Below are positions 1-64,000 of a DNA stretch of 64,000 bases, piece after piece. Within the stretch, counting starts at the first letter, position 1, and the number at the start of each line of letters is the position of its first letter. Source of the DNA: Oscillospiraceae bacterium (GTDB taxonomy: Bacteria > Bacillota > Clostridia > Oscillospirales > Oscillospiraceae); assembly GCA_017416685.1 (NCBI GenBank), contig JAFQBN010000005.1:44230-108229 (forward strand), written 5' to 3'. A model generated the notes under the pieces. It was given only the letters and a program-made list of their open reading frames with translations, was not told where the DNA came from and made no database searches. A program made the position numbers and the translations under genes.

Positions 1-843
1 AGTGGCAACGTTGCCGGCGATGAGCTGCACATCGGGGTACAGGGCCTTCACGCGGCGAACGGTGTCGATGATATTCTGGCTGTGACCGTGAGCGGAGTCC
101 AGAGCCAGCACGTCGGCACCGGCCTCCACCAGGGCGGCAACGCGGTCCAGCACGTCGGCAGTGGCGCCGATGGCGGCACCCACCAGCAGGCGGCCCTTGT
201 CGTCACGGGCGGAGTTGGGGTACACCTCGGCCTTCTCGATGTCCTTGATGGTGATCAGACCCTTAAGGTGGAAATCCTTGTCCACGATGGGCAGCTTCTC
301 GATCTTGTGACGGCGGAGAATCTCCTTGGCCTCGGCCAGAGTGGTACCCTCAGGGGCGGTGACCAGATTGTCCTTGGTCATCACGTTGTCGATCAGCTGG
401 GTCATATCGGTCTCGAACTTCATATCGCGGTTGGTGATGATACCGATGAGCTTGCCGTTATCGCAGATAGGCACACCGGAGATCTTATACTTGGCGCACA
501 GCTCGTCCGCCTCGGCCAGAGTGTGACCGGGAGCCAGCCAGAAAGGATTGGTAATAACGCCGTTCTCACTGCGCTTGACCATATCCACCTGCTCCGCCTG
601 CTGGCTGATGGACATATTCTTGTGGATGATGCCGATGCCACCCTCACGGGCAATGGCGATGGCCATGCGGTACTCGGTCACGGTGTCCATAGCCGCGCTG
701 ATCAGGGGAATGTTCAGGCGAATTTTTTTCGTCAGTTGGGTGTGCAGGTCGATGTCGGCGGGCAGCACGTCGCTGGCGGCAGGGATGAGCAGCACGTCGT
801 CAAAGGTCAGGCCCTGCTTGACAAACTTCTGAGATGCATCCAT
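1..843 (-). CDS. guaB: IMP dehydrogenase, 5' part (runs off window)
   Basis: Catalyses the NAD-dependent oxidation of IMP to XMP, the committed step of GMP synthesis. The reverse strand reads an unbroken frame from an ATG at 843 preceded by an AGGAG ribosome site. It opens with a typical IMPDH start ([19 protein letters not shown]), followed by the NPF motif region, two CBS repeats (about residues 90-200) and the segment [12 protein letters not shown]-like core preceding the GNVAT strand at the window edge. About 281 of the usual ~490 residues are visible; the catalytic cysteine loop lies outside. It stands alone behind its own promoter. Confidence 0.96.
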
Positions 844-908
844 GTTGTCACAACTCCTTTTCTCCAATAAGCCCCGGAGGGCAACCATGTAAAATGGGTA
901 TTTTGATT

Positions 909-937
909 ATTTTAACTCCGCTGTATCGGATTGTCAA
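909..937 (-). promoter_or_regulatory. promoter of guaB
   Basis: On the reverse strand TTGACA (937-932) and TAAAAT (914-909) are separated by 17 bases, 66 bases upstream of the guaB start. The -35 overlaps the last codons of the thioesterase gene. Confidence 0.75.
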
Positions 938-1677
938 GGAATGTCTTGCCCAAGAAATATCCGCCCATCGAACCGAGTTTTGCCAGTTTCGTCTATACCC
1001 CGGACGTACCGGCTGCCCTCACTGTCAGCAACAAGCATATCCACACGCTCACCCGCACGGCACTCGGCATGGTAGCCAAGCTGCATCCCCGCCACAAACA
1101 TGTTCGCAGGCAGCAGGTCGGCCCGGATGGCATCGCAGGCAAAATCGGCGTAGCGGGTATTGTTCACATGGCCGTTGATGTCTGTATCGCTGTAGTGCAT
1201 CAGCCGCTGCTCGGCAAGTTCCATCTGCTCCGGCAGGCACAGTCTGGACAGAAGGATATCTTTATTCCTCTCCCCGCCGCCTGTTCCATCCAGTTCCGGG
1301 ATCTGGGACAGGCGGAGCATCTTTCGCTCCCGCAGGCTGACAAGCGCCCACACGGACACCGCCTGCCCCACATATTCTCCGTTTACGTACAAATCAAAGT
1401 CGCGGTACATGGACGCACCCTTGCCGCCCCGGTGCCAGGTATGTATGGTCAGCTCCTCCCCCCAGCGCAGGGGGCGTTTCAGTTCGTACCACAGTCGGGC
1501 CAGCATCCAGAACGCGCCATAGCCGTCCATCAGCACCTCCCGTCCAAAGCCCCGGCTTTCGGCGGCAAGGGTGGCCGCCTCCTGCAGATGGCCCAGCAGT
1601 GCAGAGGGGCGGCAGCGGCTGTGACCGTCCACATCCCGGGTGTCAATGACGGTTTTATGCTCATACCACACACTCAT
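934..1677 (-). CDS. acyl-ACP thioesterase (hotdog fold)
   Basis: A 247-residue protein of the acyl-ACP thioesterase family, which releases fatty acids from acyl carrier protein in the cytosol. Two hotdog halves are visible: an N-terminal one with VDGHSRCRPSALLGHLQEAA and a second one containing SDTDINGHVNNTRYADF, the Asn/His region that lies near the active site in this family. The start chosen (MSVWYEHK) has an AAGGAG site; a longer frame upstream overlaps the preceding gene. It begins 4 bases after the stop of the cysteine-rich protein gene, so the two are probably co-transcribed. Chain-length preference cannot be told. Confidence 0.82.
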   Translation of the reverse strand: MSVWYEHKTVIDTRDVDGHSRCRPSALLGHLQEAATLAAESRGFGREVLMDGYGAFWMLARLWYELKRPLRWGEELTIHTWHRGGKGASMYRDFDLYVNGEYVGQAVSVWALVSLRERKMLRLSQIPELDGTGGGERNKDILLSRLCLPEQMELAEQRLMHYSDTDINGHVNNTRYADFACDAIRADLLPANMFVAGMQLGYHAECRAGERVDMLVADSEGSRYVRGIDETGKTRFDGRIFLGQDIP

Positions 1678-1681
1678 GGAA

Positions 1682-2299
1682 TTACTCCTTGCTCCTGCCG
1701 CGGATGAGGATGGTATTCTTGCAGCAGATGTCGTCAATATCGTCGGCGGTGGCGGCGGGCAGGCGCATCTCGGCCCCGCACTCGGCACACATCAGATCCA
1801 CGGAGCTGTAGTTGACCTGAAAACTCCACTGTTTGCTGCCGCAGGCGCAGGACACGCCGCCCCGGGAGGCAATGTCCTTGAGTTCGGACAGCACCTCGTG
1901 CATGACGATCTCATCCAGAAAGACGTTGTCCTGCCCGGCATCCCGCTCCAGCTTGTCCACGGTCTGCTCCAGCCGGGCGGTAGCGGCAAAGACGGGTCCC
2001 TCCTGGCCAACATAGCAGCAGTCAAGTCCGGACGCCGCACAGGAGAAGGCCAGGGTCTTCTCCCGCACAAAAGCGGTGGAGGAGCAGGTGACCTTGTGGG
2101 CCGTGCCGCAGAACAAACACGGCACATCCAGCTTCACCTTGTCCGCCAGAAACTCCACCCCAAGGGCGGACTTGCCGCAGGGACAGGGGATTTTGGCGGG
2201 GGCAGCAGCAAGACTGAACAGGCTGCGCTCCACAATGACCGACTGGCGGCATTCCGGGCAGATATAGGCAATGGTGCGCGTTGGCTCCTGAGTGGACAT
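1682..2299 (-). CDS. cysteine-rich CpXC-like zinc-ribbon protein
   Basis: About 205 residues. It contains repeated CxxC or CxC pairs (CPEC, CPC, CLFC, CAC, CAEC) spaced through the chain, which suggests two or three zinc ribbons like those of CpXC-domain proteins. No catalytic motif is seen. The ATG at 2299 is preferred over one three codons upstream because GAAAGGA sits 8 bases before it. It has its own sigma-A-like promoter and is followed directly by the acyl-ACP thioesterase gene. Function unknown; binding of a nucleic acid or protein partner through the ribbons is only inference. Confidence 0.8.
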   Translation of the reverse strand: MSTQEPTRTIAYICPECRQSVIVERSLFSLAAAPAKIPCPCGKSALGVEFLADKVKLDVPCLFCGTAHKVTCSSTAFVREKTLAFSCAASGLDCCYVGQEGPVFAATARLEQTVDKLERDAGQDNVFLDEIVMHEVLSELKDIASRGGVSCACGSKQWSFQVNYSSVDLMCAECGAEMRLPAATADDIDDICCKNTILIRGRSKE

Positions 2300-2335
2300 G
2301 GGCCTCATCCTTTCACGGGCATGATTACACAGAAC

Positions 2336-2363
2336 AGTATATCAAATTTTTCATTTTTTTCAA
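2336..2363 (-). promoter_or_regulatory. promoter of the zinc-ribbon/thioesterase pair
   Basis: Reverse strand: TTGAAA (2363-2358) and TATACT (2341-2336) with a 16-base AT-rich spacer, 37 bases upstream of the start at 2299. Confidence 0.6.
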
Positions 2364-2377
2364 CTGTTTCCTGCGTG

Positions 2378-2737
2378 TTACCGCTTGGGTTTTGCCCGGA
2401 AAATGAGCGCTGTCACCGCACCGAAGAAGATGGCCGCCGCAATACCGCCCGCCGCCGCGGTAAAGCCGCCGGTCAGGGCCCCCAGCAGCCCCTTTTCCTC
2501 CACCGCCTGCCGCACCCCTTTGGCCAGCAGATTGCCAAAACCGGTCAGGGGAACACCCGCCCCTGCCCCGGCCCATTCTGCAAAGGGTTGGTACAGGCCC
2601 AGCGCCCCCAAAACCACCCCCGCCACCACGTAGCCGACCAGAATTCGCGCCGGGGTCAGTTTGGTTTTGTCGATCAGCACCTGACCGATCACGCACAGAA
2701 TGCCTCCGCACAAAAATGCTTTTACATATTCCATCAT
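2378..2737 (-). CDS. spoVAE: stage V sporulation protein AE
   Basis: A 119-residue inner-membrane protein of the SpoVA complex, which moves dipicolinic acid into the developing spore. It has about three or four hydrophobic segments and ends in a short basic tail (FRAKPKR). The start ATG at 2737 overlaps the spoVAD stop codon (ATGA) and has a GGAGG site inside the end of spoVAD, so translation is coupled. The usual spoVAC partner is not found upstream (see findings). Confidence 0.9.
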   Translation of the reverse strand: MMEYVKAFLCGGILCVIGQVLIDKTKLTPARILVGYVVAGVVLGALGLYQPFAEWAGAGAGVPLTGFGNLLAKGVRQAVEEKGLLGALTGGFTAAAGGIAAAIFFGAVTALIFRAKPKR

Positions 2738-3756
2738 TGTTCGCCTCCCATGTCCAGTACCACCGCGTGGCAAATGCCGGGAATGGACTCACCCTGCATG
2801 GTAGCTGTGGGCGAGTGGAGCGCTCCCGTGGGGCAGAACAGGATCCTGTTCCACTTCCCTGCCTGCATCCCGGGCAGCAGATGGGCCGCCAGTACCGTGG
2901 CGCAGCACCCGCAGCCGGAGCCGCCGCAGTGGACGTCCTGCTCCTCCATGTCGTAAATCAGCATTCCGCAGTCGGTGTGACGCTCCGCAAGGTCGTACCC
3001 CTCCCGCCCGGCCAGTTCCAGCAGCAGCTTGCTGCCCAGCACGCCCAAGTCACCGGTGACGATCAAATCATAGTCCGACGGAGTCCGTCCCATATCCCGC
3101 AGATGGGTACAGATGGTCCGGGCGGCGGCAGGAGCCATGGCCGCGCCCATGTTGTTGGCATCGGTGATGCCCTTGTCCACCACCCGGCCCACGGTGCAGG
3201 CGGTCATTTGGGGACCGCGCCCCGTTTGTCCCAGCACCACCGCACCCGCACCTGTCACCGTCCACTGAGCGGTAGGGGTGCGCTGACCGCCGTACTCCAG
3301 CGGGTTGCGGTACTGCCGCTCTGCGGTACAGAAGTGAGAGGATGCACACACCGCCGCACGCTGCCCCGCCCCGCTGCCAAGGGTAATGGCAGCAAGACAC
3401 AGTCCTTCCCCCATGGTGGAGCAGGCTCCGTACAGGCCGAAAAAGGGGACTTGCCTCCCCCGGGCCGCATACCCGGAGCCGATGCACTGATTCAACAGGT
3501 CGCCGGCAAAGAGAAAGTCCACCTGCCCCTCCTGCACCCCGGCCTTTGACAGCGCCGCATCCAGCGCCCGCTTCTGCATCTCCGACTCCGCTTTCTCCCA
3601 GCTGTCCTGTCCGAAGCGGTCGTCGGTGTCCACATGACCAAACTGCCTGCCCAGAGGACCCTGCCCCTCTTTCCGGCCTGCCACGCAGCCAAATCCCACA
3701 ATATGCGGTCCGTTTTCAAACAGCACGGTCTGTCCGCCCACCTTGACGCACGCCAT
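2734..3756 (-). CDS. spoVAD: stage V sporulation protein AD
   Basis: A 340-residue soluble SpoVA protein with a thiolase-like fold that in Bacillus binds dipicolinic acid. Thiolase-like features are visible: a YGACSTMGEGL segment around the usual nucleophile position, a TGAGAVVLG strand, and a glycine/cysteine-rich C-terminal loop (GGSGCGCC). The start MACVKVGG at 3756 has a GAGGG site; an in-frame start six codons upstream has none. It overlaps spoVAE by 4 bases. No clear sigma-G promoter was identified upstream, although forespore expression is expected for the family. Confidence 0.93.
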   Translation of the reverse strand: MACVKVGGQTVLFENGPHIVGFGCVAGRKEGQGPLGRQFGHVDTDDRFGQDSWEKAESEMQKRALDAALSKAGVQEGQVDFLFAGDLLNQCIGSGYAARGRQVPFFGLYGACSTMGEGLCLAAITLGSGAGQRAAVCASSHFCTAERQYRNPLEYGGQRTPTAQWTVTGAGAVVLGQTGRGPQMTACTVGRVVDKGITDANNMGAAMAPAAARTICTHLRDMGRTPSDYDLIVTGDLGVLGSKLLLELAGREGYDLAERHTDCGMLIYDMEEQDVHCGGSGCGCCATVLAAHLLPGMQAGKWNRILFCPTGALHSPTATMQGESIPGICHAVVLDMGGEQ

Positions 3757-3870
3757 GGAAACACCCTCTTTCACCGCTACTGTTTCCCGTTTTCGGACAA
3801 ATATACCTCACTTTACTTCCGGCGGTTTTTTTGATAAAATTCAGGAAAACAGACGAAAGGATGTGTCCCC

Positions 3871-4506
3871 ATGACCGAACAACTGGGCCCCTATGTGCTG
3901 GAACTGCCCGACGGTGTGTTCCCTCTGGGTGGGGACAGTCTGGCTTTGGGCCGGTTTGCCACGGTTCGCGGCGGCTGGCGGGTGTGCGACCTCGGCTGCG
4001 GCGGCGCAACGCTGCTGCTGCTTTTGGCGGGGCGCGCGCAGAATTTGTCCTTCACAGGTGTGGAACTGGACGAAACCTCCGTGCAGGCAGCCCGGGACAA
4101 CTTGCGCCGCAACGGATTGGACGGAACTATTCTTCACAGCGACCTGCGGCAGACTGACCTGCCCGGAGGTCAATTTGACCTTGTCATCTCCAACCCGCCC
4201 TACTTTGCCGCAGGCAGCGGCAAAAGCGGCGGCAGTGCCCGGCACGAAGAGAACTGCTCTCTTGACCAGCTGTGCCTCGCCGCCAAACGGCTTTTGAAAA
4301 ACGGCGGGCGCTTCGCCCTGTGCCATCGTCCGGAGCGGCTGTGCGACCTGATGTGCGCCCTGCGCGAACACGGTCTGGAACCCAAACGGATCCAGTTTGT
4401 GGCCCACAGTCCGTCCCACGCCCCCTCCACTGTACTGGTGGAAGCGGTCCGTCAGGGTCGGCCCGGATTGGATGTTTTGCCCCTTGCCACGCAAAATGTA
4501 ATATAA
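3871..4506 (+). CDS. tRNA1(Val) adenine-N6-methyltransferase-like protein
   Basis: A 211-residue SAM-dependent methyltransferase. Motif I is LGCGGATLLLLL (about residues 43-54), an acidic strand end (GVELDE) follows, and the amino-methyltransferase signature NPPY is at 108-111. This layout fits the TrmN6/YfiC group, which methylates tRNA1(Val) A37. Residues 1-25 match the family start, where the protein asks whether a substrate site is present. The gene is divergent from spoVAD and precedes ireB with its own promoter between. Exact substrate is inferred. Confidence 0.83.
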   Translation: MTEQLGPYVLELPDGVFPLGGDSLALGRFATVRGGWRVCDLGCGGATLLLLLAGRAQNLSFTGVELDETSVQAARDNLRRNGLDGTILHSDLRQTDLPGGQFDLVISNPPYFAAGSGKSGGSARHEENCSLDQLCLAAKRLLKNGGRFALCHRPERLCDLMCALREHGLEPKRIQFVAHSPSHAPSTVLVEAVRQGRPGLDVLPLATQNVI

Positions 4507-4523
4507 ATGTTACAAGATTTCTC

Positions 4524-4552
4524 TTTACATTGTCCGCATTTGCGTGTAGACT
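4524..4552 (+). promoter_or_regulatory. promoter of ireB
   Basis: TTTACA (4524-4529) and TAGACT (4547-4552) with 17 bases between, 27 bases before the ireB start. Confidence 0.55.
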
Positions 4553-4578
4553 ATTGGTAAGTTTAAGGAGGTGTCTGT

Positions 4579-4827
4579 ATGGAAATGGATCTGACCCGTA
4601 AATTTCGCCTGACTGACGAGCGTGATCTGGAGATCAAGGCTATTTTGTCCACCGTTTATCAGGCACTTCAGGAAAAGGGCTATAACCCCATCAACCAGAT
4701 CGTCGGCTATATCCTGTCCGAGGATCCCACTTATATCACCAACCACAACAACGCCCGCACCCTCATCCGCAAGGTGGACCGGGACGAGCTGCTGCGCACG
4801 TTGGTCAAGCACTATCTGCTCACCTGA
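4579..4827 (+). CDS. IreB-family regulatory phosphoprotein (UPF0297)
   Basis: An 82-residue protein that matches the IreB/UPF0297 family over its whole length: [18 protein letters not shown], then [21 protein letters not shown] and the C-terminal [14 protein letters not shown]. In Enterococcus, IreB is phosphorylated by the Ser/Thr kinase IreK and affects cephalosporin resistance. Here the protein is recognisable but no kinase gene is nearby. A GGAGG site precedes the ATG at 4579. In many Firmicutes ruvX and a DUF1292 gene follow; here a terminator and an unrelated small gene follow instead. Confidence 0.9.
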
Positions 4828-4845
4828 TGGAATTTGCAAAATTTT

Positions 4846-4879
4846 GGCCGCACGCTTTTTGAAAGCGTGCGGCCTTTTT
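4846..4879 (+). terminator. terminator of ireB
   Basis: Perfect 12-13 base stem (GGCCGCACGCTTT / AAAGCGTGCGGCC) followed by five T, 19 bases after the ireB stop. Confidence 0.9.
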
Positions 4880-4905
4880 GCGCATACTGACCGTGAGGTG
4901 ATTGT

Positions 4906-5157
4906 ATGCCAGATAAAACTCCGCCCCGTGACCGGGATGATGTTCCTTTTCTAATGAACCAGCCTGTCTGCGGAGACCAGCCCGACAGCATTCAGCAGGT
5001 CAACCGCTACGGCACCTATGAGATCCAGCCGACCGCCGACAGCCACCAGTTCTTTCCGGCCATCGCTCAAGGCGGCTACACCGACGGTCGTCTGCGCAAG
5101 CTGCGCCGTCAGTGCCGTGTGGAGGCCGAAGCCCAAAAGGATCGCAAAAATTATTAA
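4906..5157 (+). CDS. small conserved-looking hypothetical protein
   Basis: An 83-residue hydrophilic protein with a GAGGTG site 7 bases before the ATG and a good terminator immediately after the stop. The composition is polar; the C-terminal 25 residues are basic (RLRKLRRQCR...), and a tyrosine-rich middle (NRYGTYEI) is visible. There is no membrane segment or known motif. It lies behind the ireB terminator, so it either uses read-through or a weak promoter of its own. The family is not recognised. Confidence 0.6.
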   Translation: MPDKTPPRDRDDVPFLMNQPVCGDQPDSIQQVNRYGTYEIQPTADSHQFFPAIAQGGYTDGRLRKLRRQCRVEAEAQKDRKNY

Positions 5158-5191
5158 AAAAATCCGGTTCGCAATGCGAACCGGATTTTTT
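5157..5191. terminator. bidirectional terminator
   Basis: Stem 5161-5172 / 5176-5187 (12 perfect pairs, 3-base loop) flanked by A and T tracts on both sides. It serves the small gene ending at 5157 and metY ending at 5201, which converge here. Confidence 0.9.
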
Positions 5192-5200
5192 ATCTGTAAG

Positions 5201-6484
5201 TTATACGTTGGCCAGAGCGTCCTCGATATCGGCAATCAGGTCGTTCACGTCTTCGATGCCCACAGAGAATCGCACCAGATCGGGGCTGATGCCGGCGGCG
5301 GCCAGCTCCGCATCGTTCATCTGACGGTGGGTGGCGGAGGCGGGGTGCAGCACGCATGTCTTGGCATCGGCCACGTGGGTGGCGATGGAGGCCAGCTTCA
5401 GTCCGGCCATAAAGGTCTCTGCCGCGGCACGGCCGCCCTTCACGCCGAAGGACACAACGCCGCAGGTACCGCCCGGCATATACTTCCGTGCCAGGGCGTA
5501 CTCCTTGTCCCCCTCCAGACCGGGGTAGCGCACCCAGGCCACCTTGGGGTGGTCCTTCAGGTACTTGGCAACAGCCAGACCGTTCTCACAGTGCTTGGCC
5601 ATACGCAGGGGCAGGGTCTCCATGCCCACGTTCAGCAGATAGGCATTCATGGGAGCGGGGATGGAACCGAAGTCACGCATGAGCTGGGCGGTAGCCTTGG
5701 TAATAAACGCCCCCTCCAGACCAAAGCGCTCGGTATAGGTCACGCCGTGATAGCTCTCGTCCGGGGTACACAGACCGGGGAACTTGTCGGGATACTTCGT
5801 CCAGTCAAACTTACCGCTGTCCACGATCGCACCGCCCACCGCGTTGGCGTGGCCGTCCAGATACTTGGTGGTGGAGTGGGTCACGATGTCGGCGCCCCAC
5901 TCAAAGGGTCGGCAGTTGACCGGGGTGGGGAACGTGTTGTCCACGATCAGAGGCACGCCGTGGGCATGGGCGGCGTTGGCAAAGCGCTCGATATCCAGCA
6001 CGGACAGAGCGGGGTTTGCAATGGTCTCGCCGAACACAGCCTTGGTGTTGGGGCGGAAAGCGGCCTCCAGCTCGGCGTCGGAGCAGTCGGGCTCTACAAA
6101 AGTGAACTCGATGCCCATGCGCTTCATGGTCACGGCGAACAGGTTGTAAGTGCCGCCGTAGATGGCGGAGGAAGCCACCACGTGGTCACCGCAGGAGGCG
6201 ATGTTGAAGATGGCGTAGAAGTTGGCCGCCTGACCGGAGGAGGTCAGCATAGCGGCAGTGCCGCCCTCCAGGGCGCACAGCTTTGCCGCCACATGGTCGT
6301 TGGTGGGGTTCTGCAGGCGGGTGTAAAAATAGCCGCTGGCCTCCAGGTCAAACAGCTTGCCCATCTCCTCGCTGGTCTCGTAGCGGAAGGTGGTGGACTG
6401 GATGATGGGGATGTTACGGGGCTGACCGTTCTCGGGGCGGTAACCCGCGTGGAGACAGTCGGTTGCAATGCGATGCTTGTTCAT
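5201..6484 (-). CDS. metY: O-acetylhomoserine aminocarboxypropyltransferase / cysteine synthase
   Basis: A 427-residue PLP enzyme that makes homocysteine from O-acetylhomoserine and sulfide, in methionine synthesis. Family features: the PIIQSTTFRYE start, YTRLQNPT, the SSGQAANFYA stretch, and the PLP lysine in THSTTKYLDGH. The C-terminal RFSVGIEDVNDLI is typical of the Cys/Met-metabolism family. The start MNKHRIATD has an AAAGAGG site at the right distance; an upstream in-frame ATG does not. It has its own promoter, and no SAM riboswitch fits in the 70-base leader region. Confidence 0.95.
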   Translation of the reverse strand: MNKHRIATDCLHAGYRPENGQPRNIPIIQSTTFRYETSEEMGKLFDLEASGYFYTRLQNPTNDHVAAKLCALEGGTAAMLTSSGQAANFYAIFNIASCGDHVVASSAIYGGTYNLFAVTMKRMGIEFTFVEPDCSDAELEAAFRPNTKAVFGETIANPALSVLDIERFANAAHAHGVPLIVDNTFPTPVNCRPFEWGADIVTHSTTKYLDGHANAVGGAIVDSGKFDWTKYPDKFPGLCTPDESYHGVTYTERFGLEGAFITKATAQLMRDFGSIPAPMNAYLLNVGMETLPLRMAKHCENGLAVAKYLKDHPKVAWVRYPGLEGDKEYALARKYMPGGTCGVVSFGVKGGRAAAETFMAGLKLASIATHVADAKTCVLHPASATHRQMNDAELAAAGISPDLVRFSVGIEDVNDLIADIEDALANV

Positions 6485-6524
6485 AGAAAAGACCTCTTTT
6501 CTTTGGAGTGCATTATAATGTATT

Positions 6525-6553
6525 AGAATATCGCCGCCGGACAGATTTGTCAA
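6525..6553 (-). promoter_or_regulatory. promoter of metY
   Basis: Reverse strand TTGACA (6553-6548), 17 bases, TATTCT (6530-6525), 41 bases before the start. The -35 abuts the end of the upstream LRR/SLH gene. Confidence 0.7.
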
Positions 6554-6554
6554 G

Positions 6555-7928
6555 TCAGAAACTCACCTTCGCCCGGCTCTGCCAGCCGGCCAGTCGGCAG
6601 ACCACCACCGCCATCTGTCCGCGGGTCATGGTATTTTCAGGGCCAAAGGTGCCGTCCGTATAGCCGGAGATGATGCCGTTGGAGTAGCACTCCAGCACTT
6701 CCTGCCGCCGATCCTCCGCAATAAAGCCAAAGTCCTTGATGCGCCCCTTGGCATTGGGATGGACGGTAAAGGTCTCCCCCTGCAATCTGGCAGCACGAAC
6801 CAGAATGTAGGCCATATTTTGCCGGTTCAGCGGGGCATCCAGGGCGTTATCGGTACTCAAAAACTCGCCCTCTTCGATGATCCCGGTTTCCAATGCTGCG
6901 TTGTAGCTGCCCCGGGCCCAGTGGCCGGGGGTATCCTCGCGCTTGTCCGGGCAGACCAGCCGGGTCACCACCACCAGGAACTGGCCGAGGGTCACCGCCC
7001 GCTCCGGGGAAAAACTGCCCACGCCGTCGGCATCGGGCTGGCGGGTGCCGGTGACCAGACCGTGGTTGGCAATGCTCATCACCGCATCGTAACCCCAAAA
7101 ATCCACATGTACATCGTCAAAGCGCAGCCCGGAGGGCGCCGCCTGAATCGACTCATCCAAATCGGCGGCCTTGGCATTATAGTGGATGGTCACCTCGCCG
7201 CTTGCCAGCAGCTCGTCCTCCACAACTACCTTTGCCCACTGGGAACGGCTGCCGCCGTAGTAAATATCGGTCAGGCCGGTGCAGCCGTCAAACGCCTTGG
7301 CATCCACTTCCTGCAGACCGGCGGGCAGATAGACCTGCCGCAGGCCGGAGCAGTAGGCGAACACCTGGCTGTACAGCCGCTTGACCCCTTCGGGTACCGC
7401 AAACACATTCAGCCGGATGCAGTTCTTGAAGGTCTCGGCACCCAGACTGACCACTTCGCCCCGGAACTCCACACTCTCCAATGCGGAGCAGTTACCGAAT
7501 GTGCCATTGTTGATCACCCGCACCCCGGCAGGAACGGTCAGGGTCTTCAGCACGGTACAGCCCCGAAACGCGTACTCTCCCAAAGTTTTCAAATTGGACG
7601 GCAGGGTGATGGCCGGCAGGGATGAACAGCCGCTGAAAGCGCTTCTGCCGATTTCCGTCACCGTATCGGGCAGGGAAATATGGGTCATCTGACTCAGGGT
7701 GGAAAAGGCGCCGTCCAAAAGGGTGGTAATGCCCTCTTTCACTTCCACGCCGGTGGCGCGGCCGAACTGGGCCCGCTTCCACATGACCGGGTCCCCTCCC
7801 ATGGGGCCGTCACCGGAAAACACCAGCGTGCCGTTTGTCAGCCGCCATGAGAAGGCCGCCTGCGCCGAAGGTATCAGCGCCACGGTCATCACCAGAGCCA
7901 ACAAAAATGACATCATTCGTTTCAACAT
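6555..7928 (-). CDS. secreted LRR_5 (BspA-like) and S-layer-homology protein
   Basis: A 457-residue exported protein. A signal peptide (MLKRMMSFLLALVMTVALI, cleavage near SAQA-A) is followed by BspA-type leucine-rich repeats at about residues 60-225 (recurring I-xLP-x(5)-I-x(3)-AF-x-GC units). Two or three S-layer-homology-like segments follow: FDDVHVDFWGYDAVM with a later PERAVTLGQF, and the last one YSNGIISGYTDGTFGPENTMTRGQMAVVV. SLH domains attach to secondary wall polymers, so a cell-surface position is likely. It is divergent from polA. Confidence 0.9.
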   Translation of the reverse strand: MLKRMMSFLLALVMTVALIPSAQAAFSWRLTNGTLVFSGDGPMGGDPVMWKRAQFGRATGVEVKEGITTLLDGAFSTLSQMTHISLPDTVTEIGRSAFSGCSSLPAITLPSNLKTLGEYAFRGCTVLKTLTVPAGVRVINNGTFGNCSALESVEFRGEVVSLGAETFKNCIRLNVFAVPEGVKRLYSQVFAYCSGLRQVYLPAGLQEVDAKAFDGCTGLTDIYYGGSRSQWAKVVVEDELLASGEVTIHYNAKAADLDESIQAAPSGLRFDDVHVDFWGYDAVMSIANHGLVTGTRQPDADGVGSFSPERAVTLGQFLVVVTRLVCPDKREDTPGHWARGSYNAALETGIIEEGEFLSTDNALDAPLNRQNMAYILVRAARLQGETFTVHPNAKGRIKDFGFIAEDRRQEVLECYSNGIISGYTDGTFGPENTMTRGQMAVVVCRLAGWQSRAKVSF

Positions 7929-7975
7929 AGCATTCGTTCCCCTCTCATCCTGTACGGATACGATCAGTAAGCCTT

Positions 7976-8004
7976 ATTGTAACTCCTTACCGAACAAAAA
8001 GCAA
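7976..8004 (-). promoter_or_regulatory. promoter of the LRR/SLH gene
   Basis: Reverse strand TTGCTT (8004-7999), 17 bases, TACAAT (7981-7976). The -35 lies inside the inverted repeat at 7996-8030. Confidence 0.55.
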
Positions 8005-8030
8005 GTTGCGCCCACCGCAACTTGCTTTTT
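7996..8030. repeat. 15-bp perfect inverted repeat between divergent promoters
   Basis: Arms 7996-8010 and 8016-8030 (AAAAAGCAAGTTGCG and its complement) with a 5-base loop. It looks like a terminator hairpin but nothing is transcribed into it from either side; it sits between the two divergent promoters and carries one -35. Confidence 0.8.
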
Positions 8031-8037
8031 GTTCCCC

Positions 8038-8066
8038 TTGCCCCTTTCACAAAAAACTGGTATAAT
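8038..8066 (+). promoter_or_regulatory. promoter of the polA operon
   Basis: TTGCCC (8038-8043), 17 bases, TATAAT (8061-8066), 51 bases upstream of the polA start. Confidence 0.6.
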
Positions 8067-8116
8067 ATAAAGTCAGTAAACTGGTGGTCTATGCCGCCGG
8101 GCAAGGAGGTACAGCC

Positions 8117-10774
8117 ATGAAGCTTATGGTGCTGGACGGAAACTCCATCGTCAACCGCGCCTTTTACGGCGTCAGCCAGAATTTAACCACCCGGGACGGT
8201 CTGCCCACCAACGCCATCTTCGGGTTTTTGAACATCCTGAATAAGCTTCTGGATGAGGACAAGCCCGATGCCCTGTGCGTCACCTTCGACCGCAAGGCCC
8301 CCACCTTCCGCCATCTGACCTACGAGGGGTACAAGGCCCAGCGCAAAGGCATGCCGGAGGAACTGGCCGCCCAGATGCCCGTGCTGAAGGATGTACTCCA
8401 TGCCATGAACATCCCCACCTATGAACTGGACGGATGGGAGGCGGACGACCTCATCGGCACCATCGCCGCCAAAGACACCGCCGCCGGCTGGCACACCACG
8501 GTAGTTACCGGCGACAAGGACTCCCTCCAGCTCATCACCGACACCACCACCGTCAAGCTGGTGTCCTCCCGCATGGGTCGTACCGAGACCCGGGACATGA
8601 CCCCCGATGCCTTCCGGGAGCAATACGGTTTTGACCCCATCCACATCATCGACCTGAAGGCCCTGATGGGCGATGCCTCGGACAACATCCCCGGTGTCAA
8701 GGGTGTGGGCGAAAAGACCGCCATGGCGCTGATCCAGCGCTACTGCTCTATCGACAATCTGTACGCCGCCATGCCAAACCCGGAGATGGAACCCGGTGTT
8801 CCCGCCAAACCCGGCGTGATCAACAAGCTGGCCGAGGGACAGGAGATGGCCCGCCTTTCTTACGACCTTGCCACCATCCACACCGACGCCCCCATCGACT
8901 TCGATCCCGCCGCCAACCTGCGTAAACCGGCAGACAACGATGCGCTGTACAGTCTGTTCCTGCGGCTGGAGTTTTCCAAGCTCATCGACAAGTATAAGCT
9001 CACCGTCCCCGGCGACCCCGCCCCCGTTTCCGACGGAGTGGATCTGACCTGCTCCTGTGAAGTGGTGGATAGCGATACCCGGGCCATGGAACTGCTGGCG
9101 CAGTATGAGCAGGCGGACTTCGTCGCCTGCCTGCCCCTGCCCACTATGGACGGTCTTTGTGTGTACTGCGGCGGCTGTGCCGCCATCCTGCTTGCAAGCC
9201 GTCTGCCCCGGTACAACGAATTCCTGCGCCGGTTCTTCTCCCCCGCGGTGACCAAGGTGGCCCACGACATCAAACCCATCCTGCGCCGTCTGCTGGAGGA
9301 GGGGCTGTCCACCGACGGTTTTGTGTTTGACACCTGCGTGGCCGCCTATCTCCTGTCCCCCACCGACGGAAGCTACGACTTGGACAAGCTGGCCATGCAC
9401 TACTGCAATCTGCAGCTGCCCGAGGGCGATTTCCTGCATGAGGAGGCCTTCAGCCCCCTGACCGATTTCACCGCCCCGGCGGAGCATTGGACCCGGCACA
9501 CCGCCTTCATCGCCCACCTCTATCCCCTGCTGAAAGACAGACTGACCGAGCTGGGCATGGACAAGCTCTATTGCGGCATCGAACTGCCCCTGTGCATCGT
9601 GCTGGCGGAGATGGAGCAGATCGGTTTCTTTATCGACCGCAGTGCGCTAGCCGACTACGGCACGGCGCTGGCTCAGGGCATCGAGCAGGCCCAGACCGCC
9701 ATCTACGAGCTTGCCGGCGGCGAATTCAACATCAATTCCACGCAGCAGTTGGGCGCTCTGCTCTTTGACACGCTGGGTCTGCCCCCGGTAAAAAAGACCA
9801 AAACCGGCTATTCCACCAACGCCGAGGTGCTGGAAAAACTCCGCGGTCAGCACCCCATCATTGAGCAGATTTTGGACTATCGACAGCTGACCAAGCTGAA
9901 ATCCACTTACGCGGACGGACTTGGTAAAGTAATTATGCCTGACGGTCGTATCCACACCAGTTTCCAAAACACCGTCACCGCCACGGGGCGTCTGTCCTCC
10001 ACCGAGCCCAACCTGCAGAACATCCCCGTCCGCACCCCGCTGGGTGCGCGGCTGCGTGAGATGTTCGTAGCCGGGCCGGGCAAGGTACTGGTAGATGCGG
10101 ACTACTCCCAGATCGAGCTGCGGCTGCTTGCCTGCATGGCAAACGACGCCGCCATGATCAACGGCTTCAACTCCGGCGACGACATCCACACCATCACCGC
10201 AAGTCAGGTCTTTGGCGTGGCTCAGTCCGAGGTCACACCCGATATGCGCCGCAGCGCCAAGGCGGTCAACTTCGGCATCGTGTACGGCATCTCCCCCTTC
10301 TCCCTGTCTCAGGACATCAAGGTGACAGTGGCTCAGGCCAAGGATTACATGGACCGCTACTTCGCCCACTATCCCGGGGTCAAGGCCTATATGGATGCGG
10401 TGGTGGAACAGGCCAAACATGCCGGTTGGGTCGCCACCCTCTTCGGCCGCCGCCGCTGGGTGCCGGAGCTGAAGTCCTCCAACTTTAATATGCGCGCTTT
10501 CGGTGAGCGGGTCGCCCTCAACGCCCCCATTCAGGGTACCGCCGCCGACATCATCAAGCTGGCTATGGTACGGGTCCGTGACCGCCTGCTTTCCGACGGA
10601 CTACAGGGGCGGCTGGTGCTGCAGGTCCATGACGAGCTGATCGTGGAGTGTCCCGAGAACGAAGCCCAGCAGGTCGCCGCCCTGCTGCAGCAGGAGATGG
10701 AAAACGTCGCCCAACTGGCTGTCCCCCTGCTGGCGGACACCCACTGCGGCAAAAGCTGGGCCGACGCCCACTAA
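8117..10774 (+). CDS. polA: DNA polymerase I
   Basis: An 885-residue family A DNA polymerase for Okazaki-fragment processing and repair. It has an N-terminal 5'-3' exonuclease (MLDGNSIVNRAFYG-like start, KALMGDASDNIPGVKGVG helix-hairpin-helix). The polymerase motifs are DADYSQIELR (D662), RRSAKAVNFGIVYGIS and VHDELIVE (H838, D839). The middle proofreading domain keeps VAHDIKP and FDTCVAAYLLSP but lacks the DxE of exo motif I, so 3'-5' exonuclease is probably inactive, as in several Firmicutes. The start at 8117 is set by AAGGAGGT. It is first in an operon with rimI and tsaD. Confidence 0.97.
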   Translation: MKLMVLDGNSIVNRAFYGVSQNLTTRDGLPTNAIFGFLNILNKLLDEDKPDALCVTFDRKAPTFRHLTYEGYKAQRKGMPEELAAQMPVLKDVLHAMNIPTYELDGWEADDLIGTIAAKDTAAGWHTTVVTGDKDSLQLITDTTTVKLVSSRMGRTETRDMTPDAFREQYGFDPIHIIDLKALMGDASDNIPGVKGVGEKTAMALIQRYCSIDNLYAAMPNPEMEPGVPAKPGVINKLAEGQEMARLSYDLATIHTDAPIDFDPAANLRKPADNDALYSLFLRLEFSKLIDKYKLTVPGDPAPVSDGVDLTCSCEVVDSDTRAMELLAQYEQADFVACLPLPTMDGLCVYCGGCAAILLASRLPRYNEFLRRFFSPAVTKVAHDIKPILRRLLEEGLSTDGFVFDTCVAAYLLSPTDGSYDLDKLAMHYCNLQLPEGDFLHEEAFSPLTDFTAPAEHWTRHTAFIAHLYPLLKDRLTELGMDKLYCGIELPLCIVLAEMEQIGFFIDRSALADYGTALAQGIEQAQTAIYELAGGEFNINSTQQLGALLFDTLGLPPVKKTKTGYSTNAEVLEKLRGQHPIIEQILDYRQLTKLKSTYADGLGKVIMPDGRIHTSFQNTVTATGRLSSTEPNLQNIPVRTPLGARLREMFVAGPGKVLVDADYSQIELRLLACMANDAAMINGFNSGDDIHTITASQVFGVAQSEVTPDMRRSAKAVNFGIVYGISPFSLSQDIKVTVAQAKDYMDRYFAHYPGVKAYMDAVVEQAKHAGWVATLFGRRRWVPELKSSNFNMRAFGERVALNAPIQGTAADIIKLAMVRVRDRLLSDGLQGRLVLQVHDELIVECPENEAQQVAALLQQEMENVAQLAVPLLADTHCGKSWADAH

Positions 10775-10789
10775 AAGGAGGTCATTCCC

Positions 10790-11158
10790 ATGAAAAACCG
10801 CCTGAATATCGCATTATTGACAATATGGTTTGTCGGCGCCGTTGTCTGCGTGGTCAACTGGCTGACATTTATCAACATCCCATCTTTCATCCTGCCCGTT
10901 ATCCCCGCGTTCTGCATTCAGCTTCTGCTGTGCCGGGTGACAAAAAACGGTTGGCTGCGAGCGCTGCCCGTGCTGCCCGTTTTGGGTCTGTTGGGCATCG
11001 CCGGGTTCTATTTCGTGCGGGACAGCGGCTGGGACCGGCTTGCCGCTCTGATTTTCGCCATCGCCGCCATTGCCCCCGCCGTGGGTACGGCTGCGGGCTG
11101 GCTTGTGTGGTGGCTGACCGGGCGCAAAAAGCGAAATTCATCCACTGAGGAGTGCTGA
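10790..11158 (+). CDS. four-helix membrane protein, unknown
   Basis: A 122-residue protein with about four transmembrane helices (around residues 6-26, 30-48, 57-77, 83-108) and a short basic/polar tail (TGRKKRNSSTEEC). An AAGGAGG site precedes the start, which is 15 bases after polA. The stop lies 2 bases before the rimI start, so it is embedded in the polA-rimI-tsaD operon. No family recognised. Confidence 0.75.
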   Translation: MKNRLNIALLTIWFVGAVVCVVNWLTFINIPSFILPVIPAFCIQLLLCRVTKNGWLRALPVLPVLGLLGIAGFYFVRDSGWDRLAALIFAIAAIAPAVGTAAGWLVWWLTGRKKRNSSTEEC

Positions 11159-11159
11159 T

Positions 11160-11627
11160 ATGTATTACGAAATCGTTCCCATGGACCGCAGTCACATCGA
11201 GCAGATCGCTCAACTGGAAAAGAACTGTTTCTCCACCCCGTGGACGGAGAATATGCTCACCGATGCCCTGTTTGACCCTCAGGCCAGCTTCATCGTGGCC
11301 GAGGACGGTGAGGGCGGCGTGTTGGGCTACGCCGGACTTCACGCCGTTCTGGACGAGGGTTACATCGACAACGTCGCCGTGGAGGAGGCGGCCCGCCGCC
11401 ACGGCGTGGCCTCCGCCCTGCTGGACGTGTTCTGCCGCTTTGGTCAGGCGAATCTGGCGTTCCTGACTCTGGAGGTGCGCGCTTCCAACGCCGCCGCCAT
11501 CGCCCTGTACCAAAAGCACGGCTTTGCTCAGGTGGGTCTGCGCAAGAACTACTACTCCAATCCCCGTGAGGATGCCATCATTATGACCCGGGAGTTCGCT
11601 GAACATGGAACTGAAACTGCTGAATAA
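11160..11627 (+). CDS. rimI: ribosomal protein S18 alanine N-acetyltransferase
   Basis: A 155-residue GNAT enzyme of the RimI group, which acetylates the N-terminus of ribosomal protein S18. It shows the CoA-binding stretch VEEAARRHGVASALL, then LEVRASNAAAIALYQKHGFAQVGLRKNYY, typical of RimI, and a final DAIIMTRE strand. Its gene lies in the usual setting next to tsaD. It overlaps the following GNAT gene by 23 bases in another frame. Confidence 0.9.
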   Translation: MYYEIVPMDRSHIEQIAQLEKNCFSTPWTENMLTDALFDPQASFIVAEDGEGGVLGYAGLHAVLDEGYIDNVAVEEAARRHGVASALLDVFCRFGQANLAFLTLEVRASNAAAIALYQKHGFAQVGLRKNYYSNPREDAIIMTREFAEHGTETAE

Positions 11628-12213
11628 GTGTGAAACAAAATCGCTTTACAATCGAGAGATGAAGCGGGCTTTCCCTCCCAGCGAGCTGAAACCTCTGTCC
11701 GCCATCGAGGAGATGCGGGACAAGGGCCGCTACGAGCCGCTGGGTCTGTTTGAGGGTGACGAACTTCTTGGCTACGCCTTTATATGGCTGGAGCCGGGCA
11801 TCCCCTTCGCCCTGCTGGACTACCTCGGTGTAGTGGAGGGCAAGCGGGGCGGCGGTCTGGGTACGGCGTGTCTCGACCTGCTGGCAGACCGTTACCGCAA
11901 TTATCGCGGCGTGTTTGGTGAGTCGGAGGGTGTCACTTCCTCCGATCCCGCTGAAGCGGCAGTTCAGCGCCGCCGGTTGGACTTTTACTACCGCAACGGC
12001 TTTCGCTACGGCGGCTATGACTGCGCCCTGTACGGCGTACATTACGAGACCCTGATCCGCGGGGATGCGGACGTCTCTCCGGAGGAACTGCTGGAGGCCC
12101 ACCGCACCATCTACGCCAACCACATGCCCCAAAAGGTGTACGACCGATTTATCCAAATCCCCCTTGCCCCGGGCGAGAAGCCTAACCCGCCCGCCGCGTG
12201 GAGAGAGGAGTGA
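11605..12213 (+). CDS. GNAT-family N-acetyltransferase, substrate unknown
   Basis: A 202-residue protein with a GNAT core: LLGYAFIWLE, then LDYLGVVEGKRGGGLGTACLDLL (CoA-phosphate loop), and RRRLDFYYRNGFRYGGY. It begins inside the 3' end of rimI (23-base overlap), implying coupled translation, and is followed 4 bases later by tsaD. The long C-terminal tail (HRTIYANHMPQKVYDRFI) is not part of the common fold. It is distinct from RimI and could modify a small molecule or a translation factor; that is inference from position only. Confidence 0.82.
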   Translation: MELKLLNKCETKSLYNREMKRAFPPSELKPLSAIEEMRDKGRYEPLGLFEGDELLGYAFIWLEPGIPFALLDYLGVVEGKRGGGLGTACLDLLADRYRNYRGVFGESEGVTSSDPAEAAVQRRRLDFYYRNGFRYGGYDCALYGVHYETLIRGDADVSPEELLEAHRTIYANHMPQKVYDRFIQIPLAPGEKPNPPAAWREE

Positions 12214-12217
12214 TCCC

Positions 12218-13225
12218 ATGAACATTTTAGCCATTGAGTCCTCCTGCGACGAAACGGCGGTGGCCATCGTCCGCAACGGGCGTGAGGTGCTGTGCGACTG
12301 CATCGCCTCTCAGGTGGAGATGCACGCTATTTACGGCGGTGTAGTGCCGGAGATCGCCTCCCGCAAGCATGTGGAGGCCATCAGCGTACTGGCTGACCGC
12401 GCACTGGAGCAAACCGGTCTGACCCGCCGTGACATCGATGCCGTAGCGGTGACCTATGCCCCGGGTCTCATCGGCGCAGTTTTGGTGGGTGTCAACTTCG
12501 CCAAGGCGGTGGCCTACGCACTGGGTGTCCCCCTCATCCCCGTCCACCACACCCGGGGACACATCGCCGCCAACTACATCACCCACCCGGAGCTGGAACC
12601 GCCCTTTGTCTGTCTGTGCGTATCCGGCGGCAACACCATCATCGTGGACGTGCAGTCCTATACCGAAATGCGTGTGCTGGGCGGCACCCGGGACGATGCG
12701 GCGGGTGAGTGCTTTGACAAGGTGGGCCGCGTGCTGAACATCGGCTATCCCGGCGGCGCGCCCATGGACCGTTTGGGTCAGGGCGGCGATCCCAACCGAT
12801 ATGAGTTCCCCCGGGCCCACGTCAACGGTGCGGAGCTGGACATGTCCTTCTCCGGCCTGAAAACCGCCGCGCTGAACCTGCTCCACAACGCCGAGCAAAA
12901 GGGTGAAGAACTGAACCTGCCCGACTTCGCCGCAAGCTTCGGTCAGGCCATCAGCGACAGCCTTGTCCCCCGGGCCATGGCCGCCGTTGCTCAGACCGGG
13001 TACAACACCCTTGCCATCGCCGGCGGCGTGGCCGCCAACAGCCGCATCCGGGCCGATCTGGAGCGTTCCTGCAAGCAGGCAGGTGTGAAGCTCTACATGC
13101 CGGAGCTGAAACTGTGCGGCGACAACGGCGCCATGATCGGCTGTCAGGGCTACTACGAATATTTGGCCGGACACACCGCCGGGCAGGACCTGAACGCCTA
13201 CGCCACCCGGGACATCTCCTTGTGA
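12218..13225 (+). CDS. tsaD: tRNA N6-adenosine threonylcarbamoyltransferase
   Basis: A 335-residue ASKHA-fold protein that transfers threonylcarbamoyl to A37 of ANN-decoding tRNAs. Typical parts: LAIESSCDETAVA at the N-terminus, the metal-binding pair HHTRGH, VSGGNT, GGTRDDAAGECFDKVGR, and the C-terminal GGVAANSRIR and CGDNGAMIG. The E of the common HHxEGH form is R here; this position is variable in Firmicutes. The ATG at 12218 follows a GAGAGGAG site. It is the last gene of the polA operon. Confidence 0.96.
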   Translation: MNILAIESSCDETAVAIVRNGREVLCDCIASQVEMHAIYGGVVPEIASRKHVEAISVLADRALEQTGLTRRDIDAVAVTYAPGLIGAVLVGVNFAKAVAYALGVPLIPVHHTRGHIAANYITHPELEPPFVCLCVSGGNTIIVDVQSYTEMRVLGGTRDDAAGECFDKVGRVLNIGYPGGAPMDRLGQGGDPNRYEFPRAHVNGAELDMSFSGLKTAALNLLHNAEQKGEELNLPDFAASFGQAISDSLVPRAMAAVAQTGYNTLAIAGGVAANSRIRADLERSCKQAGVKLYMPELKLCGDNGAMIGCQGYYEYLAGHTAGQDLNAYATRDISL

Positions 13226-13238
13226 TAAATCGCAAACC

Positions 13239-13275
13239 AAAAGCACCCCTGACCGCACGGTCAGAGGTGCTTTTT
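13239..13275. terminator. terminator between tsaD and the SpoU methyltransferase gene
   Basis: Hairpin with stem about 13239-13253 / 13257-13273 and a run of T after it on the plus strand; A residues before it may allow reverse-strand use, where the methyltransferase gene ends at 13278. Confidence 0.85.
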
Positions 13276-13277
13276 CT

Positions 13278-14111
13278 TTATTTGCAAGGCCCGTTCAGCT
13301 GCCAGAACGCTACGGCGCTGGCCGCCGCCACGTTCAGGGAGTCCACTCCCCGGGCCATGGGGATGCGCACGGTATAGTCGCAGGCGGCAATGGTCTTTAC
13401 CGCCAGTCCGTCCCCCTCGGTACCCAGCACGATGGCCAGCTTTTCCTCGGCGGCGAGGCGGGGGTCGTCCACGCTGACCGAGTCATCGCTCAGGGCCATG
13501 GCCGCGGTCTTAAATCCGAGTTTGCGGAGCAGTTCCATACCCGGGCCGGGCCAGTCGGACATTTCTTCTCCCAAATACGCCCAGGGTACCTGAAACACCG
13601 TCCCCATGCTCACCCGGGCGGAGCGGCGGTACAGGGGGTCGCTGCAGCCGGGGGTCAGCAGCACGCCGTCCACGCCCAGCGCGGCGGCAGAGCGGAAAAT
13701 GGCACCCACATTGGTGGGGTTCATGATGTCCTCCAGAATGGCGATGCGGCGGGCGTTCTTGCAGATGTCCTCCACGCTTGGTTGCTGCGGGCGGAGCATG
13801 GCGCACAGCACCCCCCGGGTCAGGGCAAAGCCGGTCAGCTGGGTCAGCACGTCGAACTCGGCGGTGAAAATAGGCACACCGGGACAGCGCTCCACCACAT
13901 CGGCAGCCTGCCCCTCGATGTGCCGCCGTTCCATCAGCATGGACACCGGCCTGCATCCAAGGTCCAGCGCCCGGTGGATGACCTTTGGGCTTTCGGCGAT
14001 GAACATGGCGTTGGACGGCTCCTGCCGGTTGAGCAGCTGTGCCTCGGTCAGCCGGGCAAACACGTCCAGCCGGGGGTCGTTAAAATCGGTTATTTCAATC
14101 ACGTTGAGCAT
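13278..14111 (-). CDS. SpoU/TrmH-family RNA 2'-O-methyltransferase
   Basis: A 277-residue SPOUT methyltransferase. An N-terminal substrate-binding part (SNAMFIAESPKVIHRALDLG) precedes the trefoil-knot domain with motif 1 EDIMNPTNVGAIFRSAAALG, motif 2 LAIVLGTEGDGL and motif 3 IPMARGVDSLNVAAASAVAFW. The target is rRNA or tRNA; the layout resembles TrmH/RlmB-like enzymes, but the base cannot be assigned. It starts 4 bases after the stop of a small membrane-protein gene and shares its promoter. Confidence 0.9.
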   Translation of the reverse strand: MLNVIEITDFNDPRLDVFARLTEAQLLNRQEPSNAMFIAESPKVIHRALDLGCRPVSMLMERRHIEGQAADVVERCPGVPIFTAEFDVLTQLTGFALTRGVLCAMLRPQQPSVEDICKNARRIAILEDIMNPTNVGAIFRSAAALGVDGVLLTPGCSDPLYRRSARVSMGTVFQVPWAYLGEEMSDWPGPGMELLRKLGFKTAAMALSDDSVSVDDPRLAAEEKLAIVLGTEGDGLAVKTIAACDYTVRIPMARGVDSLNVAAASAVAFWQLNGPCK

Positions 14112-14115
14112 GGTA

Positions 14116-14466
14116 TCAATCCTTACAAGTTTTCTTATCTTTGAAATGGACCACCGTCAGCACCACCAAAGCAATGATTGACAATCCCAAAAACAGCCAC
14201 GAACCCCAGTTCATGATGGTGAATATCCAATGGAAAATGGCTTGAAACATGGTTCCCACCGCAAACATGGCTCTGCGCTCGGCAGTCAGCGTTTTCGTCA
14301 AAACCCGTTGCAGAAATCTGGCAAACAGGATGGCCGACAGGCCATTCAGGGCGATACACACGAAAGTAAACACCTCAGGTATGTACATGTCGTGATAAAA
14401 TGGAATTGTGCCAAAAAACAGAACCAGTCCAAATATAAGACTGGCCCAAAGGCGATATCCTTTCAT
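14116..14466 (-). CDS. small four-helix membrane protein, unknown
   Basis: A 116-residue protein with about four hydrophobic helices (residues 7-24, 32-50, 66-86, 90-106) and a basic C-terminal end (HFKDKKTCKD). The start has GGAGCG about 5 bases upstream. It is first in a two-gene unit with the SpoU methyltransferase. No family recognised. Confidence 0.75.
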   Translation of the reverse strand: MKGYRLWASLIFGLVLFFGTIPFYHDMYIPEVFTFVCIALNGLSAILFARFLQRVLTKTLTAERRAMFAVGTMFQAIFHWIFTIMNWGSWLFLGLSIIALVVLTVVHFKDKKTCKD

Positions 14467-14495
14467 TCCGTCACGCTCCTTTCCGCTGCTGCATT

Positions 14496-14524
14496 ATTTT
14501 ACCACATTCCCCGACTGCTTTCAA
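14496..14524 (-). promoter_or_regulatory. promoter of the membrane-protein/SpoU pair
   Basis: Reverse strand TTGAAA (14524-14519), 17 bases, TAAAAT (14501-14496), 30 bases before the start at 14466. Confidence 0.65.
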
Positions 14525-14548
14525 TCCGCAGCGCAGCGCACTTTTTAT

Positions 14549-14577
14549 TTGCTACATAGCCCATAATGTGATAAAAT
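14549..14577 (+). promoter_or_regulatory. promoter of the giant HD/NTase/PRTase operon
   Basis: TTGCTA (14549-14554), 17 bases, TAAAAT (14572-14577), 38 bases before the start at 14615. Confidence 0.6.
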
Positions 14578-14614
14578 AATATGATAACAATACCGACCGA
14601 AAGGCGGCGTTACT

Positions 14615-17600
14615 ATGCACGAAAAGCTCATCCAACAACTGACCACCCACACTGCCGAGCGGCTTGCTGCCCGGCGGCTGCCCTTCGCCCCCACCAAACG
14701 GGCGGCCATGGCCCTGCTGCACACCCCTTCGTGGACAGACGGCCTGTCCGCGCTGCTTCCGCTGGAGGGACACCTGTCCTGCCAAACCGTGGTGGAGCTT
14801 TGTTCCGACATCCTGCCCCGCCTGTGCCGTGAGCCGGAAGGCGGCTGGCTTGATTTCTGCTATCGTTACGCCAAAAGCCTGATGTTCCCCGCCGGCAACT
14901 TTGCCCCCGATGCCGAGGAGTACTCCGACGGTGCGAACCTGCTGCTGTGCGCCATGCAGGTGCTGTTTGAATACGAGGGAGAATCTCTGCCCTTTGACAA
15001 TGCCCGTCATTTCCGCTTTTTGAAGGAAGAGCAGTGGCGCAGCTGTGACAACGGTCGGGAATACGGCCGTTTCCTCACCGCCCTGCGGCAGGAGTATGTC
15101 TACGAGCTGATGCGTTTGAGCGAGGAGCTGACCGAGTATGAGACCCTCAGCCATATCGCCGGGGTCCACTATATCGCCATGACCGCCGCCGAGGGGCTGC
15201 GCCGTGCCGGGGTCAGCGTGGACCTGTCTTTGGTGTCCGCTGCCGCCGCATCCCACGATCTGGGCAAGTTTGGCTGCCGCCCCGGTGAGCGGGTACCCCA
15301 CCTGCACTACTATTACACCGACCAGTGGCTGCTGGCCCACCGCATGGAAAATGTCAGTCTCATCGCCTCCAACCACTCCACTTGGGATCTGGAGCTGGAA
15401 GCGCTGTCCGCCGAGTCTCTGTGCCTGATCTACGCCGACTTCCGCGCCCGTCAGACGTCGGACGAAAGCGGCAGACTTATCACCACCCTTATGCCGCTGG
15501 AGCAGGCCTTTCGCGCCGTGCTGACCAAGTTGGAAAATGTGGACGACGCAAAGCTGCGCCGCTACGAATTCGTCTACGGCAAGCTGGTGGATTTTGAGGA
15601 CTACCTGCGCCGGCTGGGTGTGGACGTGGACCTGACCGGCACCCCCGGCACTCCCCTCCCCGCCAAGGACCCCGCCGTTATGACCCCCGACGAGATGGTG
15701 GCTGCTGTCACCACCCTGTCCGTATCCCACAATCTGGAACTGATGCACGCCCTGAGCAGCGAGCGGCAGTTCGGCAATATCATCGAGGCCGCCCGCTCCG
15801 CCAAGGACTGGAAGCAGCTGCGGGCCTATCTGGACGTATTCGAGGAGTACTTCACCTACCTGTCCGCCCGGCAGAAGGAGCAGGCACTGGCCTTCCTCTA
15901 TGAGCTGCTGGTCCACCGGGAGGGCGACATCCGCCGTCAGGCCGGTGCGCTGATGGGTCAGATCATTGCCCGATTCCATCTGGGCTACCGCAAGCAGCTG
16001 CCCGCCGATGCCCCCACCGACCCCGCGGAAGAAGCCCCCTTTGTCCTGTGGGAGAAGTTCCTGAACAAGCTGATCTACCCCGACCACAAGACCACCCAGC
16101 CTCAGCGCGCCCACATCGGCTACACCCTGAAGCTGGTGGTGGCCGCCCTGCTGGAACACTGCCGCGCCGAGGACACCGACCGTTTCGTGGCCGCCCTGCT
16201 GAAGTTCTACACCGACCCGGAGCATATGCAGCCGGACACCGCCTTTACCCTGTTGGATGCCCTTCACGACCTGCCCGCCCACCTGTATGACGAGCAAACC
16301 ACGGACGATCTTATCGAGTTCGCCGCCCACTTCGCCCTGCGCGGCGAACTGCGGCTGAAGGTCGCCGCCCTGCGCTTTTTGCTGACACTCAGCTCTTCCC
16401 TGCCCGATCACGTCCCTGCCGGCCGGCGCATCGCCCAGATCGCCCGCAGCGCGGACCCGGGCAGCGACCTGCCCATGATCTTCCTGCAGTACAAACTGCT
16501 GGAGACCTCCGGTGAGGACACCTCCCGCCACCACGCCCTGCTCCACGAGCGGGACATCACCGGCGAGGTGTTCCTGAACAACCTGAAAACCGCCACCCCC
16601 TGGATCATCAAGTCGCTGAACATCGAGCTGCTGGTGGATCAGGTGGAGCATGGCCGTCACGCCCAAATTCTGCACATTGCCACCCACCTGTCCAATCTGG
16701 TCAAGGTGGCTGAGCGTGTGGTGGTCCGCCACGCCGCCGGCGAGGCGCTGGTGCGCCTGATCCCCCTGCTCAGCCGCGAACAGCGCAACGAAGTTGTGGT
16801 GGAGCTGGGTAAGGGCCTTGAAATGGGCCAGTACGAGATTTCCAAGTACATCCCCGACTATTTGGGCGAGGCCGCCCTGTTCCTCCATCCCAACGAACTG
16901 GACGAGCAGATCACCGGTCTTAAAAAGCTGCTGGGCAGTCCCATGGACAGCGTGGTCTCCGTGGCCCTGTCCACCATCGGCGTGCTGCTGCAGCACTATC
17001 CCGAATATCCCGCCCGCTTCCCCGAGGCCGAGGAGGTCTACGAGACCCGTCGGCAGGATTTGCTGGGCATGCTGCTGCAGGGCCTTGCCCATTACCGCCA
17101 GAGCGTGCGGCAGGAAGCTATGCTGGTCATCGGAAAGTATCTGTTTGAAAGCAGCCTCCTGTCTATGGAGGAAAAGACCCACACCTTTTCCCTCATCTAT
17201 CAGAAACTGCTGTTCCTGCTTCAGGCCGACCCCAACGAGGAGCGGCTGACCTTCTTCTACCGCACCTCTGCCCTGTCCCACATTTATCGTTTCCTGTCCC
17301 TGTACCGGCTGGACCACGGCCCTATGTCCTTCTCCACTCCGGAAAAGGTTGCCTTCTTCCCCGGCACCTTCGACCCCTTTACCCTGTCCCACAAGGGCAT
17401 CGTGCAGGCCATCCGGGATATGGGGTTTGAGGTGTATCTCGCCGTAGACGAATTCTCCTGGTCCAAAAAGGCGCAGCCGCACCTCATTCGCCGACAGATC
17501 GTCAGTATGTCGATCGCGGGCGATTTCCACGTGCATCTGTTCCCGGACAACATTCCGGTAAACCTTGCCAACCCCGCTGATCTGGACCGCCTGCAGCAGG

Positions 17601-19408
17601 TCTTTGCCGGGCGGCAGGTCTATATCGTGGCCGGCGGCGACGTGGTAGCCAACGCCTCGGCTTACAGCGCCGATGCCCGTCCCGGCTCCATCCATCAGCG
17701 CAACCATATCATCTTCCGCCGCTCCGGCGAAAAACAGCCTGATCTGTCCTGCATCACCGGCAATGTCCTGCAGCTGAAGCTGCCCCCCCACCTGCAGGAC
17801 ATCAGCTCCTCCCGCATCCGGGAAAACGTAGATCTGAACCGGGACATTTCCACGTTCATTGACCCCGTCATTCAGGACTTCATCTATCAAAACGGTCTGT
17901 ACCTGCGGGATGCACAGAACAAGGCCGTCCTCAGTCAGGGAGACTTCCATTTCCAATGGGTCGATCAGCCGGACGAGGCACTGCTGGACCGCGCCGTCTC
18001 CATCCACCCGGGCCTTGCCCCCCTGCGCAGCACCATTGTCCGCAGCCGCGACCGGATGCTGCTGCTCCGAGATCTGTCCGACCCGGATAAGCTGTTCGGC
18101 TGGGTCAGTTACCGCACACTGTCCTGCGCCCAGCTGTTTTCCGCCCTGAACGACCCGGAGCTTGCCCAGCGTATCCGCCTGCAGTCGGCCGGCTCTGTGC
18201 TGCTCATCACTGCCATCCACACCGCCGCCGAGCGGCGCTATCAGGACCCTGCCCAACTGCTGCTGAGCGAACTGCTGGCCCGCTGTGTGGAGGTGGACTG
18301 CGCCTATGCACTGTATCATCCCCATATGGGCCATTGCAACGACGAAACCGCCGGCCTGCTGCGGCGTCAGGGGTTCCGTCCCGTGGACGGCCGTTCTGAT
18401 CTGTATCAGGTGGATATGCATGCACCCATCGTCCTCATTCAGAATCTGGAAACCACTATTCAGCAGCCTTTGGCTCAGAATCCCCGGGTGCTGCGCACCC
18501 TGCGCCGCTGCCATGAACGGCTGCAGCTGGCCATTGCCGGGCTGTACCCCGGCAGTCTGGTGCTGACCCTGTCCTCCGACGTGATCCATCACCGCCTGCT
18601 GGAAAAGATCACCGCCATCAACAACGTACCCATCACCCCCACCGTTCCCCGAACTCTGGGCGAGTGCATGTGCGTTCCCTTCGGCAAGCTCCTGCGCAGC
18701 AAGGTAGTCCCCAACACGGTGACCAAGACCCTCCACACCGACAAGGTGTTCGAACCCGATCTGCGCACCAATACCATCGAGGCCTTCCCCAACTACTCTC
18801 CCATCCCCACCCAGATACGCACCATCAAGTCCTTCGACCGCCCGGTCATTCTGGTGGATGACCTGATGCATCCCGGCAACCGCATCCGGGCGCTGGATCC
18901 CCTGCTGCAGCAGGAAAAGATCGACGTCAAGACCGTGCTGGTGGGTGTGCTGTCCGGCTACGGACGGGATCTGATGCAGCTGCGCGGCCGTCCGGTGGAC
19001 AGCGTGTATTTCGTTCCCCGCATGCGCCGATGGTTTGTGGAGTCTACCCTCTATCCTTTCATCGGCGGCGATACTGTCCGCCGTCCTGCGGCCCCTGTAC
19101 CCGGCCTGCTGCCCGGAATCAATCACATTCTGCCCTACGCCCGCCCCACCTTCCACAGCGAATGCTCCGACGAGACCATCTTCGATCTGTCCCGCTGCTG
19201 TTTGGAAAACGCCCGGGCCGTAATGCAGGTGCTGGAGGCTGAGTACCGCAACCTGTACGCCCGCAACCTGACTTTGGGCCGCCTGCCCGAGGCGGTCATT
19301 CTGCCCCTGTGTCCCGACAAGGGCAGCTGCGTGTCCTACGACCCCAATCTGGCCGCATCGGTCTATCTGGAAAACGATTTGGAACTGCTGATGCGCGCCC
19401 ACTCCTGA
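14615..19408 (+). CDS. 1597-residue fusion: HD, helical repeat, nucleotidyltransferase, GNAT-like and phosphoribosyltransferase domains
   Basis: One uninterrupted frame. Seen in order: an HD-hydrolase-like domain around residues 130-300 with the H214-D215 pair (SHDLGKFG) and later HSTWDLE; an alpha-helical HEAT-like stretch about 340-890; a nucleotidyltransferase domain about 910-1090 beginning FFPGTFDPFTLSHKG (T/HxGH-type core, H926) with an ISSSRIRE-like loop (DISSSRIRENV); a GNAT-like part about 1110-1290 (LLRRQGFRPV); and a type I phosphoribosyltransferase domain about 1300-1597 with PRPP loop VILVDDLMHPGNR (1411-1423). The pairing of PRTase and nucleotidyltransferase recalls NAD-type nucleotide synthesis or salvage, but no substrate can be assigned. 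It leads a three-gene operon with two likely nucleotide-cofactor proteins. Confidence 0.85.
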   Translation: MHEKLIQQLTTHTAERLAARRLPFAPTKRAAMALLHTPSWTDGLSALLPLEGHLSCQTVVELCSDILPRLCREPEGGWLDFCYRYAKSLMFPAGNFAPDAEEYSDGANLLLCAMQVLFEYEGESLPFDNARHFRFLKEEQWRSCDNGREYGRFLTALRQEYVYELMRLSEELTEYETLSHIAGVHYIAMTAAEGLRRAGVSVDLSLVSAAAASHDLGKFGCRPGERVPHLHYYYTDQWLLAHRMENVSLIASNHSTWDLELEALSAESLCLIYADFRARQTSDESGRLITTLMPLEQAFRAVLTKLENVDDAKLRRYEFVYGKLVDFEDYLRRLGVDVDLTGTPGTPLPAKDPAVMTPDEMVAAVTTLSVSHNLELMHALSSERQFGNIIEAARSAKDWKQLRAYLDVFEEYFTYLSARQKEQALAFLYELLVHREGDIRRQAGALMGQIIARFHLGYRKQLPADAPTDPAEEAPFVLWEKFLNKLIYPDHKTTQPQRAHIGYTLKLVVAALLEHCRAEDTDRFVAALLKFYTDPEHMQPDTAFTLLDALHDLPAHLYDEQTTDDLIEFAAHFALRGELRLKVAALRFLLTLSSSLPDHVPAGRRIAQIARSADPGSDLPMIFLQYKLLETSGEDTSRHHALLHERDITGEVFLNNLKTATPWIIKSLNIELLVDQVEHGRHAQILHIATHLSNLVKVAERVVVRHAAGEALVRLIPLLSREQRNEVVVELGKGLEMGQYEISKYIPDYLGEAALFLHPNELDEQITGLKKLLGSPMDSVVSVALSTIGVLLQHYPEYPARFPEAEEVYETRRQDLLGMLLQGLAHYRQSVRQEAMLVIGKYLFESSLLSMEEKTHTFSLIYQKLLFLLQADPNEERLTFFYRTSALSHIYRFLSLYRLDHGPMSFSTPEKVAFFPGTFDPFTLSHKGIVQAIRDMGFEVYLAVDEFSWSKKAQPHLIRRQIVSMSIAGDFHVHLFPDNIPVNLANPADLDRLQQVFAGRQVYIVAGGDVVANASAYSADARPGSIHQRNHIIFRRSGEKQPDLSCITGNVLQLKLPPHLQDISSSRIRENVDLNRDISTFIDPVIQDFIYQNGLYLRDAQNKAVLSQGDFHFQWVDQPDEALLDRAVSIHPGLAPLRSTIVRSRDRMLLLRDLSDPDKLFGWVSYRTLSCAQLFSALNDPELAQRIRLQSAGSVLLITAIHTAAERRYQDPAQLLLSELLARCVEVDCAYALYHPHMGHCNDETAGLLRRQGFRPVDGRSDLYQVDMHAPIVLIQNLETTIQQPLAQNPRVLRTLRRCHERLQLAIAGLYPGSLVLTLSSDVIHHRLLEKITAINNVPITPTVPRTLGECMCVPFGKLLRSKVVPNTVTKTLHTDKVFEPDLRTNTIEAFPNYSPIPTQIRTIKSFDRPVILVDDLMHPGNRIRALDPLLQQEKIDVKTVLVGVLSGYGRDLMQLRGRPVDSVYFVPRMRRWFVESTLYPFIGGDTVRRPAAPVPGLLPGINHILPYARPTFHSECSDETIFDLSRCCLENARAVMQVLEAEYRNLYARNLTLGRLPEAVILPLCPDKGSCVSYDPNLAASVYLENDLELLMRAHS

Positions 19409-19424
19409 CCGGAGGTGACCCCGC

Positions 19425-20657
19425 TTGTATTATTACCGATATCAAGACAGCGCCCTCGCCTCTTTTGAGCCGCTGGACGGCTTTGTCTCCGCTCCGCCCC
19501 CGGCAGATGGCCAACTGTTCGTTGCCGTCCATGGCGACAGCGTACTGGGTCGCGGCAGCTTTCGGGTCGACCACCCCGGTCAGCTCACAGACCCCCACAG
19601 TCTGAACGTACTGGACGCCTCCCGCCTGTCTCAAACAGAACCGGACGGTCCCGTTTCTGCCGCATTGGCGCGGGGACAGCTGACGGCGGTCAATGTGGAC
19701 CGCCCCTGCTGGCAGACACGTTTGACTGCACCCACCCCCGGCAAAAAGCGGGTCAACATTCTTGCCATCGGTGATGTAGGCTCTACCCTGCTGACCGGCC
19801 TGAAGCTGATGGGCGGCGATGTCATCTCCTCCATCGGCATCTGCGACCTGTCCGACCGGATCACCGCCCGGTGGGAGTTCGAGATGGGGCAGATCGCCCT
19901 GCCCTGGGAATACGATGCCATGCCCGAGGTGGAGGTGGTCTCACCTGAAAACCTGTTTGACTGCGACGTGTTCGTTTTCGTGGCCTCCAGGGGTATCCCG
20001 CCCGTCGGCTCCGACATCAAAGATGTTCGGATGTACCAGTTTGAGAACAACGCCAAAATCGTGGCCCATTATGCCAGGCTGGCCCGAAACGCCAACTTCC
20101 GCGGTCTGTGGTGCGCCGTGTCCGACCCGGTTGACCCCCTTGCCAAGACCGCCTATCTGGAAAGCAACCGGGACGAAGACGGCAACTGGGACGGCAGGGG
20201 CCTCCTGCCCGAACAGGTTCAGGGGTACGGTCTGGGCGTGATGAATGCCCGGGCGGCCTACTACGCCAAGCGGGACGGGCGCTTTGCATCCTTCCTCACC
20301 GAAGGCCGCACCTTTGGCCCCCACGGCACCGGTCTGACCGTGGCCAACTCCGTTGAACACTACGACGAGGCGCTGTCCCGGGAGCTGACCGAGCTGACCG
20401 TCACCGCCAACCTGAAAATGCGTGAGATCGGCTTCAAACCCTATGTGGCGCCTGCTCTGTCCTCTGGGGCCTTGTCCATCCTGCTGACTCTGCGTGGTCA
20501 GTGGCACTGCGGCTCGGTATTTCTGGACGGCATCTATATGGGTGTGAAGAACCGCTACACCCCCTACGGCATCGAAACTGAACTGCTGCCCCGCATCCCC
20601 GACCCGCTCTTTGAGCATATTACCGCTGCGGCAGAGCATTTGAAGCAAATTCTGTAA
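19425..20657 (+). CDS. lactate/malate-dehydrogenase-like NAD(P)-binding protein
   Basis: A 410-residue protein. The first ~105 residues form an unrecognised domain; then a Rossmann start (ILAIGDVGSTLLTGLKLMG) and an acidic strand end (ICDLSD) suggest dinucleotide binding. Later segments (VFVFVASRGIPPVGSDI, WCAVSDPVDPLAK) resemble the lactate/malate dehydrogenase family, but the usual catalytic R-x-x-x-H arrangement is not clear. The start is a TTG at 19425, chosen because GGAGGTGACC lies just before it and no ATG is near. It is 16 bases after the giant gene and 6-15 bases before the next gene. Substrate unknown; could be a sensor rather than an enzyme. Confidence 0.75.
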   Translation: MYYYRYQDSALASFEPLDGFVSAPPPADGQLFVAVHGDSVLGRGSFRVDHPGQLTDPHSLNVLDASRLSQTEPDGPVSAALARGQLTAVNVDRPCWQTRLTAPTPGKKRVNILAIGDVGSTLLTGLKLMGGDVISSIGICDLSDRITARWEFEMGQIALPWEYDAMPEVEVVSPENLFDCDVFVFVASRGIPPVGSDIKDVRMYQFENNAKIVAHYARLARNANFRGLWCAVSDPVDPLAKTAYLESNRDEDGNWDGRGLLPEQVQGYGLGVMNARAAYYAKRDGRFASFLTEGRTFGPHGTGLTVANSVEHYDEALSRELTELTVTANLKMREIGFKPYVAPALSSGALSILLTLRGQWHCGSVFLDGIYMGVKNRYTPYGIETELLPRIPDPLFEHITAAAEHLKQIL

Positions 20658-20672
20658 AGGCAGGTGAGCTCC

Positions 20673-21725
20673 TTGTCCCTGACTGTCATTTATCCCAAAC
20701 TTGCGGGCAGCTGTTCCCGGCTGGACGGGGTGCTGACCCATGCTTTGGCCGACGTTCCCCACCGTATCATCGACAACATGGAGCGGCTGGGTGACCTGAG
20801 CGGACAGCATCTGCTGTTCGCCGTCCCTGTGGGTAAATTCGGCATCAACCCCGCTTATCAACAGCTGCTGCTTGCCCTGCGGCAGGACACCGGCCTGCTG
20901 GCCGGCTGCACTGCCGGTCTCATTGTGGATGGGGAAAGCGAGCTGTACACCAAGTCCGCCGCCACCGAACTGACCCTTGCCGCCAATCGATCCGGCTGCG
21001 CCTTTGTTGGCCGTCCGCTGGTGGAGGGGACCGGTTCTCTGACCAACCTCCGTGTGCAGGCGGACAACCTCGGCTGCACCTTGGAGCAAAGCTATCACAC
21101 CGCCGCCCGGGAACTGGTCCGGCGACTTTTGTCCTTCACCCTCCCCAAAAAGGATCGGCCCGAAGTGCTGGTACTGCACGCCTCCAGCCACCACATTTCC
21201 AACACGCTGGATCTGTGGGACTCGGTTGCGCAGCGGCTTGCAGGTCGCTGCACCGTTACCGAGATCGGTCTGCGCAACGGCACGGTGTTCGACTGCTCCG
21301 GCTGTCCTTACACCATGTGCCTGCACTTTGGCGAGCAGGGCGGCTGCTTCTACGGCAGCGTCATGCAGGACGAGGTGTACCCCGCCGTCCGCCGGGCGGA
21401 CGCCATCGTGATGGTATGCCCCAACTATAACGACGCCATCTCCGCCAACCTGACCGCCTTTGTCAACCGGCTGACCGCCCTGTTCCGTCAGACCCGTTTC
21501 TACGACAAAGCTCTGTTTGCCATTGTCGTTTCCGGCTACTCCGGCGGCGACATCGTGGCCCGGCAGCTCATCGGCGGTCTGAACATGAACAAATCCTTCC
21601 ACTTACCCGGCAACTTCGCCCTCATCGAAACGGCCAATGCCCCCGGTGAAGCCCTGCGCCTGCCCGGCATTGATGCCCGGCTGGACGGCTTTTCCAAAAC
21701 AATTCTGCATGCGTTGTGCGAATAA
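20673..21725 (+). CDS. flavodoxin-fold NAD(P)H-dependent oxidoreductase-like protein
   Basis: About 350 residues. The C-terminal half resembles NADPH-dependent FMN reductases: VLVLHASSHH strand-loop, a cysteine cluster CSGCPYTMC with GGCFYGSVMQDEVYPAVRRADAIVMVCPNY, and FAIVVSGYSGGD. The N-terminal half (about 1-170) is unassigned. Two starts are possible: GTG at 20664 and TTG at 20673; the TTG is preferred because AGGTGA stands at normal distance, as in the gene before. A strong terminator follows the stop by a few bases. It is the last gene of the giant-protein operon. Confidence 0.75.
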   Translation: MSLTVIYPKLAGSCSRLDGVLTHALADVPHRIIDNMERLGDLSGQHLLFAVPVGKFGINPAYQQLLLALRQDTGLLAGCTAGLIVDGESELYTKSAATELTLAANRSGCAFVGRPLVEGTGSLTNLRVQADNLGCTLEQSYHTAARELVRRLLSFTLPKKDRPEVLVLHASSHHISNTLDLWDSVAQRLAGRCTVTEIGLRNGTVFDCSGCPYTMCLHFGEQGGCFYGSVMQDEVYPAVRRADAIVMVCPNYNDAISANLTAFVNRLTALFRQTRFYDKALFAIVVSGYSGGDIVARQLIGGLNMNKSFHLPGNFALIETANAPGEALRLPGIDARLDGFSKTILHALCE

Positions 21726-21766
21726 AAAAACACCCCGACACCATAGTGTCGGGGTGTTTTTTATCT
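21723..21766. terminator. bidirectional terminator of the giant operon
   Basis: Long near-perfect stem (about 16 pairs, CACCCCGACAC / GTGTCGGGGTG core) with A and T tracts on both flanks, between converging genes ending at 21725 and 21770. Confidence 0.92.
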
Positions 21767-21769
21767 GAA

Positions 21770-22291
21770 TTATTCTTCCTCTGCCTCGGCATCGAAGATA
21801 GGCCGGGAGGGTGCGGCAGCCACAGGAGCGGCGGCACCGGCAGCGGCACGGAACCGGATGCGGGAACCCTGGATCTCCTTGTACGCTTCGGCCACAGCCT
21901 CCTCGGTGCGGCGCAGGGCATCCTCGCAATACTCGTTGGCGGAACGCTTCAGCTCGCGGCTGCGCTCCTCCGCCTGCTGCATCATCTCGGCGCTGCGCTG
22001 GCGGGCCTGATTGTAAACTTCGTTCTCGGCCAGCATCTGCTTGGCCTTCTCCTCCGCCTGCTGACGGATCAGATCTGCCTCCCGCTTGGCGGAGGCAATG
22101 TACTCTGTGCGCATATTCAAAAGCCGCTTGGCCTCCGCCAGTTCCATGGGGAACTGGGCGCGGATGTCGTCGATCAGGTCCAGAGCGCGGTCACGCTCAA
22201 TGGCGCACTTGTCGCCGGAAAAGGCCACATTCTTCGCCTCATCCACCATTTCAAAGAGCATATCCAGCAGTTCTTCCACTCCGCTTGCCAT
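21770..22291 (-). CDS. coiled-coil protein, unknown
   Basis: A 173-residue, highly charged protein. Residues about 45-135 form a long alanine/glutamate/arginine-rich coiled coil (AEAKRLLNMRTEYIASAKRE and following), and the tail is alanine-rich and acidic (DAEAEEE). This shape resembles ATP-synthase-subunit-like or DivIVA-like scaffold proteins, but no defining motif is seen. It is directly downstream of coaD (1-base gap) and ends the isomerase-uvrC-rsmD-coaD unit. Confidence 0.75.
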   Translation of the reverse strand: MASGVEELLDMLFEMVDEAKNVAFSGDKCAIERDRALDLIDDIRAQFPMELAEAKRLLNMRTEYIASAKREADLIRQQAEEKAKQMLAENEVYNQARQRSAEMMQQAEERSRELKRSANEYCEDALRRTEEAVAEAYKEIQGSRIRFRAAAGAAAPVAAAPSRPIFDAEAEEE

Positions 22292-22292
22292 A

Positions 22293-22793
22293 TCAGTTAC
22301 CCTTCCTTTCCTGCATCTGCTTTACGCGTGCATTTACATCGTCAATAATTTCCCGGGGGACAAAGTCGGTCAGATCCGCTCCGTACCGGGCCAGCTCCTT
22401 CACCACAGTGGAGCTGAGATAGGTGTATTTTTCGCTGGAGGCAAGGAACATGGTCTCCAGCTCGGGATTCAGCTTTCGGTTGGTGACCGCCATCTGCACT
22501 TCCTGTTCAAAGTCGGACACGGCCCGCAGACCCTTGACCACCACGTGGGCGCCACGACGTTTGGCGTAGGCTGCCAGCAGTTCATCAGAGAAGTCGATCT
22601 CCACATTTGGGAAACGCGCGGTGGCGCGGCGCAGCATATCCACCCGCTCGTCCGGGGTAAACATTCCCTGCTTTCCGGAGTTGATCATCACGCAGACGAT
22701 CACTCTGTCGAAGCAGCGGCTGGCCCGCTTGATAATATTCAGGTGACCCAGTGTCACCGGGTCAAAGCTGCCGGGATAGATGGCAATGCTCAT
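22293..22793 (-). CDS. coaD: phosphopantetheine adenylyltransferase
   Basis: A 166-residue enzyme that adds AMP to 4'-phosphopantetheine, the penultimate step of coenzyme A synthesis. Hallmarks: YPGSFDPVTLGHLNII (T/HxGH), KGLRAVSDFEQE, and the ISSTxVR-like loop YLSSTVVKEL. Its start overlaps the rsmD stop by 4 bases (ATGA). CoA synthesis is also represented by coaX near 46 kb. Confidence 0.96.
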   Translation of the reverse strand: MSIAIYPGSFDPVTLGHLNIIKRASRCFDRVIVCVMINSGKQGMFTPDERVDMLRRATARFPNVEIDFSDELLAAYAKRRGAHVVVKGLRAVSDFEQEVQMAVTNRKLNPELETMFLASSEKYTYLSSTVVKELARYGADLTDFVPREIIDDVNARVKQMQERKGN

Positions 22794-23347
22794 AGGGCCG
22801 CACTCCCCTGTCGGTGGTATACAGTCAGTTTGATCTTGCCGTAGCGGTACTCCCGCCCCTTTTCATAGGGGGCGGCCAGCTCCGGCAGCTGCGTACTGTC
22901 TGCACTTTCACACACCATTATACCATGTTCCGCCAAAATGTCAAACTTTGCGACGGCAAAAATGCAGTTTTCCAGCAGTTGGGTGTGGTAAGGCGGGTCA
23001 AGAAAAATCAACCCATACTTCTCCCTGCAGCCGGCCAGAAAGGCCATGGCATCGCCCTGCTGCACCCGGGCCTTATCCGCAAAGCCGGTGGTCTGCACGT
23101 TTTCCTTGATGACGGAAACGGCCTGACGGCTCTGGTCTACAAAGGTGCAGCTCGCCGCACCCCGGGACAGGGCCTCGATACCCAGCTGTCCGGTACCGCC
23201 GAACAGGTCCAGCACCGACCGACCCTCGATGTCAAACTGCACGATATTAAACAGGGATTCCTTCACCTTGTCGGTGGTGGGCCGGGTATCCATGCCGGGC
23301 AGCTCACGCAGCCGCCGACCCCGTGCCGTACCGGAAATCACTCGCAT
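22790..23347 (-). CDS. rsmD: 16S rRNA (guanine(966)-N2)-methyltransferase
   Basis: A 185-residue methyltransferase. Hallmarks: MRVISGTARGRRL at the N-terminus, RPTTDKVKESLFNI, the SAM loop VLDLFGGTGQLGIEALSRGA, and catalytic motif IV FLDPPY. The ATG at 23347 is chosen over a GTG one codon upstream because AAGGATG stands 9 bases before it. The gene is a standard neighbour of coaD and overlaps it by 4 bases. Confidence 0.95.
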   Translation of the reverse strand: MRVISGTARGRRLRELPGMDTRPTTDKVKESLFNIVQFDIEGRSVLDLFGGTGQLGIEALSRGAASCTFVDQSRQAVSVIKENVQTTGFADKARVQQGDAMAFLAGCREKYGLIFLDPPYHTQLLENCIFAVAKFDILAEHGIMVCESADSTQLPELAAPYEKGREYRYGKIKLTVYHRQGSAAL

Positions 23348-23350
23348 CAC

Positions 23351-25180
23351 TTACACATCCTTTTCCGAATGAAAATAGTCATAAACCGCCTGGGCAGTCC
23401 GCTTATCCACCGTCTCGGCCAACTGCTGCACAGTTGCTGCTTTGATCTGCCGGACGGTCTTGAACTGCTTCAAAAGCTGCGCTCTGCGCTTTGCTCCCAC
23501 CCCGGGAATATTATCCAGCACCGAGTGCTTCACCCGGTTGGACTGCAGCTTGCGGTGGTACTCGATGGCAAAGCGGTGGGTATCCTCCTGTATCTGCCCG
23601 ATGAGGGCAAAGAGAGCGGGGATCGCCCGAATGCCGATCTCCCGTCCGTCCGGACCGATGAGGGCGCGGGTACGGTGACGGTCATCTTTGACCATGCCGT
23701 AGGCGGGGATATGCACACCCAACCGTTCCATTACCTGCACCGCCACCCGGACGTGTTCCTGTCCGCCGTCGATGAGCAGCAGGTCGGGTTTTGCCCCAAA
23801 GCCTTCATCTCCGTCCAGCAGCCGCTGCAGGCGGCGTTCCAGCACCTGCGCCATGGCGGCGTAGTCATCCGGGCCGTCCATATTGCGCAGCTTGAAGTGC
23901 CGCCAGTCGCTTTTGCGGGGGCGGCCATCCTCGTAAACCACCATGGATGCCACGATATCGCTGGCACCGGTGTTGGAAATGTCGTAGGATTCCATACGTC
24001 GGGGCGGCTCATCCAGTCCCAGCATACGGCCCAGGGTCTGCACCAGCTTGCTCTGCCGCTCGGCCCGGGTAGTGGCACGTTCCACTTCCTCCCGGGCATT
24101 TTGATTGGCAAGGCGGATCAGCTCCGCCTTCGCGCCTCGCTGGGGTGTCAGCAGTGCCACCCTGTGGCCCACCTGTTCCGTGAACAGCCGGGTCAGGGCC
24201 ACCACGTCATCCAGTTCACAGGGCAGTAAAATCTGCCGGGGCAGCTCTCCCCGCCCGTCGTAGTACTGCCGGACAAGGCCGGAAATAATGTCCTGCTCGT
24301 CCTCTTCCATGGGTGTATCGATGAGTTCCATGTCCTTGGCAGTTAGGTCACCGTCCACGTAGTGCAGCACCACGAAGCAGCTTTTGACCTCCCCCCGGAA
24401 AAAGCCGGTCACATCGGTGTCGGCCAGCGATCCGGCCACCACCTTCTGCCGCTTGCTCAAAAGCTCGATGGCACGCAGGCGGTCACGCAGCAGCGCCGCC
24501 TGCTCAAATCGCAACTCCTCCGCCGCCTGCTCCATCTCAGCGGTCAGGTCTGCTGTTACGTCCTTGAAGCGTCCCTCCAGCAGAGCGATCGCCTGCGCAA
24601 CGGCCCGGTCATGACCGGGTTTCATGCCTGCATCCCGGCAGTAGCCGTCGCACAGGCCCATGTGGTGGTTCAGGCAGGGCCGCTCCCTGCCGATGTCCCG
24701 GGGGAACTGTTTCCCACAGGCGGGCAGATGGAGGGCTGCACGGATGGCATCGATGATATTTTGCGTATTGCCACGGCTTGCGTAGGGTCCGAAATAGCGG
24801 GCCCCATCCTGCGCCGGGCGGTTGGTCAGGGAAAAGCGCGGATACGCCTCCCCCACCGACAGGCGGATGTAGGGATACCCCTTGTCGTCCTTCAGCAGGA
24901 TATTGTATCGGGGCTGATGGCGCTTGATGAGGGAGTTCTCCAGCACCAGCGCCTCAAATTCACTGTCGGCGATGATGACATCGAAATGGTCGATCTGCGC
25001 CACCATGGCACGGGTCTTTCCCGTGTGTCCCGCAGAGTCCTGAAAGTACTGGCTCACGCGGTTACGCAAGGCTTTTGCCTTGCCAACGTAGATGACCTGG
25101 CTGTGCTTGTCCTGCATGATGTAGACACCCGGTTTCAGGGGCAGAGAATGGGCTTTGTCCCGCAGCTGTTCAAAGGTCAT
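23351..25180 (-). CDS. uvrC: excinuclease ABC subunit C
   Basis: A 609-residue nucleotide-excision repair nuclease. An N-terminal GIY-YIG nuclease (KPGVYIMQDKHSQVIYVGKA), a cysteine motif region (PCLNHHMGLCDGYC), a UVR motif (about 205-235, ELRFEQAALLRDRL), an RNase H-like C-terminal nuclease (MESYDISNTG, LLLIDGGQEHV) and terminal helix-hairpin-helix (LDNIPGVGAKRRAQLLKQF) are all present and full length. The start ATG is 36 bases after the isomerase-like gene, with which it is probably co-transcribed. Confidence 0.97.
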   Translation of the reverse strand: MTFEQLRDKAHSLPLKPGVYIMQDKHSQVIYVGKAKALRNRVSQYFQDSAGHTGKTRAMVAQIDHFDVIIADSEFEALVLENSLIKRHQPRYNILLKDDKGYPYIRLSVGEAYPRFSLTNRPAQDGARYFGPYASRGNTQNIIDAIRAALHLPACGKQFPRDIGRERPCLNHHMGLCDGYCRDAGMKPGHDRAVAQAIALLEGRFKDVTADLTAEMEQAAEELRFEQAALLRDRLRAIELLSKRQKVVAGSLADTDVTGFFRGEVKSCFVVLHYVDGDLTAKDMELIDTPMEEDEQDIISGLVRQYYDGRGELPRQILLPCELDDVVALTRLFTEQVGHRVALLTPQRGAKAELIRLANQNAREEVERATTRAERQSKLVQTLGRMLGLDEPPRRMESYDISNTGASDIVASMVVYEDGRPRKSDWRHFKLRNMDGPDDYAAMAQVLERRLQRLLDGDEGFGAKPDLLLIDGGQEHVRVAVQVMERLGVHIPAYGMVKDDRHRTRALIGPDGREIGIRAIPALFALIGQIQEDTHRFAIEYHRKLQSNRVKHSVLDNIPGVGAKRRAQLLKQFKTVRQIKAATVQQLAETVDKRTAQAVYDYFHSEKDV

Positions 25181-25216
25181 GGTGTGAGCCTCCTTTCATT
25201 CGGCTTGGTTGTGCAG

Positions 25217-26011
25217 TCAGGCGCGCTGACTGCGGTAATATTCCACCCGGTCAGCCAGTTTTCGGGCCGCCTGACCGGCATGCTGATAATACTGCTCCGG
25301 TGTCCAGCCAGCGTAAACGTCGCTGGCCGCAACCGCCAGTTCCAGCATCAGACTGCGGTCATAGTCCACCGCCGCGATGGATTTTGCCACCCGCTCGTAG
25401 TCAATCGAACCATCGTAGGGAATGATGTGGACGTCCCATGTGCCGGGGCCAAAGTTGTCATGGACGTGCAGCTGGGTCAGCAGGTGCCCGAACAGGGGCA
25501 TATAGCGCCGATTGTTGGCAAAAACCCCCTCATGTCCCACGTCCCAGCAGAAACCTGCCGTGGGAAACTGCTCAAGGGCAAAGGCAATGTTGGCCAGAAA
25601 CCGCTGATTTTCAAAGGCAATTTTCACCCAATGGGTGTCGGCGTAGTCCACCAAAGCCTTAAACCGTTGATAGCCGATGTCGCTGATGCGGGGCGCGGGA
25701 ACACCGGAGGACAGATGGACCACCATCACCGGAATTTCATGCCTGACACATAGATCCACACTGCGCAGTTGGCGCTTGAGCATCTGTTCTCCCGCTTCGC
25801 CCTCATACCAGAGATCGTTGAGTTCCTTGCCGATGGGGGCGTGGACACTCTCGCAGTCGATGCCCGCGTTTCGAATGGCCTGCATCATCTCGTCCGCTCT
25901 GGGGTGCTCCGCCTTGATAAAAGTAGCCTCGAATCCGTTTTCCTGCATCAGCTTGATCTGCAGGTCGATGTCGATATCGCCAAAGGCGTTCATATTGATT
26001 CCGATTTTCAT
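25217..26011 (-). CDS. sugar phosphate isomerase/epimerase-like TIM-barrel protein
   Basis: A 264-residue protein of the xylose-isomerase-like TIM-barrel group. Metal-ligand candidates lie in ESVHAPIG, VVHLSSGV, AFENQRFLAN (Glu), CWDVGHEG (Asp/His), HVHDNFG and MLELAV (Glu), spaced as in this family. The start MKIGINMNAFG at 26011 has an AGTGGG site; an ATG two codons upstream is a less likely alternative. The substrate is unknown; no sugar-operon partner is adjacent. It is the first gene of the uvrC-rsmD-coaD unit. Confidence 0.82.
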   Translation of the reverse strand: MKIGINMNAFGDIDIDLQIKLMQENGFEATFIKAEHPRADEMMQAIRNAGIDCESVHAPIGKELNDLWYEGEAGEQMLKRQLRSVDLCVRHEIPVMVVHLSSGVPAPRISDIGYQRFKALVDYADTHWVKIAFENQRFLANIAFALEQFPTAGFCWDVGHEGVFANNRRYMPLFGHLLTQLHVHDNFGPGTWDVHIIPYDGSIDYERVAKSIAAVDYDRSLMLELAVAASDVYAGWTPEQYYQHAGQAARKLADRVEYYRSQRA

Positions 26012-26096
26012 ATACATCCCACTCTCAGGATTAATTGTTCGATTTATTATCCCCTTTCGCCCCCAAAATGTCAACCGAAAGCAGGCTTCTGCAGAC

Positions 26097-26134
26097 AAAA
26101 AAACGGCATAGCCGAAGCAACTTCGACTATGCCG
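26097..26134 (-). terminator. terminator of the HPr gene
   Basis: Reverse strand: 14-pair stem (CGGCATAGTCGAAG / CTTCGGCTATGCCG, one mismatch) and seven T, 30 bases after the HPr stop. Confidence 0.93.
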
Positions 26135-26163
26135 ATATTTTTGGGATAAACCCTGCGCTTGGC

Positions 26164-26427
26164 TTACTCTGCGAAATCGGAAGAAATCAGCTGGACCAGC
26201 GCCTCGATAGCCTCTTTCTCGTCCGCACCGTCCGCGATCAGGTTGATAGCGGTACCCTTGATGATACCCAGGGACAGAACGCCCAGCAGGCTCTTGGCGT
26301 TGACCTTACGCTCCTCGCGCTCGACCCAGATAGAGCTTTTGAACTCGTTGGCCTTCTGGATGAAGAAAGTTGCGGGTCTGGCGTGCAGGCCGACCTGATT
26401 GTTGACAACAGCTTCCTTGCTATACAT
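26164..26427 (-). CDS. HPr-family phosphocarrier protein
   Basis: An 87-residue HPr. The phosphorylatable His15 is in GLHARPA, and the regulatory Ser46 is in AKSLLGVLSLG, so both PTS phosphotransfer and HPr-kinase-dependent regulation are possible. It is monocistronic, between its own promoter and terminator, with no ptsI nearby. Because it is alone, a catabolite-regulation (Crh-like) role cannot be separated from a PTS role by sequence; His15 favours PTS. Confidence 0.95.
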   Translation of the reverse strand: MYSKEAVVNNQVGLHARPATFFIQKANEFKSSIWVEREERKVNAKSLLGVLSLGIIKGTAINLIADGADEKEAIEALVQLISSDFAE

Positions 26428-26465
26428 GTTTGCACCTCCGCTTCACACGGCGTATTTTCACCCAT

Positions 26466-26495
26466 AGCATATCAAATTACGAACTGTTTCGTCAA
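26466..26495 (-). promoter_or_regulatory. promoter of the HPr gene
   Basis: Reverse strand TTGACG (26495-26490), 18 bases, TATGCT (26471-26466), 39 bases before the start. Confidence 0.55.
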
Positions 26496-26586
26496 CGGCA
26501 ATTTGAACAAATCGACGGCTTTAACTTGTCTAAAATAACAGTACTTTCTGTCGCCATGCATAAAAAACAACCTTTTTGCCCACGGG

Positions 26587-28962
26587 TCACCGCAACTCCG
26601 CCACCGTCACACCATCTTCACCTTCGCCGTAGCGGCCGGGGCGGAAGCTCTTAACGTAACGGCTGTGCTTCAGATGCTCCCGCACGGCCTTTCGCACCGC
26701 GCCGGTACCCTTACCGTGGATGATGCGCACGCTCTCCAAATGGCCAAGCAGCGCGTTGTCAAGGAAAATATCCAGACTGGCCAGCGCCTCGTCCACCATC
26801 ATGCCCCGCAGGTCCACTTCGCTGCTGGCAGCGGTGGTGCGCAGGGTGCGCTCCGCCCGGCGGATCACTTTGCCTGCCTCCTTTTTCGCGTGGGCGGCGC
26901 TGTCCTCCACCACGCGCACTTCTTCCTGCCTGGCGGTGATCTTCAGGATACCGGCCTGCAGCTGCAGGCTGCCGTCCTTGTTGACGGAAATGACCTGGGC
27001 CTTTGTACCCATGGACACCAGTTCCACCGTATCTCCGGCCACGGCAGCTCTGGTGGGCGGCGGCAGTTCTTCCTCAGGTTTGGCCCCGATGCCCCGCTCC
27101 GCCTCGTTCAGCAGGCGGCGCGCCTCGGCACGGCGGTCATTTACCGCCTGCCAGTTGTCCTGCTTCTGCTGCTGACGGCGCATGTCCTTCAATTCGGCAA
27201 AAACCTGATCGCTGGCCTGACGGGCCTGCTCAATGATCTCCCGCGCCTCGGCCTGGGCCTTGTCCACCACCTTGGCCCGCTCCTGCTCCAGCCTTTTGCG
27301 GTGTTCCTCCACCGTCTTGGCAGACTGCTCCATCTCCAGCCGCAGTTGGGCAGCACGGAGCTTCTCCCGCTCCATCTCCTGCCTCTGCTGGTCCAGCTGA
27401 GTCAGCACATCTTCAAAGCGGACACTCTCGGCATCCAGCCGTTCCGCCGCCCGCTGGACCACTTCCTCGGACAGGCCCAGCCGCCGGGAAATGGCAAAGG
27501 CGTTGGACTTGCCGGGAATACCCACAATAAGCCGGTACGTGGGCGCGAGGGTCTCCACGTTGAACTCACAGCTGGCGTTCTCCACCCCCGGGGTGGTCAT
27601 GGCATAATGCTTCAATTCAGCGTAGTGAGTGGTGGCAGCCACCTTGGCACCCTGTCTGCGGGCCTGCTCGATGATGGCGGCGGCCAGGGCCGCACCTTCC
27701 ACCGGGTCGGTTCCCGCGCCCAGTTCGTCCATCAGCACCAGCGTATCTTCGTCCGCCTGTTCCAGCACGCCCACGATGGTGGTCATGTGGGAGGAGAAGG
27801 TGGACAGAGACTGAGCGATGGACTGCTCGTCACCGATGTCGGCCAGCACCCGCTCAAACACACGCACGGAGCTGTCCGCTCCGGCAGGGATATGCAGGCC
27901 GCACTGGGCCATCAGGGTCAGCAGACCGATGGTCTTTAACGTAACGGTCTTGCCGCCGGTGTTGGGACCGGTGATGACAAGGGTATCAAACCGTTCTCCC
28001 AGTTCCAGATCGTTGGCAACCGCCTTTTTTCTGTCCAGCAAAGGGTGGCGTGCCTTGGCAAGACTCATCCCCTTATCAGACAGGCGGGGCTGGCTTGCAT
28101 CCATGCGGGCGGCCAGCTTGGCCCGGGCAAAGATGCAGTCCAGCAAAACCAAAAGGTCGTAGTTCTGCAGAATATCCTCTTTGTGGGCTGCCGCCTCGGC
28201 AGACAGCTCCGCCAGAATGCGGTCGATCTCCTTCTGCTCCCGGGTCTGCAGCTCCCGCAGTTCGTTGTTGGCCTTGACCACCCCCATCGGCTCGATAAAA
28301 AAGGTGGAGCCGGTGGAGGACACATCATGGACCAGACCGGGGATGTCGTTTTTATGCTCGGATTTCACCGGCACCACGTAGCGGTTGGACCGGATGGTGA
28401 TAATGGACTCCTGCAGATACTTGGACTGGTTGGAGGAGATGATTTTCTGCAGGATCTCCCGCACCTTGGCCTGAGTCGCCCGGATGAGCCGGCGGATAGA
28501 GGCCAGCTCCGCACTGGCGGAGTCGGCAATCTCGTCGTCACCCAGAATAGAGCCGCTGATGCGGTCCTCCAGATAACGATTGGGGGTCAGACTGCGGAAC
28601 AGATGATCAATACAGCTGCCCTCCCCCGCGCCGTCGCCGTACTCCCGCACGGTGCGGGCGCTGCGCAGCACGCCGGCGATTTCGGTCAGCTCCCGGGTGT
28701 TCAGGCTGCCGCCCATATCCGCCCGCTGCAGGCTGGCACCCACAGGCTTCACATCGCCCAGTCCGGGAGTCCCCCGCAGGACCAGCATCTTCAGTGCAGC
28801 AGCGGTCTCATCCTGAGCCCGCTGCACGTCATCCCGGTCGGTCATGGGCCGCAGGGCAAGGGCGCGGTCCTTGCCCTCGCGGGTAGCGGCCTGTTCGGCC
28901 AGCATCTCCAGCACCCGGGGCAGTTCCAGTGTCTGTATGGATTTTTCAAACAGGTCGGTCAT
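26587..28962 (-). CDS. mutS2: endonuclease MutS2
   Basis: A 791-residue MutS-family ATPase. It has the MutS core and clamp (about 1-300), Walker A GPNTGGKT, TFSSHMTTI, Walker B LVLMDELGAGTDPVEGAAL, a long coiled coil (about 510-630), and a C-terminal Smr nuclease domain with VDLRGMMVDEAL and IIHGKGTGAVR. MutS2 acts on branched DNA and on collided ribosomes in various bacteria; here the full domain set is present. It has its own weak promoter-like region (TTGCAT near 29010, TATGAT near 28992). Confidence 0.96.
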   Translation of the reverse strand: MTDLFEKSIQTLELPRVLEMLAEQAATREGKDRALALRPMTDRDDVQRAQDETAAALKMLVLRGTPGLGDVKPVGASLQRADMGGSLNTRELTEIAGVLRSARTVREYGDGAGEGSCIDHLFRSLTPNRYLEDRISGSILGDDEIADSASAELASIRRLIRATQAKVREILQKIISSNQSKYLQESIITIRSNRYVVPVKSEHKNDIPGLVHDVSSTGSTFFIEPMGVVKANNELRELQTREQKEIDRILAELSAEAAAHKEDILQNYDLLVLLDCIFARAKLAARMDASQPRLSDKGMSLAKARHPLLDRKKAVANDLELGERFDTLVITGPNTGGKTVTLKTIGLLTLMAQCGLHIPAGADSSVRVFERVLADIGDEQSIAQSLSTFSSHMTTIVGVLEQADEDTLVLMDELGAGTDPVEGAALAAAIIEQARRQGAKVAATTHYAELKHYAMTTPGVENASCEFNVETLAPTYRLIVGIPGKSNAFAISRRLGLSEEVVQRAAERLDAESVRFEDVLTQLDQQRQEMEREKLRAAQLRLEMEQSAKTVEEHRKRLEQERAKVVDKAQAEAREIIEQARQASDQVFAELKDMRRQQQKQDNWQAVNDRRAEARRLLNEAERGIGAKPEEELPPPTRAAVAGDTVELVSMGTKAQVISVNKDGSLQLQAGILKITARQEEVRVVEDSAAHAKKEAGKVIRRAERTLRTTAASSEVDLRGMMVDEALASLDIFLDNALLGHLESVRIIHGKGTGAVRKAVREHLKHSRYVKSFRPGRYGEGEDGVTVAELR

Positions 28963-29114
28963 GGCAGGGCTTCCTTCCCAAGAGCATTTTTTCTATCATA
29001 CACCAACTGCACCGCAATATGCAAGTCATGCCGTCTTTCCGGGACGATTAATCTGTGACCGCCCCTTCCGCCGCGGCATAGTCTGTTTCAGATATGAAAA
29101 ACGGAGGGTCGGTT

Positions 29115-30185
29115 ATGCCGAATGTTCAATATTTCCTTGGAGCCAACTCGCCCCAAGGCTTCTATTCCCTGTACGACCAGCTCATCGACCGTGATATCGC
29201 CCGGACGGTCTTTATCCTGAAGGGCGGTCCCGGCTGCGGAAAGTCCACCCTTATGAACCGTGTCGCCCTGCGGGCGGAACAGGCCGAGCTGCCCGTGGAG
29301 TACATTCTCTGCTCCGGCGACCCCGCTTCGCTGGACGGCGTGGTGCTGCCCACCCTGGGCGTGGCCCTGGTGGACGGCACCGCCCCCCACGTAGTGGAGC
29401 CAAAGCTCCCCGGCGCGGTCGAACATTATGTAAACTTGGGCGCCTGCTATGATGCCGCCGCCCTCGCCCCGCTCCGGAACCAACTGAAATCCTGCATGAC
29501 AGGTTACAAAGAGTGCTATCAGCAGGCCTACGGCAACCTGTCTGCAGCGGCACAGGTAAGGCAGGATGTCCGCGCCGCGCTGCACAGCGATGCCCTCCGG
29601 GACAAAATGCAAAAGCGTGCCGCCGGTATCCTTTCCCGGGAGGTGCGCCGCAAAAAGGGTGCGCCTGCAGGCCGGGTACGTCAGCGGTTCCTGTCCGGCA
29701 TGACCTGCCGGGGAAAGCTGCCCCTGTGGGGTACAGCGTTCGCCCAATGCGAAAAGGTATATCACCTGTGCGACCGATATGGTATGGCCCACGAAATGCT
29801 GACCACCCTGCTGGCGGGGATTCAGCGGGGCGGCTACGACGTGGTGGCCTGCCCCTCCCCCATGGCCCCCATGCGGCTGGAACATCTGCTGGTTCCCAAG
29901 CTGGGGCTGGCGTTCCTCTCCTGCCCCGGCGACACTCAGCTGCCCGCCGCTCCCTTCCGCCGGGTGCATATCGATGCCATGATCGACCCCGCTCTGCTGC
30001 GGGAAAACCGGGGGCGGCTGCGGCTGTCCGCCCACATCGCCGACCAATTGGAGTCCGCCGCAGCCGGCTGTCTCGCCCAGGCCAAGTCCATGCACGATGA
30101 GTTGGAAAAACTCTATAACCCACACGTTGATTTCGAACTGGTCAGCCGCATGGCAGAGGAGATCATCGGGCAGATCGGCCTTTGA
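29115..30185 (+). CDS. P-loop ATPase, function unknown
   Basis: A 356-residue protein. A Walker A (FILKGGPGCGKSTLM) lies near residues 38-50 after MPNVQYFLGANSPQGFYSLYDQ. A second nucleotide-loop-like stretch is not obvious, but the C-terminal half repeats a fold-like pattern (YDVVACPSPMAPMRLEHLLVP). The layout fits a conserved Firmicutes ATPase family of unknown role with two P-loop-like halves, the second degenerate. The ATG at 29115 has a GGAGGG site; an upstream start in the same frame has none. It is transcribed divergently from mutS2 and converges on spoVT. Confidence 0.8.
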   Translation: MPNVQYFLGANSPQGFYSLYDQLIDRDIARTVFILKGGPGCGKSTLMNRVALRAEQAELPVEYILCSGDPASLDGVVLPTLGVALVDGTAPHVVEPKLPGAVEHYVNLGACYDAAALAPLRNQLKSCMTGYKECYQQAYGNLSAAAQVRQDVRAALHSDALRDKMQKRAAGILSREVRRKKGAPAGRVRQRFLSGMTCRGKLPLWGTAFAQCEKVYHLCDRYGMAHEMLTTLLAGIQRGGYDVVACPSPMAPMRLEHLLVPKLGLAFLSCPGDTQLPAAPFRRVHIDAMIDPALLRENRGRLRLSAHIADQLESAAAGCLAQAKSMHDELEKLYNPHVDFELVSRMAEEIIGQIGL

Positions 30186-30197
30186 TTGTATCGAACG

Positions 30198-30223
30198 CCT
30201 GCAAGGTCAATTTACTTTGCAGG
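30198..30223. repeat. imperfect hairpin after the ATPase gene
   Basis: CCTGCAAG / CTTTGCAGG arms just after the stop, upstream of the stronger terminator. Confidence 0.4.
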
Positions 30224-30234
30224 TGTTGCAAACA

Positions 30235-30266
30235 AAAAGAACGGCAGTTTTTACTGCCGTTCTTTT
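30235..30266. terminator. bidirectional terminator
   Basis: Perfect 14-base arms (30235-30248 / 30253-30266) with four A/T at each end, between the ATPase gene and spoVT, which converge. Confidence 0.9.
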
Positions 30267-30271
30267 CGTTC

Positions 30272-30814
30272 TCAGCTCTCCATGTGTCGGCCAAGGAAGC
30301 CGGCAACCGCCTGCACCAGCTTGACCTCCACTTCCCCCACCTGGCCATCGTCCTCGCCGCCCACCAGCAGCACGCTGCCCAGCACGTCACCCTCGGACAG
30401 GATGGGCGCGCCGGTCAGCACCCGATACTTCTCCCCATCGGCGCACAGAGGAACGGGCTTCTCCTGTGCGTTGGCAGGAAAAAGCTGCCGATTTTCCATA
30501 AGCTGTTCCACCTGCTCGGAAACCTGCTTATCTACCAGTTCCCGCTTGGATGCACCGGCTGCCGCAATACAGCTGTCCCGATCGGTGATAACGCAGATAT
30601 GGCCACTGGTGCGCCACAGAGTCTCACACAGCTGACCGGCAAACTCGGTCACGCCGCCCAGCAGGGAATACTTTTTGAAAATGACCCCGCCCTCCTTGTC
30701 GGTGTAGATCTCCAGCGGGTCGCCCTCGCGGATACGCATGGTACGGCGGATCTCCTTGGGGATGACCACCCGCCCAAGGTCATCTATACGCCTAACTATA
30801 CCTGTTGCTTTCAT
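30272..30814 (-). CDS. spoVT: stage V sporulation protein T
   Basis: A 180-residue transcription regulator of late forespore genes. An N-terminal AbrB-type swapped-hairpin domain (MKATGIVRRIDDLGRVVIP, then EIRRTMRIREGDPLEI) binds DNA, and a C-terminal GAF-like domain (about 55-180) makes it SpoVT rather than a simple AbrB. An AAAGGAG site stands 9 bases upstream of the ATG. No sigma-G promoter could be set with confidence. The 270-base leader contains one of two site-like repeats bounding an AT-rich island. Confidence 0.93.
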   Translation of the reverse strand: MKATGIVRRIDDLGRVVIPKEIRRTMRIREGDPLEIYTDKEGGVIFKKYSLLGGVTEFAGQLCETLWRTSGHICVITDRDSCIAAAGASKRELVDKQVSEQVEQLMENRQLFPANAQEKPVPLCADGEKYRVLTGAPILSEGDVLGSVLLVGGEDDGQVGEVEVKLVQAVAGFLGRHMES

Positions 30815-30838
30815 ATATTTCTACTCCTTTTCTCTACT

Positions 30839-30876
30839 CGAAAATGTGCAAAACCCAGTATTTATGCGGATTTTCG
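30839..30876. repeat. att-like repeat, copy A (spoVT side of AT-rich island)
   Basis: A core at 30850-30869 (AAAACCCAGTATTTATGCGG) is flanked by 7-base inverted arms CGAAAAT (30839-30845) and ATTTTCG (30870-30876). A near-identical core in the same orientation lies at 33874-33894. Confidence 0.55.
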
Positions 30877-31046
30877 GAATTTTTCGTTTTGCTCAAATCA
30901 AGCCTCGTTCCATTCAAAAAGTACGACTCTGCCAAGGTCCTTATCTGGGACGAGTTGTTGTTTTTTTGCTCTTTTTTAGTATCACACTTTTTGTAGAAAT
31001 TATGAGTGGAATTTCCAATTGTTTTTAAAATTTCAAATCGAGATAC

Positions 31047-31076
31047 GAAAATGGCGATGACGGATTTGTCATCGCC
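31047..31076 (-). terminator. terminator of the 31087-32404 operon
   Basis: Reverse strand: 9-pair stem GGCGATGAC / GTCATCGCC with a 6-base loop followed by ATTTT, 11 bases after the stop at 31087. Confidence 0.75.
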
Positions 31077-31086
31077 CTTGGGTTTA

Positions 31087-31476
31087 TTATTCTTTGATAA
31101 AACAACATCCGAAAGTTCCTGCTAAAAGTAAGGTTATGATTACACCGATTACCGTGATATATTCAATTCCAAACATCAACGGCATTAAAGACGTCGCCGT
31201 AGCAATACCGGACACAATCATAACAGCTGTATTCAGTCCCTTGCTTTGCTTGAATAGATAGATGACCGCTAATACAAGCAGAACACAAGTCAGTATGGCG
31301 ACAATAAAAGGGCCAAAATTGGCATAACCAAACGGTGTCAGACTGAAGTAATTATATGTGTGAATCCAAGGTTCACCTTCAGGATTAGCAAATCGCAAAA
31401 TAACGCCGCCGGGTAACAATTCTAACGCTAGTGCGCCAAGAGTGAGTACACTCAAAAGTATCTTTTTCAATTTCAT
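31087..31476 (-). CDS. membrane protein, unknown (AT-rich island)
   Basis: A 129-residue protein with about four hydrophobic helices: an N-terminal signal-anchor (LKKILLSVLTLGALALELLPG), two middle helices and a last one (YITVIGVIITLLLAGTFG). The start at 31476 has a GGGGGTG site. It is the last gene of a four-gene operon with an XRE-type regulator. Codons are AT-rich compared with the rest of the window, pointing to recent acquisition. No family recognised. Confidence 0.75.
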   Translation of the reverse strand: MKLKKILLSVLTLGALALELLPGGVILRFANPEGEPWIHTYNYFSLTPFGYANFGPFIVAILTCVLLVLAVIYLFKQSKGLNTAVMIVSGIATATSLMPLMFGIEYITVIGVIITLLLAGTFGCCFIKE

Positions 31477-31524
31477 AAAAACACCCCCATTATAAATGCG
31501 TATACACTTGGCAGAAATCAAATA

Positions 31525-31845
31525 TTATCTTTTCTTGTAAAAGACTCTTCCGATACCGTTGCCGGCAAGGGAAATGACCGAATACACAATGATATAAACC
31601 CACGCCGAAGCATTATAGAAAATGAAAATTGTAGGTGCAAATAGAATTGTTGCAATAATAGGTAACAGGAAATCAAAACCTTGACGAACACCATAAATTA
31701 CAGAGCAGATGAAAGTAAGCATTGGGATGACGAGCAACATCATAAGCATGCCTACCCCGGTATCTTTGATCAACAAAGGTAATAGGTAAAAGTTTATTGC
31801 TAATGCAATCGCATAAGGTATTAGCGCTAATAATTTCTTTTTCAT
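31525..31845 (-). CDS. small membrane protein, unknown (AT-rich island)
   Basis: A 106-residue protein with three or four transmembrane helices (about 6-24, 28-50, 60-78, 82-98) and basic ends (MKKK... FYKKR). It starts 2 bases after the XRE regulator stop, with a GGAGGACTG-like site in the end of the regulator gene, so it is translationally coupled. Function unknown; small multi-helix proteins next to XRE regulators are often transport, stress or bacteriocin-immunity related. Confidence 0.75.
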   Translation of the reverse strand: MKKKLLALIPYAIALAINFYLLPLLIKDTGVGMLMMLLVIPMLTFICSVIYGVRQGFDFLLPIIATILFAPTIFIFYNASAWVYIIVYSVISLAGNGIGRVFYKKR

Positions 31846-31847
31846 AT

Positions 31848-32042
31848 TCAGTCCTCCAATTCAAAAAGTTCTTCAACCGTTGTATTTAATTGACGTGCCA
31901 TTTTCATTGCAAGTTCAAGGGTTGGATTATACTTGTTATTTTCTATTGCTATGATAGTCTGACGGGAAACGCCTAATGCTTCTGCGAGATCTTCCTGCCG
32001 ATAGCCACCAGCTTTGCGAAGCTCCTTAATCTTGTTTATCAT
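31848..32042 (-). CDS. XRE-family helix-turn-helix regulator
   Basis: A 64-residue protein that is just one Cro/C1-type HTH domain: YRQEDLAEALGVSRQTIIAIENNKYNPTLELAMKMARQL. The start ATG at 32042 overlaps the stop of the preceding gene (ATGA). Small regulators of this type commonly repress their own operon; two 26-base palindromes overlap the operon promoter and are the likely operators (see the promoter entry). Part of the AT-rich island. Confidence 0.93.
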   Translation of the reverse strand: MINKIKELRKAGGYRQEDLAEALGVSRQTIIAIENNKYNPTLELAMKMARQLNTTVEELFELED

Positions 32043-32404
32043 AATTTCACACCCATAATCATAATAGCCGCACCGATTGTTACTATCACTCCGGCTACAA
32101 CACATACCCAAATTATGATCTTCAGTAAGGGAGAAGTTTCAAATGAGTCCTCGTCATCCTTTACTGCATTGCGTGTCATAATAAGCTGTGAAAAGGTTTG
32201 AATACACGATGCTGCAGCGAGTAGCATACAGGGAAAAGGATTTAACACAGCATCAAAAGCAAAAACCTTATATGCTTCATATAAAGTCCAAATCAACAAA
32301 GCGGCCAGGAGAAATACAAATGCATTTCTCTGGGCTTTGAAGGCAATATGCTGTTCCATTTCATCCATCTTACGAAAACCGAGCTTCTTAAAAAACTTTT
32401 TCAT
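32039..32404 (-). CDS. membrane protein, first gene of the XRE operon
   Basis: A 121-residue protein. An N-terminal cytoplasmic part (KKFFKKLGFRKMDEMEQH) is followed by two helix pairs (about 26-46 and 60-75) and a C-terminal helix (IIIWVCVVAGVIVTIGAAIMI). The ATG at 32404 is chosen because GAGGTGA lies 7 bases before it; a GTG further up lies inside that site. Its stop overlaps the regulator start by 4 bases. The DEMEQHIAFKAQRNAF region recalls integral membrane proteins found next to XRE regulators, but no function is known. Confidence 0.78.
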   Translation of the reverse strand: MKKFFKKLGFRKMDEMEQHIAFKAQRNAFVFLLAALLIWTLYEAYKVFAFDAVLNPFPCMLLAAASCIQTFSQLIMTRNAVKDDEDSFETSPLLKIIIWVCVVAGVIVTIGAAIMIMGVKL

Positions 32405-32420
32405 AAATATCACCTCGCAG

Positions 32421-32446
32421 AAAATGTAAAAACTTTTTTACATTTT
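32421..32446. promoter_or_regulatory. palindromic operator 1 of the XRE operon
   Basis: 26-base near-perfect inverted repeat with AAAATGTAAAAA half-sites, one mismatched pair at the centre, immediately downstream of the -10, about at the transcription start. Confidence 0.7.
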
Positions 32447-32447
32447 C

Positions 32448-32476
32448 ATTATACTCATAGCAGAGCAAAATGTCAA
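32448..32476 (-). promoter_or_regulatory. promoter of the XRE operon
   Basis: Reverse strand TTGACA (32476-32471), 17 bases, TATAAT (32453-32448): a perfect consensus promoter. The -35 is inside operator 2 and operator 1 starts 2 bases after the -10. Confidence 0.85.
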
Positions 32477-32492
32477 GAGCTCTTAACATTTT
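32467..32492. promoter_or_regulatory. palindromic operator 2 of the XRE operon
   Basis: 26-base inverted repeat (AAAATGT-C-AAGAG / CTCTT-A-ACATTTT), one mismatched pair, sharing AAAATGTnAA half-sites with operator 1. The centres are 46 bases apart. Confidence 0.7.
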
Positions 32493-32572
32493 GAAGTGTG
32501 ACAATTTTTCTAATAAATTGAAAAGCGCCGTATTTTTGTGACATTTTATTGGTGGCTCTTTACTATAATCTT

Positions 32573-32600
32573 AAAGCGGAGTGGATTCCCACTCCGCTTT
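32573..32600. terminator. hairpin between the XRE operon promoter and the orphan gene
   Basis: 12-base perfect arms (32573-32584 / 32589-32600, AAAGCGGAGTGG). It follows the orphan gene stop at 32615 on the reverse strand; the T tail is short, so its efficiency is uncertain. Confidence 0.6.
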
Positions 32601-32614
32601 CAACCAAAATTAGC

Positions 32615-33706
32615 TTATAGTTTTTCTAACTGATTTTTATCTATAGACAATTGCTTGCTTAGAAATTTTTCCAACTCTTTCCCAAACATTATAATCTCAT
32701 AATTTAACTGTTCAAACGTTTTACCTTCATAGCAACTTTCTATTAATCCATAAAAGTTTTTGCTCACATCATTGTATTCATCCTTTATCAAATAGTCTTC
32801 TCCGTTGCACAAACCATAATGCATCATACAGCTACGAAAATCACTATTAAACAAATCGTTTCTTTTTGCAATATATCTTTCGCACTCTATGGCCACTGTA
32901 TCGGTTTTTCCATATTTCTTAATTAAATAATTTCTCATTTTTTCTATGCCTAATAATGAATAATATGTAACGACATACCGTACTCGAAAAAGCCATAGGC
33001 TGTCTTTCGGTAAGAGTTTGGAAAGCAAATTGTTTACAAATCCTAGATTGCTAAGCATATGTAGAATTAGAAGATTAACTTTTTTGTTATAACCTTTCAA
33101 AAATATACTCTTTTTGCGATTAGTATTGGCATCTATATAATATAGAACAGGAAGGTTGTTGTGGATCTCAATTCGAGGAAGGCGCTTGTGCCCGAAAGAC
33201 GTCAAAAGTTTTCCAACGGCTTCTCCCATCTCCTTGCCTATTTCAAAACTCTTTATGGAACGTTGCTCATCATTAAGCCATTTTAACGCAAGGGTGTCCT
33301 CTATCAATTGTGTGTTGCCTACAACATTACCGTACTCATCACAATAAACACCCAAATTATAATGTATGTTCAATTTGCGCATACATTTATACAATAATTT
33401 ATTGCCGAAAATTGAATCTTGGGAAAAATCTGCCGATAAGAATCTTTTGCTTGACCTCGCAAAACGCTCCCCATATATTTTTATTGCATTTCTAATATCC
33501 GTAATGTCTTTGGCATACTCACCGTTCAACAACTCAATATTCAAATAGTTTTCTGCTTCCACGCAAAAAAGAGCAACATAGGGCAGAGCCATCATAGATA
33601 ATATAGGATTTCTTGAGTTTTGCAACAAACCCGCAATTGTTGCACAATCATTTAAAATTAGTGAAAGAGAATACATATTTTCATTCGTAGAGTTCTTGGG
33701 TTTCAT
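32615..33706 (-). CDS. orphan 363-residue protein with RxxxxH motif (AT-rich island)
   Basis: Start at 33706 set by an AAGGAG site; the longer upstream frame is not used. Codons are strongly AT-rich. The protein is helical, rich in Leu, Lys, Asn and Tyr, with no signal peptide or membrane helix. Near the C-terminus (about residues 290-300) stands FRSCMMHYGL, an R-x4-H arrangement like that of HEPN ribonucleases, followed by a helical FYGLIESCYEGKTFEQL. A HEPN-type toxin or defence nuclease is a possible reading, but only from the motif and the setting. It is monocistronic. Confidence 0.7.
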   Translation of the reverse strand: MKPKNSTNENMYSLSLILNDCATIAGLLQNSRNPILSMMALPYVALFCVEAENYLNIELLNGEYAKDITDIRNAIKIYGERFARSSKRFLSADFSQDSIFGNKLLYKCMRKLNIHYNLGVYCDEYGNVVGNTQLIEDTLALKWLNDEQRSIKSFEIGKEMGEAVGKLLTSFGHKRLPRIEIHNNLPVLYYIDANTNRKKSIFLKGYNKKVNLLILHMLSNLGFVNNLLSKLLPKDSLWLFRVRYVVTYYSLLGIEKMRNYLIKKYGKTDTVAIECERYIAKRNDLFNSDFRSCMMHYGLCNGEDYLIKDEYNDVSKNFYGLIESCYEGKTFEQLNYEIIMFGKELEKFLSKQLSIDKNQLEKL

Positions 33707-33780
33707 TTTAATCTCCTTGGTGAATAATTTTCTATTATAGATATTATATCTAAATGCAACCATTATTGCAAACAGCAACA

Positions 33781-33809
33781 AAAAGCGAGGTGATTTCACC
33801 TCGCTTTTG
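33781..33809. terminator. perfect hairpin at island edge
   Basis: Arms AAAAAGCGAGGTGA and TCACCTCGCTTTT with a 2-base loop; similar in sequence to the hairpin at 35895-35927. Confidence 0.6.
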
Positions 33810-33860
33810 CTATGTATAAAACCCGCCAAAAACCCGTTTTTGACACCAATGCGTTCAATG

Positions 33861-33912
33861 GGGCAAACCAGCGAAAACCCCAGTGTTTATGCGGGTTCAA
33901 AGCGGTTTGCCC
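33861..33912. repeat. att-like repeat, copy B
   Basis: A core at 33874-33894 matches copy A (30850-30869) with one substitution-and-insertion difference in 20-21 bases. It is flanked by 9-base inverted arms GGGCAAACC (33861-33869) and GGTTTGCCC (33904-33912). Confidence 0.55.
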
Positions 33913-33924
33913 TATTATAACGCA

Positions 33925-33960
33925 TTCCTCAATGCGCCGTACAATTCCGGTTGCTTTCAT
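33925..33960 (-). pseudogene. remnant of an AbrB/SpoVT-type gene start
   Basis: Reverse-strand codons spell MKATGIVRRIEE, nearly the same 12 residues as the start of SpoVT (MKATGIVRRIDD), preceded by an AAGGAG site. The frame then runs into unrelated sequence. Third-position differences show it is not a fresh copy of spoVT but the stump of a paralog. Confidence 0.7.
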
Positions 33961-34038
33961 ATATGCACGTCTCCTTAAAAACCAAATTCTAGCGCTAGTA
34001 TCTGTGATTTCAGGAAAACTATACTGCCTGCCCACAGA

Positions 34039-34067
34039 TTGCCTTTTCGGTCGATTGGTGATACAAT
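34039..34067 (+). promoter_or_regulatory. promoter of the TraX-like gene
   Basis: TTGCCT (34039-34044), 17 bases, TACAAT (34062-34067). It fits a TTG start at 34099, 31 bases on. Confidence 0.6.
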
Positions 34068-34098
34068 TAAGATCACACTACGCGAGGGAGGGAATATT

Positions 34099-34818
34099 TT
34101 GTCGAAATGTATCCCATGCAGTAAGCTCCGCTGTCTCAGCGGAAGCATGCTCAAACTGATTGCCGTTGTTTCCATGCTGATCGACCACAGCGCCCTTTTG
34201 CTTGGGGCTGAGATCCCACTGCTGACGTTCCCTCTTTTGGGCGACAAGATCACTGTCTACTACATTATGCGCAAAATCGGGCGTCTGGCATTCCCCATAT
34301 TCTGTTTTCTCATCAGCGAGGGGCTTGTCCACACCCGGGACAGAAGCCGTTACATCCTCAGGCTTTTTTGCTTTGCCGTTATATCCGAACTTCCGTTTAA
34401 TATTCTGGTAAGCGGCAATCTCTTCTACGCCGGGAAGCAGAACGTATTCTTCACCCTGCTTTTGGGTTCGCTGCTCATCTGCATATCCGAGCGCGAACGC
34501 TCGGAAGGCGAAAACGCGATCCTGATGGCTTTTATTCTGGCGGTGGCTGTTCTCATCAAACCTGATTACGGCCTGTCCGGCGTTATCCTGATCCTTCTGA
34601 TCTATTGTTTCCGGACGCGTCCCGCCCTGCAGGCAGTCACCGCATACCCCCTGCTTTCAGGCGGTTTTGCCGCTCTTGCCGCATTCATTCCCATCAATCT
34701 GTACAACCACCGCCGCGGCTTTATCAAATCCCCCGCACTCAAATACGCTTTCTACATCTTCTACCCTCTGCACATTTTGCTTTTGGCCGCCGTTAAATTC
34801 GGTTTGCGCGCCCTGTAA
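34099..34818 (+). CDS. TraX-family membrane protein
   Basis: A 239-residue integral membrane protein with about eight hydrophobic helices. Typical TraX features are the N-terminal LKLIAVVSMLIDHSALLL, then MRKIGRLAFPIFCFLISEG, and a final YAFYIFYPLHILLL. TraX is known for acetylating F-pilin, but chromosomal TraX-like proteins in Clostridia have no assigned role, and no conjugation genes are adjacent. The start is a TTG at 34099 because GGAGGG lies 8 bases upstream; a longer ATG start would lie in the promoter. It precedes gpsA by 23 bases. Confidence 0.85.
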   Translation: MSKCIPCSKLRCLSGSMLKLIAVVSMLIDHSALLLGAEIPLLTFPLLGDKITVYYIMRKIGRLAFPIFCFLISEGLVHTRDRSRYILRLFCFAVISELPFNILVSGNLFYAGKQNVFFTLLLGSLLICISERERSEGENAILMAFILAVAVLIKPDYGLSGVILILLIYCFRTRPALQAVTAYPLLSGGFAALAAFIPINLYNHRRGFIKSPALKYAFYIFYPLHILLLAAVKFGLRAL

Positions 34819-34841
34819 AACCCACGAAAGGAAGATTGACC

Positions 34842-35888
34842 ATGCGTAAAATTGTGATCATCGGCTCGGGCATGATGGGCTCCGCCCTTGCCTTCCCTGC
34901 CCGGGAAAACGGCAACGAGGTCCACTTGGTAGGTACTCATTTGGACCGGGACATCATCGAAACTTGCAAACAAACCGGCCGCCATCCCAAGTTTGTCCGG
35001 GACTTCCCCGACGGGGTGCAATACCATCAAATTGAAGAATTGGACACCGTCATCCCCGGTGCGGACTTTATTATCTGTGGTGTCAGCAGCTTCGGTGTGG
35101 AGTGGTTCCGGGACGAGATCCTGCCCCGGCTGGAGGAACACGTCCCGGTCATTTCGGTGACCAAGGGCCTGTGGAACCTGCCCGACGGCACTCTGCTGAC
35201 CTATCCCGACATCTGGCAGCAGAAGCTGGACGAGCTTGGCAAAACCATCCCCCTCAACGCCATCGGCGGCCCCTGCACCAGCTACGAGCTGGTGGCCCAT
35301 GACCAAACCGAGGTCAGCTTCTGCGGCAAGGACATGGACGTCCTGCGCATGATCAAGTCCGCCATGGCTACAAGCTACTACCATATCAGCCTGTCCACCG
35401 ACGTGGTGGGCGTGGAGAGCGCCGTGGCCCTGAAAAATGGCTACGCCCTTGGCATCGCCCTGACCATCGGACTGAATCAAAAGGAATTTGGTCCAGACAG
35501 CGAGCTGCACTTCAACTCTCAGGCCGCTGTCTTCGGACAGTCCGTGCGTGAGATGCAGAAGCTTTTGAACCTGCAGGGCGCAGGTGACCTGAACAACCTC
35601 GTGGTGGGCGCCGGCGACCTGTACGTCACCGTGTACGGCGGCCGCACCCGGCTCATCGGCATCCTGCTGGGCCGGGGACTGGACATCGACGCGGCCAAGG
35701 CGGAGCTGCAGGGAGTGACGTTGGAGTCCCTCGTGGTGGCAGGCCGTGTGGCGCAGGCGGTGCGCGCCAAGGCCGCGCGGGGACTTGCCAACCTGTCCGA
35801 CTATCCCCTGCTGCTGCACATTGACGAGATCCTCACCGAGAAAAAGCCGGTGGACATCCCCTGGGACAAGTTCACATTTGAACAGTAA
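34842..35888 (+). CDS. NAD(P)-dependent glycerol-3-phosphate dehydrogenase-like protein
   Basis: A 348-residue two-domain dehydrogenase that interconverts dihydroxyacetone phosphate and glycerol 3-phosphate, the entry to phospholipid synthesis. Rossmann loop IIGSGMMGSAL (about 6-16), SVTKGL with the conserved lysine, and the catalytic-domain segment VALKNGYALGIAL with GGRTRLIGILLGRG are present. The start at 34842 follows AAAGGAAG. The protein is somewhat longer and more diverged at the N-terminal half than typical GpsA, so it may be a GpsA paralog; no second copy is in the window. Confidence 0.85.
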   Translation: MRKIVIIGSGMMGSALAFPARENGNEVHLVGTHLDRDIIETCKQTGRHPKFVRDFPDGVQYHQIEELDTVIPGADFIICGVSSFGVEWFRDEILPRLEEHVPVISVTKGLWNLPDGTLLTYPDIWQQKLDELGKTIPLNAIGGPCTSYELVAHDQTEVSFCGKDMDVLRMIKSAMATSYYHISLSTDVVGVESAVALKNGYALGIALTIGLNQKEFGPDSELHFNSQAAVFGQSVREMQKLLNLQGAGDLNNLVVGAGDLYVTVYGGRTRLIGILLGRGLDIDAAKAELQGVTLESLVVAGRVAQAVRAKAARGLANLSDYPLLLHIDEILTEKKPVDIPWDKFTFEQ

Positions 35889-35894
35889 TTCAAT

Positions 35895-35927
35895 AAAAAG
35901 CGAGTTGCAGATCGCACCTCGCTTTTT
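35895..35927. terminator. bidirectional terminator
   Basis: Stem of AAAAAGCGAG / CTCGCTTTTT with an imperfect middle; follows the dehydrogenase stop and lies just before the kinase stop at 35938. Confidence 0.8.
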
Positions 35928-35937
35928 GTTTCCCCTA

Positions 35938-37464
35938 TTACAGCACGCTTACCGCAGTGTTCTCGACCCGGAGCAGCTTTTTATAATCTTCCATATAGGC
36001 GGCAAAGCCGTCCAAGTCCTCCTGCGTGGGTTTCAGCACCGTTCTGCACACATTCCGGAACACCCTGTCCTCCAAATATCTGTCAAGGCTTTCTCCCTCA
36101 CACTTGTTGGCACGATAGGCCGCGAGCAGTGCCATGCCGTAAGGTCCGCCCTCTCCCGCGGTTTCCATGCAGCTGACGGCGGTGTTGCAGGCCGCAGCCA
36201 TATACCGCTGAGCCACACCGGGGGTCTTGAACAGGCCTCCGTGGCCGGTCAGGGTGTCAACAGTCACATTTTCAGCGTCCAGAATGTCCATTCCCAGCCG
36301 CAAAGTGGCCATAGTTGCATAGAGCATAGAGCGCAGGAAATTGGCAAGGGTGAACCTCGCCTCCGGCCGGCGCACTACCATGGCCCGGCCCGCATCCAGA
36401 TGGGTAATACCCTCCCCTGCCAGATAGTTGCAGGTCAGCACGCCGCCGCAGTCGGCCTCACCCTCCAGCGACTTTTTGTACAGCGCGGTAAACAGCTCCC
36501 CATCGGTGGGAGCAGCACCAAACAGCCGGGCCGCTTCGCCGAGGACGGATACCCACGCGTTAGAGTCGGCTGTGCAGTTGTTGCAGTGGACCATGGCTAC
36601 AGGCCGTCCCGCCGGGGTGGTGACCATGTCGATTTCCTCATAAACATGCTGCAGGTCATGTTCCAGCACCACCATGGAGAAAATAGAAGTTCCGGCAGAG
36701 ATATTGCCTGTGCGGGGTGCCACGGCATTGGTCGCCACCATCCCGGTTCCCGCATCGCCCTCCGGCGGAGCAAACGGTGTTCCCACCGCCAGCCGGCCGC
36801 CGCACAACTGCGCGCCCGCCGCGGTCAGCTCACCTGCAGGCTCACCCGCCGCCAGCACCCGGGGCAGTACATCCCGCACGTTCCACGGCAGGTTCTCTCC
36901 CTCCAGTCGTTTTTCCAGCTTCCGCATCATTTCCTCATCATAGCAGAGGTTCTCGCTGTCGATTGGGAAGATGCCGGATGCCTCGCCCACACCCACGGCA
37001 TTGACTCCCGTGAGCAGATAGTGCATATATCCCGCCAGCGTGGTAATGTGGGCAACTTGAGGAATATGCTCCTCCCGGTTCAGCACCGCCTGATAGAGGT
37101 GGGCAATGCTCCACCGCTGAGGCACGTTAAAGCCAAACAGTTCGGTCAGTTCCTTGGCCGCCTGAGCGGTGATGGTGTTCTGCCACGTGCGGAAGGGCGT
37201 CAGCAGATTCCAGTCCTTATCAAAGGCCAGGTAACCGTGCATCATGCCGGAAATACCCACCGCTTCAACGGTTTTGATGCCCTCGATTTGGCTCAGCACC
37301 GCTCGCAGTCCCTCTGTGGCGAGAGACAGATCATAGGTCCAAACCCCATTTTCATACTTGGCGCCCCAGGTAAACTCTCCGGAGGAAACGGGCCGGTACT
37401 GCCCGTCAATCGCCACCGCCTTAATGCGGGTGGAGCCGAATTCAATGCCTAGATAACTGCCCAT
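35938..37464 (-). CDS. FGGY-family carbohydrate kinase
   Basis: A 508-residue sugar kinase. N-terminal ATPase-like start YLGIEFGSTRIKAVAID, the catalytic-region ISGMMHGYLAFD, the GTSIFS segment and the C-terminal TGHGGLFKTPGVAQRYMAAA belong to the FGGY family. The substrate (for example a pentulose or an activated sugar) cannot be told from sequence. It is monocistronic, and transketolase genes are 1 kb away. The ATG at 37464 follows a GAGGTG site. Confidence 0.88.
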   Translation of the reverse strand: MGSYLGIEFGSTRIKAVAIDGQYRPVSSGEFTWGAKYENGVWTYDLSLATEGLRAVLSQIEGIKTVEAVGISGMMHGYLAFDKDWNLLTPFRTWQNTITAQAAKELTELFGFNVPQRWSIAHLYQAVLNREEHIPQVAHITTLAGYMHYLLTGVNAVGVGEASGIFPIDSENLCYDEEMMRKLEKRLEGENLPWNVRDVLPRVLAAGEPAGELTAAGAQLCGGRLAVGTPFAPPEGDAGTGMVATNAVAPRTGNISAGTSIFSMVVLEHDLQHVYEEIDMVTTPAGRPVAMVHCNNCTADSNAWVSVLGEAARLFGAAPTDGELFTALYKKSLEGEADCGGVLTCNYLAGEGITHLDAGRAMVVRRPEARFTLANFLRSMLYATMATLRLGMDILDAENVTVDTLTGHGGLFKTPGVAQRYMAAACNTAVSCMETAGEGGPYGMALLAAYRANKCEGESLDRYLEDRVFRNVCRTVLKPTQEDLDGFAAYMEDYKKLLRVENTAVSVL

Positions 37465-37537
37465 ATAAGCACCTCCTGCTCTTTGTTGTTCCCATTATAT
37501 CACAAATCAGCGAATTTCAAGTGTGTTTTGTTCTCAA

Positions 37538-37566
37538 TTGACAAAATATTACAATTTTAGTATAAT
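37538..37566 (+). promoter_or_regulatory. promoter of the 37596 gene
   Basis: TTGACA (37538-37543), 17 bases, TATAAT (37561-37566), perfect consensus, 30 bases upstream of the start. Confidence 0.85.
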
Positions 37567-37595
37567 GAAGCCATCAATACAAAGGAGGTTTTCCT

Positions 37596-38111
37596 ATGAT
37601 GTCCATTCCCGGTATGATCAACACCTATCCCATCATGATGGTGATCGCCGCAATTGCCGCCGTCGCCGCCACGGTACTGACCCTGATCTTCATCGTCCCG
37701 GAGAAGTACCTGCCCAAGCTGGGCAAATTCGGCAAGTTCCTGCACGATGCGGTCAATTTCAAGTTTCTGATCGTGGAAAAGCTCCTGCAGGTGCTTTACA
37801 TTCTGTCCACCTGCCTGTGCATCTTCAGCGGTCTGTTCTCCCTGCTGGGCTTCCAGATCCACTTTGAATACCAGTACTTCCACTGGTTTGGCGGTCAGGG
37901 CCTGCTGACCCTGCTGGTCGGTCCTATCGTGGTGCGTCTGGTGTACGAGCTGCTGATGATGGCTCTGCTGCTGGTCAAGAACGTGATCCAGATCAACAGC
38001 AAGCTCAAGGGCGATGGCAATGGCGATTCCGTCTTCTCTGTCCCCTCGGTCAAGGAGTTCCTGCCCACCAAGGACACTCCCCCCGCTCCCGCCGAGGAAG
38101 ACTCCCAGTGA
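37596..38111 (+). CDS. membrane protein, unknown
   Basis: A 171-residue protein. Helix 1 (about 10-32), a basic amphipathic segment (KYLPKLGKFGKFLHD), two further helix pairs (58-80, 95-125) and a polar C-terminal tail rich in proline (TKDTPPAPAEED). It resembles DUF4282-type proteins in layout. A strong AAAGGAGG site and a perfect consensus promoter suggest high expression. Function unknown; own terminator follows. Confidence 0.78.
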   Translation: MMSIPGMINTYPIMMVIAAIAAVAATVLTLIFIVPEKYLPKLGKFGKFLHDAVNFKFLIVEKLLQVLYILSTCLCIFSGLFSLLGFQIHFEYQYFHWFGGQGLLTLLVGPIVVRLVYELLMMALLLVKNVIQINSKLKGDGNGDSVFSVPSVKEFLPTKDTPPAPAEEDSQ

Positions 38112-38119
38112 TCCGTTTT

Positions 38120-38155
38120 TATGGGTCCGGCACAAAGCCGGACCCATTTTTTCGT
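38120..38155 (+). terminator. terminator of the 37596 gene
   Basis: 11-pair stem (ATGGGTCCGGC / GCCGGACCCAT, 5-base loop) followed by six T, 10 bases after the stop. Confidence 0.93.
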
Positions 38156-38314
38156 TTATTTTCTCTCTTCTTTTTGGAATAACTTCCCCTGCGCCCTTGC
38201 ACTTTCTCCGCAAATGTACTATAATAAGGCAGATATCATGCCGGGGTGCGCCTTGCGCCGCGGCAAACCATTCAAATTATGAGATATCAGTTTGGAAGGG
38301 AGTAGATTATTGCC

Positions 38315-39160
38315 ATGACCAGCAACGAGAAAAAGCAGCTGATGGCAACGGCCTGCAAGGTCCGCATGGGTGTTATCGAGGGCACTCACGGCGCCAAGGC
38401 CGGCCATCCCGGCGGCAGCCTGTCCGCCACCGAAGTGTTCACCTACCTGTACTTCAAGGAGATGAACATCGATCCCAAGAACCCCAAGTGGGCCGACCGT
38501 GACCGTTTTGTCCTGTCCAAGGGTCACACCGCCCCCGGCCTGTATGCCGTTCTGGCCAACCGCGGCTTCTTCCCCGTGGAGGACCTGCCCACCCTGCGCC
38601 ACATCGACAGCTATCTGCAGGGCCACCCCAACATGAACATGGTCCCCGGCGTCGACATGTCCACCGGCTCTCTGGGTCAGGGCATCTCTGCCGCCGCCGG
38701 CATGGCTCTGGCTGCCAAGCATCAGGGCAAGACCAACCGCGTGTACACCCTGCTGGGTGACGGCGAGATTCAGGAGGGTCAGGTTTGGGAGGCTATGATG
38801 TTCGCCGCCCACTACAACCTGGACAACTTCTGCGCCATCATCGACAACAACGGCCTGCAGATCGACGGTAAGGTCGCCGACGTTATGAGTCCCTACCCCA
38901 TCGACGAGAAGCTGAAGGCCTTCGGTTTCGAGGTCGCCGTGGTGGACGGCCACGATTTCGAGCAGCTGGAGGCCGCCTTTGCCAAGGCCCGCGCCACCAA
39001 GGGCAAGCCCTTCGGCATCATCATGCAGACCACCAAGGGCAAGGGTGTCAGCTACATGGAGAACCAGGCCGGCTGGCACGGCAAGGCTCCCAACGACGAG
39101 GAATACGCCATCGCTATGGCCGAACTGAAGGCCCAGCTGGCAGAAGTGGAGGCAATGTAA
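38315..39160 (+). CDS. transketolase, N-terminal subunit
   Basis: A 281-residue thiamine-diphosphate-binding half of transketolase. Motifs: HGAKAGHPGGSLSATEV, SKGHTAPGLYAVL, STGSLGQGIS and the TPP signature LLGDGEIQEGQVWEA followed by IIDNNGLQID. Together with the next gene it makes one enzyme of the pentose-phosphate pathway. The split two-gene arrangement is common in Firmicutes. The start follows GGAAGG; the two subunits are one base apart. Confidence 0.95.
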   Translation: MTSNEKKQLMATACKVRMGVIEGTHGAKAGHPGGSLSATEVFTYLYFKEMNIDPKNPKWADRDRFVLSKGHTAPGLYAVLANRGFFPVEDLPTLRHIDSYLQGHPNMNMVPGVDMSTGSLGQGISAAAGMALAAKHQGKTNRVYTLLGDGEIQEGQVWEAMMFAAHYNLDNFCAIIDNNGLQIDGKVADVMSPYPIDEKLKAFGFEVAVVDGHDFEQLEAAFAKARATKGKPFGIIMQTTKGKGVSYMENQAGWHGKAPNDEEYAIAMAELKAQLAEVEAM

Positions 39161-39161
39161 C

Positions 39162-40106
39162 ATGGCAGACGTTAAGAAGATCGCAACCCGTGACAGCTAC
39201 GGCAACGCGCTTGCTGAGCTGGCCGCCGAGCATGACGACCTGATCGTGTTCGACGCCGACCTGGCCGGTGCCACCAAGACCGGCATTTTCAAGAAGGCTT
39301 TCCCCGAGCGTCACTTCAACTGCGGCATTGCCGAGGGCAACATGATCGCCGTGGCCGCCGGTGCTGCTACCGCCGGTCTGGTGCCTTTCGCCTCCAGCTT
39401 TGCTATGTTCGCCGCCGGTCGTGCCTTCGAACAGATCCGCAACTCCATCGGCTATCCCCAGCTGAACGTGAAGATCGGCGCCACCCACGGCGGTATCTCC
39501 GTCGGTGAGGACGGCGCTTCCCACCAGTGCTGCGAGGACTTCGCTCTGATGCGTTCCATCCCCGGCATGGTCGTTATGTCCCCCTCCGACGACGTGGAAG
39601 CCCGCGCCGCCGTCAAGGCCGCTTACGAGCACAACGGTCCCGTGTACCTGCGCTTTGGCCGTCTGGCTGTGCCCGTGTTCCACGATGAGGCCAACTTCAA
39701 GTTCGAGATCGGCAAGGGCGAGGTCATTCAGGACGGTACCGACGTGGCCATCATCGCCAACGGCCTGCTGGTTGCCGAGGCTATCGAGGCCGGCAAGATC
39801 CTGGCCGAGGCCGGTATCTCCGCCCGCATCATCAACATGGCCACCATCAAGCCTCTGGACGAGGAGCTGGTGCTGAAGGCTGCCAAGGAGTGCGGCAAGA
39901 TCATCACCTGCGAGGAGCATAACATCATCGGCGGTCTGGGCGAGGCTGTCTGCTCCTGCGTTGCCGAGAAGTGTCCCGTTCCCGTGCGCCGCATCGGCGT
40001 CAACGACGAGTTCGGTCACTCCGGTCCCGCCGTGGCCCTGCTCAAGCAGTTCGGCCTGTCCTCCGACCACATTGTGGAGGTCGCCAAGGAGTTCTGCGGC
40101 AAGTAA
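39162..40106 (+). CDS. transketolase, C-terminal subunit
   Basis: A 314-residue subunit with the pyrimidine-binding domain (FDADLAGATKTGIF, FNCGIAEGNMIAVAAGAA) and the C-terminal domain (ITCEEHNIIGGLGEAVCS, FGHSGPAVALL). It starts one base after the stop of the N-terminal subunit, so synthesis is coupled. Strong codon bias in both genes suggests high expression. A strong terminator follows. Confidence 0.95.
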   Translation: MADVKKIATRDSYGNALAELAAEHDDLIVFDADLAGATKTGIFKKAFPERHFNCGIAEGNMIAVAAGAATAGLVPFASSFAMFAAGRAFEQIRNSIGYPQLNVKIGATHGGISVGEDGASHQCCEDFALMRSIPGMVVMSPSDDVEARAAVKAAYEHNGPVYLRFGRLAVPVFHDEANFKFEIGKGEVIQDGTDVAIIANGLLVAEAIEAGKILAEAGISARIINMATIKPLDEELVLKAAKECGKIITCEEHNIIGGLGEAVCSCVAEKCPVPVRRIGVNDEFGHSGPAVALLKQFGLSSDHIVEVAKEFCGK

Positions 40107-40116
40107 GCTGATAGAT

Positions 40117-40155
40117 AAAAAAACACGGAAGGTCAATTGACCTTCCGTGTTTTTT
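40117..40155. terminator. bidirectional terminator of transketolase
   Basis: 19-base palindromic stem centred on GGTCAATTGACC with A tract before and T tract after; converging gene ends at 40160. Confidence 0.92.
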
Positions 40156-40159
40156 GTTG

Positions 40160-40852
40160 TCAGGTATCCCATTCAAAATAATACATCATATCCGCATCGG
40201 TATCATAGACGGCGATTGTAAAGTTTTCAATACGGCCCGACTTGTCAAAGGCCGCCTTATCAGACGACCTGTTTTGAAAGACATAGTAACCATTTTCCAC
40301 TCTCGGCATTTTTGCTTCGTCCGCAATTCGGTACCACGAAGCCTCATCACCAAACATCAACTGATCCATGTTTTCCGGCAAAGGAAGCCTGTCCCATTTG
40401 CTGACCGCCTTCAGCGCTTTCTCCCGGTTCTTCGAACAGTCCAGAATCAAATAATACGTGCCGTCGCCGTGAAATCCACCGTGGGTATCCAGCGACTCAA
40501 CGATTTCGTAATCTCCCGCCCGCAATCCAAAACGTGTCTCGGACGCGCCAATCAGCTCGGCTACCGGATTTATAAGCACCAGCAGCAATGCCGCAACAGC
40601 GAGCTGCATAGCCGGTGCAAATGTTGCAGGTGAAACTTTCTCACTGTCCAGTGTTCTAATCAACGCATAGATGTAGATCAAACCATACGGAACAGCCGCA
40701 AGCATAATCATCAGATAAACCACGACCATGCCAAAGTTCAGCTCAGCGAGTTCCATCACAATTCCCGCCAAAGCAAACAGGCTGTAAAGAGCGGCAAACG
40801 GCAGCGGTATTGCAAAAAGGATAAAGAATACTATGATTCCAAGTTTTTTCAT
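40160..40852 (-). CDS. membrane protein with extracytoplasmic domain, unknown
   Basis: A 230-residue protein. Three or four hydrophobic helices lie in the first ~100 residues, then about 120 mainly polar residues (IVESLDTHGGFHGDGTYYLIL... FEWDT) that seem to form one folded domain. The pattern YYLILDCSKNREKALK and YYVFQNRSSDK is repetitive in tyrosine. No family recognised. The gene is monocistronic. It sits between the transketolase terminator and the small RHH gene. Confidence 0.75.
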   Translation of the reverse strand: MKKLGIIVFFILFAIPLPFAALYSLFALAGIVMELAELNFGMVVVYLMIMLAAVPYGLIYIYALIRTLDSEKVSPATFAPAMQLAVAALLLVLINPVAELIGASETRFGLRAGDYEIVESLDTHGGFHGDGTYYLILDCSKNREKALKAVSKWDRLPLPENMDQLMFGDEASWYRIADEAKMPRVENGYYVFQNRSSDKAAFDKSGRIENFTIAVYDTDADMMYYFEWDT

Positions 40853-40942
40853 TGCTACCCCACCTCTCTTTATAAAATTTTACCATGTATTCCACTGCTG
40901 CGCAATCTGTTTGAGCGGTTGTCTTGCTTTGTAAGAAAGTGC

Positions 40943-40978
40943 AACCCCCGCCCCGACAACTGTCGGGGCGGGGGTTTT
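40943..40978 (+). terminator. very GC-rich hairpin (terminator-like)
   Basis: 16 perfect pairs (AACCCCCGCCCCGACA arm) with a 2-base loop, followed by TTTTG on the plus strand. Both flanking genes are on the reverse strand, so its orientation is unusual. Confidence 0.7.
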
Positions 40979-40979
40979 G

Positions 40980-41156
40980 TTAATCATCTTGCTGTTCCAA
41001 ATCGTCCAGCGCAGAACGGACAGCTTCGATCACAAAGGCCGAAAAGGTACACTCATTTCCTTGAATGGCCCTCTCAACCGCCTCAATCACATCATTAGGA
41101 AATCGAATGGTCTTATTTGTGGTAGGCGGTGTAGAAGGAATCTTAAATTTGCCCAT
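40980..41156 (-). CDS. ribbon-helix-helix small DNA-binding protein
   Basis: A 58-residue protein too short for standard calling. It reads PPTTNKTIRFPNDVIEAVERAIQGNECTFSAFVIEAVRSAL, where the strand TNKTIRFP and two helices match the CopG/Arc ribbon-helix-helix fold. The start at 41156 has a GAGGTG site. It is divergent from a zinc-ribbon protein, with a palindrome between them that could be its operator. Role unknown. Confidence 0.82.
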   Translation of the reverse strand: MGKFKIPSTPPTTNKTIRFPNDVIEAVERAIQGNECTFSAFVIEAVRSALDDLEQQDD

Positions 41157-41217
41157 GCGTGACACCTCGCAATACAAATGTACTGCAATCAGTTTATGGT
41201 GTTCTCCACCAGATGTA

Positions 41218-41237
41218 TGCATTGCATTTGCAATGCA
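41218..41237. promoter_or_regulatory. palindrome between divergent RHH and zinc-ribbon genes
   Basis: Perfect 9-base arms TGCATTGCA / TGCAATGCA with a 2-base spacer, 34-62 bases from both starts. Candidate operator of the RHH protein. Confidence 0.5.
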
Positions 41238-41270
41238 GTTGTGCTATTGTATTTGCAGGAGGTGATCGTA

Positions 41271-41456
41271 ATGGCCGAATTCTGCTTTGATTGTTGGAAT
41301 AAGCTTATGGGTGAAGACTACCCGGCAGCTCATTACATTCTGTCCGATGAATTAGACCTGTGCGAAGGATGCGGTGAATGGAAACCTGTAATCGTTCGTT
41401 TGAAAAGGCGGTATATGCTGTTTGACTGGCTTAAGTGGCGGTTTGGTCGCGAATAA
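41271..41456 (+). CDS. small zinc-ribbon-like protein
   Basis: A 61-residue protein starting at an ATG with GGAGGTGA 8 bases upstream. Cysteine pairs CFDC and CEGC about 30 residues apart suggest one zinc ribbon, and the tail is basic (VRLKRRYMLFDWLKWRFGRE). It is divergent from the RHH gene. Function unknown; nucleic-acid binding is possible. Confidence 0.7.
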   Translation: MAEFCFDCWNKLMGEDYPAAHYILSDELDLCEGCGEWKPVIVRLKRRYMLFDWLKWRFGRE

Positions 41457-41636
41457 TATTTTCACCCATGCTGACCATCGAGGTCGGCGTGGGATAGGTG
41501 GGACGTCTGCGCGCCAAGAGCCGGTGGTGGGACAGCGACTGCGCTTCGCTCCGCATGCATTAACTGCCCCTAAGCGGCGTAGCCGCTAAGGGGCAATAAA
41601 TCGAACCCGGGTTCTCGTCCCGCCGGACACGAAATC
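41457..41636. other. tRNA-like remnant and hairpin, no gene
   Basis: Contains GCCGGTGGTGGGAC (41520-41533), identical to the 3' end of the nearby tRNA-Leu (41678-41691), and TCGAACCC (41601-41608), a T-arm-like piece. A 31-base hairpin (41565-41595) and GC-rich sequence separate them. It looks like a broken tRNA gene. Confidence 0.45.
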
Positions 41637-41674
41637 AAAAAACCGATACCCCCTCACGGGGGTATCGGTTTTTT
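41637..41674 (-). terminator. terminator of tRNA-Leu
   Basis: Reverse strand stem ACCGATACCCCC / GGGGGTATCGGT followed by TTTTTTG, directly after the tRNA 3' end. Confidence 0.88.
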
Positions 41675-41676
41675 GG

Positions 41677-41760
41677 TGCCGGTGGTGGGACTCGAACCCA
41701 CACCCTGTCGCCAGGAACGGATTTTGAGTCCGTCACGTCTACCAATTCCATCACACCGGC
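41677..41760 (-). tRNA. tRNA-Leu (CAA)
   Basis: Reverse-strand 84-base gene. Acceptor arms GCCGGTG / CACCGGC plus discriminator A, D-arm GATGGAATTGGTAGAC, anticodon stem-loop ACGGA-CTCAAAA-TCCGT giving anticodon CAA (reads UUG), a long class II variable arm, and T-arm GGGTTCGAGTCCC. CCA is not encoded. Confidence 0.95.
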
Positions 41761-41803
41761 GTACTGGTGTATTATATACCAGTACAAATACTTTTGCAAG
41801 AGG

Positions 41804-43234
41804 TTAATTGGCCCGGCTGTAAATTTTGGTCAGATGGGACAGCCGGTCGGCCACACCGTCGTTGAATGCCTCGTACCGCACCCGCCAGGACCAGTTGTGA
41901 TCACCCATGGTGCCGGGGGTATTCATGCGGGCATCCGCCCCCAGTCCCAGCACATCCTGCATGGGCGCGATGGCAAGGTACGCCCTTGTCCCCCACGCGC
42001 CGCAGAGTCCGCCCCAGCCAAGTCCCTCATCCTCCCGCAGGCGCAGGTAGGCACGGGCATAGGCTGCTGTTTCGCTATCGGCTTCATGGAACCACTGGAC
42101 AAAGGTGGGGGTATCGTGGGTGCCGGTATAGACTACACAATTTTCATCGCAGTTATGGGGCAGAAACGCGCTCTCCGCACCGGGTGTAAAGGCAAAGACC
42201 AGCACACGCATACCGGGTACGCCGCAGGTGCGCACAAACTCGATCGCACCCGCATCCAGATCTCCCAGATCCTCCGCGATCAGCTCCAGCTTCGGCGCCG
42301 CCGCCTGCAGCGCGTTCAGCAGCTTCATACCCGGGCCGGGCAGCCACTCGCCCTCCGCCGCCGTCTCGGCATCGGCGGGAACAGACCAATAGTTGTGAAA
42401 CGCCCGGAAGTGGTCGATTCGCACCCCGTCGTAGAGTTTGGCGCACCAACCGATGCGCTCTTTCCAGAAATCAAAGGTCGCCTCCCGCTGCCAGTTGTAC
42501 AGGGGATTTCCCCACAGCTGTCCGTCGGGGCAGAAGGCATCCGGCGGCACACCCGCCACAGCGGAGGGACGTCCGTCCTTCTCCAGTTCAAAGATTTCCG
42601 GTCTGCGCCACAGCTCCACGCTGTCGGCAGACAGGTAAATGGGGATATCGCCCATCAGCCGCACGCCCCGCTCGTTGGCGTACTGCTTGAGCGCAAACCA
42701 CTGGCGGTAAAATGTCCGCTGCAAAAAGCGATGGAAGTCCCTCTCCTCCGGGTCGGGGACAGCATCGCAGGGCCACTCCCACCAGCCGGACCGATAGTGG
42801 TCGTGCAGAGCAGAAAAGGCCGCATAGTCCTCCAGCCACGGCATCTCCACAGGATCTGCCTCCTCGGGCCGTCCTTTCGACCTCTGCCACGCATGCCGCA
42901 GCAGGGGCAGTCGTGTCTCGTTCAGCCGGACGTAGTCCACCCGGTCCGGACTTTGACAGCGGGCGCTGTCCAGTTCCTCCGGGGTCAGCAGACCCTCCTG
43001 TGCCAGCATGTCAAGGTCGATGAGCAGCGGGTTGCCCGCAAAGGCGGAGGGGGACATATAAGGGGATGCGCCGTTTCCGAGGGGAACAAGGGGCAAAATC
43101 TGCCACCAGCGCTGGCTTCCCCGGACCAGAAAATCCACGAACCGCCGGGCAGGCTCGCCCAGCGAGCCGATGCCGTAAGGTCCGGGCAGGGCGGAAATCG
43201 CCAGTAAAACACCGCTTGCGCGGGTACGCTCCAT
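41804..43234 (-). CDS. malQ: 4-alpha-glucanotransferase
   Basis: A 476-residue GH77 amylomaltase that rearranges maltodextrins. It shows GVLLAISALPGPYGIGSLG, MSPSAFAGNPLLIDLD, MGDIPIYLSADSVELW, the nucleophile in DGVRIDHFRAF, the acid/base region AEDLGDLD, and THDTPTFVQWF. The start MERTRASGVL lies just upstream of the family start. It has its own promoter and is the only glycogen-type gene here. Confidence 0.95.
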   Translation of the reverse strand: MERTRASGVLLAISALPGPYGIGSLGEPARRFVDFLVRGSQRWWQILPLVPLGNGASPYMSPSAFAGNPLLIDLDMLAQEGLLTPEELDSARCQSPDRVDYVRLNETRLPLLRHAWQRSKGRPEEADPVEMPWLEDYAAFSALHDHYRSGWWEWPCDAVPDPEERDFHRFLQRTFYRQWFALKQYANERGVRLMGDIPIYLSADSVELWRRPEIFELEKDGRPSAVAGVPPDAFCPDGQLWGNPLYNWQREATFDFWKERIGWCAKLYDGVRIDHFRAFHNYWSVPADAETAAEGEWLPGPGMKLLNALQAAAPKLELIAEDLGDLDAGAIEFVRTCGVPGMRVLVFAFTPGAESAFLPHNCDENCVVYTGTHDTPTFVQWFHEADSETAAYARAYLRLREDEGLGWGGLCGAWGTRAYLAIAPMQDVLGLGADARMNTPGTMGDHNWSWRVRYEAFNDGVADRLSHLTKIYSRAN

Positions 43235-43264
43235 ACCAAGTCACTCCTAAATCAGGATAAGGAA

Positions 43265-43292
43265 ATTATAGCATACGGCAGGGATTTTGCAA
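43265..43292 (-). promoter_or_regulatory. promoter of malQ
   Basis: Reverse strand TTGCAA (43292-43287), 16 bases, TATAAT (43270-43265), 31 bases before the start. Confidence 0.6.
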
Positions 43293-43299
43293 GGGCTGT

Positions 43300-45711
43300 T
43301 CACATGACACGCAGCACCACCCGGTCTCCCTCCCGGTCTGCCAGCACTCTGCCTCCGCAGTTCACCTGTCCGCTCAGCAGCAGGTCAGCGGCCGGGTCTT
43401 CGATCTGCTCTGTCACCGCCCGCAGCAGCGGCCGCGCCCCATGGGCCGGGTCGCCCTTTCCCTCGGTCAGACACCACAGCGCCCCGTCTGTGACCTCCAG
43501 CGCAATGCCCATTTCTTCAAAGCGCTTTGTCACCCGCTGCAGCTGCTTGCGGCCAACCTCATGCAAGGCTGCGCTGTCCAACGGATGGAACACCGGCGCA
43601 CCGTCCAGCCGACCCCAAAACTCCGGCCGGAAGGTCTTTTTCGCATCGGCCAGCACTCCATTGTCCACCGCCGCTGTGCCGCCGGGAGAAAATCCCAGCT
43701 GACCGCCGGAAAACCGTCCCGCTCCGAGGTTGGAAGTCATGACCACCACCGTATTGCGGAAGTCCGTCTTGCGGCCCAGCGCATCGGTCAGGGTTCCGCT
43801 GTCCATGATCTGCAGAAGCAGGCCCCACACGTCCGGATGGGCCTTTTCGATCTCATCCAGCAGCACCACCGACCATGGCGCACGGCGCACCCGTTCCGTC
43901 AGCTGTCCGCCCTGCTCATGACCCACGTAGCCCGGGGGTGAGCCGATGAGCCGGGACACTGTGTGGGCCTCCATATACTCAGACATATCAAATCGGATCA
44001 GGGAGTCCTCGCTGCCGAACAGCGCTGCGGCAAGGCTGCGGCACAGCAGAGTCTTGCCCACCCCGCTGGGACCGAGGAACAAGAAGCTTCCCACCGGCCG
44101 GTCCGGATCTTTCAGTCCCAGCCTGCCCCGGCGCACCGCGCGGGCCACCGCCTGTACTGCATCATCCTGCCCCACGACCTGCTCGCGGAGCGTGCATTCC
44201 AGCGCGGCCAGCCTCTGCCGTTCTTCCATAGAGAGTTCTGTGACCGGGATTCCCGTCCACCCGGTCAGCACTGCCTGAATGTCTGCCGCTGTCACCTTTT
44301 GTGCCGGCCGCTCCTTGTGCCAGCTTTGGGTGCGGCTGTCCAACTGACGGCGGAAGTCTTCCTCCGCATCCCGCAGCACCGCCGCCCGCTCGTAGTCCTG
44401 CCTCTGGATGGCCGTCTCCCGCTCCCGGGCCGCTTCTGTCACCCGCCGCTCCAGCCGCTGCAGCTCCGGGGGCAGGGTGTGTCGGGTCAGGCGCACCCGT
44501 GCCGCGGCTTCGTCCATCAGGTCGATGGCCTTGTCGGGCAGAAACCGCTGAGGCAGATACCGTCGGGACAGGTCCACCGCCGCCGTGATCGCTTCGTCGG
44601 TGATCGTCAGCCGATGATGCCGCTCGTAACGTCCGCGAAGCCCCTGCAGTATGGCTATGGCGCTGTCCCGGTCCGGTTCCCGGACGACCACCGGCTGAAA
44701 ACGCCGCTCCAGTGCAGCATCCTTTTCAATATAACGCCGATACTCCTCCTGTGTGGTGGCACCCAGCATCTGGATCTCTCCCCTGCCCAAAGCGGGTTTC
44801 AGGATATTGGCCGCGTCGATGGCGCCTTCGGCACTGCCTGCGCCAACGATGGTATGAAGTTCGTCCACGAACAGAATAATGTTGCGCGCCCGACGCACCT
44901 CATCCAACACCTTGCGCAGCTTGTCCTCAAACTCGCCCCGGTACTTGGTCCCCGCCACCATGGCGCTCAGATCCAATGCGCAGACCCGCCGCCCCCGCAG
45001 GTTGTCCGGTACGCTGCCACGAATGATGGCCTGAGCCAGTCCTTCCGCAAGGGCAGTCTTGCCCACACCGGGGTCACCGATAAGGGCGGGATTATTTTTA
45101 CTCCGCCGGGACAAGATGCGGATGATGTGCTCCAGTTCTTCGTCCCTGCCAATGACCGGATCAAGGCTGCCCTGAGCCGCCAACCGTGTCAGGTCCCGGG
45201 CGCACTGGTCCAACAGGCGGGTCTCACTCGTCTGGCCGGGCCGCTCCACCTCCCGGCTGCGCCGCGGCGTGGGCGCCTCACTGCCGCCTAACCCTGCACG
45301 CAGTTGTCGGTAAAAGCGGTCCGAGTCAATGCCCTGTCGGCTGAGCAGCTTCACGCCGCTTCCACACCCCTCCCGCAGCATCCCCAGCAGCAAATGCTCC
45401 GGGGAAATTGCCGCCGCTCCGGTCTGCCGGGACTCTGTCACCGCAAAACGTATGATCTGTCTGCAGCGTACCGTCAATCCCTGACACGGTCCTCCGCTTT
45501 TGCCCACACCCATCTGCGCTGCCAGCACTTTTCTCAGCGCGCCCTCTGCCACACCCCTGTTTTGCAGCATTCGCCCAACGTTTTCTTCCAAAGCCGAAAG
45601 TGCCAGCAGCAGATGCTCGCTGCCCACGTAGCTGTGGCCCAAAGCACAGGCGTTTTGCCGGGCCAGGCACAGCACATTCAGGGCCTCCGGGGTAAAATTA
45701 CTCTCCTGCAT
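43300..45711 (-). CDS. ClpC-type AAA+ ATPase (Clp protease ATP-binding subunit)
   Basis: An 803-residue two-ring AAA+ unfoldase. Two Clp N repeats (about 1-145: [29 protein letters not shown]), Walker [11 protein letters not shown] of AAA-1, a UVR-type middle ([17 protein letters not shown]), Walker [11 protein letters not shown] of AAA-2 and [13 protein letters not shown]. This is the ClpC layout. Whether it carries the IGF/L-type ClpP loop was not settled. The usual Firmicutes ctsR-mcsA-mcsB neighbours are absent, and no CtsR or CIRCE box was seen. Confidence 0.9.
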
Positions 45712-45766
45712 CCTGTCACCTCACATTTACTCTGCATGAACTATGCCCGCTTTTTTGAAAAATATA

Positions 45767-45794
45767 TTGCTTTTTCAAAAACTTGTGCTAGAAT
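45767..45794 (+). promoter_or_regulatory. promoter of the ferredoxin gene
   Basis: TTGCTT (45767-45772), 16 bases, TAGAAT (45789-45794), 33 bases before the start. Confidence 0.5.
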
Positions 45795-45826
45795 AGAATA
45801 CACATTTCAAATGGAGGTGTTACATA

Positions 45827-45997
45827 ATGGCTTACAAGATCAGTGACGCTTGCGTCAGCTGCGGCGCTTGCGCCGATTCCTGCCCCGTGGGCGCTATCTC
45901 CCAGGGCGACACTCAGTACGTGATCGACGCTGCCGCTTGCCTGGACTGCGGCGCTTGCGCTGACACCTGCCCCATGGGTGCCATCGCTCAGGAGTAA
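45827..45997 (+). CDS. 2[4Fe-4S] ferredoxin
   Basis: A 56-residue ferredoxin. Two CxxCxxCxxxCP clusters are complete: CVSCGACADSCP and CLDCGACADTCP, each preceded by a short strand. A GGAGGTG site stands 6-7 bases before the ATG and a perfect terminator follows. Small clostridial ferredoxins carry electrons between, for example, pyruvate:ferredoxin oxidoreductase and hydrogenases. Highly biased codons suggest strong expression. Confidence 0.96.
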   Translation: MAYKISDACVSCGACADSCPVGAISQGDTQYVIDAAACLDCGACADTCPMGAIAQE

Positions 45998-46004
45998 TCC
46001 AAAC

Positions 46005-46042
46005 AAAAAACAGCTCCACCCGATCGGGTGGAGCTGTTTTTT
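46005..46042. terminator. bidirectional terminator of ferredoxin and coaX
   Basis: 12-pair stem CAGCTCCACCCG / CGGGTGGAGCTG with A and T tracts on both sides. Confidence 0.93.
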
Positions 46043-46808
46043 ATTTTTTGTTCTTCTTGTAGATGATGTTCAGGCCCTTCAAAAGCAGGTCGCGCTCGTA
46101 GGTGATCTCCCGCTTGCACAGAGGAATGATGAACTGTGCAAGACCGCCTGTGGCGACCACCGTGGTCTTGTGTCCCAGTTCTTCCTCCACCCGGTCGATC
46201 ACACCGTCCAACATGGCGGCCGTGCCGTACATAATGCCGCCGCGCATGCAGTCCACGGTGTTTTTACCGATCACCTGCTTAGGTTTGTCCAGACTGATGC
46301 CGGGCAGCTGGGCCGCATTTCTGGTCAGGGAATCCAGCGATACCATAACGCCCGGGAACACCAGACCGCCCACGAACACGTTGTCCGGCTCGATCACCTG
46401 AATGGTGGTGGCGGTACCCATATCGATCAGCACCAGGGGCGCCGCATATTCCGCCAGCGCAGCCACCGCGGCCACGATCAGGTCGCTGCCGACCTGTGAG
46501 GGGATGTCCATGTGGATGTTCAATCCGGTTTTCAGTCCGGGGCCAACCACCATGGGCTGCTTGCCGGTGAATTTCCAAACACCGGTCTGCACCGAATTGA
46601 ATACCGGGGGAACCACGGAGGAGATAATGCAATCCTCTACATCCGCAGCCGACACACCAAACAACCCCAGCATATTCTTGATCTCTGCCGCATACTGGTC
46701 AGAGGTCATAATGCGGTCGGTAGCGATGCGGGCCTCAAAGAGAATTTTATCATCCTTCAACCCGCCCAGTACGATGTTGGTATTGCCGATGTCAATTGCA
46801 AGCAGCAT
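46041..46808 (-). CDS. coaX: type III pantothenate kinase
   Basis: A 255-residue ASKHA-fold kinase for the first step of CoA synthesis. It begins LLAIDIGNTNIVLG and has PMVVGPGLKTGL, LVLIDMGTATTIQVI, GGLVFPGVMVSLDSL and the metal-ligand region TGGLAQFI. It lacks the acetyl-CoA feedback seen in type I. It follows 15 bases after an ECF S-component gene (see next entry), suggesting vitamin import coupled to use. Confidence 0.95.
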   Translation of the reverse strand: MLLAIDIGNTNIVLGGLKDDKILFEARIATDRIMTSDQYAAEIKNMLGLFGVSAADVEDCIISSVVPPVFNSVQTGVWKFTGKQPMVVGPGLKTGLNIHMDIPSQVGSDLIVAAVAALAEYAAPLVLIDMGTATTIQVIEPDNVFVGGLVFPGVMVSLDSLTRNAAQLPGISLDKPKQVIGKNTVDCMRGGIMYGTAAMLDGVIDRVEEELGHKTTVVATGGLAQFIIPLCKREITYERDLLLKGLNIIYKKNKK

Positions 46809-46823
46809 ATACGTCTCCTCCTG

Positions 46824-47417
46824 TCAGGCTTTTTTCCCGTTTACCGCGCGGCAGATCCGCTCCCCCGCAGGACTGAATACAACGTTGATGATCAGTTCGG
46901 GAACAAAGTTTGCCAGGATCAGTCCCGTCAGGATGTACCCCAGCAGATCTCCGCCGCCCGCCCACGCAGCCAGCACATCAACAAAAAACAGCAGCATACA
47001 GGCCACGAACACACCGGTGTTGATTACGGGGCATACGATAGCCGCCAGCAGCATGGCCACATAGGTATTCTTCCCGCGAAGCAGCTTATAAACCCAGCCG
47101 GACGCAAGGCCCGCCAGCGTTCCTTTCGCCATCACCACGAGAAAGCAGAGAGCGGGATTGGCCTGAAAAACCATGGCGCCGCCCGGATCTGCACCGGTCA
47201 CGCAGTTGACGAACACAATGACACCAAAGGTCGCGCCCAGCAGCGCGCCGGCCCTCGGCCCGTAAATTGCCGCGCCCAGCACCACCGGGATCAGTACCAG
47301 CGAGATGGAAAATCCACTCACCGGGGGGATGATACCGCTGATGACCTGCATCACCACGACCAGCGCCATCATCAGTGCGATGCCAACCATTTTTACCAAA
47401 TTGTTTTGCCGTTTCAT
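46824..47417 (-). CDS. ECF transporter S component (pantothenate suspected)
   Basis: A 197-residue protein with about five or six hydrophobic helices (about 8-28, 35-60, 70-90, 100-125, 135-165, 170-185), the size and shape of ECF S components, which bind a vitamin and use a shared energising module. Because it is directly upstream of coaX, pantothenate is the most likely ligand; this is inferred from context. The start ATG at 47417 is chosen over a TTG two codons upstream because the AGGAGG spacing fits it. No ECF A or T genes are in the window. Confidence 0.78.
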   Translation of the reverse strand: MKRQNNLVKMVGIALMMALVVVMQVISGIIPPVSGFSISLVLIPVVLGAAIYGPRAGALLGATFGVIVFVNCVTGADPGGAMVFQANPALCFLVVMAKGTLAGLASGWVYKLLRGKNTYVAMLLAAIVCPVINTGVFVACMLLFFVDVLAAWAGGGDLLGYILTGLILANFVPELIINVVFSPAGERICRAVNGKKA

Positions 47418-47439
47418 ATTCAATTACCTCCTGCTGTCG

Positions 47440-47453
47440 CTCCCACAGTGTGG
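47440..47453. repeat. short leader hairpin upstream of the S component
   Basis: TCCCACA / TGTGGGA arms in the 5' leader of the S-component/coaX transcript, close to the AGGAGG site. Confidence 0.3.
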
Positions 47454-47491
47454 GATGCAATGCATTTTTTCGGAATACTCCGACTGGGCCT

Positions 47492-47520
47492 ATTATACAC
47501 GATACCTTCTTCAATTTCAA
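47492..47520 (-). promoter_or_regulatory. promoter of the S-component/coaX pair
   Basis: Reverse strand TTGAAA (47520-47515), 17 bases, TATAAT (47497-47492), 75 bases before the start. Confidence 0.75.
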
Positions 47521-47583
47521 GATATTGCCATATAAAGCGTTTTCTACCGTTTCCGCACCGCTCGTAACGGCTCGAACGCATAA

Positions 47584-47629
47584 AATAACCGCCGCAATCT
47601 CGACCTTGGTCGAAGTTGCGGCGGTTATT
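47584..47629 (-). terminator. terminator of the 39-residue protein gene
   Basis: Reverse strand: 20-base stem (AATAACCGCCGCAA... arm) with two mismatches and then TTTTATG, 40 bases after the small gene. Confidence 0.8.
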
Positions 47630-47668
47630 CGTTGCTCATTTCACATTGCATTTCGCTTATCCCCTCTT

Positions 47669-47788
47669 TCAGCGTTCACTATGGATTTGAGTCTGCGCGT
47701 TTTCCTTGTTCTCACTGGCAAAGATCATCTCGTCGATGTCCCCGGCCAGGCGGACCAAACCGCGAATCTTGCTGGTATCAGTCATCAT
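47669..47788 (-). CDS. 39-residue small protein, unknown
   Basis: Too short for usual gene calling. Starts MMTDTSKIRGLVRL and ends ENAQTQIHSER. An AAAGGAGGGACG site stands 5 bases before the ATG, a perfect consensus promoter 34 bases upstream, and a strong terminator downstream. The chain is one probable amphipathic helix (KIRGLVRLAGDIDEMIFAS). No family recognised. Confidence 0.7.
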   Translation of the reverse strand: MMTDTSKIRGLVRLAGDIDEMIFASENKENAQTQIHSER

Positions 47789-47821
47789 TTACGTCCCTCC
47801 TTTCTCTTTGGGTACATTCGC

Positions 47822-47850
47822 AGTATATACCCTTTCCCTCCTTATGTCAA
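47822..47850 (-). promoter_or_regulatory. promoter of the 39-residue protein gene
   Basis: Reverse strand TTGACA (47850-47845), 17 bases, TATACT (47827-47822). Confidence 0.8.
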
Positions 47851-47991
47851 CTCATTTTTTGCTGTTAAAAGTTCAAAAAGTTCCCATTTCCCCTTTTTCT
47901 GTTTAAATACCGCTAAATATCGTCACCAATGTTCTTCCACTCACAAAATATTGTTATCACAGTTAAATATTACATTTTTATGTCAACGGGC

Positions 47992-48020
47992 AAAAAAGGG
48001 ACACGGCCTGACCGTGTCCC
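47992..48020 (-). terminator. terminator of the TSCPD gene
   Basis: Reverse strand: 9-pair stem GGGACACGG / CCGTGTCCC with six T, 7 bases after the stop. Confidence 0.9.
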
Positions 48021-48026
48021 TTCCGT

Positions 48027-48272
48027 TCACTTGCGGTATTGCTTCAGTGCGGTGGCGAGCTGATCGGGGCAGGAGGTATTCTTCCACCCGCAGCGGATGC
48101 CCTCCATACGCAAGATGGCATCCTCCACCTTCATTCCTTCCACCAAGCGGGAGATGCCCTGCAGGTTGCCGCTGCAGCCGCCCTCCACGTTGACGGACTG
48201 GATAATGTCCCCCTCGATCTCCACCGTCATTTTCCGGGAGCAGACGCCCCGGGGGGTATATTCGATGGTCAT
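48027..48272 (-). CDS. TSCPD-domain protein
   Basis: An 81-residue protein of the TIGR03905/TSCPD type, a domain otherwise found in ribonucleotide reductases. It carries GGCSGNLQGISRLVEGM and the name motif NTSCPDQLA with its cysteines (C32, C61 and C68 region). A metal or redox role is likely but unproven. It follows the aldo/keto reductase by 17 bases and is probably co-transcribed with it. Confidence 0.9.
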   Translation of the reverse strand: MTIEYTPRGVCSRKMTVEIEGDIIQSVNVEGGCSGNLQGISRLVEGMKVEDAILRMEGIRCGWKNTSCPDQLATALKQYRK

Positions 48273-48289
48273 GACGTCCTCCGCCCCGG

Positions 48290-49222
48290 TTATCCCTTAG
48301 GCCACATGCTGGGAGTCAACACCTGCTCGGGCGTATCCAAAAACAGTTCCCGGATCTCCGCCATCTGCTCATCAGACAGCTTTACGGCCCGCTGGGTCAA
48401 TTCGATATTCTGCTTGACCTGCTCCACCGTTTCGCTGCCCAGCACCAGACCGGTAATGCCGGGAACGGACAGTGCAAAGCTCTGTGCCAGCGTTGCAGGC
48501 GCGAGATCATACTTGTCACACAGGAAGCGGAACTTCTCCAGCGTGGGCCGCACAAATCCCATGTGGGGTGCCAGATTCTCAGGCTTTTGGAACACCAGTC
48601 CCTGCAGATAGACGCTGCGGACAAACACCATCATACCGGCCTGTTCCAGCTTTCTGATGCCGCCGTTTTCGATCTGCTGCCAGTCGAACAGATTCAGCGG
48701 GATCTGGGTGGCATCAAAGCCGGTGGCCGCCAGCTCCGCATAGTCGTCAGTGGAGTAGGCGGATGCGCCGGTGAAGCGCACTTCGCCGGAATCCTTCAAC
48801 TCCTGCATCAGGTCGCGGAACAGCTCCTTATTCAGCAGGTACTCGTCAAAATGGTGGAGCATCAGCAGGTCCAGCTGCTCCACACCCAGGCGCTCCTTGG
48901 AGGCCTTGACCCGGGCAAACAGGTCCTTGCGCAAATTCTCCGGGGAACTTTGGTCCAGATGGACCGCTTTGGTCACGATAAAGGGCCGCTTTTCCGCGGG
49001 GACGGTCTTCAGCCAGTTGCCGATGACCACCTCGGAGTCTCCGTAAGCGGCAGCGGTGTCCAGTGTATTGATGCCGCCCTCGATCGCCGCATCCAAAATC
49101 GCATTCGCGGTCTCCTGACTGGGCTTTCCGTTTGCATTGTTGATGCCGTAGTTCAGACCCAGCTGAACCGTACCCAGAGACAGAACAGACAGGTCAACAC
49201 CCTTTATACTAACTGTTTTCAC
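48290..49222 (-). CDS. aldo/keto reductase family protein
   Basis: A 310-residue NADPH-dependent aldehyde/ketone reductase-like TIM barrel. Expected elements: GTVQLGLNYGINNANG, LDTAAAYGDSEVVIGNWL with the catalytic Tyr, then IVTKAVHL (Lys position), LLMLHHFDEYL with the His position, and VLGSETVEQVKQN. All four catalytic residues appear. The substrate is unknown. It leads a pair with the TSCPD gene and is convergent from spo0A's other side. Confidence 0.88.
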   Translation of the reverse strand: MKTVSIKGVDLSVLSLGTVQLGLNYGINNANGKPSQETANAILDAAIEGGINTLDTAAAYGDSEVVIGNWLKTVPAEKRPFIVTKAVHLDQSSPENLRKDLFARVKASKERLGVEQLDLLMLHHFDEYLLNKELFRDLMQELKDSGEVRFTGASAYSTDDYAELAATGFDATQIPLNLFDWQQIENGGIRKLEQAGMMVFVRSVYLQGLVFQKPENLAPHMGFVRPTLEKFRFLCDKYDLAPATLAQSFALSVPGITGLVLGSETVEQVKQNIELTQRAVKLSDEQMAEIRELFLDTPEQVLTPSMWPKG

Positions 49223-49350
49223 GATAATTCCCCTTTCAAACGCGCGTTATTTTCTTTTGTGAAGCACGTTTGCTTTCCAAACTGTGAAAATATTAACACT
49301 CCTTTCCGCATAAGTCAATCCTTATATTACATAAGTTCCTTACAGACAGC

Positions 49351-49388
49351 AATAAACACCCCTAATTGAAATCAATCAGGGGTGCTTA
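49351..49388 (-). terminator. terminator of spo0A
   Basis: Reverse strand: stem GCACCCCTGATTG / CAATTAGGGGTGT, then TTATT, about 27 bases after the spo0A stop. Confidence 0.8.
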
Positions 49389-49414
49389 TGGTTTTCAGGT
49401 TTCTGGACTTAGTA

Positions 49415-50173
49415 TTACTGCTCCCGCATCTGCAGGCGCAGGCGGTCCGAAATCATGGCAATGAACTCGCTGTTGGTGGGCTTGCCCTTAATGTTGCTGA
49501 CGGTGAAGCCGAAGTACTTCTGCAGGGTGTCCAGATCGCCCCGATCCCATGCCACCTCGATGGCGTGGCGCACGGCCCGCTCCACCCGACTGGGTGTGGT
49601 GTTGAAGCGCTTGGCAACTTCGGGATACAGCACCTTGGTCACGGCGTTGATGGCATCCAGATTGTCAATGGAGTACAGGATGGCCTCACGCAGGTAGTGG
49701 TAACCCTTGATATGGGCCGGCACACCGATCTCGTGGATGATGGCCGTCACGCGGGTCTCCATACTGGCGCGCCAGGTCTGCGGCTGCTCCATGTCAAGGC
49801 CCGCCAGCTGGCGCAGCCGCTCACAAAGCACCTCCATGCGGCAGGGTTTGGTCATGTAATGGTCGGCCCCGTAGCGGATAGCCAGATCAGCCATCGGCCC
49901 GCGGGACAGGGCGGACAGCACCAGCGTGCGGGGCCGCTCCTGCTCCGGCATCTGGCTGAGCGCCTTGAGCACTTCCACTCCGTCTGCCTGTGCCAAAATC
50001 ACATCCATCACCACGAGGTCGGGTTTGCAGCCCTTGATCATATCCAGCAGTTCCTGTCCGTCACCGGTGGTGCCTACCACCTGCATATCCGTTTCTGCGG
50101 AAATGGCATCCACCAGCAGGGCCCGAAACTCCTCCCCCGCATCTGCCACCAAAATCTTCTTTTTGATCTCCAT
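49415..50173 (-). CDS. spo0A: sporulation response regulator Spo0A
   Basis: A 252-residue master regulator of sporulation entry. An N-terminal receiver has the phosphoryl-acceptor D57 (LVVMDVILA) and lysine in MTKPC. The C-terminal half is the Spo0A DNA-binding domain: [19 protein letters not shown], then [27 protein letters not shown]. The start at 50173 has GAAAGGA; a longer in-frame start has no site. The acidic-pocket pair and the residues after D57 differ from the usual form (see findings). A likely 0A box lies upstream. The usual upstream partner spoIVB is absent. Confidence 0.95.
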
Positions 50174-50312
50174 GTTTACAAAATCCTTTCTGGCCTTTTC
50201 GCCCGTTTTGATTTCCATTTATTGGTATTCGCCGGTTATCTTTAATTTACCACATAGTCTCCGGCGGCGCAATACCAAAATTACCATTTTATGGCAATTA
50301 TTGTGAAAATCG

Positions 50313-50320
50313 TTCGACAA
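50313..50320 (-). promoter_or_regulatory. candidate 0A box upstream of spo0A
   Basis: Reverse strand TTGTCGAA, the core of the Spo0A-P binding box, 140 bases before the spo0A start; suggests autoregulation. Confidence 0.5.
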
Positions 50321-50399
50321 AAACCGCGCAAAAAACGTCAAAATTCGGTGCAGGCTTTCCGAACCGGGCGTTTTCACGCAAAAGCCGTCGTTTTATGGG

Positions 50400-51986
50400 T
50401 CATTTTGCCTGTGCCACAGCCTCGGCGACCCGTATTCCATCCACAGCCGCAGAGACGATACCGCCGGCGTAGCCGGCTCCCTCGCCGCAGGGGAACAGCC
50501 CCCTCAGTGCCGATTGGCAATACTCGTCGCGCAGGATGCGCACCGGGGAGGACGAGCGGGTCTCCACCCCCGTCAACACCCCGTCCGCAGCGGCAAACCC
50601 GTGCAGCTTCCGATCCATCACGCCCAACGCATCCCGCAGGGTCTCGGTCACGCAGGCGGGCAGACAGTTCTCCATCCGGGTCCAGGTCACACCGGGGCGG
50701 TAGGTTGGCAAAATGTCGCCCGGACCCTTGGATGCTCTCTTTTCAAGGAAGTCGCCCACCAGCTGGGCGGGGGCATGCCAGTTTTCGCCGCCGCAGGTAA
50801 AGGCCGCCTGCTCCCACTTACGCTGAAAGCGCACACCGGCCAGCGGGTCGGTGCCTCCGAAATCCTCCGGACCGACTCCCACCAAAAAGCCGCCGTTTAT
50901 GTTTTCGCCGTCCCGGGCGCGCAGACTCATACCGTTGGTGACCAGCCCTCCCTGCTCGGATGCGGCGGCCACCACCTGTCCGCCGGGGCAGACACAAAAG
51001 GAGAACGCAGAGCGGCCATTGGGCAGATGGCAGGCCAGCTTGTAGTCAGAAGCAGGCAGCTGCTCCCACGCCGGGCCATACTGGCTGCGGCTGATCGCCT
51101 GTTGACTGTGTTCAATGCGCACACCGATGGCAAAGGGTTTCTGCTCCATGGGTATGCCGAGGTTTTGCAGCAGTTCAAAGGTGTCCCGGGCCGAGTGACC
51201 GGGGGCAAGGACTACCGCCTCACAGGCTATGTCATACAACCCCTCCGGACCGTCCACAGTCACTGCCTGTACGCCGTCTGGGCCGCATTTGATGCCGCAC
51301 AGGCGACTTTCGAAACGGATATCGCAGCCAAGTTCGATCAGTTCCCGACGGACACTTTTCACCACCTGGCGCAGTACGTCGGTCCCGATATGCGGCTTAT
51401 GAGACCACACCACGTCCTCCGGCGCGCCATGGGCCACCAGTACGTCCAGCACCGCGCCAATACGCGCATCGTGGGTCCCGGTGGTCAGCTTGCCGTCGGA
51501 AAACGTTCCCGCTCCGCCCTCGCCAAACTGCACGTTGGAGGTGGTATCCAGCCGTCCCGCGGTCCAGAACCGCTCCACATCGGCGGTACGCTGTTCCACG
51601 CTTCGGCCCCGCTCCAGCACGATGGGCGGCATGCCTGCCCGGGCCAGAAACAGGGCGGAGAACAGCCCCGCAGGCCCCATACCCACTACCACGGGCCGGT
51701 GGTCCAGCCTGGCGGTAACCGCCGGAAATTCATAGTGCTTCGGCTGAAACATCTCCGCCTTGCGGCATCCGGAACGCTCCAGCACCCGCCGTTCATCCCC
51801 CTCCACCGTCACGTCCACGGTGCAGACATAATGCACGTCGCTCCTGTTGCGGGCATCGATGGAACGGCGGGCCAGCTTAAGCTCCGAGATCTGCTCCGGA
51901 TGAAGGTTCAGCAGGCGGGCCGAGCGCTTTTTCAGTTGTTCCATATCCCCACCCAGGGGCAGGGGGATATCGCGTACACGGATCAT
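50400..51986 (-). CDS. FAD-dependent dehydrogenase-like protein
   Basis: A 528-residue flavoprotein-like chain. After an N-terminal ~95-residue domain, a dinucleotide-binding motif VVVGMGPAGLFSALFLARAG occurs (about 98-117), then QFGEGGAGTFSDGKLTTG, ATGHSARD-like VLAPGHSARDTFELL, and a C-terminal GLFPCGEGAGYAGGIVSAAVDGIRVAE that ends the family (UDP-like dinucleotide fold). It resembles a widespread Firmicutes protein with an FAD fold and no assigned reaction. It precedes spo0A by about 220 bases on the same strand. Confidence 0.82.
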   Translation of the reverse strand: MIRVRDIPLPLGGDMEQLKKRSARLLNLHPEQISELKLARRSIDARNRSDVHYVCTVDVTVEGDERRVLERSGCRKAEMFQPKHYEFPAVTARLDHRPVVVGMGPAGLFSALFLARAGMPPIVLERGRSVEQRTADVERFWTAGRLDTTSNVQFGEGGAGTFSDGKLTTGTHDARIGAVLDVLVAHGAPEDVVWSHKPHIGTDVLRQVVKSVRRELIELGCDIRFESRLCGIKCGPDGVQAVTVDGPEGLYDIACEAVVLAPGHSARDTFELLQNLGIPMEQKPFAIGVRIEHSQQAISRSQYGPAWEQLPASDYKLACHLPNGRSAFSFCVCPGGQVVAAASEQGGLVTNGMSLRARDGENINGGFLVGVGPEDFGGTDPLAGVRFQRKWEQAAFTCGGENWHAPAQLVGDFLEKRASKGPGDILPTYRPGVTWTRMENCLPACVTETLRDALGVMDRKLHGFAAADGVLTGVETRSSSPVRILRDEYCQSALRGLFPCGEGAGYAGGIVSAAVDGIRVAEAVAQAK

Positions 51987-52329
51987 GGTATCACCTCATT
52001 TGTCCCGGTTTCCCGCAAAATCCGAGGGGCAACCGGTCGATCCGCCCACAGCGCTCGGGCCGGCCGGTTTCAAAGCATAACATCTTGCAAATTTCACGCT
52101 CTGTACACCCCAAACTTTCAAAACGAAAGAAATCCTGCAAACAACTTTGCGCATAGATTTTATCATGACACGGCCGAAATGTAAATTCTTTTTAACCGGC
52201 ACAACCCGCATAAAGAATGAATATTTCAATGTAAAATGCGCATTGTAGTGAAAAATACAAAATTTGGCCCCAGCAAAAAAACGCTTTTGTATAGGCACAC
52301 AAAAGTTGTTTTTTGCAGGATTTTCTGTA
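51987..52329. other. intergenic region, no gene seen
   Basis: AT-rich, about 340 bases before the gdh promoter. A 10-base palindrome AATGCGCATT (52235-52244) and several A/T runs are present; no coding frame with a ribosome site. It presumably holds the promoter of the divergent flavoprotein gene, which could not be set. Confidence 0.5.
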
Positions 52330-52358
52330 TTGACTTGCAAAATCCGCCGTGTTATAAC
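52330..52358 (+). promoter_or_regulatory. promoter of the gdh pair
   Basis: TTGACT (52330-52335), 17 bases, TATAAC (52353-52358), 55 bases before the first start. Confidence 0.75.
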
Positions 52359-52377
52359 TTATCTATAGTTTAATTAG

Positions 52378-53760
<1,383 letters not shown>

Positions 53761-53772
53761 GGGGGCTGCCCG

Positions 53773-55116
53773 ATGAACGAGTATGTTGCCCGCGTTCAGG
53801 CAAACCTGAAACGCCTTTATGCCCACGAGCCGGAGTATCTCCAGTCTGTGCTGACCTGGCTGGAGCTGATCGAACCCGCCGTGGACGACCCCCGGTACGA
53901 GCAGATGGACCTGCTCAGCCGCATGGTGGAGCCGGAGCGTATGTTCACCTTCCTGGTCCCCTGGGTGGATGACAATGGCGTGGCCCACACCAACCACGGT
54001 TTCCGCGCCCAGTTCAACAGCGCCATCGGCCCCTACAAGGGCGGTCTGCGCTTCCATCCCAGTGTCAATCCTTCCGTGGTGAAGTTTCTGGGTTTCGAGC
54101 AGACCTATAAAAACGCCCTGACCGGCCTGCCCATCGGCGGTGCCGGCGGCGGTGCCGACTTTGATCCCCGCGGCAGGAGCAACCGCGAGATCATGCGCTT
54201 CTGCCAGAGCTTTATGACTGCCATGTACCGCTATATCGGCGCGGACACCGACGTACCCGCCGGCGACATCGGCGTGGGCGCCCGGGAGATCGGCTATCTG
54301 TACGGCGCCTATAAGCACCTGTCCGGCCGGGCTCAGAGCAGCGCCCTGACCGGCAAAGGTCTGACCTACGGTGGCAGCCTTGTGCGTATCGAAGCCGCCG
54401 GCTACGGCGCGGTCTACTTCCTGGACCGTATGCTGGCCCATCAGAACGACACCATGCAGGGCAAGCGCATCGCCATTTCCGGTTTCGGCAATATGTCCTG
54501 GGGCGTGTGCCGCAAGGTGGCCCAGCTGGGCGGCAAGGTGGTCACCCTGTCCGGTCCCGACGGCTATATCTACGACCCCGACGGCATCACCACCCAGGAG
54601 AAGTTCGACTTCATGGTGCAGATGCGCCTGAGCGGTCAGGACAAGGTTCAGGCTTACGCCGACAAATTCGGCGTGGAGTTCCACGCCGGCAAGCGCCCCT
54701 GGGAAGTTCCCGTGGACGTGGTCATGCCCTGCGCCACCCAGAACGAGCTGGACGTGGAGGATGCAGTGCGCATCCTGGCCAATGATGTGAAGTACTATGT
54801 GGAGGCATCCAACATGCCCGCCACGGCCGAGGCGCTGAAGCTGCTGCGCCTGAGTCCCAAGATCCTCACGGCCGGCGCCAAGGCCTCCGGTTCCGGCGGC
54901 GTGGTGGTGTCCGCCCTGGAGATGGCCCAGAACAGTGTGCGCTACAGCTGGACCCACGAGGAAGTGGAGCAGCGCCTGCGCGACATCATGAATTCCATCT
55001 ACGATGCCTCTGCCGCTGCCGCGGAGCAGTACGGCCTTGGCTACGATCTGATCGCCGGCAACGACATCGCCGCCTTCAAGCGTATCGCTCAGGCCATGCT
55101 GGCTCAGGGACTGTAA
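53773..55116 (+). CDS. glutamate dehydrogenase paralog lacking the catalytic lysine
   Basis: A 447-residue protein clearly homologous to the gene before it: [36 protein letters not shown] and a Rossmann core (AISGFGNMSWG) are all kept. The catalytic-lysine motif reads GGAGGGADFDP, so the residue aligned to K129 of the first protein is G125. The frame has no stop and the protein is otherwise well conserved, so it is not a simple pseudogene. It may be a non-catalytic regulatory subunit, or act on another substrate; both are inferences. The ATG is 12 bases after gdhA with no promoter, so the pair is co-transcribed. Confidence 0.92.
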   Translation: MNEYVARVQANLKRLYAHEPEYLQSVLTWLELIEPAVDDPRYEQMDLLSRMVEPERMFTFLVPWVDDNGVAHTNHGFRAQFNSAIGPYKGGLRFHPSVNPSVVKFLGFEQTYKNALTGLPIGGAGGGADFDPRGRSNREIMRFCQSFMTAMYRYIGADTDVPAGDIGVGAREIGYLYGAYKHLSGRAQSSALTGKGLTYGGSLVRIEAAGYGAVYFLDRMLAHQNDTMQGKRIAISGFGNMSWGVCRKVAQLGGKVVTLSGPDGYIYDPDGITTQEKFDFMVQMRLSGQDKVQAYADKFGVEFHAGKRPWEVPVDVVMPCATQNELDVEDAVRILANDVKYYVEASNMPATAEALKLLRLSPKILTAGAKASGSGGVVVSALEMAQNSVRYSWTHEEVEQRLRDIMNSIYDASAAAAEQYGLGYDLIAGNDIAAFKRIAQAMLAQGL

Positions 55117-55123
55117 TACAAAC

Positions 55124-55162
55124 AAAAACTCCCGCACAGCCGTGCTGTGCGGGAGTTTTTTT
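55124..55162. terminator. bidirectional terminator after the gdh pair
   Basis: 17-pair stem AAAAACTCCCGCACAGC / its complement, 3-base loop, T run on the plus side; serves also the reverse gene ending at 55161. Confidence 0.92.
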
Positions 55163-56558
55163 ATTCTTTTTTCCACCAATCCGTCAGCGCCATGGCTGCC
55201 AGAATGAACACGCACGGCATCAGGAAATAGCGGTAACGCACCTGCACCTCCACAATGAGGTGGACGGCGTAGTACCCGCACAACAGCAGCACCGGCACAA
55301 GATCCGCCCCAACCTTTTCCTTTCGGGTCAGGCGGCACAAAACTCCCGCAAAGGCCAGCGCAAAGGCCAGCAGGTACAGGCCCTTTTCAACGTGCGCCAA
55401 TAACAGCTGCAGGCTGTTCCAGCTGATCCTCGGGAGCGCATCTTTCTCCGGGTCCAGATGCCCAAACCCCCAGTACAGATCCTCATACCCCGCCCACATA
55501 GCGCTGCTTTTACGCATGGCAAGGCCGGCCAGTTTACCGGGCCCAACGGACAGCCGCTGTGCAACCTCCTCACGCATGGCCGCATCCACCCCCTCGGGAT
55601 CGTCGGCAGAGGGAACGATGAACCGCTCGTAATCCGCCCGGTTCCATCGGCCGTCGGTCTCCTGATTCAGCCCCACCACAAACTTCCACATGGGCTGGTT
55701 GTTGGCAAGTCCGTTGGGGTTGATGCCGCTGCCCACGATCAGGGCGGACAGCAGAATTCCGCACAGGAAATAGCTTGCCGCCGCAGCCGCGCCGTGCAGA
55801 AGTGTTTTCCAGCTTCGGCCCGTCATGGCCCGCAGCACCAGCCAGATTACGCAGGCCAGCAGCGGGATAATGCCGATGGGCCGCATGGCGTTGCCCAGCG
55901 CGATCAAAACGCCCGCCCCAACGGTGCGGGGCCAGCTCAGTCCCCTGCCGCTCATCAGCACGTAAAGGCCGGCATAGAGCAGGAACACCGACAGGTGCTG
56001 GTTGGTCAGCACTCCGGCGAGAAACAGCGGTGCGGGGTACAGGGTGTAAAGCGTTCCCACCGCTGCTGCGGCCTTTCCCCCCGCCACACGCCCGGCGATC
56101 CGGTAGACCAGCACAGCCGTCCCCGACATCCACAGCGCATTGAGCAATTGCAGGGGCAGCAGACTCTCACCGAACAGACGAATGACCAAAGCCTCGTAGG
56201 CCACAAAGGCCGACTGGTAGGCCCAATTGAAAAAGTAGGTGTCCTGTAAATATCCATGGCCGCCCCGGGCCAGCTGCACAGCCGCCCGATACATGGTATC
56301 AAAGTCCTGCACCGGCTGGCTTTCCAACCACAGGATAAACCCAAGCGCCAGTGCAAAGCGCACAAGGAACAGGCCGATCTCAGTCCCCCTGCCCGGCTTC
56401 ACAAATCGGAAGGCAAGCCACAGTACCGCCGCTCCGGCGGCCACAGCAAGGGGGACCGCCAGACTGTAGGGTCTGTTCTGCAGCAGGATCACAGCACAAA
56501 TCAGCAGGGCGACAACGGTACATACCCGCGCCCCGAATCGTCCGGTTTTACTCAGCAT
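55161..56558 (-). CDS. GT39/83-like membrane glycosyltransferase
   Basis: A 465-residue integral membrane protein with about eleven hydrophobic helices. A periplasmic loop begins VQDFDTMYRAAVQLARGGHGYL with an Asp-containing motif as found in ArnT/PMT-type GTs (DF, then a Tyr-rich segment TYFFNWAYQSAF). A long extracytoplasmic part (about 270-370) follows. Such enzymes use lipid-linked sugars to modify wall polymers or lipids; the substrate is unknown. It is monocistronic. Confidence 0.8.
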   Translation of the reverse strand: MLSKTGRFGARVCTVVALLICAVILLQNRPYSLAVPLAVAAGAAVLWLAFRFVKPGRGTEIGLFLVRFALALGFILWLESQPVQDFDTMYRAAVQLARGGHGYLQDTYFFNWAYQSAFVAYEALVIRLFGESLLPLQLLNALWMSGTAVLVYRIAGRVAGGKAAAAVGTLYTLYPAPLFLAGVLTNQHLSVFLLYAGLYVLMSGRGLSWPRTVGAGVLIALGNAMRPIGIIPLLACVIWLVLRAMTGRSWKTLLHGAAAAASYFLCGILLSALIVGSGINPNGLANNQPMWKFVVGLNQETDGRWNRADYERFIVPSADDPEGVDAAMREEVAQRLSVGPGKLAGLAMRKSSAMWAGYEDLYWGFGHLDPEKDALPRISWNSLQLLLAHVEKGLYLLAFALAFAGVLCRLTRKEKVGADLVPVLLLCGYYAVHLIVEVQVRYRYFLMPCVFILAAMALTDWWKKE

Positions 56559-56626
56559 AGCCGCCCTCCTTTCGTTTTCTGCTTACAGTATATCACCCCT
56601 TTGTCCCGTGGGCAATAAAAATTCTG

Positions 56627-56655
56627 TTGCACATAACCGGAAAACGGAGTAGAAT
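56627..56655 (+). promoter_or_regulatory. promoter of the 56698 gene
   Basis: TTGCAC (56627-56632), 17 bases, TAGAAT (56650-56655), 43 bases before the start. Confidence 0.6.
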
Positions 56656-56697
56656 ATAAGTAGCAGTACCCACCGCATATCACAAGGAGGAACGAGC

Positions 56698-57093
56698 ATG
56701 GCTTTTTTTGAGGAATTCAAGGCACGGGCTGCCGAGCTGGCCCAGGCCGGTGTTGCAAAGTCCAAGGTACTGGCCGAGATCGCAAAGCTGAAGGCCGCCA
56801 ACCTGTCTGAAAAGGAAACCATCCACAAGGCCTATCTGGAGATGGGCCGGATCTACTACGCTGAAAAGGGTTCCACCCCCGACGCGGCCTACGCCGCCTC
56901 CTGCGCCCGGGTCACCGATGCCATGGCCGCCATCAAGGCGAACAACGCCAAAATCAACGAGCTGAAAGAGGGCGAAAATGAGAGCGTGATCGTCACCGAC
57001 ACCACCGCCGCAGCCGACGATGCCATCGTGTTGGACAGCAGTGATTTCGAGGTCGAGGATGCCCCCTCGCAGAAAGATGTTCCCGCTGAATAA
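56698..57093 (+). CDS. helical and acidic protein, unknown
   Basis: A 131-residue protein. The first ~90 residues are alanine/lysine/glutamate-rich helices (FEEFKARAAELAQAGVAKSK and following) and the last 40 are acidic and disordered-looking (DSSDFEVEDAPSQKDVPAE). AAGGAGG precedes the ATG by 6-7 bases. No family recognised. It is monocistronic, with its own promoter and terminator. Confidence 0.78.
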   Translation: MAFFEEFKARAAELAQAGVAKSKVLAEIAKLKAANLSEKETIHKAYLEMGRIYYAEKGSTPDAAYAASCARVTDAMAAIKANNAKINELKEGENESVIVTDTTAAADDAIVLDSSDFEVEDAPSQKDVPAE

Positions 57094-57100
57094 CGATTGC

Positions 57101-57136
57101 CCCCTGCCCGCCACACCGGGCAGGGGTTCTTTTTTA
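57101..57136 (+). terminator. terminator of the 56698 gene
   Basis: 10-pair stem CCCCTGCCCG / CGGGCAGGGG, then TTCTTTTTT. Confidence 0.85.
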
Positions 57137-57215
57137 TTTCCTTTGCCTTATTCCCTCTTATATGGTACAATGTGGCGTAGCGTTTTTACAATTCAAAGAA
57201 AAGAGGCGTTCTGTT

Positions 57216-58550
57216 ATGTCACTGCGCAGCACCGCCCGGGACTCCTGGCGTTCCAAGTGGGGATTTATCCTCTCCTGCATCGGTTCCGCCGTGGGTATGG
57301 GCAACATCTGGCTGTTTCCTTCCCGTGTCTCCGCTTACGGCGGCGGCACCTTTCTGATCCCTTACCTGATTTTTGTCTTCCTGATCTCGTCCACCGGCAT
57401 GATCGGTGAGATGTCCTTTGGCCGCGCCACCCGCTCCGGCCCCATCGGCGCCTTCGGTCAGGCCACAAAGCAGCGCTTCGGCACGGAAAAGCCGGGTCGG
57501 CTGTTGGGCCTTGTGCCGGTTCTCGGCTCTTTGGCCTTGGCCATCGGCTACTCCGTGGTGGTGGGCTGGATCTTCAAGTATCTGTTCCACGCGCTGGAAG
57601 GAACTTTGGCCGCCCTGCCCGACGTGGGCGCCTTTGACAGCTTCTTCGGCGCTACCGCCTCCTCCAACGTGGCCTGGCAGGTTGCGGGCATGGTTGTAGC
57701 CATCGGCATCATGATTTTCGGCATCAGCCGCGGTACCGAGCTGGCCAACAAAATCATGATCCCGCTGTTCTACGTCCTGTTCCTTGGTCTGGCCGTCTAT
57801 CTGGCCGTTCTGCCCAAGACGGCCGAAGCCTACCACTACATCTTCCGCTTCGACCTCGCCGGTCTGCGCGACCCCATGGTATGGGTCTTTGCGCTGGGTC
57901 AGGCCTTCTTCTCCCTGTCCATCGCCGGCAACGGCACTCTCATTTACGGCTCCTATCTCAGCGACGAAGCCAACGTCCCCCGGGACGCCCGTGTGGTGGC
58001 CCTGTTCGACACCCTCGCCGCGTTCCTGTCCGCTCTGGTGATCATCCCCGCCATGGCCTATGCCGGTCAGCAGCTGAATACCGGCGGTCCCGGTCTGATG
58101 TTCGTGGCCCTGCCCAATGTCCTCAAGGACATTCCCGGCGGCACTCTGGTGCTGGCCCTGTTCTTCCTGGCGGTGGTTTTTGCCGCTTTGACCTCTCTGG
58201 TCAATCTGTTTGAGGCACCTGCCGCCACTCTGCAGGAAATGTTCCACCTTCCCCGCCCCGTGGCAGTTTCCATCATCGGTGCCGTCGGCATTGTGGTGGG
58301 CCTGATCATCGCCCCCAATGTGTCCGGCTGGATGGACGTTTGCTCCATCTATATCTGCCCCATCGGCGCCCTGCTGGCCGGCGTGATGTTCTTCTGGGTC
58401 TGCAAAAAGGACTTCGTGCTGCAGCAGGTCAACAAAGCCTGCCCCAAGCCTCTGGGCCGCTGGTTCCTGCCCGCCACCCGCTGGGTGTTCTGCGGCGTGA
58501 CTCTGCTGGTTCTGATTTTAGGTGCCACCACCAAGGGCGGCATCGGCTGA
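57216..58550 (+). CDS. sodium-dependent transporter (NSS family)
   Basis: A 444-residue transporter of the neurotransmitter:sodium symporter family, with about eleven helices. It has the family N-terminus WGFILSCIGSAVGMGNIWLFP that forms the sodium and substrate sites, followed by GGGTFLIPYLIF, and the helix-6 SIAGNGTLIYGSYL. The start at 57216 is set by AAAGAGG. The substrate is likely an amino acid; a neighbouring ABC importer for tryptophan (see next genes) is suggestive but not decisive. Confidence 0.88.
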   Translation: MSLRSTARDSWRSKWGFILSCIGSAVGMGNIWLFPSRVSAYGGGTFLIPYLIFVFLISSTGMIGEMSFGRATRSGPIGAFGQATKQRFGTEKPGRLLGLVPVLGSLALAIGYSVVVGWIFKYLFHALEGTLAALPDVGAFDSFFGATASSNVAWQVAGMVVAIGIMIFGISRGTELANKIMIPLFYVLFLGLAVYLAVLPKTAEAYHYIFRFDLAGLRDPMVWVFALGQAFFSLSIAGNGTLIYGSYLSDEANVPRDARVVALFDTLAAFLSALVIIPAMAYAGQQLNTGGPGLMFVALPNVLKDIPGGTLVLALFFLAVVFAALTSLVNLFEAPAATLQEMFHLPRPVAVSIIGAVGIVVGLIIAPNVSGWMDVCSIYICPIGALLAGVMFFWVCKKDFVLQQVNKACPKPLGRWFLPATRWVFCGVTLLVLILGATTKGGIG

Positions 58551-58556
58551 TCACTC

Positions 58557-58600
58557 AAAATAAAACCGCTGCAGGGCTAAGCCCTGCAGCGGTTTTATTT
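58557..58600. terminator. bidirectional terminator
   Basis: 19-base arms (AATAAAACCGCTGCAGGGC and complement) with a 3-base loop, between the NSS gene and the ABC ATPase gene, which converge. Confidence 0.92.
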
Positions 58601-59403
58601 TAATTGGAAAGCAGGATCCGGTCATTGTCCAGCATCTTGCCCGCGCCCTGACGGAACTTTTCCAGCAGGGCATCTACGGTCAGGCCGGCGCGCTCCTCGT
58701 CCCGGGTGTCAAAAACGATGCGGCCGCTGTCCATCATGATGGTGCGGTTGCCCAGGGACAGGGCGTTTTTCATGTTATGGGTGACCATCAATGTGGTGAT
58801 CTTATTGCGGGAGACCACATCCTCGGTAATGGCCAGCACCTTTTCCGCCGTGGCGGGGTCCAGGGCGGCGGTATGCTCGTCCAGCAGCAGCACCTTGGGC
58901 GGCACCATGGTGGCCATCAGCAGGGTCAGCGCCTGCCGCTGTCCGCCGGACAGCAGACCCACAGGCTGGCGCATCCGATCTTCCAGCCCCATGTCCAGCA
59001 GAGCCAGCTGGTCACGGAAGAATGCCCGGTCTGCCTTGCTGATGCGGCTGAAGAAGGCATTTTGGTGCTTGGCGGTACGCAGATAGGCCAGCGCCAGATT
59101 TTCCTCAATGGTCATGTTGGGCGCTGTGCCGCGCATGGGGTCCTGGAACAGACGCCCCATCTCACGGCTGCGCTTGTACTCCGGCTTGAAGGTAATATCC
59201 TCCCCCGCCAAAGTGATGCTGCCCTCATCGGCAAAAAAGGCGCCGGCAATGGCGTTGAACAGAGTGGACTTGCCCGCGCCGTTGGAACCAACAATGGTCA
59301 CAAAATCGCCGCTCAGCAGGTGCAGGGACACGTTCTCCAGCGCCTTTTTCTCATTGACCGTGCCGGGGTTGAAGGTCTTGGAAATGTTGTTGATCTTCAG
59401 CAT
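58600..59403 (-). CDS. ABC transporter ATP-binding protein (TrpXYZ-like)
   Basis: A 267-residue ATPase subunit of an importer. Walker A GSNGAGKST, Q-loop, signature LLSGGQRQA, Walker B VLLLDEHTA and the H-loop THNMKN are complete. It is the last gene of a substrate-binding/permease/ATPase unit whose leader is a T-box with an apparent Trp specifier; that leader supports tryptophan as cargo. One base separates it from the permease. Confidence 0.9.
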   Translation of the reverse strand: MLKINNISKTFNPGTVNEKKALENVSLHLLSGDFVTIVGSNGAGKSTLFNAIAGAFFADEGSITLAGEDITFKPEYKRSREMGRLFQDPMRGTAPNMTIEENLALAYLRTAKHQNAFFSRISKADRAFFRDQLALLDMGLEDRMRQPVGLLSGGQRQALTLLMATMVPPKVLLLDEHTAALDPATAEKVLAITEDVVSRNKITTLMVTHNMKNALSLGNRTIMMDSGRIVFDTRDEERAGLTVDALLEKFRQGAGKMLDNDRILLSN

Positions 59404-59404
59404 C

Positions 59405-60313
59405 TCAGCGCCCTCCCTTCCGGCCGGCGGTTGCCTTGCGCCGCTGGAACAGCACCCAATCCCTGATGCTTGGGGCGGCGATAGCCAGGCCCACGATAAC
59501 GGCAGTCAGCAACTTCAGGCAGTCCACGGGGACCACTTTGGTGTACAGCACAATGGCGTAGATCATTCGGTAGATGACAGAGCCTACGATCACCGCGATC
59601 ACGCCCTTGGTCACCGTGCGGCGGCCAAGCACAGTCTCACCGATGATGAGGCAGGCAAGGCCGATGACCACGATGCCCGTGCCGCCGTTGATGTCAATGG
59701 TCTTTTGATACTGACCCACCATAGCGCCGGACAGGGCGGTCAGAGCATTGGCAAGGCACAGGCCAACGGTGATGGTAAAGGTGGGGTTGATGGAGGATGC
59801 CCGGACCATGTCCCGGTTGTCGCCGGTGGCGCGGACGGACAGGCCCAGCCGGGTGCGCAGGAACGCCAGCACCAGCAGGCCCATCAGCACGGTAACGAAA
59901 GCGGCCAGAATCACCTTGTACCAGCCGCCGCCGATGCCGGTATCCCGGAACATGGTAAACACGGTGGCCTGCTTCAGAAGGCTGACGTTGGAACTCCAAC
60001 CCATAGCCATCAGGTTAACAGTGTACAGGCCGGTGTTGGTCACGATGCCCGCCAGAATGGAGGGTACGCCCAGCCGGGTCTGCAGGAATGCGGTAATAAA
60101 TCCCGCCGCGGAGCCGGCGATCATGGCAGCCGGAATGCCCAGAACAGGGTGTCCGGCGGCGGCGCAGGTGACGGACACCGCCGCACCCAGCACAAAACAG
60201 CCGTCGGTGGTCAGGTCGGCAATGTCAAGGATGCGGTAACTGACAAACAGCGCCATGGCAACCAGGGCGTAGAGAAAACCCAGCTCCAGCGCCGTTTGGG
60301 TCACGTATAGCAT
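59405..60313 (-). CDS. ABC transporter permease (TrpXYZ-like)
   Basis: A 302-residue membrane subunit with about eight or nine helices, the size and layout of the permease in this uncommon importer type (family of YcjP-like TrpY proteins): SYRILDIADLTTDGCFVLGAAVSV, then GVPSILAGIVTNTGLYTVNL, and IDINGGTGIVVIGLACLIIGE. The start at 60313 has an AGAGGAG site. A GC-rich hairpin lies between it and the upstream binding-protein gene. Confidence 0.87.
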   Translation of the reverse strand: MLYVTQTALELGFLYALVAMALFVSYRILDIADLTTDGCFVLGAAVSVTCAAAGHPVLGIPAAMIAGSAAGFITAFLQTRLGVPSILAGIVTNTGLYTVNLMAMGWSSNVSLLKQATVFTMFRDTGIGGGWYKVILAAFVTVLMGLLVLAFLRTRLGLSVRATGDNRDMVRASSINPTFTITVGLCLANALTALSGAMVGQYQKTIDINGGTGIVVIGLACLIIGETVLGRRTVTKGVIAVIVGSVIYRMIYAIVLYTKVVPVDCLKLLTAVIVGLAIAAPSIRDWVLFQRRKATAGRKGGR

Positions 60314-60332
60314 GGTAAACACTCCTCTCACA

Positions 60333-60365
60333 CCAACACCCCCGGCGCACAGCCGGGGGTATTGG
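60333..60365 (-). terminator. intercistronic hairpin before the permease
   Basis: Nine-pair GC-rich stem (ACCCCCGGC / GCCGGGGGT) between the binding-protein and permease genes, no T run; may protect or attenuate the message. Confidence 0.6.
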
Positions 60366-60379
60366 CACGATTGTATCGA

Positions 60380-61393
60380 TTAGTCGGCGCTGGTGGTAAC
60401 CTCAACGATGGGACCCATGTTGCCAAAAACGGCGTTATAATCGATGTTCAGGGCGGCGGCGGTCTCGGTGTTGACGGTAATGATGCCGCCCTCGGCAAGG
60501 ACGAAATCATCCGCCACACTGGTCATACCCTCGGTCATGGCCTGATAGGCCAGACGGGCAGCCTGACCACCCAGCTCGGTGTAGTTCACGCCGCAGGTGG
60601 TGAAAGCACCGCTGCGCACGAAGGAGTCCGCGCCGGTGTAGTGGGGAATGCCGGCAGCGATCAGACTCTCGTAGATGGCAAGCTCCGCAGACATGATGAT
60701 GTTGTCGGTGGGGGTAAAGACGGCGTCAACACCCTGAGCGACCAGCGTATTGGCGGCGGCAATGACCTCGTCATTGGTGTTGGCGGTAGCCTCGGTGTAG
60801 GTGATTCCCTTGGCATCCAGGTAATCCTTAGCCTCGGCAATGGGGGTGGCGGAGTTGGGCTCGGACAGGGAGTACAGCAGACCCACATTCTTTACATCGG
60901 GATTCTGAGCCAGCATCATGTTCATGATGAACTCGGTGTTCAGGGCGTCGCTGACGCCGGTAACATGGTCAATATCCACCAGCTCTGCCTTCGCGGGGTC
61001 GGACACAGCAGCGAAGATCACAGGGATCTTGGCCTCCTCGGCGCACAGGGCGATGACCTGAGCCGCGGTGGTGGCGATGGGGATGATGGCGTCCACACCG
61101 TCGGCGACAGCCTGATTGCCGATCTGCATCAGCACGGACTGGTCGCCCTGACCGGAGTAGATTTCATACTCGAAATCAACGCTGCCCTCAGACTCGATGG
61201 CATCCAGCTCGGCAGCCACGGCGTTGGCGATCTCGTCCAGAGAGGGATGGTCCATCTGCTTGACGATGGCGACCTTGTAGGTGGCGTTTTCCACCTGGCT
61301 GCCGCTGGTGGCCTCGCCGCCGCAGGCGGTCAGGGCAAACAGCATGGACAGGGACAGAGCAGCTGCGGTGATCTTCTTGATGATGTTTTTCAT
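60380..61393 (-). CDS. ABC transporter substrate-binding lipoprotein (TrpX-like)
   Basis: A 337-residue exported lipoprotein. A signal peptide ends in the lipobox LTAC, giving Cys24 as lipid anchor. The mature part shows two binding-lobe patterns: KVAIVKQMDHPSLDEI with YKVAI, then DAIIPIATTAAQVIAL, GVDAVFTPTDNIIMSA and HYTGADSFVRSGAF. This fits the ABC binding-protein type that takes aromatic amino acids. The start at 61393 has an excellent GGAGG site. T-box leader lies upstream. Confidence 0.9.
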   Translation of the reverse strand: MKNIIKKITAAALSLSMLFALTACGGEATSGSQVENATYKVAIVKQMDHPSLDEIANAVAAELDAIESEGSVDFEYEIYSGQGDQSVLMQIGNQAVADGVDAIIPIATTAAQVIALCAEEAKIPVIFAAVSDPAKAELVDIDHVTGVSDALNTEFIMNMMLAQNPDVKNVGLLYSLSEPNSATPIAEAKDYLDAKGITYTEATANTNDEVIAAANTLVAQGVDAVFTPTDNIIMSAELAIYESLIAAGIPHYTGADSFVRSGAFTTCGVNYTELGGQAARLAYQAMTEGMTSVADDFVLAEGGIITVNTETAAALNIDYNAVFGNMGPIVEVTTSAD

Positions 61394-61482
61394 GGTTGTT
61401 ACCTCCATTTTCGGCTCTCAAGCCATATAATTTGTCTGGGTGGGTGATGGAGGGACCGCTGCCAACGGCCGTATTGGAGTAT

Positions 61483-61712
61483 AAAAAAACAGCCCCTTAT
61501 CCCCCATGGGACAAGAGCTGCACTCCTGCGATACCACCCAAATTGACGTATAATACGTCCGCTCGCTTCACGCGCCATCACGCGTGCCCGATGGATAACG
61601 GGTGGGTCCCCGTCGGCATCTACTTGGCAAAGCCGTTCAAGCCGCCCTCGGAAGTCCATTCACCGACCGCGCCCCGCCCCGATCACACCATCCGGGACTC
61701 TCTTAAAGTTTG
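61483..61712 (-). ncRNA. T-box leader with apparent tryptophan specifier
   Basis: On the reverse strand: a stem I start (AAGAGAGTCCCGG region at 61712), a specifier region containing TGG just before ACTTCC (61658-61656), a T-box sequence TGGGTGGTATCGC (near 61540-61528) and a terminator hairpin with a seven-T run (61520-61483). A T-box senses uncharged tRNA; the UGG codon indicates tRNA-Trp, so the importer below should be induced by tryptophan shortage. Confidence 0.88.
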
Positions 61713-61767
61713 CAAAATCGGCTACTTCTCTTCCTCACAGGTTTGAGAAGATTTACTTGTTGGAGTT

Positions 61768-61796
61768 ATTATACGCACTTGGCCTCCCTTTGTCAA
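61768..61796 (-). promoter_or_regulatory. promoter of the T-box/Trp importer operon
   Basis: Reverse strand TTGACA (61796-61791), 17 bases, TATAAT (61773-61768), perfect consensus, upstream of the T-box leader. Confidence 0.88.
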
Positions 61797-61876
61797 CACT
61801 TTTTTGTGGTAAAGCAAAAAAGTTTTTTCTGTCGCCTTGTGCAACCGGCAGTTGCGGGATTTCCATTCCCTCCTGC

Positions 61877-61905
61877 TTGAACGCAACCGACAGTTCCGCT
61901 ATAAT
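61877..61905 (+). promoter_or_regulatory. promoter of the XRE/membrane protein gene
   Basis: TTGAAC (61877-61882), 17 bases, TATAAT (61900-61905), 27 bases before the start. Confidence 0.75.
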
Positions 61906-61931
61906 AAAGACAGAAAACGGAGGTGACCTGC

Positions 61932-62597
61932 ATGTTATTTCACGAGGTTTTAATACGCGAACGCAAGCGTTTGGGTTTCAGTCAGGAGGAACTGGCCACC
62001 AAACTGAATGTATCCCGGCAGGCGGTGAGCAAATGGGAAACCGGGGAGTCTGTTCCCGACCTGCCCAAGCTGCTGGCCCTGTCCGAAGCACTGGACATTT
62101 CCCTTGATGCGCTGTGTGGGCGCGACGTTCCCCCAGTTTCGGATGCCGCCCCCGCCCCGCGCAGTAAAAAGTCCGGCTGGTGGCGGGTAATCTGGCGTGT
62201 GGTTTTGATCGCTTTGCTGACACTTGCCTGTTTCCTGGGGCGTCCAAAACCCGCCGAGTCCAACGTCTCCGCCCTGCTTGATGCCGTGCCGTTCACTGTT
62301 TCCGGCCTCAATTTCTCCGGCAAGTCCGGCATTGCGGTGGCCTATCGTTTTACCCCCAACATCTCCGGCGAAGGCCTTTCCTATCAGATCGTTTTCACCG
62401 ATTTCGACGGGGAGTCCTACGTCATCGACGCGCCCTGCAGCGGTGGTGTCTGCTCCGGTGAGGCCACCCTGCCCGGCGGTTATTTGGGTTACGGTGTCAC
62501 CATTCGGGTAACGGACGGAACCATCAGCCGCAACGTTGCCGTTGCCAACAGTTTGACTTTTTCCCACGGGAATGCCAGCTGGCACCCCATCGACTAA
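61932..62597 (+). CDS. XRE-type HTH protein with one membrane helix
   Basis: A 221-residue protein. Residues about 6-60 are a Cro/C1-type HTH (LGFSQEELATKLNVSRQAVSKWETG), residues about 80-100 one hydrophobic helix (RVIWRVVLIALLTLACFLG), and the rest (about 105-221) an extracytoplasmic domain rich in Ser, Gly and Thr that may bind a ligand. The start at 61932 follows GGAGGTGA. It looks like a one-component membrane-bound regulator, but its target is unknown. Transcribed divergently from the Trp importer. Confidence 0.85.
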   Translation: MLFHEVLIRERKRLGFSQEELATKLNVSRQAVSKWETGESVPDLPKLLALSEALDISLDALCGRDVPPVSDAAPAPRSKKSGWWRVIWRVVLIALLTLACFLGRPKPAESNVSALLDAVPFTVSGLNFSGKSGIAVAYRFTPNISGEGLSYQIVFTDFDGESYVIDAPCSGGVCSGEATLPGGYLGYGVTIRVTDGTISRNVAVANSLTFSHGNASWHPID

Positions 62598-62601
62598 ACG
62601 C

Positions 62602-62908
62602 AAAAATGCCCCTGCCTATTAGGCGGTTGGTCATAGGGATTGATTCGGTTTTGCCCCCATCTTTTTCCCCACAGCTTCCTGCGCGTTCTTGCATGCTGCA
62701 CCCACGCAGTTCGCTGTAAGAAAAAATTTTGGACGCAAAACTGCAAAGCACTTCAAAAAGAGATAGTTTCTCCGCAAGACGAGAAGAAAAACCACGGCAA
62801 GGCTGACGCCTGCCGTGGTTTTTTGACGAAGTATTGTGCAAAAATATCCTTTTTGAAGCGGATAAATCCCTACGATCAACCGCCTTTGCCAGGGGCATTC
62901 CCTTTACA
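62602..62908. mobile_element. MITE-like element of about 307 bases
   Basis: Terminal segments 62603-62645 and 62867-62908 are inverted repeats of each other over about 40 bases with a few mismatches (shared pieces AATCCCTA, CAACCGCCT, GGGGCATT). Between them lies a non-coding interior with one terminator-like hairpin. There is no transposase frame. It sits between the XRE gene and rubrerythrin. Confidence 0.6.
62787..62824. terminator. hairpin inside the MITE-like element
   Basis: Stem AAAACCACGGCA / TGCCGTGGTTTT with T run on the plus strand; may terminate the XRE gene or rubrerythrin message. Confidence 0.8.
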
Positions 62909-62911
62909 TTC

Positions 62912-63454
62912 TTAGTAATTGTTGGCCTTCAGCTCAAAATAGGCCTGAGGATGGGCGCAGACGGGGCAGACCTCGGGGGCCTTGGGACCCACGTGGATGT
63001 GGCCGCAGTTGCCGCACTGCCAAATCATATCGCCATCGCGAGAGAAGACCAGACCGCCCTCGATGTTGGCCAGCAGCTTGCGATAGCGGGCCTCATGCTC
63101 CTTCTCAATGGCGGCAACGCCGTCAAACAGGAACGCGATGTGGTCAAAGCCTTCCTCACGTGCCTCCTTGGCGAAGGTGGCGTACATATCGGTCCACTCA
63201 TAGTTCTCGCCGGCAGCGGCGTCAGCCAGGTTGGCGGTGGTGGTGGGAACAGCACCGTCGTGCAGCAGCTTGAACCACAGCTTGGCGTGCTCACGCTCGT
63301 TGCGGGCGGTCTCCTCAAAGATGTTGGCGATCTGGACGTAGCCGTCCTTCTTGGCCTTGGAAGCGTAGTAAGTGTACTTGTTGGTGGCCTGAGACTCGCC
63401 GGCAAAGGCGGCCATCAGGTTGGCCTCGGTACGAGTGCCTTTCAGATCTTTCAT
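62912..63454 (-). CDS. rubrerythrin
   Basis: A 180-residue non-haem di-iron peroxidase that helps anaerobes remove hydrogen peroxide. Four-helix di-iron part with [32 protein letters not shown] (E/EXXH ligands) and [15 protein letters not shown], then a C-terminal rubredoxin-like site ([10 protein letters not shown]... CPVCA). The start at 63454 has an AAGGAGGAC site and a perfect promoter upstream. Biased codons suggest high expression. Confidence 0.97.
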
Positions 63455-63503
63455 GGTTGTGTCCTCCTTATAATAAAAGTAATTGGGGGTTCTCTGTGAG
63501 AAA

Positions 63504-63532
63504 ATTGTATCCTCTCCCCCACTCTATGTCAA
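63504..63532 (-). promoter_or_regulatory. promoter of rubrerythrin
   Basis: Reverse strand TTGACA (63532-63527), 17 bases, TACAAT (63509-63504), 50 bases before the start. Confidence 0.85.
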
Positions 63533-63618
63533 TTAGTATTGCCAAATTTTTTCAAAAATTTCACAGTAAGATAAGAGGAATGTTTTACCCCGCGTGGCGG
63601 CGTTGGGTGGCCGCACAG

Positions 63619-63653
63619 AAAAAGGGCGGACCGCAAAAGCGGTCCGCCCTTTT
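63619..63653 (-). terminator. terminator copy 1
   Basis: 15-pair stem (GGGCGGACCGC arm) with T run on the reverse strand; the matching hairpin in copy 2 differs at two stem positions that still pair. Confidence 0.85.
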
Positions 63654-63678
63654 AAGAAGCGTTACGGGAGATTACGAA

Positions 63679-63723
63679 TTACTCGTTGATCTCGATAACA
63701 GCGCCGGAACCCACGGTGCGGCC
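63679..63723 (-). pseudogene. detached 3' fragment of tuf
   Basis: Reverse strand reads GRTVGSGAVIEINE-stop, identical in bases to the C-terminus of the tuf gene at 63956-64000. Immediately upstream the sequence becomes an unrelated hairpin array, so this copy is cut off. Confidence 0.8.
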
Positions 63724-63726
63724 TAT

Positions 63727-63876
63727 CCCATTTGGATACATCCAAATGGGGACCCTTTAATTGAAATCCTCGGGCGAAGTGAATTCGCCCTTGCGGAAAT
63801 TCTCCTCCGGGGCGTCGAGGACGCCGCCCCCTACGGCGAATTTACGGCGCACCTGCGCCGCGCCGCCTTTGGCGGC
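63727..63876. repeat. array of short hairpins (REP-like)
   Basis: Five perfect or near-perfect hairpins in 150 bases: 63727-63750 (CCCATTTGGA arms), 63772-63790 (GGGCGAA), 63811-63825 (GGCGTC), 63846-63859 (GGCGCA) and 63862-63876 (GCCGCC). No coding frame is plausible. Confidence 0.65.
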
Positions 63877-63895
63877 GTTGAGGGTGGCCGCACAG

Positions 63896-63930
63896 AAAAA
63901 GGGCGGACTGCAAACGCAGTCCGCCCTTTT
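63896..63930 (-). terminator. terminator of tuf
   Basis: 15-pair stem (GGGCGGACTGC arm) followed by T run, 26 bases after the tuf stop. Confidence 0.9.
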
Positions 63931-63955
63931 AAGAAGCGTTACGGGAGATTACGAA

Positions 63956-64000
63956 TTACTCGTTGATCTCGATAACAGCGCCGGAACCCACGGTGCGGCC
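63956..64000 (-). CDS. tuf: elongation factor Tu, last 14 codons (runs off window)
   Basis: Reverse strand GRTVGSGAVIEINE-stop at the edge. The GRTVG(S/A)G strand near the C-terminus is typical of EF-Tu. Only the end is visible, so the assignment rests on this motif and on the strong terminator after it. Confidence 0.7.
   Translation of the reverse strand, partial: GRTVGSGAVIEINE

Follow-up and report, generated by a model that had tools for sequence, protein, structure and literature searches.

A three-gene operon in the window, the 64,000-nucleotide stretch of an Oscillospiraceae bacterium genome analyzed here, is led by a 1597-residue protein (g1) that combines HD, HEAT/ARM, NadD-like nucleotidyltransferase, GNAT-fold and PRTase-like regions. 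The three genes stay linked across many genomes, the motifs of several of these domains are conserved, and genes of glutamate and glutamine metabolism recur beside them in several lineages, so the cluster may control nitrogen use. We tentatively propose that the operon is an accessory glutamate/glutamine (nitrogen) module in which g1 acts as a switch through nucleotidyl transfer and HD hydrolysis; almost as likely is a pathway for a dinucleotide cofactor. The family is widespread, about 1600 residues long and keeps several active-site motifs intact, and our searches returned no function for it. Neither the g1 architecture nor the operon is described in the literature we found, which lies mostly outside subscription papers and includes passages of PMC8473912 and PMC4285133.

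Operon layout and distribution

The operon lies on the plus strand, as do the domains given below, and consists of g1 (14615–19408), g2 (19425–20657, 410 aa) and g3 (20664–21725, 353 aa), separated by gaps of 16 and 6 nt. These ORFs match exactly those of the initial annotation, which had been made from the sequence alone. A consensus scan placed a promoter-like site (TTGCTA-17-TAAAAT, 14549–14577, plus strand) upstream of g1, and found seven such sites in the region as compared to a mean of 2.6 in shuffles. At the end of the operon a bidirectional terminator-like hairpin with T and A runs (AACACCCCGACACCATAGTGTCGGGGTGTTTTTT, about 21726–21764) was recognized by eye and is absent from the list of a pattern scan. 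Upstream of g1, no riboswitch pointing at the gene was found in 31 loci (gathering threshold) or in the window stretch. An antisense ORF of 1616 aa (14552–19402, minus strand) was treated as spurious.

The g1 protein is present in 23 of 24 congeneric relatives, not counting the window's own genome, so its reading frame is not a product of chance; in two of the 23 it lies in pieces at contig ends, and the one relative lacking it is 87% complete. A form split in genome G645 was considered as two natural genes and rejected, as the stretch is frameshifted and g2 there also looks broken. A tblastn search (E ≤ 1e-3) with two nucleotidyltransferase peptides returned 477 stretches with a relative, of which the best 80 were examined, so that ordinary nucleotidyltransferases may be among the 477. 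Genome totals likewise include short NadD-type matches, with real carriers numbering 3 of 5, 65 of 81 and 8 of 35 (the window's own genome included). Relatives spanning the full length were found in Bacillota and in metagenome-assembled genomes of Chloroflexota; the Chloroflexota-labeled members nest within Bacillota, the family is patchy, and the operon is probably horizontally mobile.

The initial annotation had asked whether the three genes stay together in related genomes. Downstream of g1 and on the same strand, g2 was found in 132 of 143 testable loci and g3 in 117 of 134, and the linkage is thus retained. At a few loci g2 and g3 were not detected beside g1; four of the misses (L244, L247, L263 and L096) reflect overlapping ORF starts and are not true losses.

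Domains of the three proteins

Pfam families were matched at E ≤ 0.1 to a set of 29 diverse g1 homologs, and g1 was folded with AlphaFold2 (AF2) as two halves, residues 1–902 (pLDDT 91.4) and 903–1597 (pLDDT 88.2). The HD domain spans residues 141–345 (15035–15649, limits approximate). It falls under the Pfam cut-off in the window protein (E = 0.003) and is matched in 14 of the 29 homologs (best 3.3e-5), with H180, H214, D215, H231, H254 and D275 invariant in all 29 sequences, down to 32% identity. This call rests on Pfam and the invariant residues, since the best 50 Foldseek rows for the N-terminal half are mostly HEAT/ARM-type proteins. Those rows instead describe the solenoid that follows at residues 346–902 (15650–17320, limits approximate), which is helical in the AF2 model and is matched by Pfam HEAT in 13 of 29 homologs and, under the cut-off, in the window protein (E = 0.062).

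The NadD-like nucleotidyltransferase occupies residues 910–1097 (17342–17905), with the motifs FFPGTFDPFTLSHK and ISSSRIR. Pfam CTP_transf_like is matched over its cut-off in the window protein (E = 9.8e-5) and in all 29 homologs (best 2.5e-10), the AF2 model has a NadD fold in which both ATP motifs are present, and most motif residues are invariant in the 29 sequences, down to 32% identity; a motif search for NadD in locus L169 listed no match. Where NadD usually has His/Thr-x-Gly-His, g1 has Thr-x-Ser-His. Its HD domain sits more than 600 residues from the nucleotidyltransferase, at the opposite end from the HD part of NadD-HD fusions such as PRK07152, in which NadD and an HD part occur together. 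The fold and ATP motifs are common to g1, NadD, PRK07152 and VPA0413 (PDB 3h05), but g1 does not come near the scores required of NadD equivalogs: it reaches 24.5 bits where PRK00071.1-3 asks for 150, and 21.5 where TIGR00482 asks for 112.45.

In the AF2 model, residues 1109–1268 (17939–18418) adopt a GNAT fold with a degenerate acetyl-CoA loop. This loop normally follows the motif Q/R-x-x-G-x-G/A, and no conserved Gly was found in residues 1203–1217. The contrast between nucleotidyltransferase and HD residues, which are kept down to 32% identity, and the GNAT loop, which is not, supports the switch reading. The GNAT part and the N-terminus are the least conserved regions of g1.

The C-terminal part (residues 1269–1597, 18419–19405) carries a variant PRPP loop, VILVDDLMHPGNR, and a further conserved loop, VPNTVTKTLHTDK. 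Pfam Pribosyltran is matched in 4 of 29 homologs (best 6.9e-4), and in a profile comparison with three PRTase groups this part reached 18–44% as compared to at most 1.4% for other g1 domains. The canonical PRPP loop has an acidic pair and Thr-Gly-x-Thr. In the 29 sequences the pattern is DDLxHxGxR, with the acidic pair conserved at 97% and 93% and the Gly at 90%; g1 shares the acidic pair, the Gly and a weak but specific profile similarity with type I PRTases, and differs from them in that the loop Thr residues are replaced by a variable residue and Arg (x-Gly-x-Arg). The absence of PRTase rows from the Foldseek list for the C-terminal half is uninformative, as NadD and GNAT rows fill that list. 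On sequence, we assign this part as PRTase-like with moderate confidence.

The g2 protein belongs to the LDH/MDH superfamily. Ldh_1_N is matched in 22 of 25 homologs (best 5.6e-9; the window protein is under the Pfam cut-off), and a profile comparison with LDH structures gave E = 5e-7. It has an NAD-type Rossmann motif, and L-lactate/malate dehydrogenases can be aligned with its NAD-binding half, with the Asp that closes strand 2 and with one Arg of the substrate type, the invariant Asp141 aligning with the LDH Asp; unlike these enzymes, it carries about 100 additional aa at its N-terminus. In our own motif reading, outside the reach of the profile alignment, the catalytic pair keeps His300 and has Met273 at the Asp position. 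The g3 protein resembles iron-sulfur flavoproteins and FMN reductases in its FMN_red domain (E = 8.1e-19) and in Cys211, Cys214, Cys219 and Cys228, which are invariant in 25 sequences and may hold an Fe-S cluster. It differs from these proteins in the spacing of the Cys residues (C-x2-C-x4-C-x8-C) and in its N-terminal domain, which is about 150 aa long and gave no Pfam match.

Most of what the initial annotation had read in the three proteins is therefore upheld by HMM and structure searches: the HD pair H214-D215, the helical middle and the nucleotidyltransferase of g1, the dehydrogenase-like g2, the flavodoxin-fold reductase g3, and the suggestion that all three could bind nucleotide cofactors, each having a nucleotide- or flavin-binding fold. 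Two points stood in part. The GNAT-like stretch has the fold but lacks a recognizable acetyl-CoA loop, and the PRPP loop has its acidic pair and Gly, with moderate profile support, but not the usual Thr-Gly-x-Thr.

Glutamate and glutamine genes beside the operon

Neighbors of g1 were counted without preselection at 161 loci, with genes called by our own codon score. The loci fall into 44 g1 lineages, which also merges those that are the same stretch twice (e.g., L096 and L263), and the count covered 814 neighbor families. The neighbor that recurs most often is glutamate dehydrogenase (GDH), in 7 of 44 lineages, followed by CTP synthase, type III glutamine synthetase (GSIII) and a TRAP transporter permease in four lineages each; this link to glutamate and glutamine genes goes beyond the initial annotation. 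The chance of finding GDH in 7 of 44 lineages, uncorrected for its selection as the most recurrent of the 814 families, was estimated as 9e-7 if a genome is assumed to hold 1.5 GDH copies in every 2.5 Mb and as 8e-5 for 3 copies.

Measured between alignment ends, GDH is divergent from g1 (456 and 308 bp away), upstream in the same direction (152–167 bp) or downstream on either strand (2.7–8.8 kb). The window has two types of GDH, and each GDH adjoining g1 groups nearer to one of them. These varied arrangements and two types make several separate joinings likely. The window itself has tandem GDHs 33 kb after g1 (52408–55116, plus strand), a loose linkage, and this pair is related to the pair adjoining g1 in locus L213. 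Other loci have the order GSIII-AsnB-g1-g2-g3-GlnA-ANTAR (L254) or GSIII-PurF-PyrG-g1-g2-g3 (L255), and in L076 carA, carB (by eye) and pyrG lie some distance upstream of g1, with a sensor kinase, a YcbB-type regulator and GDH downstream. At 139 of the 161 loci, corresponding to 32 of the 44 lineages and including the window's, none of the tested nitrogen families was found in the available, often short flanks, and no nitrogen neighbor was recognizable by eye in Acetoanaerobium L168.

At the genome level, at least two matches to PF02812 (Glu/Leu/Phe/Val dehydrogenase), a family not specific to glutamate dehydrogenase, were found in 36 of 65 carriers as compared to 32 of 335 other genomes (Fisher p = 1.7e-15, kinship ignored). 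Within the 13 genera holding both carriers and non-carriers, the mean PF02812 count of carriers is higher in eight, equal in four and lower in one; when genomes without PF02812 are removed, the comparison weakens to six, four and one.

A candidate nitrogen switch and its alternatives

A precedent for a nitrogen-control protein that holds a transferase and an HD domain is GlnD, the PII uridylyltransferase/uridylyl-removing enzyme (PMC4285133). Like GlnD, g1 is a large single chain with a nucleotidyltransferase and an HD domain, but its nucleotidyltransferase is NadD-like, its HD domain precedes the transferase whereas that of GlnD follows it, and HEAT, GNAT and PRTase parts are added. At E ≤ 0.1 the 29 g1 members matched 20 families, GlnD, NTP_transf_2 and ACT not among them, and g1 is best read as analogous, not homologous, to GlnD, which acts on PII in response to glutamine. 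A parallel to the "Ter" nucleoside-like-metabolite system was considered and rejected, with neither PRTase_2 nor TRSP among the families matched by these members.

The proposed switch is bifunctional. The NadD-like domain would transfer AMP from ATP to an acceptor, which could be another protein that g1 partners or a mononucleotide; removal of the nucleotide, or hydrolysis of the product, would fall to the HD domain. The HEAT solenoid could dock partners. Ligand binding or sensing may be the task of the GNAT-fold and PRTase-like domains, with PRPP the obvious candidate ligand. A redox or 2-oxoacid input might come from g2 (NAD-binding, LDH-like) and g3 (FMN, maybe Fe-S).

A role in making, salvaging or breaking down a nucleotide-derived cofactor, as put forward in the initial annotation, is conceivable. 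The same domains can be arranged as a metabolic enzyme, a possibility we take seriously if tentatively: the PRTase-like part would convert PRPP and a base into a ribonucleotide, to which the NadD-like part would couple AMP and which the HD domain would recycle, and g2 and g3 would use the product, an NAD-like dinucleotide or a nucleotide metabolite not known so far. In NAD assembly a PRTase step precedes an adenylyltransferase step, and the closeness of the fold to NadD, an invariant aromatic residue (Tyr1017) at the position of the NadD base-stacking Trp, and the Rossmann motif and LDH-aligned Asp141 of g2 all favor such a pathway. It is weakened by the DDLxHxGxR form of the PRPP loop, it does not directly explain the nitrogen neighborhood, and NAD is already supplied via NadD. 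That g1 is simply one more NaMN/NMN adenylyltransferase for ordinary NAD synthesis, only with accessory domains added, is improbable despite its matches to NadD profiles and fold; besides its low equivalog score, the genome encodes a separate orthodox NadD (136 bits, over the cut-off), so g1 is not its sole NaMN adenylyltransferase, and the architecture, patchy spread and neighbors fit poorly.

Two further readings appear very improbable. The nickel-pincer nucleotide is made from NaAD, and a role of the module in 2-hydroxyacid chemistry through this cofactor and LarA-type racemases is suggested by the LDH-like g2, by a LarA-superfamily gene (best 178.9 bits, under the equivalog cut-off of 500) that in Oscillibacter L093 precedes g1 by about 137 bp, and by larB and larC (over cut-offs) about 4.5–7 kb upstream in L098. 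This link is largely refuted by the missing genome-level association: 38 of 65 carriers have LarB as compared to 168 of 335 other genomes (p = 0.23 for an odds ratio of 1.4), and the genome of the window itself gave no match to LarB. An anti-phage or stress defense system using a nucleotide signal, which the initial annotation had also raised, would suit the pairing of nucleotidyltransferase and HD, a theme of signal-based systems, and the patchy family with its nested Chloroflexota-labeled members fits transfer. This idea fared poorly: PADLOC (all three proteins) and PHROG gave no matches at E ≤ 0.1, no defense gene was recognizable by eye among the 12 neighbor families present in at least three lineages, and g1 is near-universal in the window's genus. 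Phages searched with g2 gave no match, and viral contigs gave only two matches to the g1 nucleotidyltransferase motif, of 31 and 62 residues.

Taken to its fullest form, the nitrogen-switch reading would describe a so far undescribed nitrogen control in anaerobic Clostridia and Chloroflexota, in which GDH and glutamine-using enzymes are tuned according to the levels of PRPP, NAD(H) and 2-oxoacids/glutamine, the signal being a nucleotide mark that g1 sets and removes or a nucleotide messenger that it produces and breaks down; so specific a scheme we hold to be doubtful. If true, it would place nitrogen control in folds unrelated to PII, GlnD or GlnE, and the cofactor pathway, if true, would imply an NAD-like molecule not known so far. 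Gut anaerobes that ferment amino acids depend centrally on the use of glutamate and glutamine, and, to our knowledge, how this use is tuned in Clostridia without a GlnD/GlnE cascade is not well known. Carried by many gut bacteria, this conserved and apparently transferable module, recurrent beside GDH, glutamine synthetase, AsnB and PyrG, offers a concrete, testable candidate.

Organization of the operon and conservation of the module

Three codirectional ORFs on the plus strand make up the operon: g1 (14615-19408), encoding a 1597-residue protein with HD, HEAT, NadD-like nucleotidyltransferase, GNAT-fold and PRTase-like parts; g2 (19425-20657), a 410-residue LDH/MDH-superfamily protein; and g3 (20664-21725), a 353-residue FMN reductase. 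The gaps are 16 nt between g1 and g2 and 6 nt between g2 and g3. The source genome is 1.86 Mb and 98.9% complete, the window being its contig C6:44230-108229. A promoter-like site, a consensus match only, lies upstream of g1 (14549-14577), an RBS-like GGAGGTGA precedes g2, and a hairpin with T/A runs, read by eye and absent from the pattern scan, lies at the 3' end of the operon. An antisense ORF of 1616 residues (14552-19402, minus strand) covers g1 and presumably reflects codon use. Another nucleotidyltransferase from the superfamily of the g1 domain, which by eye resembles CoaD, is encoded 0.6 kb past the operon end (22293-22793, minus strand) and adjoins an RsmD-like gene, a pairing that looks like ordinary housekeeping synteny.

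Genes were called at 161 loci holding g1 relatives (L032-L111, L127, L130, L168 and L213-L290), which were grouped into 44 lineages at a g1 identity of at least 70%. Downstream of g1 on the same strand, g2 was found at 132 of 143 testable loci (39 of 41 lineages) and g3 at 117 of 134 (35 of 38 lineages), and the g1-g2 gap was at most 100 nt in 99 of the 132. Both partners were undetected beside g1 at some loci, such as L221, L223, L224, L231 and L268. The three genes form a conserved module in which the single g1 chain combines two nucleotide-acting sites that look intact.

The g2 family matched LDH/MDH in 22 of 25 members (PDB profile E 5e-7). Invariant Asp141 aligns to the strand-2 Asp of LDH and Arg202 to the Arg of 'TR(L)'; by reading of motifs, His300 would be the catalytic His and Arg276 the second substrate Arg, while Met273 occupies the catalytic Asp position, these being roles that we assume from LDH. 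The g3 protein matched FMN_red (E 8.1e-19), and its Cys211, Cys214, Cys219 and Cys228, invariant in 25 sequences, possibly form an Fe-S site.

Active sites of g1

Among 29 sequences reaching down to 32% identity, H180, H214, D215, H231, H254 and D275 of the HD region and F914, P916, G917, F919-F922, H926, K951, S1064, S1065, I1068 and R1069 of the nucleotidyltransferase are invariant, and on the strength of this invariance both parts look functional. Mean column identity is 0.73 in the nucleotidyltransferase, 0.69 in the HD and 0.66 in the PRTase part, and lowest (0.42) in the GNAT domain and N-terminus. The PRPP-like loop is altered, with Arg at the usual Thr position, and keeps two Asp and one Gly in about 90% or more of sequences, which makes PRPP or a nucleotide a possible ligand of the PRTase-like part. 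Acetyltransferase activity is unlikely in the GNAT part, since its conservation is low and no Gly-rich acetyl-CoA loop was seen in the alignment. Residues 1025-1031 of the nucleotidyltransferase read SIHxxNH, with His1031 invariant and His1027 nearly so; NadD is not known to have such a His pair, and the stretch could mark substrate specificity.

Distribution and possible transfer

A tblastn search (E <= 1e-3, one genome per GTDB species) returned 477 stretches encoding a relative; the best 80 were examined, and the remainder may include ordinary nucleotidyltransferases. Among the best 80 of 477, the nearest named record, L032 (94% identity), is a goat-caecum MAG of the Oscillospiraceae. Counted as full or split matches, g1 occurs in 23 of 24 congeneric relatives, 65 of 400 genomes of the family, 3 of 295 of the order (own included; single-sequence query) and 8 of 398 of the phylum (own included), and in none of 15 genomes of other families. 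Copies in four Anaerolineaceae/Chloroflexota-labelled MAGs (L063, L065, L067 and L072) form one group (SH-aLRT 100) nested in the Oscillospiraceae copies in a quick tree, which would imply cross-phylum transfer of the operon if the MAG labels are right, or else mis-binned contigs. The plasmid collection held one record, a 2.6-Mb Acetoanaerobium noterae replicon with g1, g2 and g3 in the same order (34%, 48% and 29% identity), and viral contigs gave only two short motif matches to g1. In the one-contig genome G645 (locus L209), a frameshift breaks g1, and g2 looks truncated.

Association with glutamate and glutamine genes

Neighbour families were counted by lineage without preselection. Among 814 families, 754 occurred in one lineage, 48 in two, eight in three, three in four and only one, glutamate dehydrogenase (GDH), in seven. 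CTP synthase, type III glutamine synthetase (GSIII) and a TRAP permease reached four lineages each, and the families in three included AsnB and a YcbB-type response regulator paired with its sensor kinase. Identities were checked on single or few examples for GDH, GSIII, a glutamine synthetase, AsnB, PyrG, PurF, CarA, GltS, the YcbB-type regulator and the NMT1-like and DctM proteins of the TRAP cluster. Measured between alignment ends, GDH lies divergently from g1 at L213 (456 bp, a tandem pair) and at L102 (308 bp), upstream and codirectional at L214-L216 (152-167 bp), and downstream on either strand, 2.7-8.8 kb away, at L062, L075, L076, L084, L086, L090 and L265. At least one tested nitrogen family lies near g1 in 12 of 44 lineages (22 of 161 loci), and none was found in the flanking DNA examined of the other 32.

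Across genomes, at least two matches to PF02812 (Glu/Leu/Phe/Val dehydrogenase) were present in 36 of 65 g1 carriers versus 32 of 335 non-carriers (Fisher p 1.7e-15, kinship ignored). Within the 13 genera holding both, the mean PF02812 count was higher in carriers in eight, equal in four and lower in one; with genomes lacking any match dropped, these became six, four and one, two genera being not comparable. In one Oscillibacter (L093:8491-9780), a LarA-superfamily gene precedes g1 by ~137 bp, and larB/larC lie near g1 in one Copromonas MAG (L098:3196-5514); LarB showed no genome-level association with g1 (38 of 65 carriers versus 168 of 335 others, p 0.23).

Three PF02812 matches occur in the genome from which the window comes, and tandem GDH genes (52408-53760 and 53773-55116, plus strand) lie 33 kb downstream of g1. 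In the second, GGAGGG replaces GGGKGG, and its L213 relative has GGASGG; both have lost the Lys of the catalytic motif and retain the two Lys of the substrate site, and together they represent a conserved GDH paralogue that is probably inactive.

The module is recurrently associated with glutamate/glutamine genes, and a link to nitrogen metabolism is probable. As in GlnD, a transferase and an HD hydrolase share a single nitrogen-linked chain; however, the nucleotidyltransferase of g1 is of another fold and g1 has no ACT domain, so g1 is not a GlnD member and GlnD serves as an analogy only. Every g1 domain is known singly, and in the parts of the open-access literature that were searched we found no description of the architecture or the module. 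We tentatively favor a switch in which nucleotidyl transfer and HD hydrolysis by g1 control glutamate/glutamine use. The main rival, somewhat doubtful in itself and nearly as likely, is a nucleotide or dinucleotide cofactor pathway, which would likewise need PRPP and nitrogen. Through such a switch or otherwise, we infer that the module controls or serves glutamate/glutamine metabolism.
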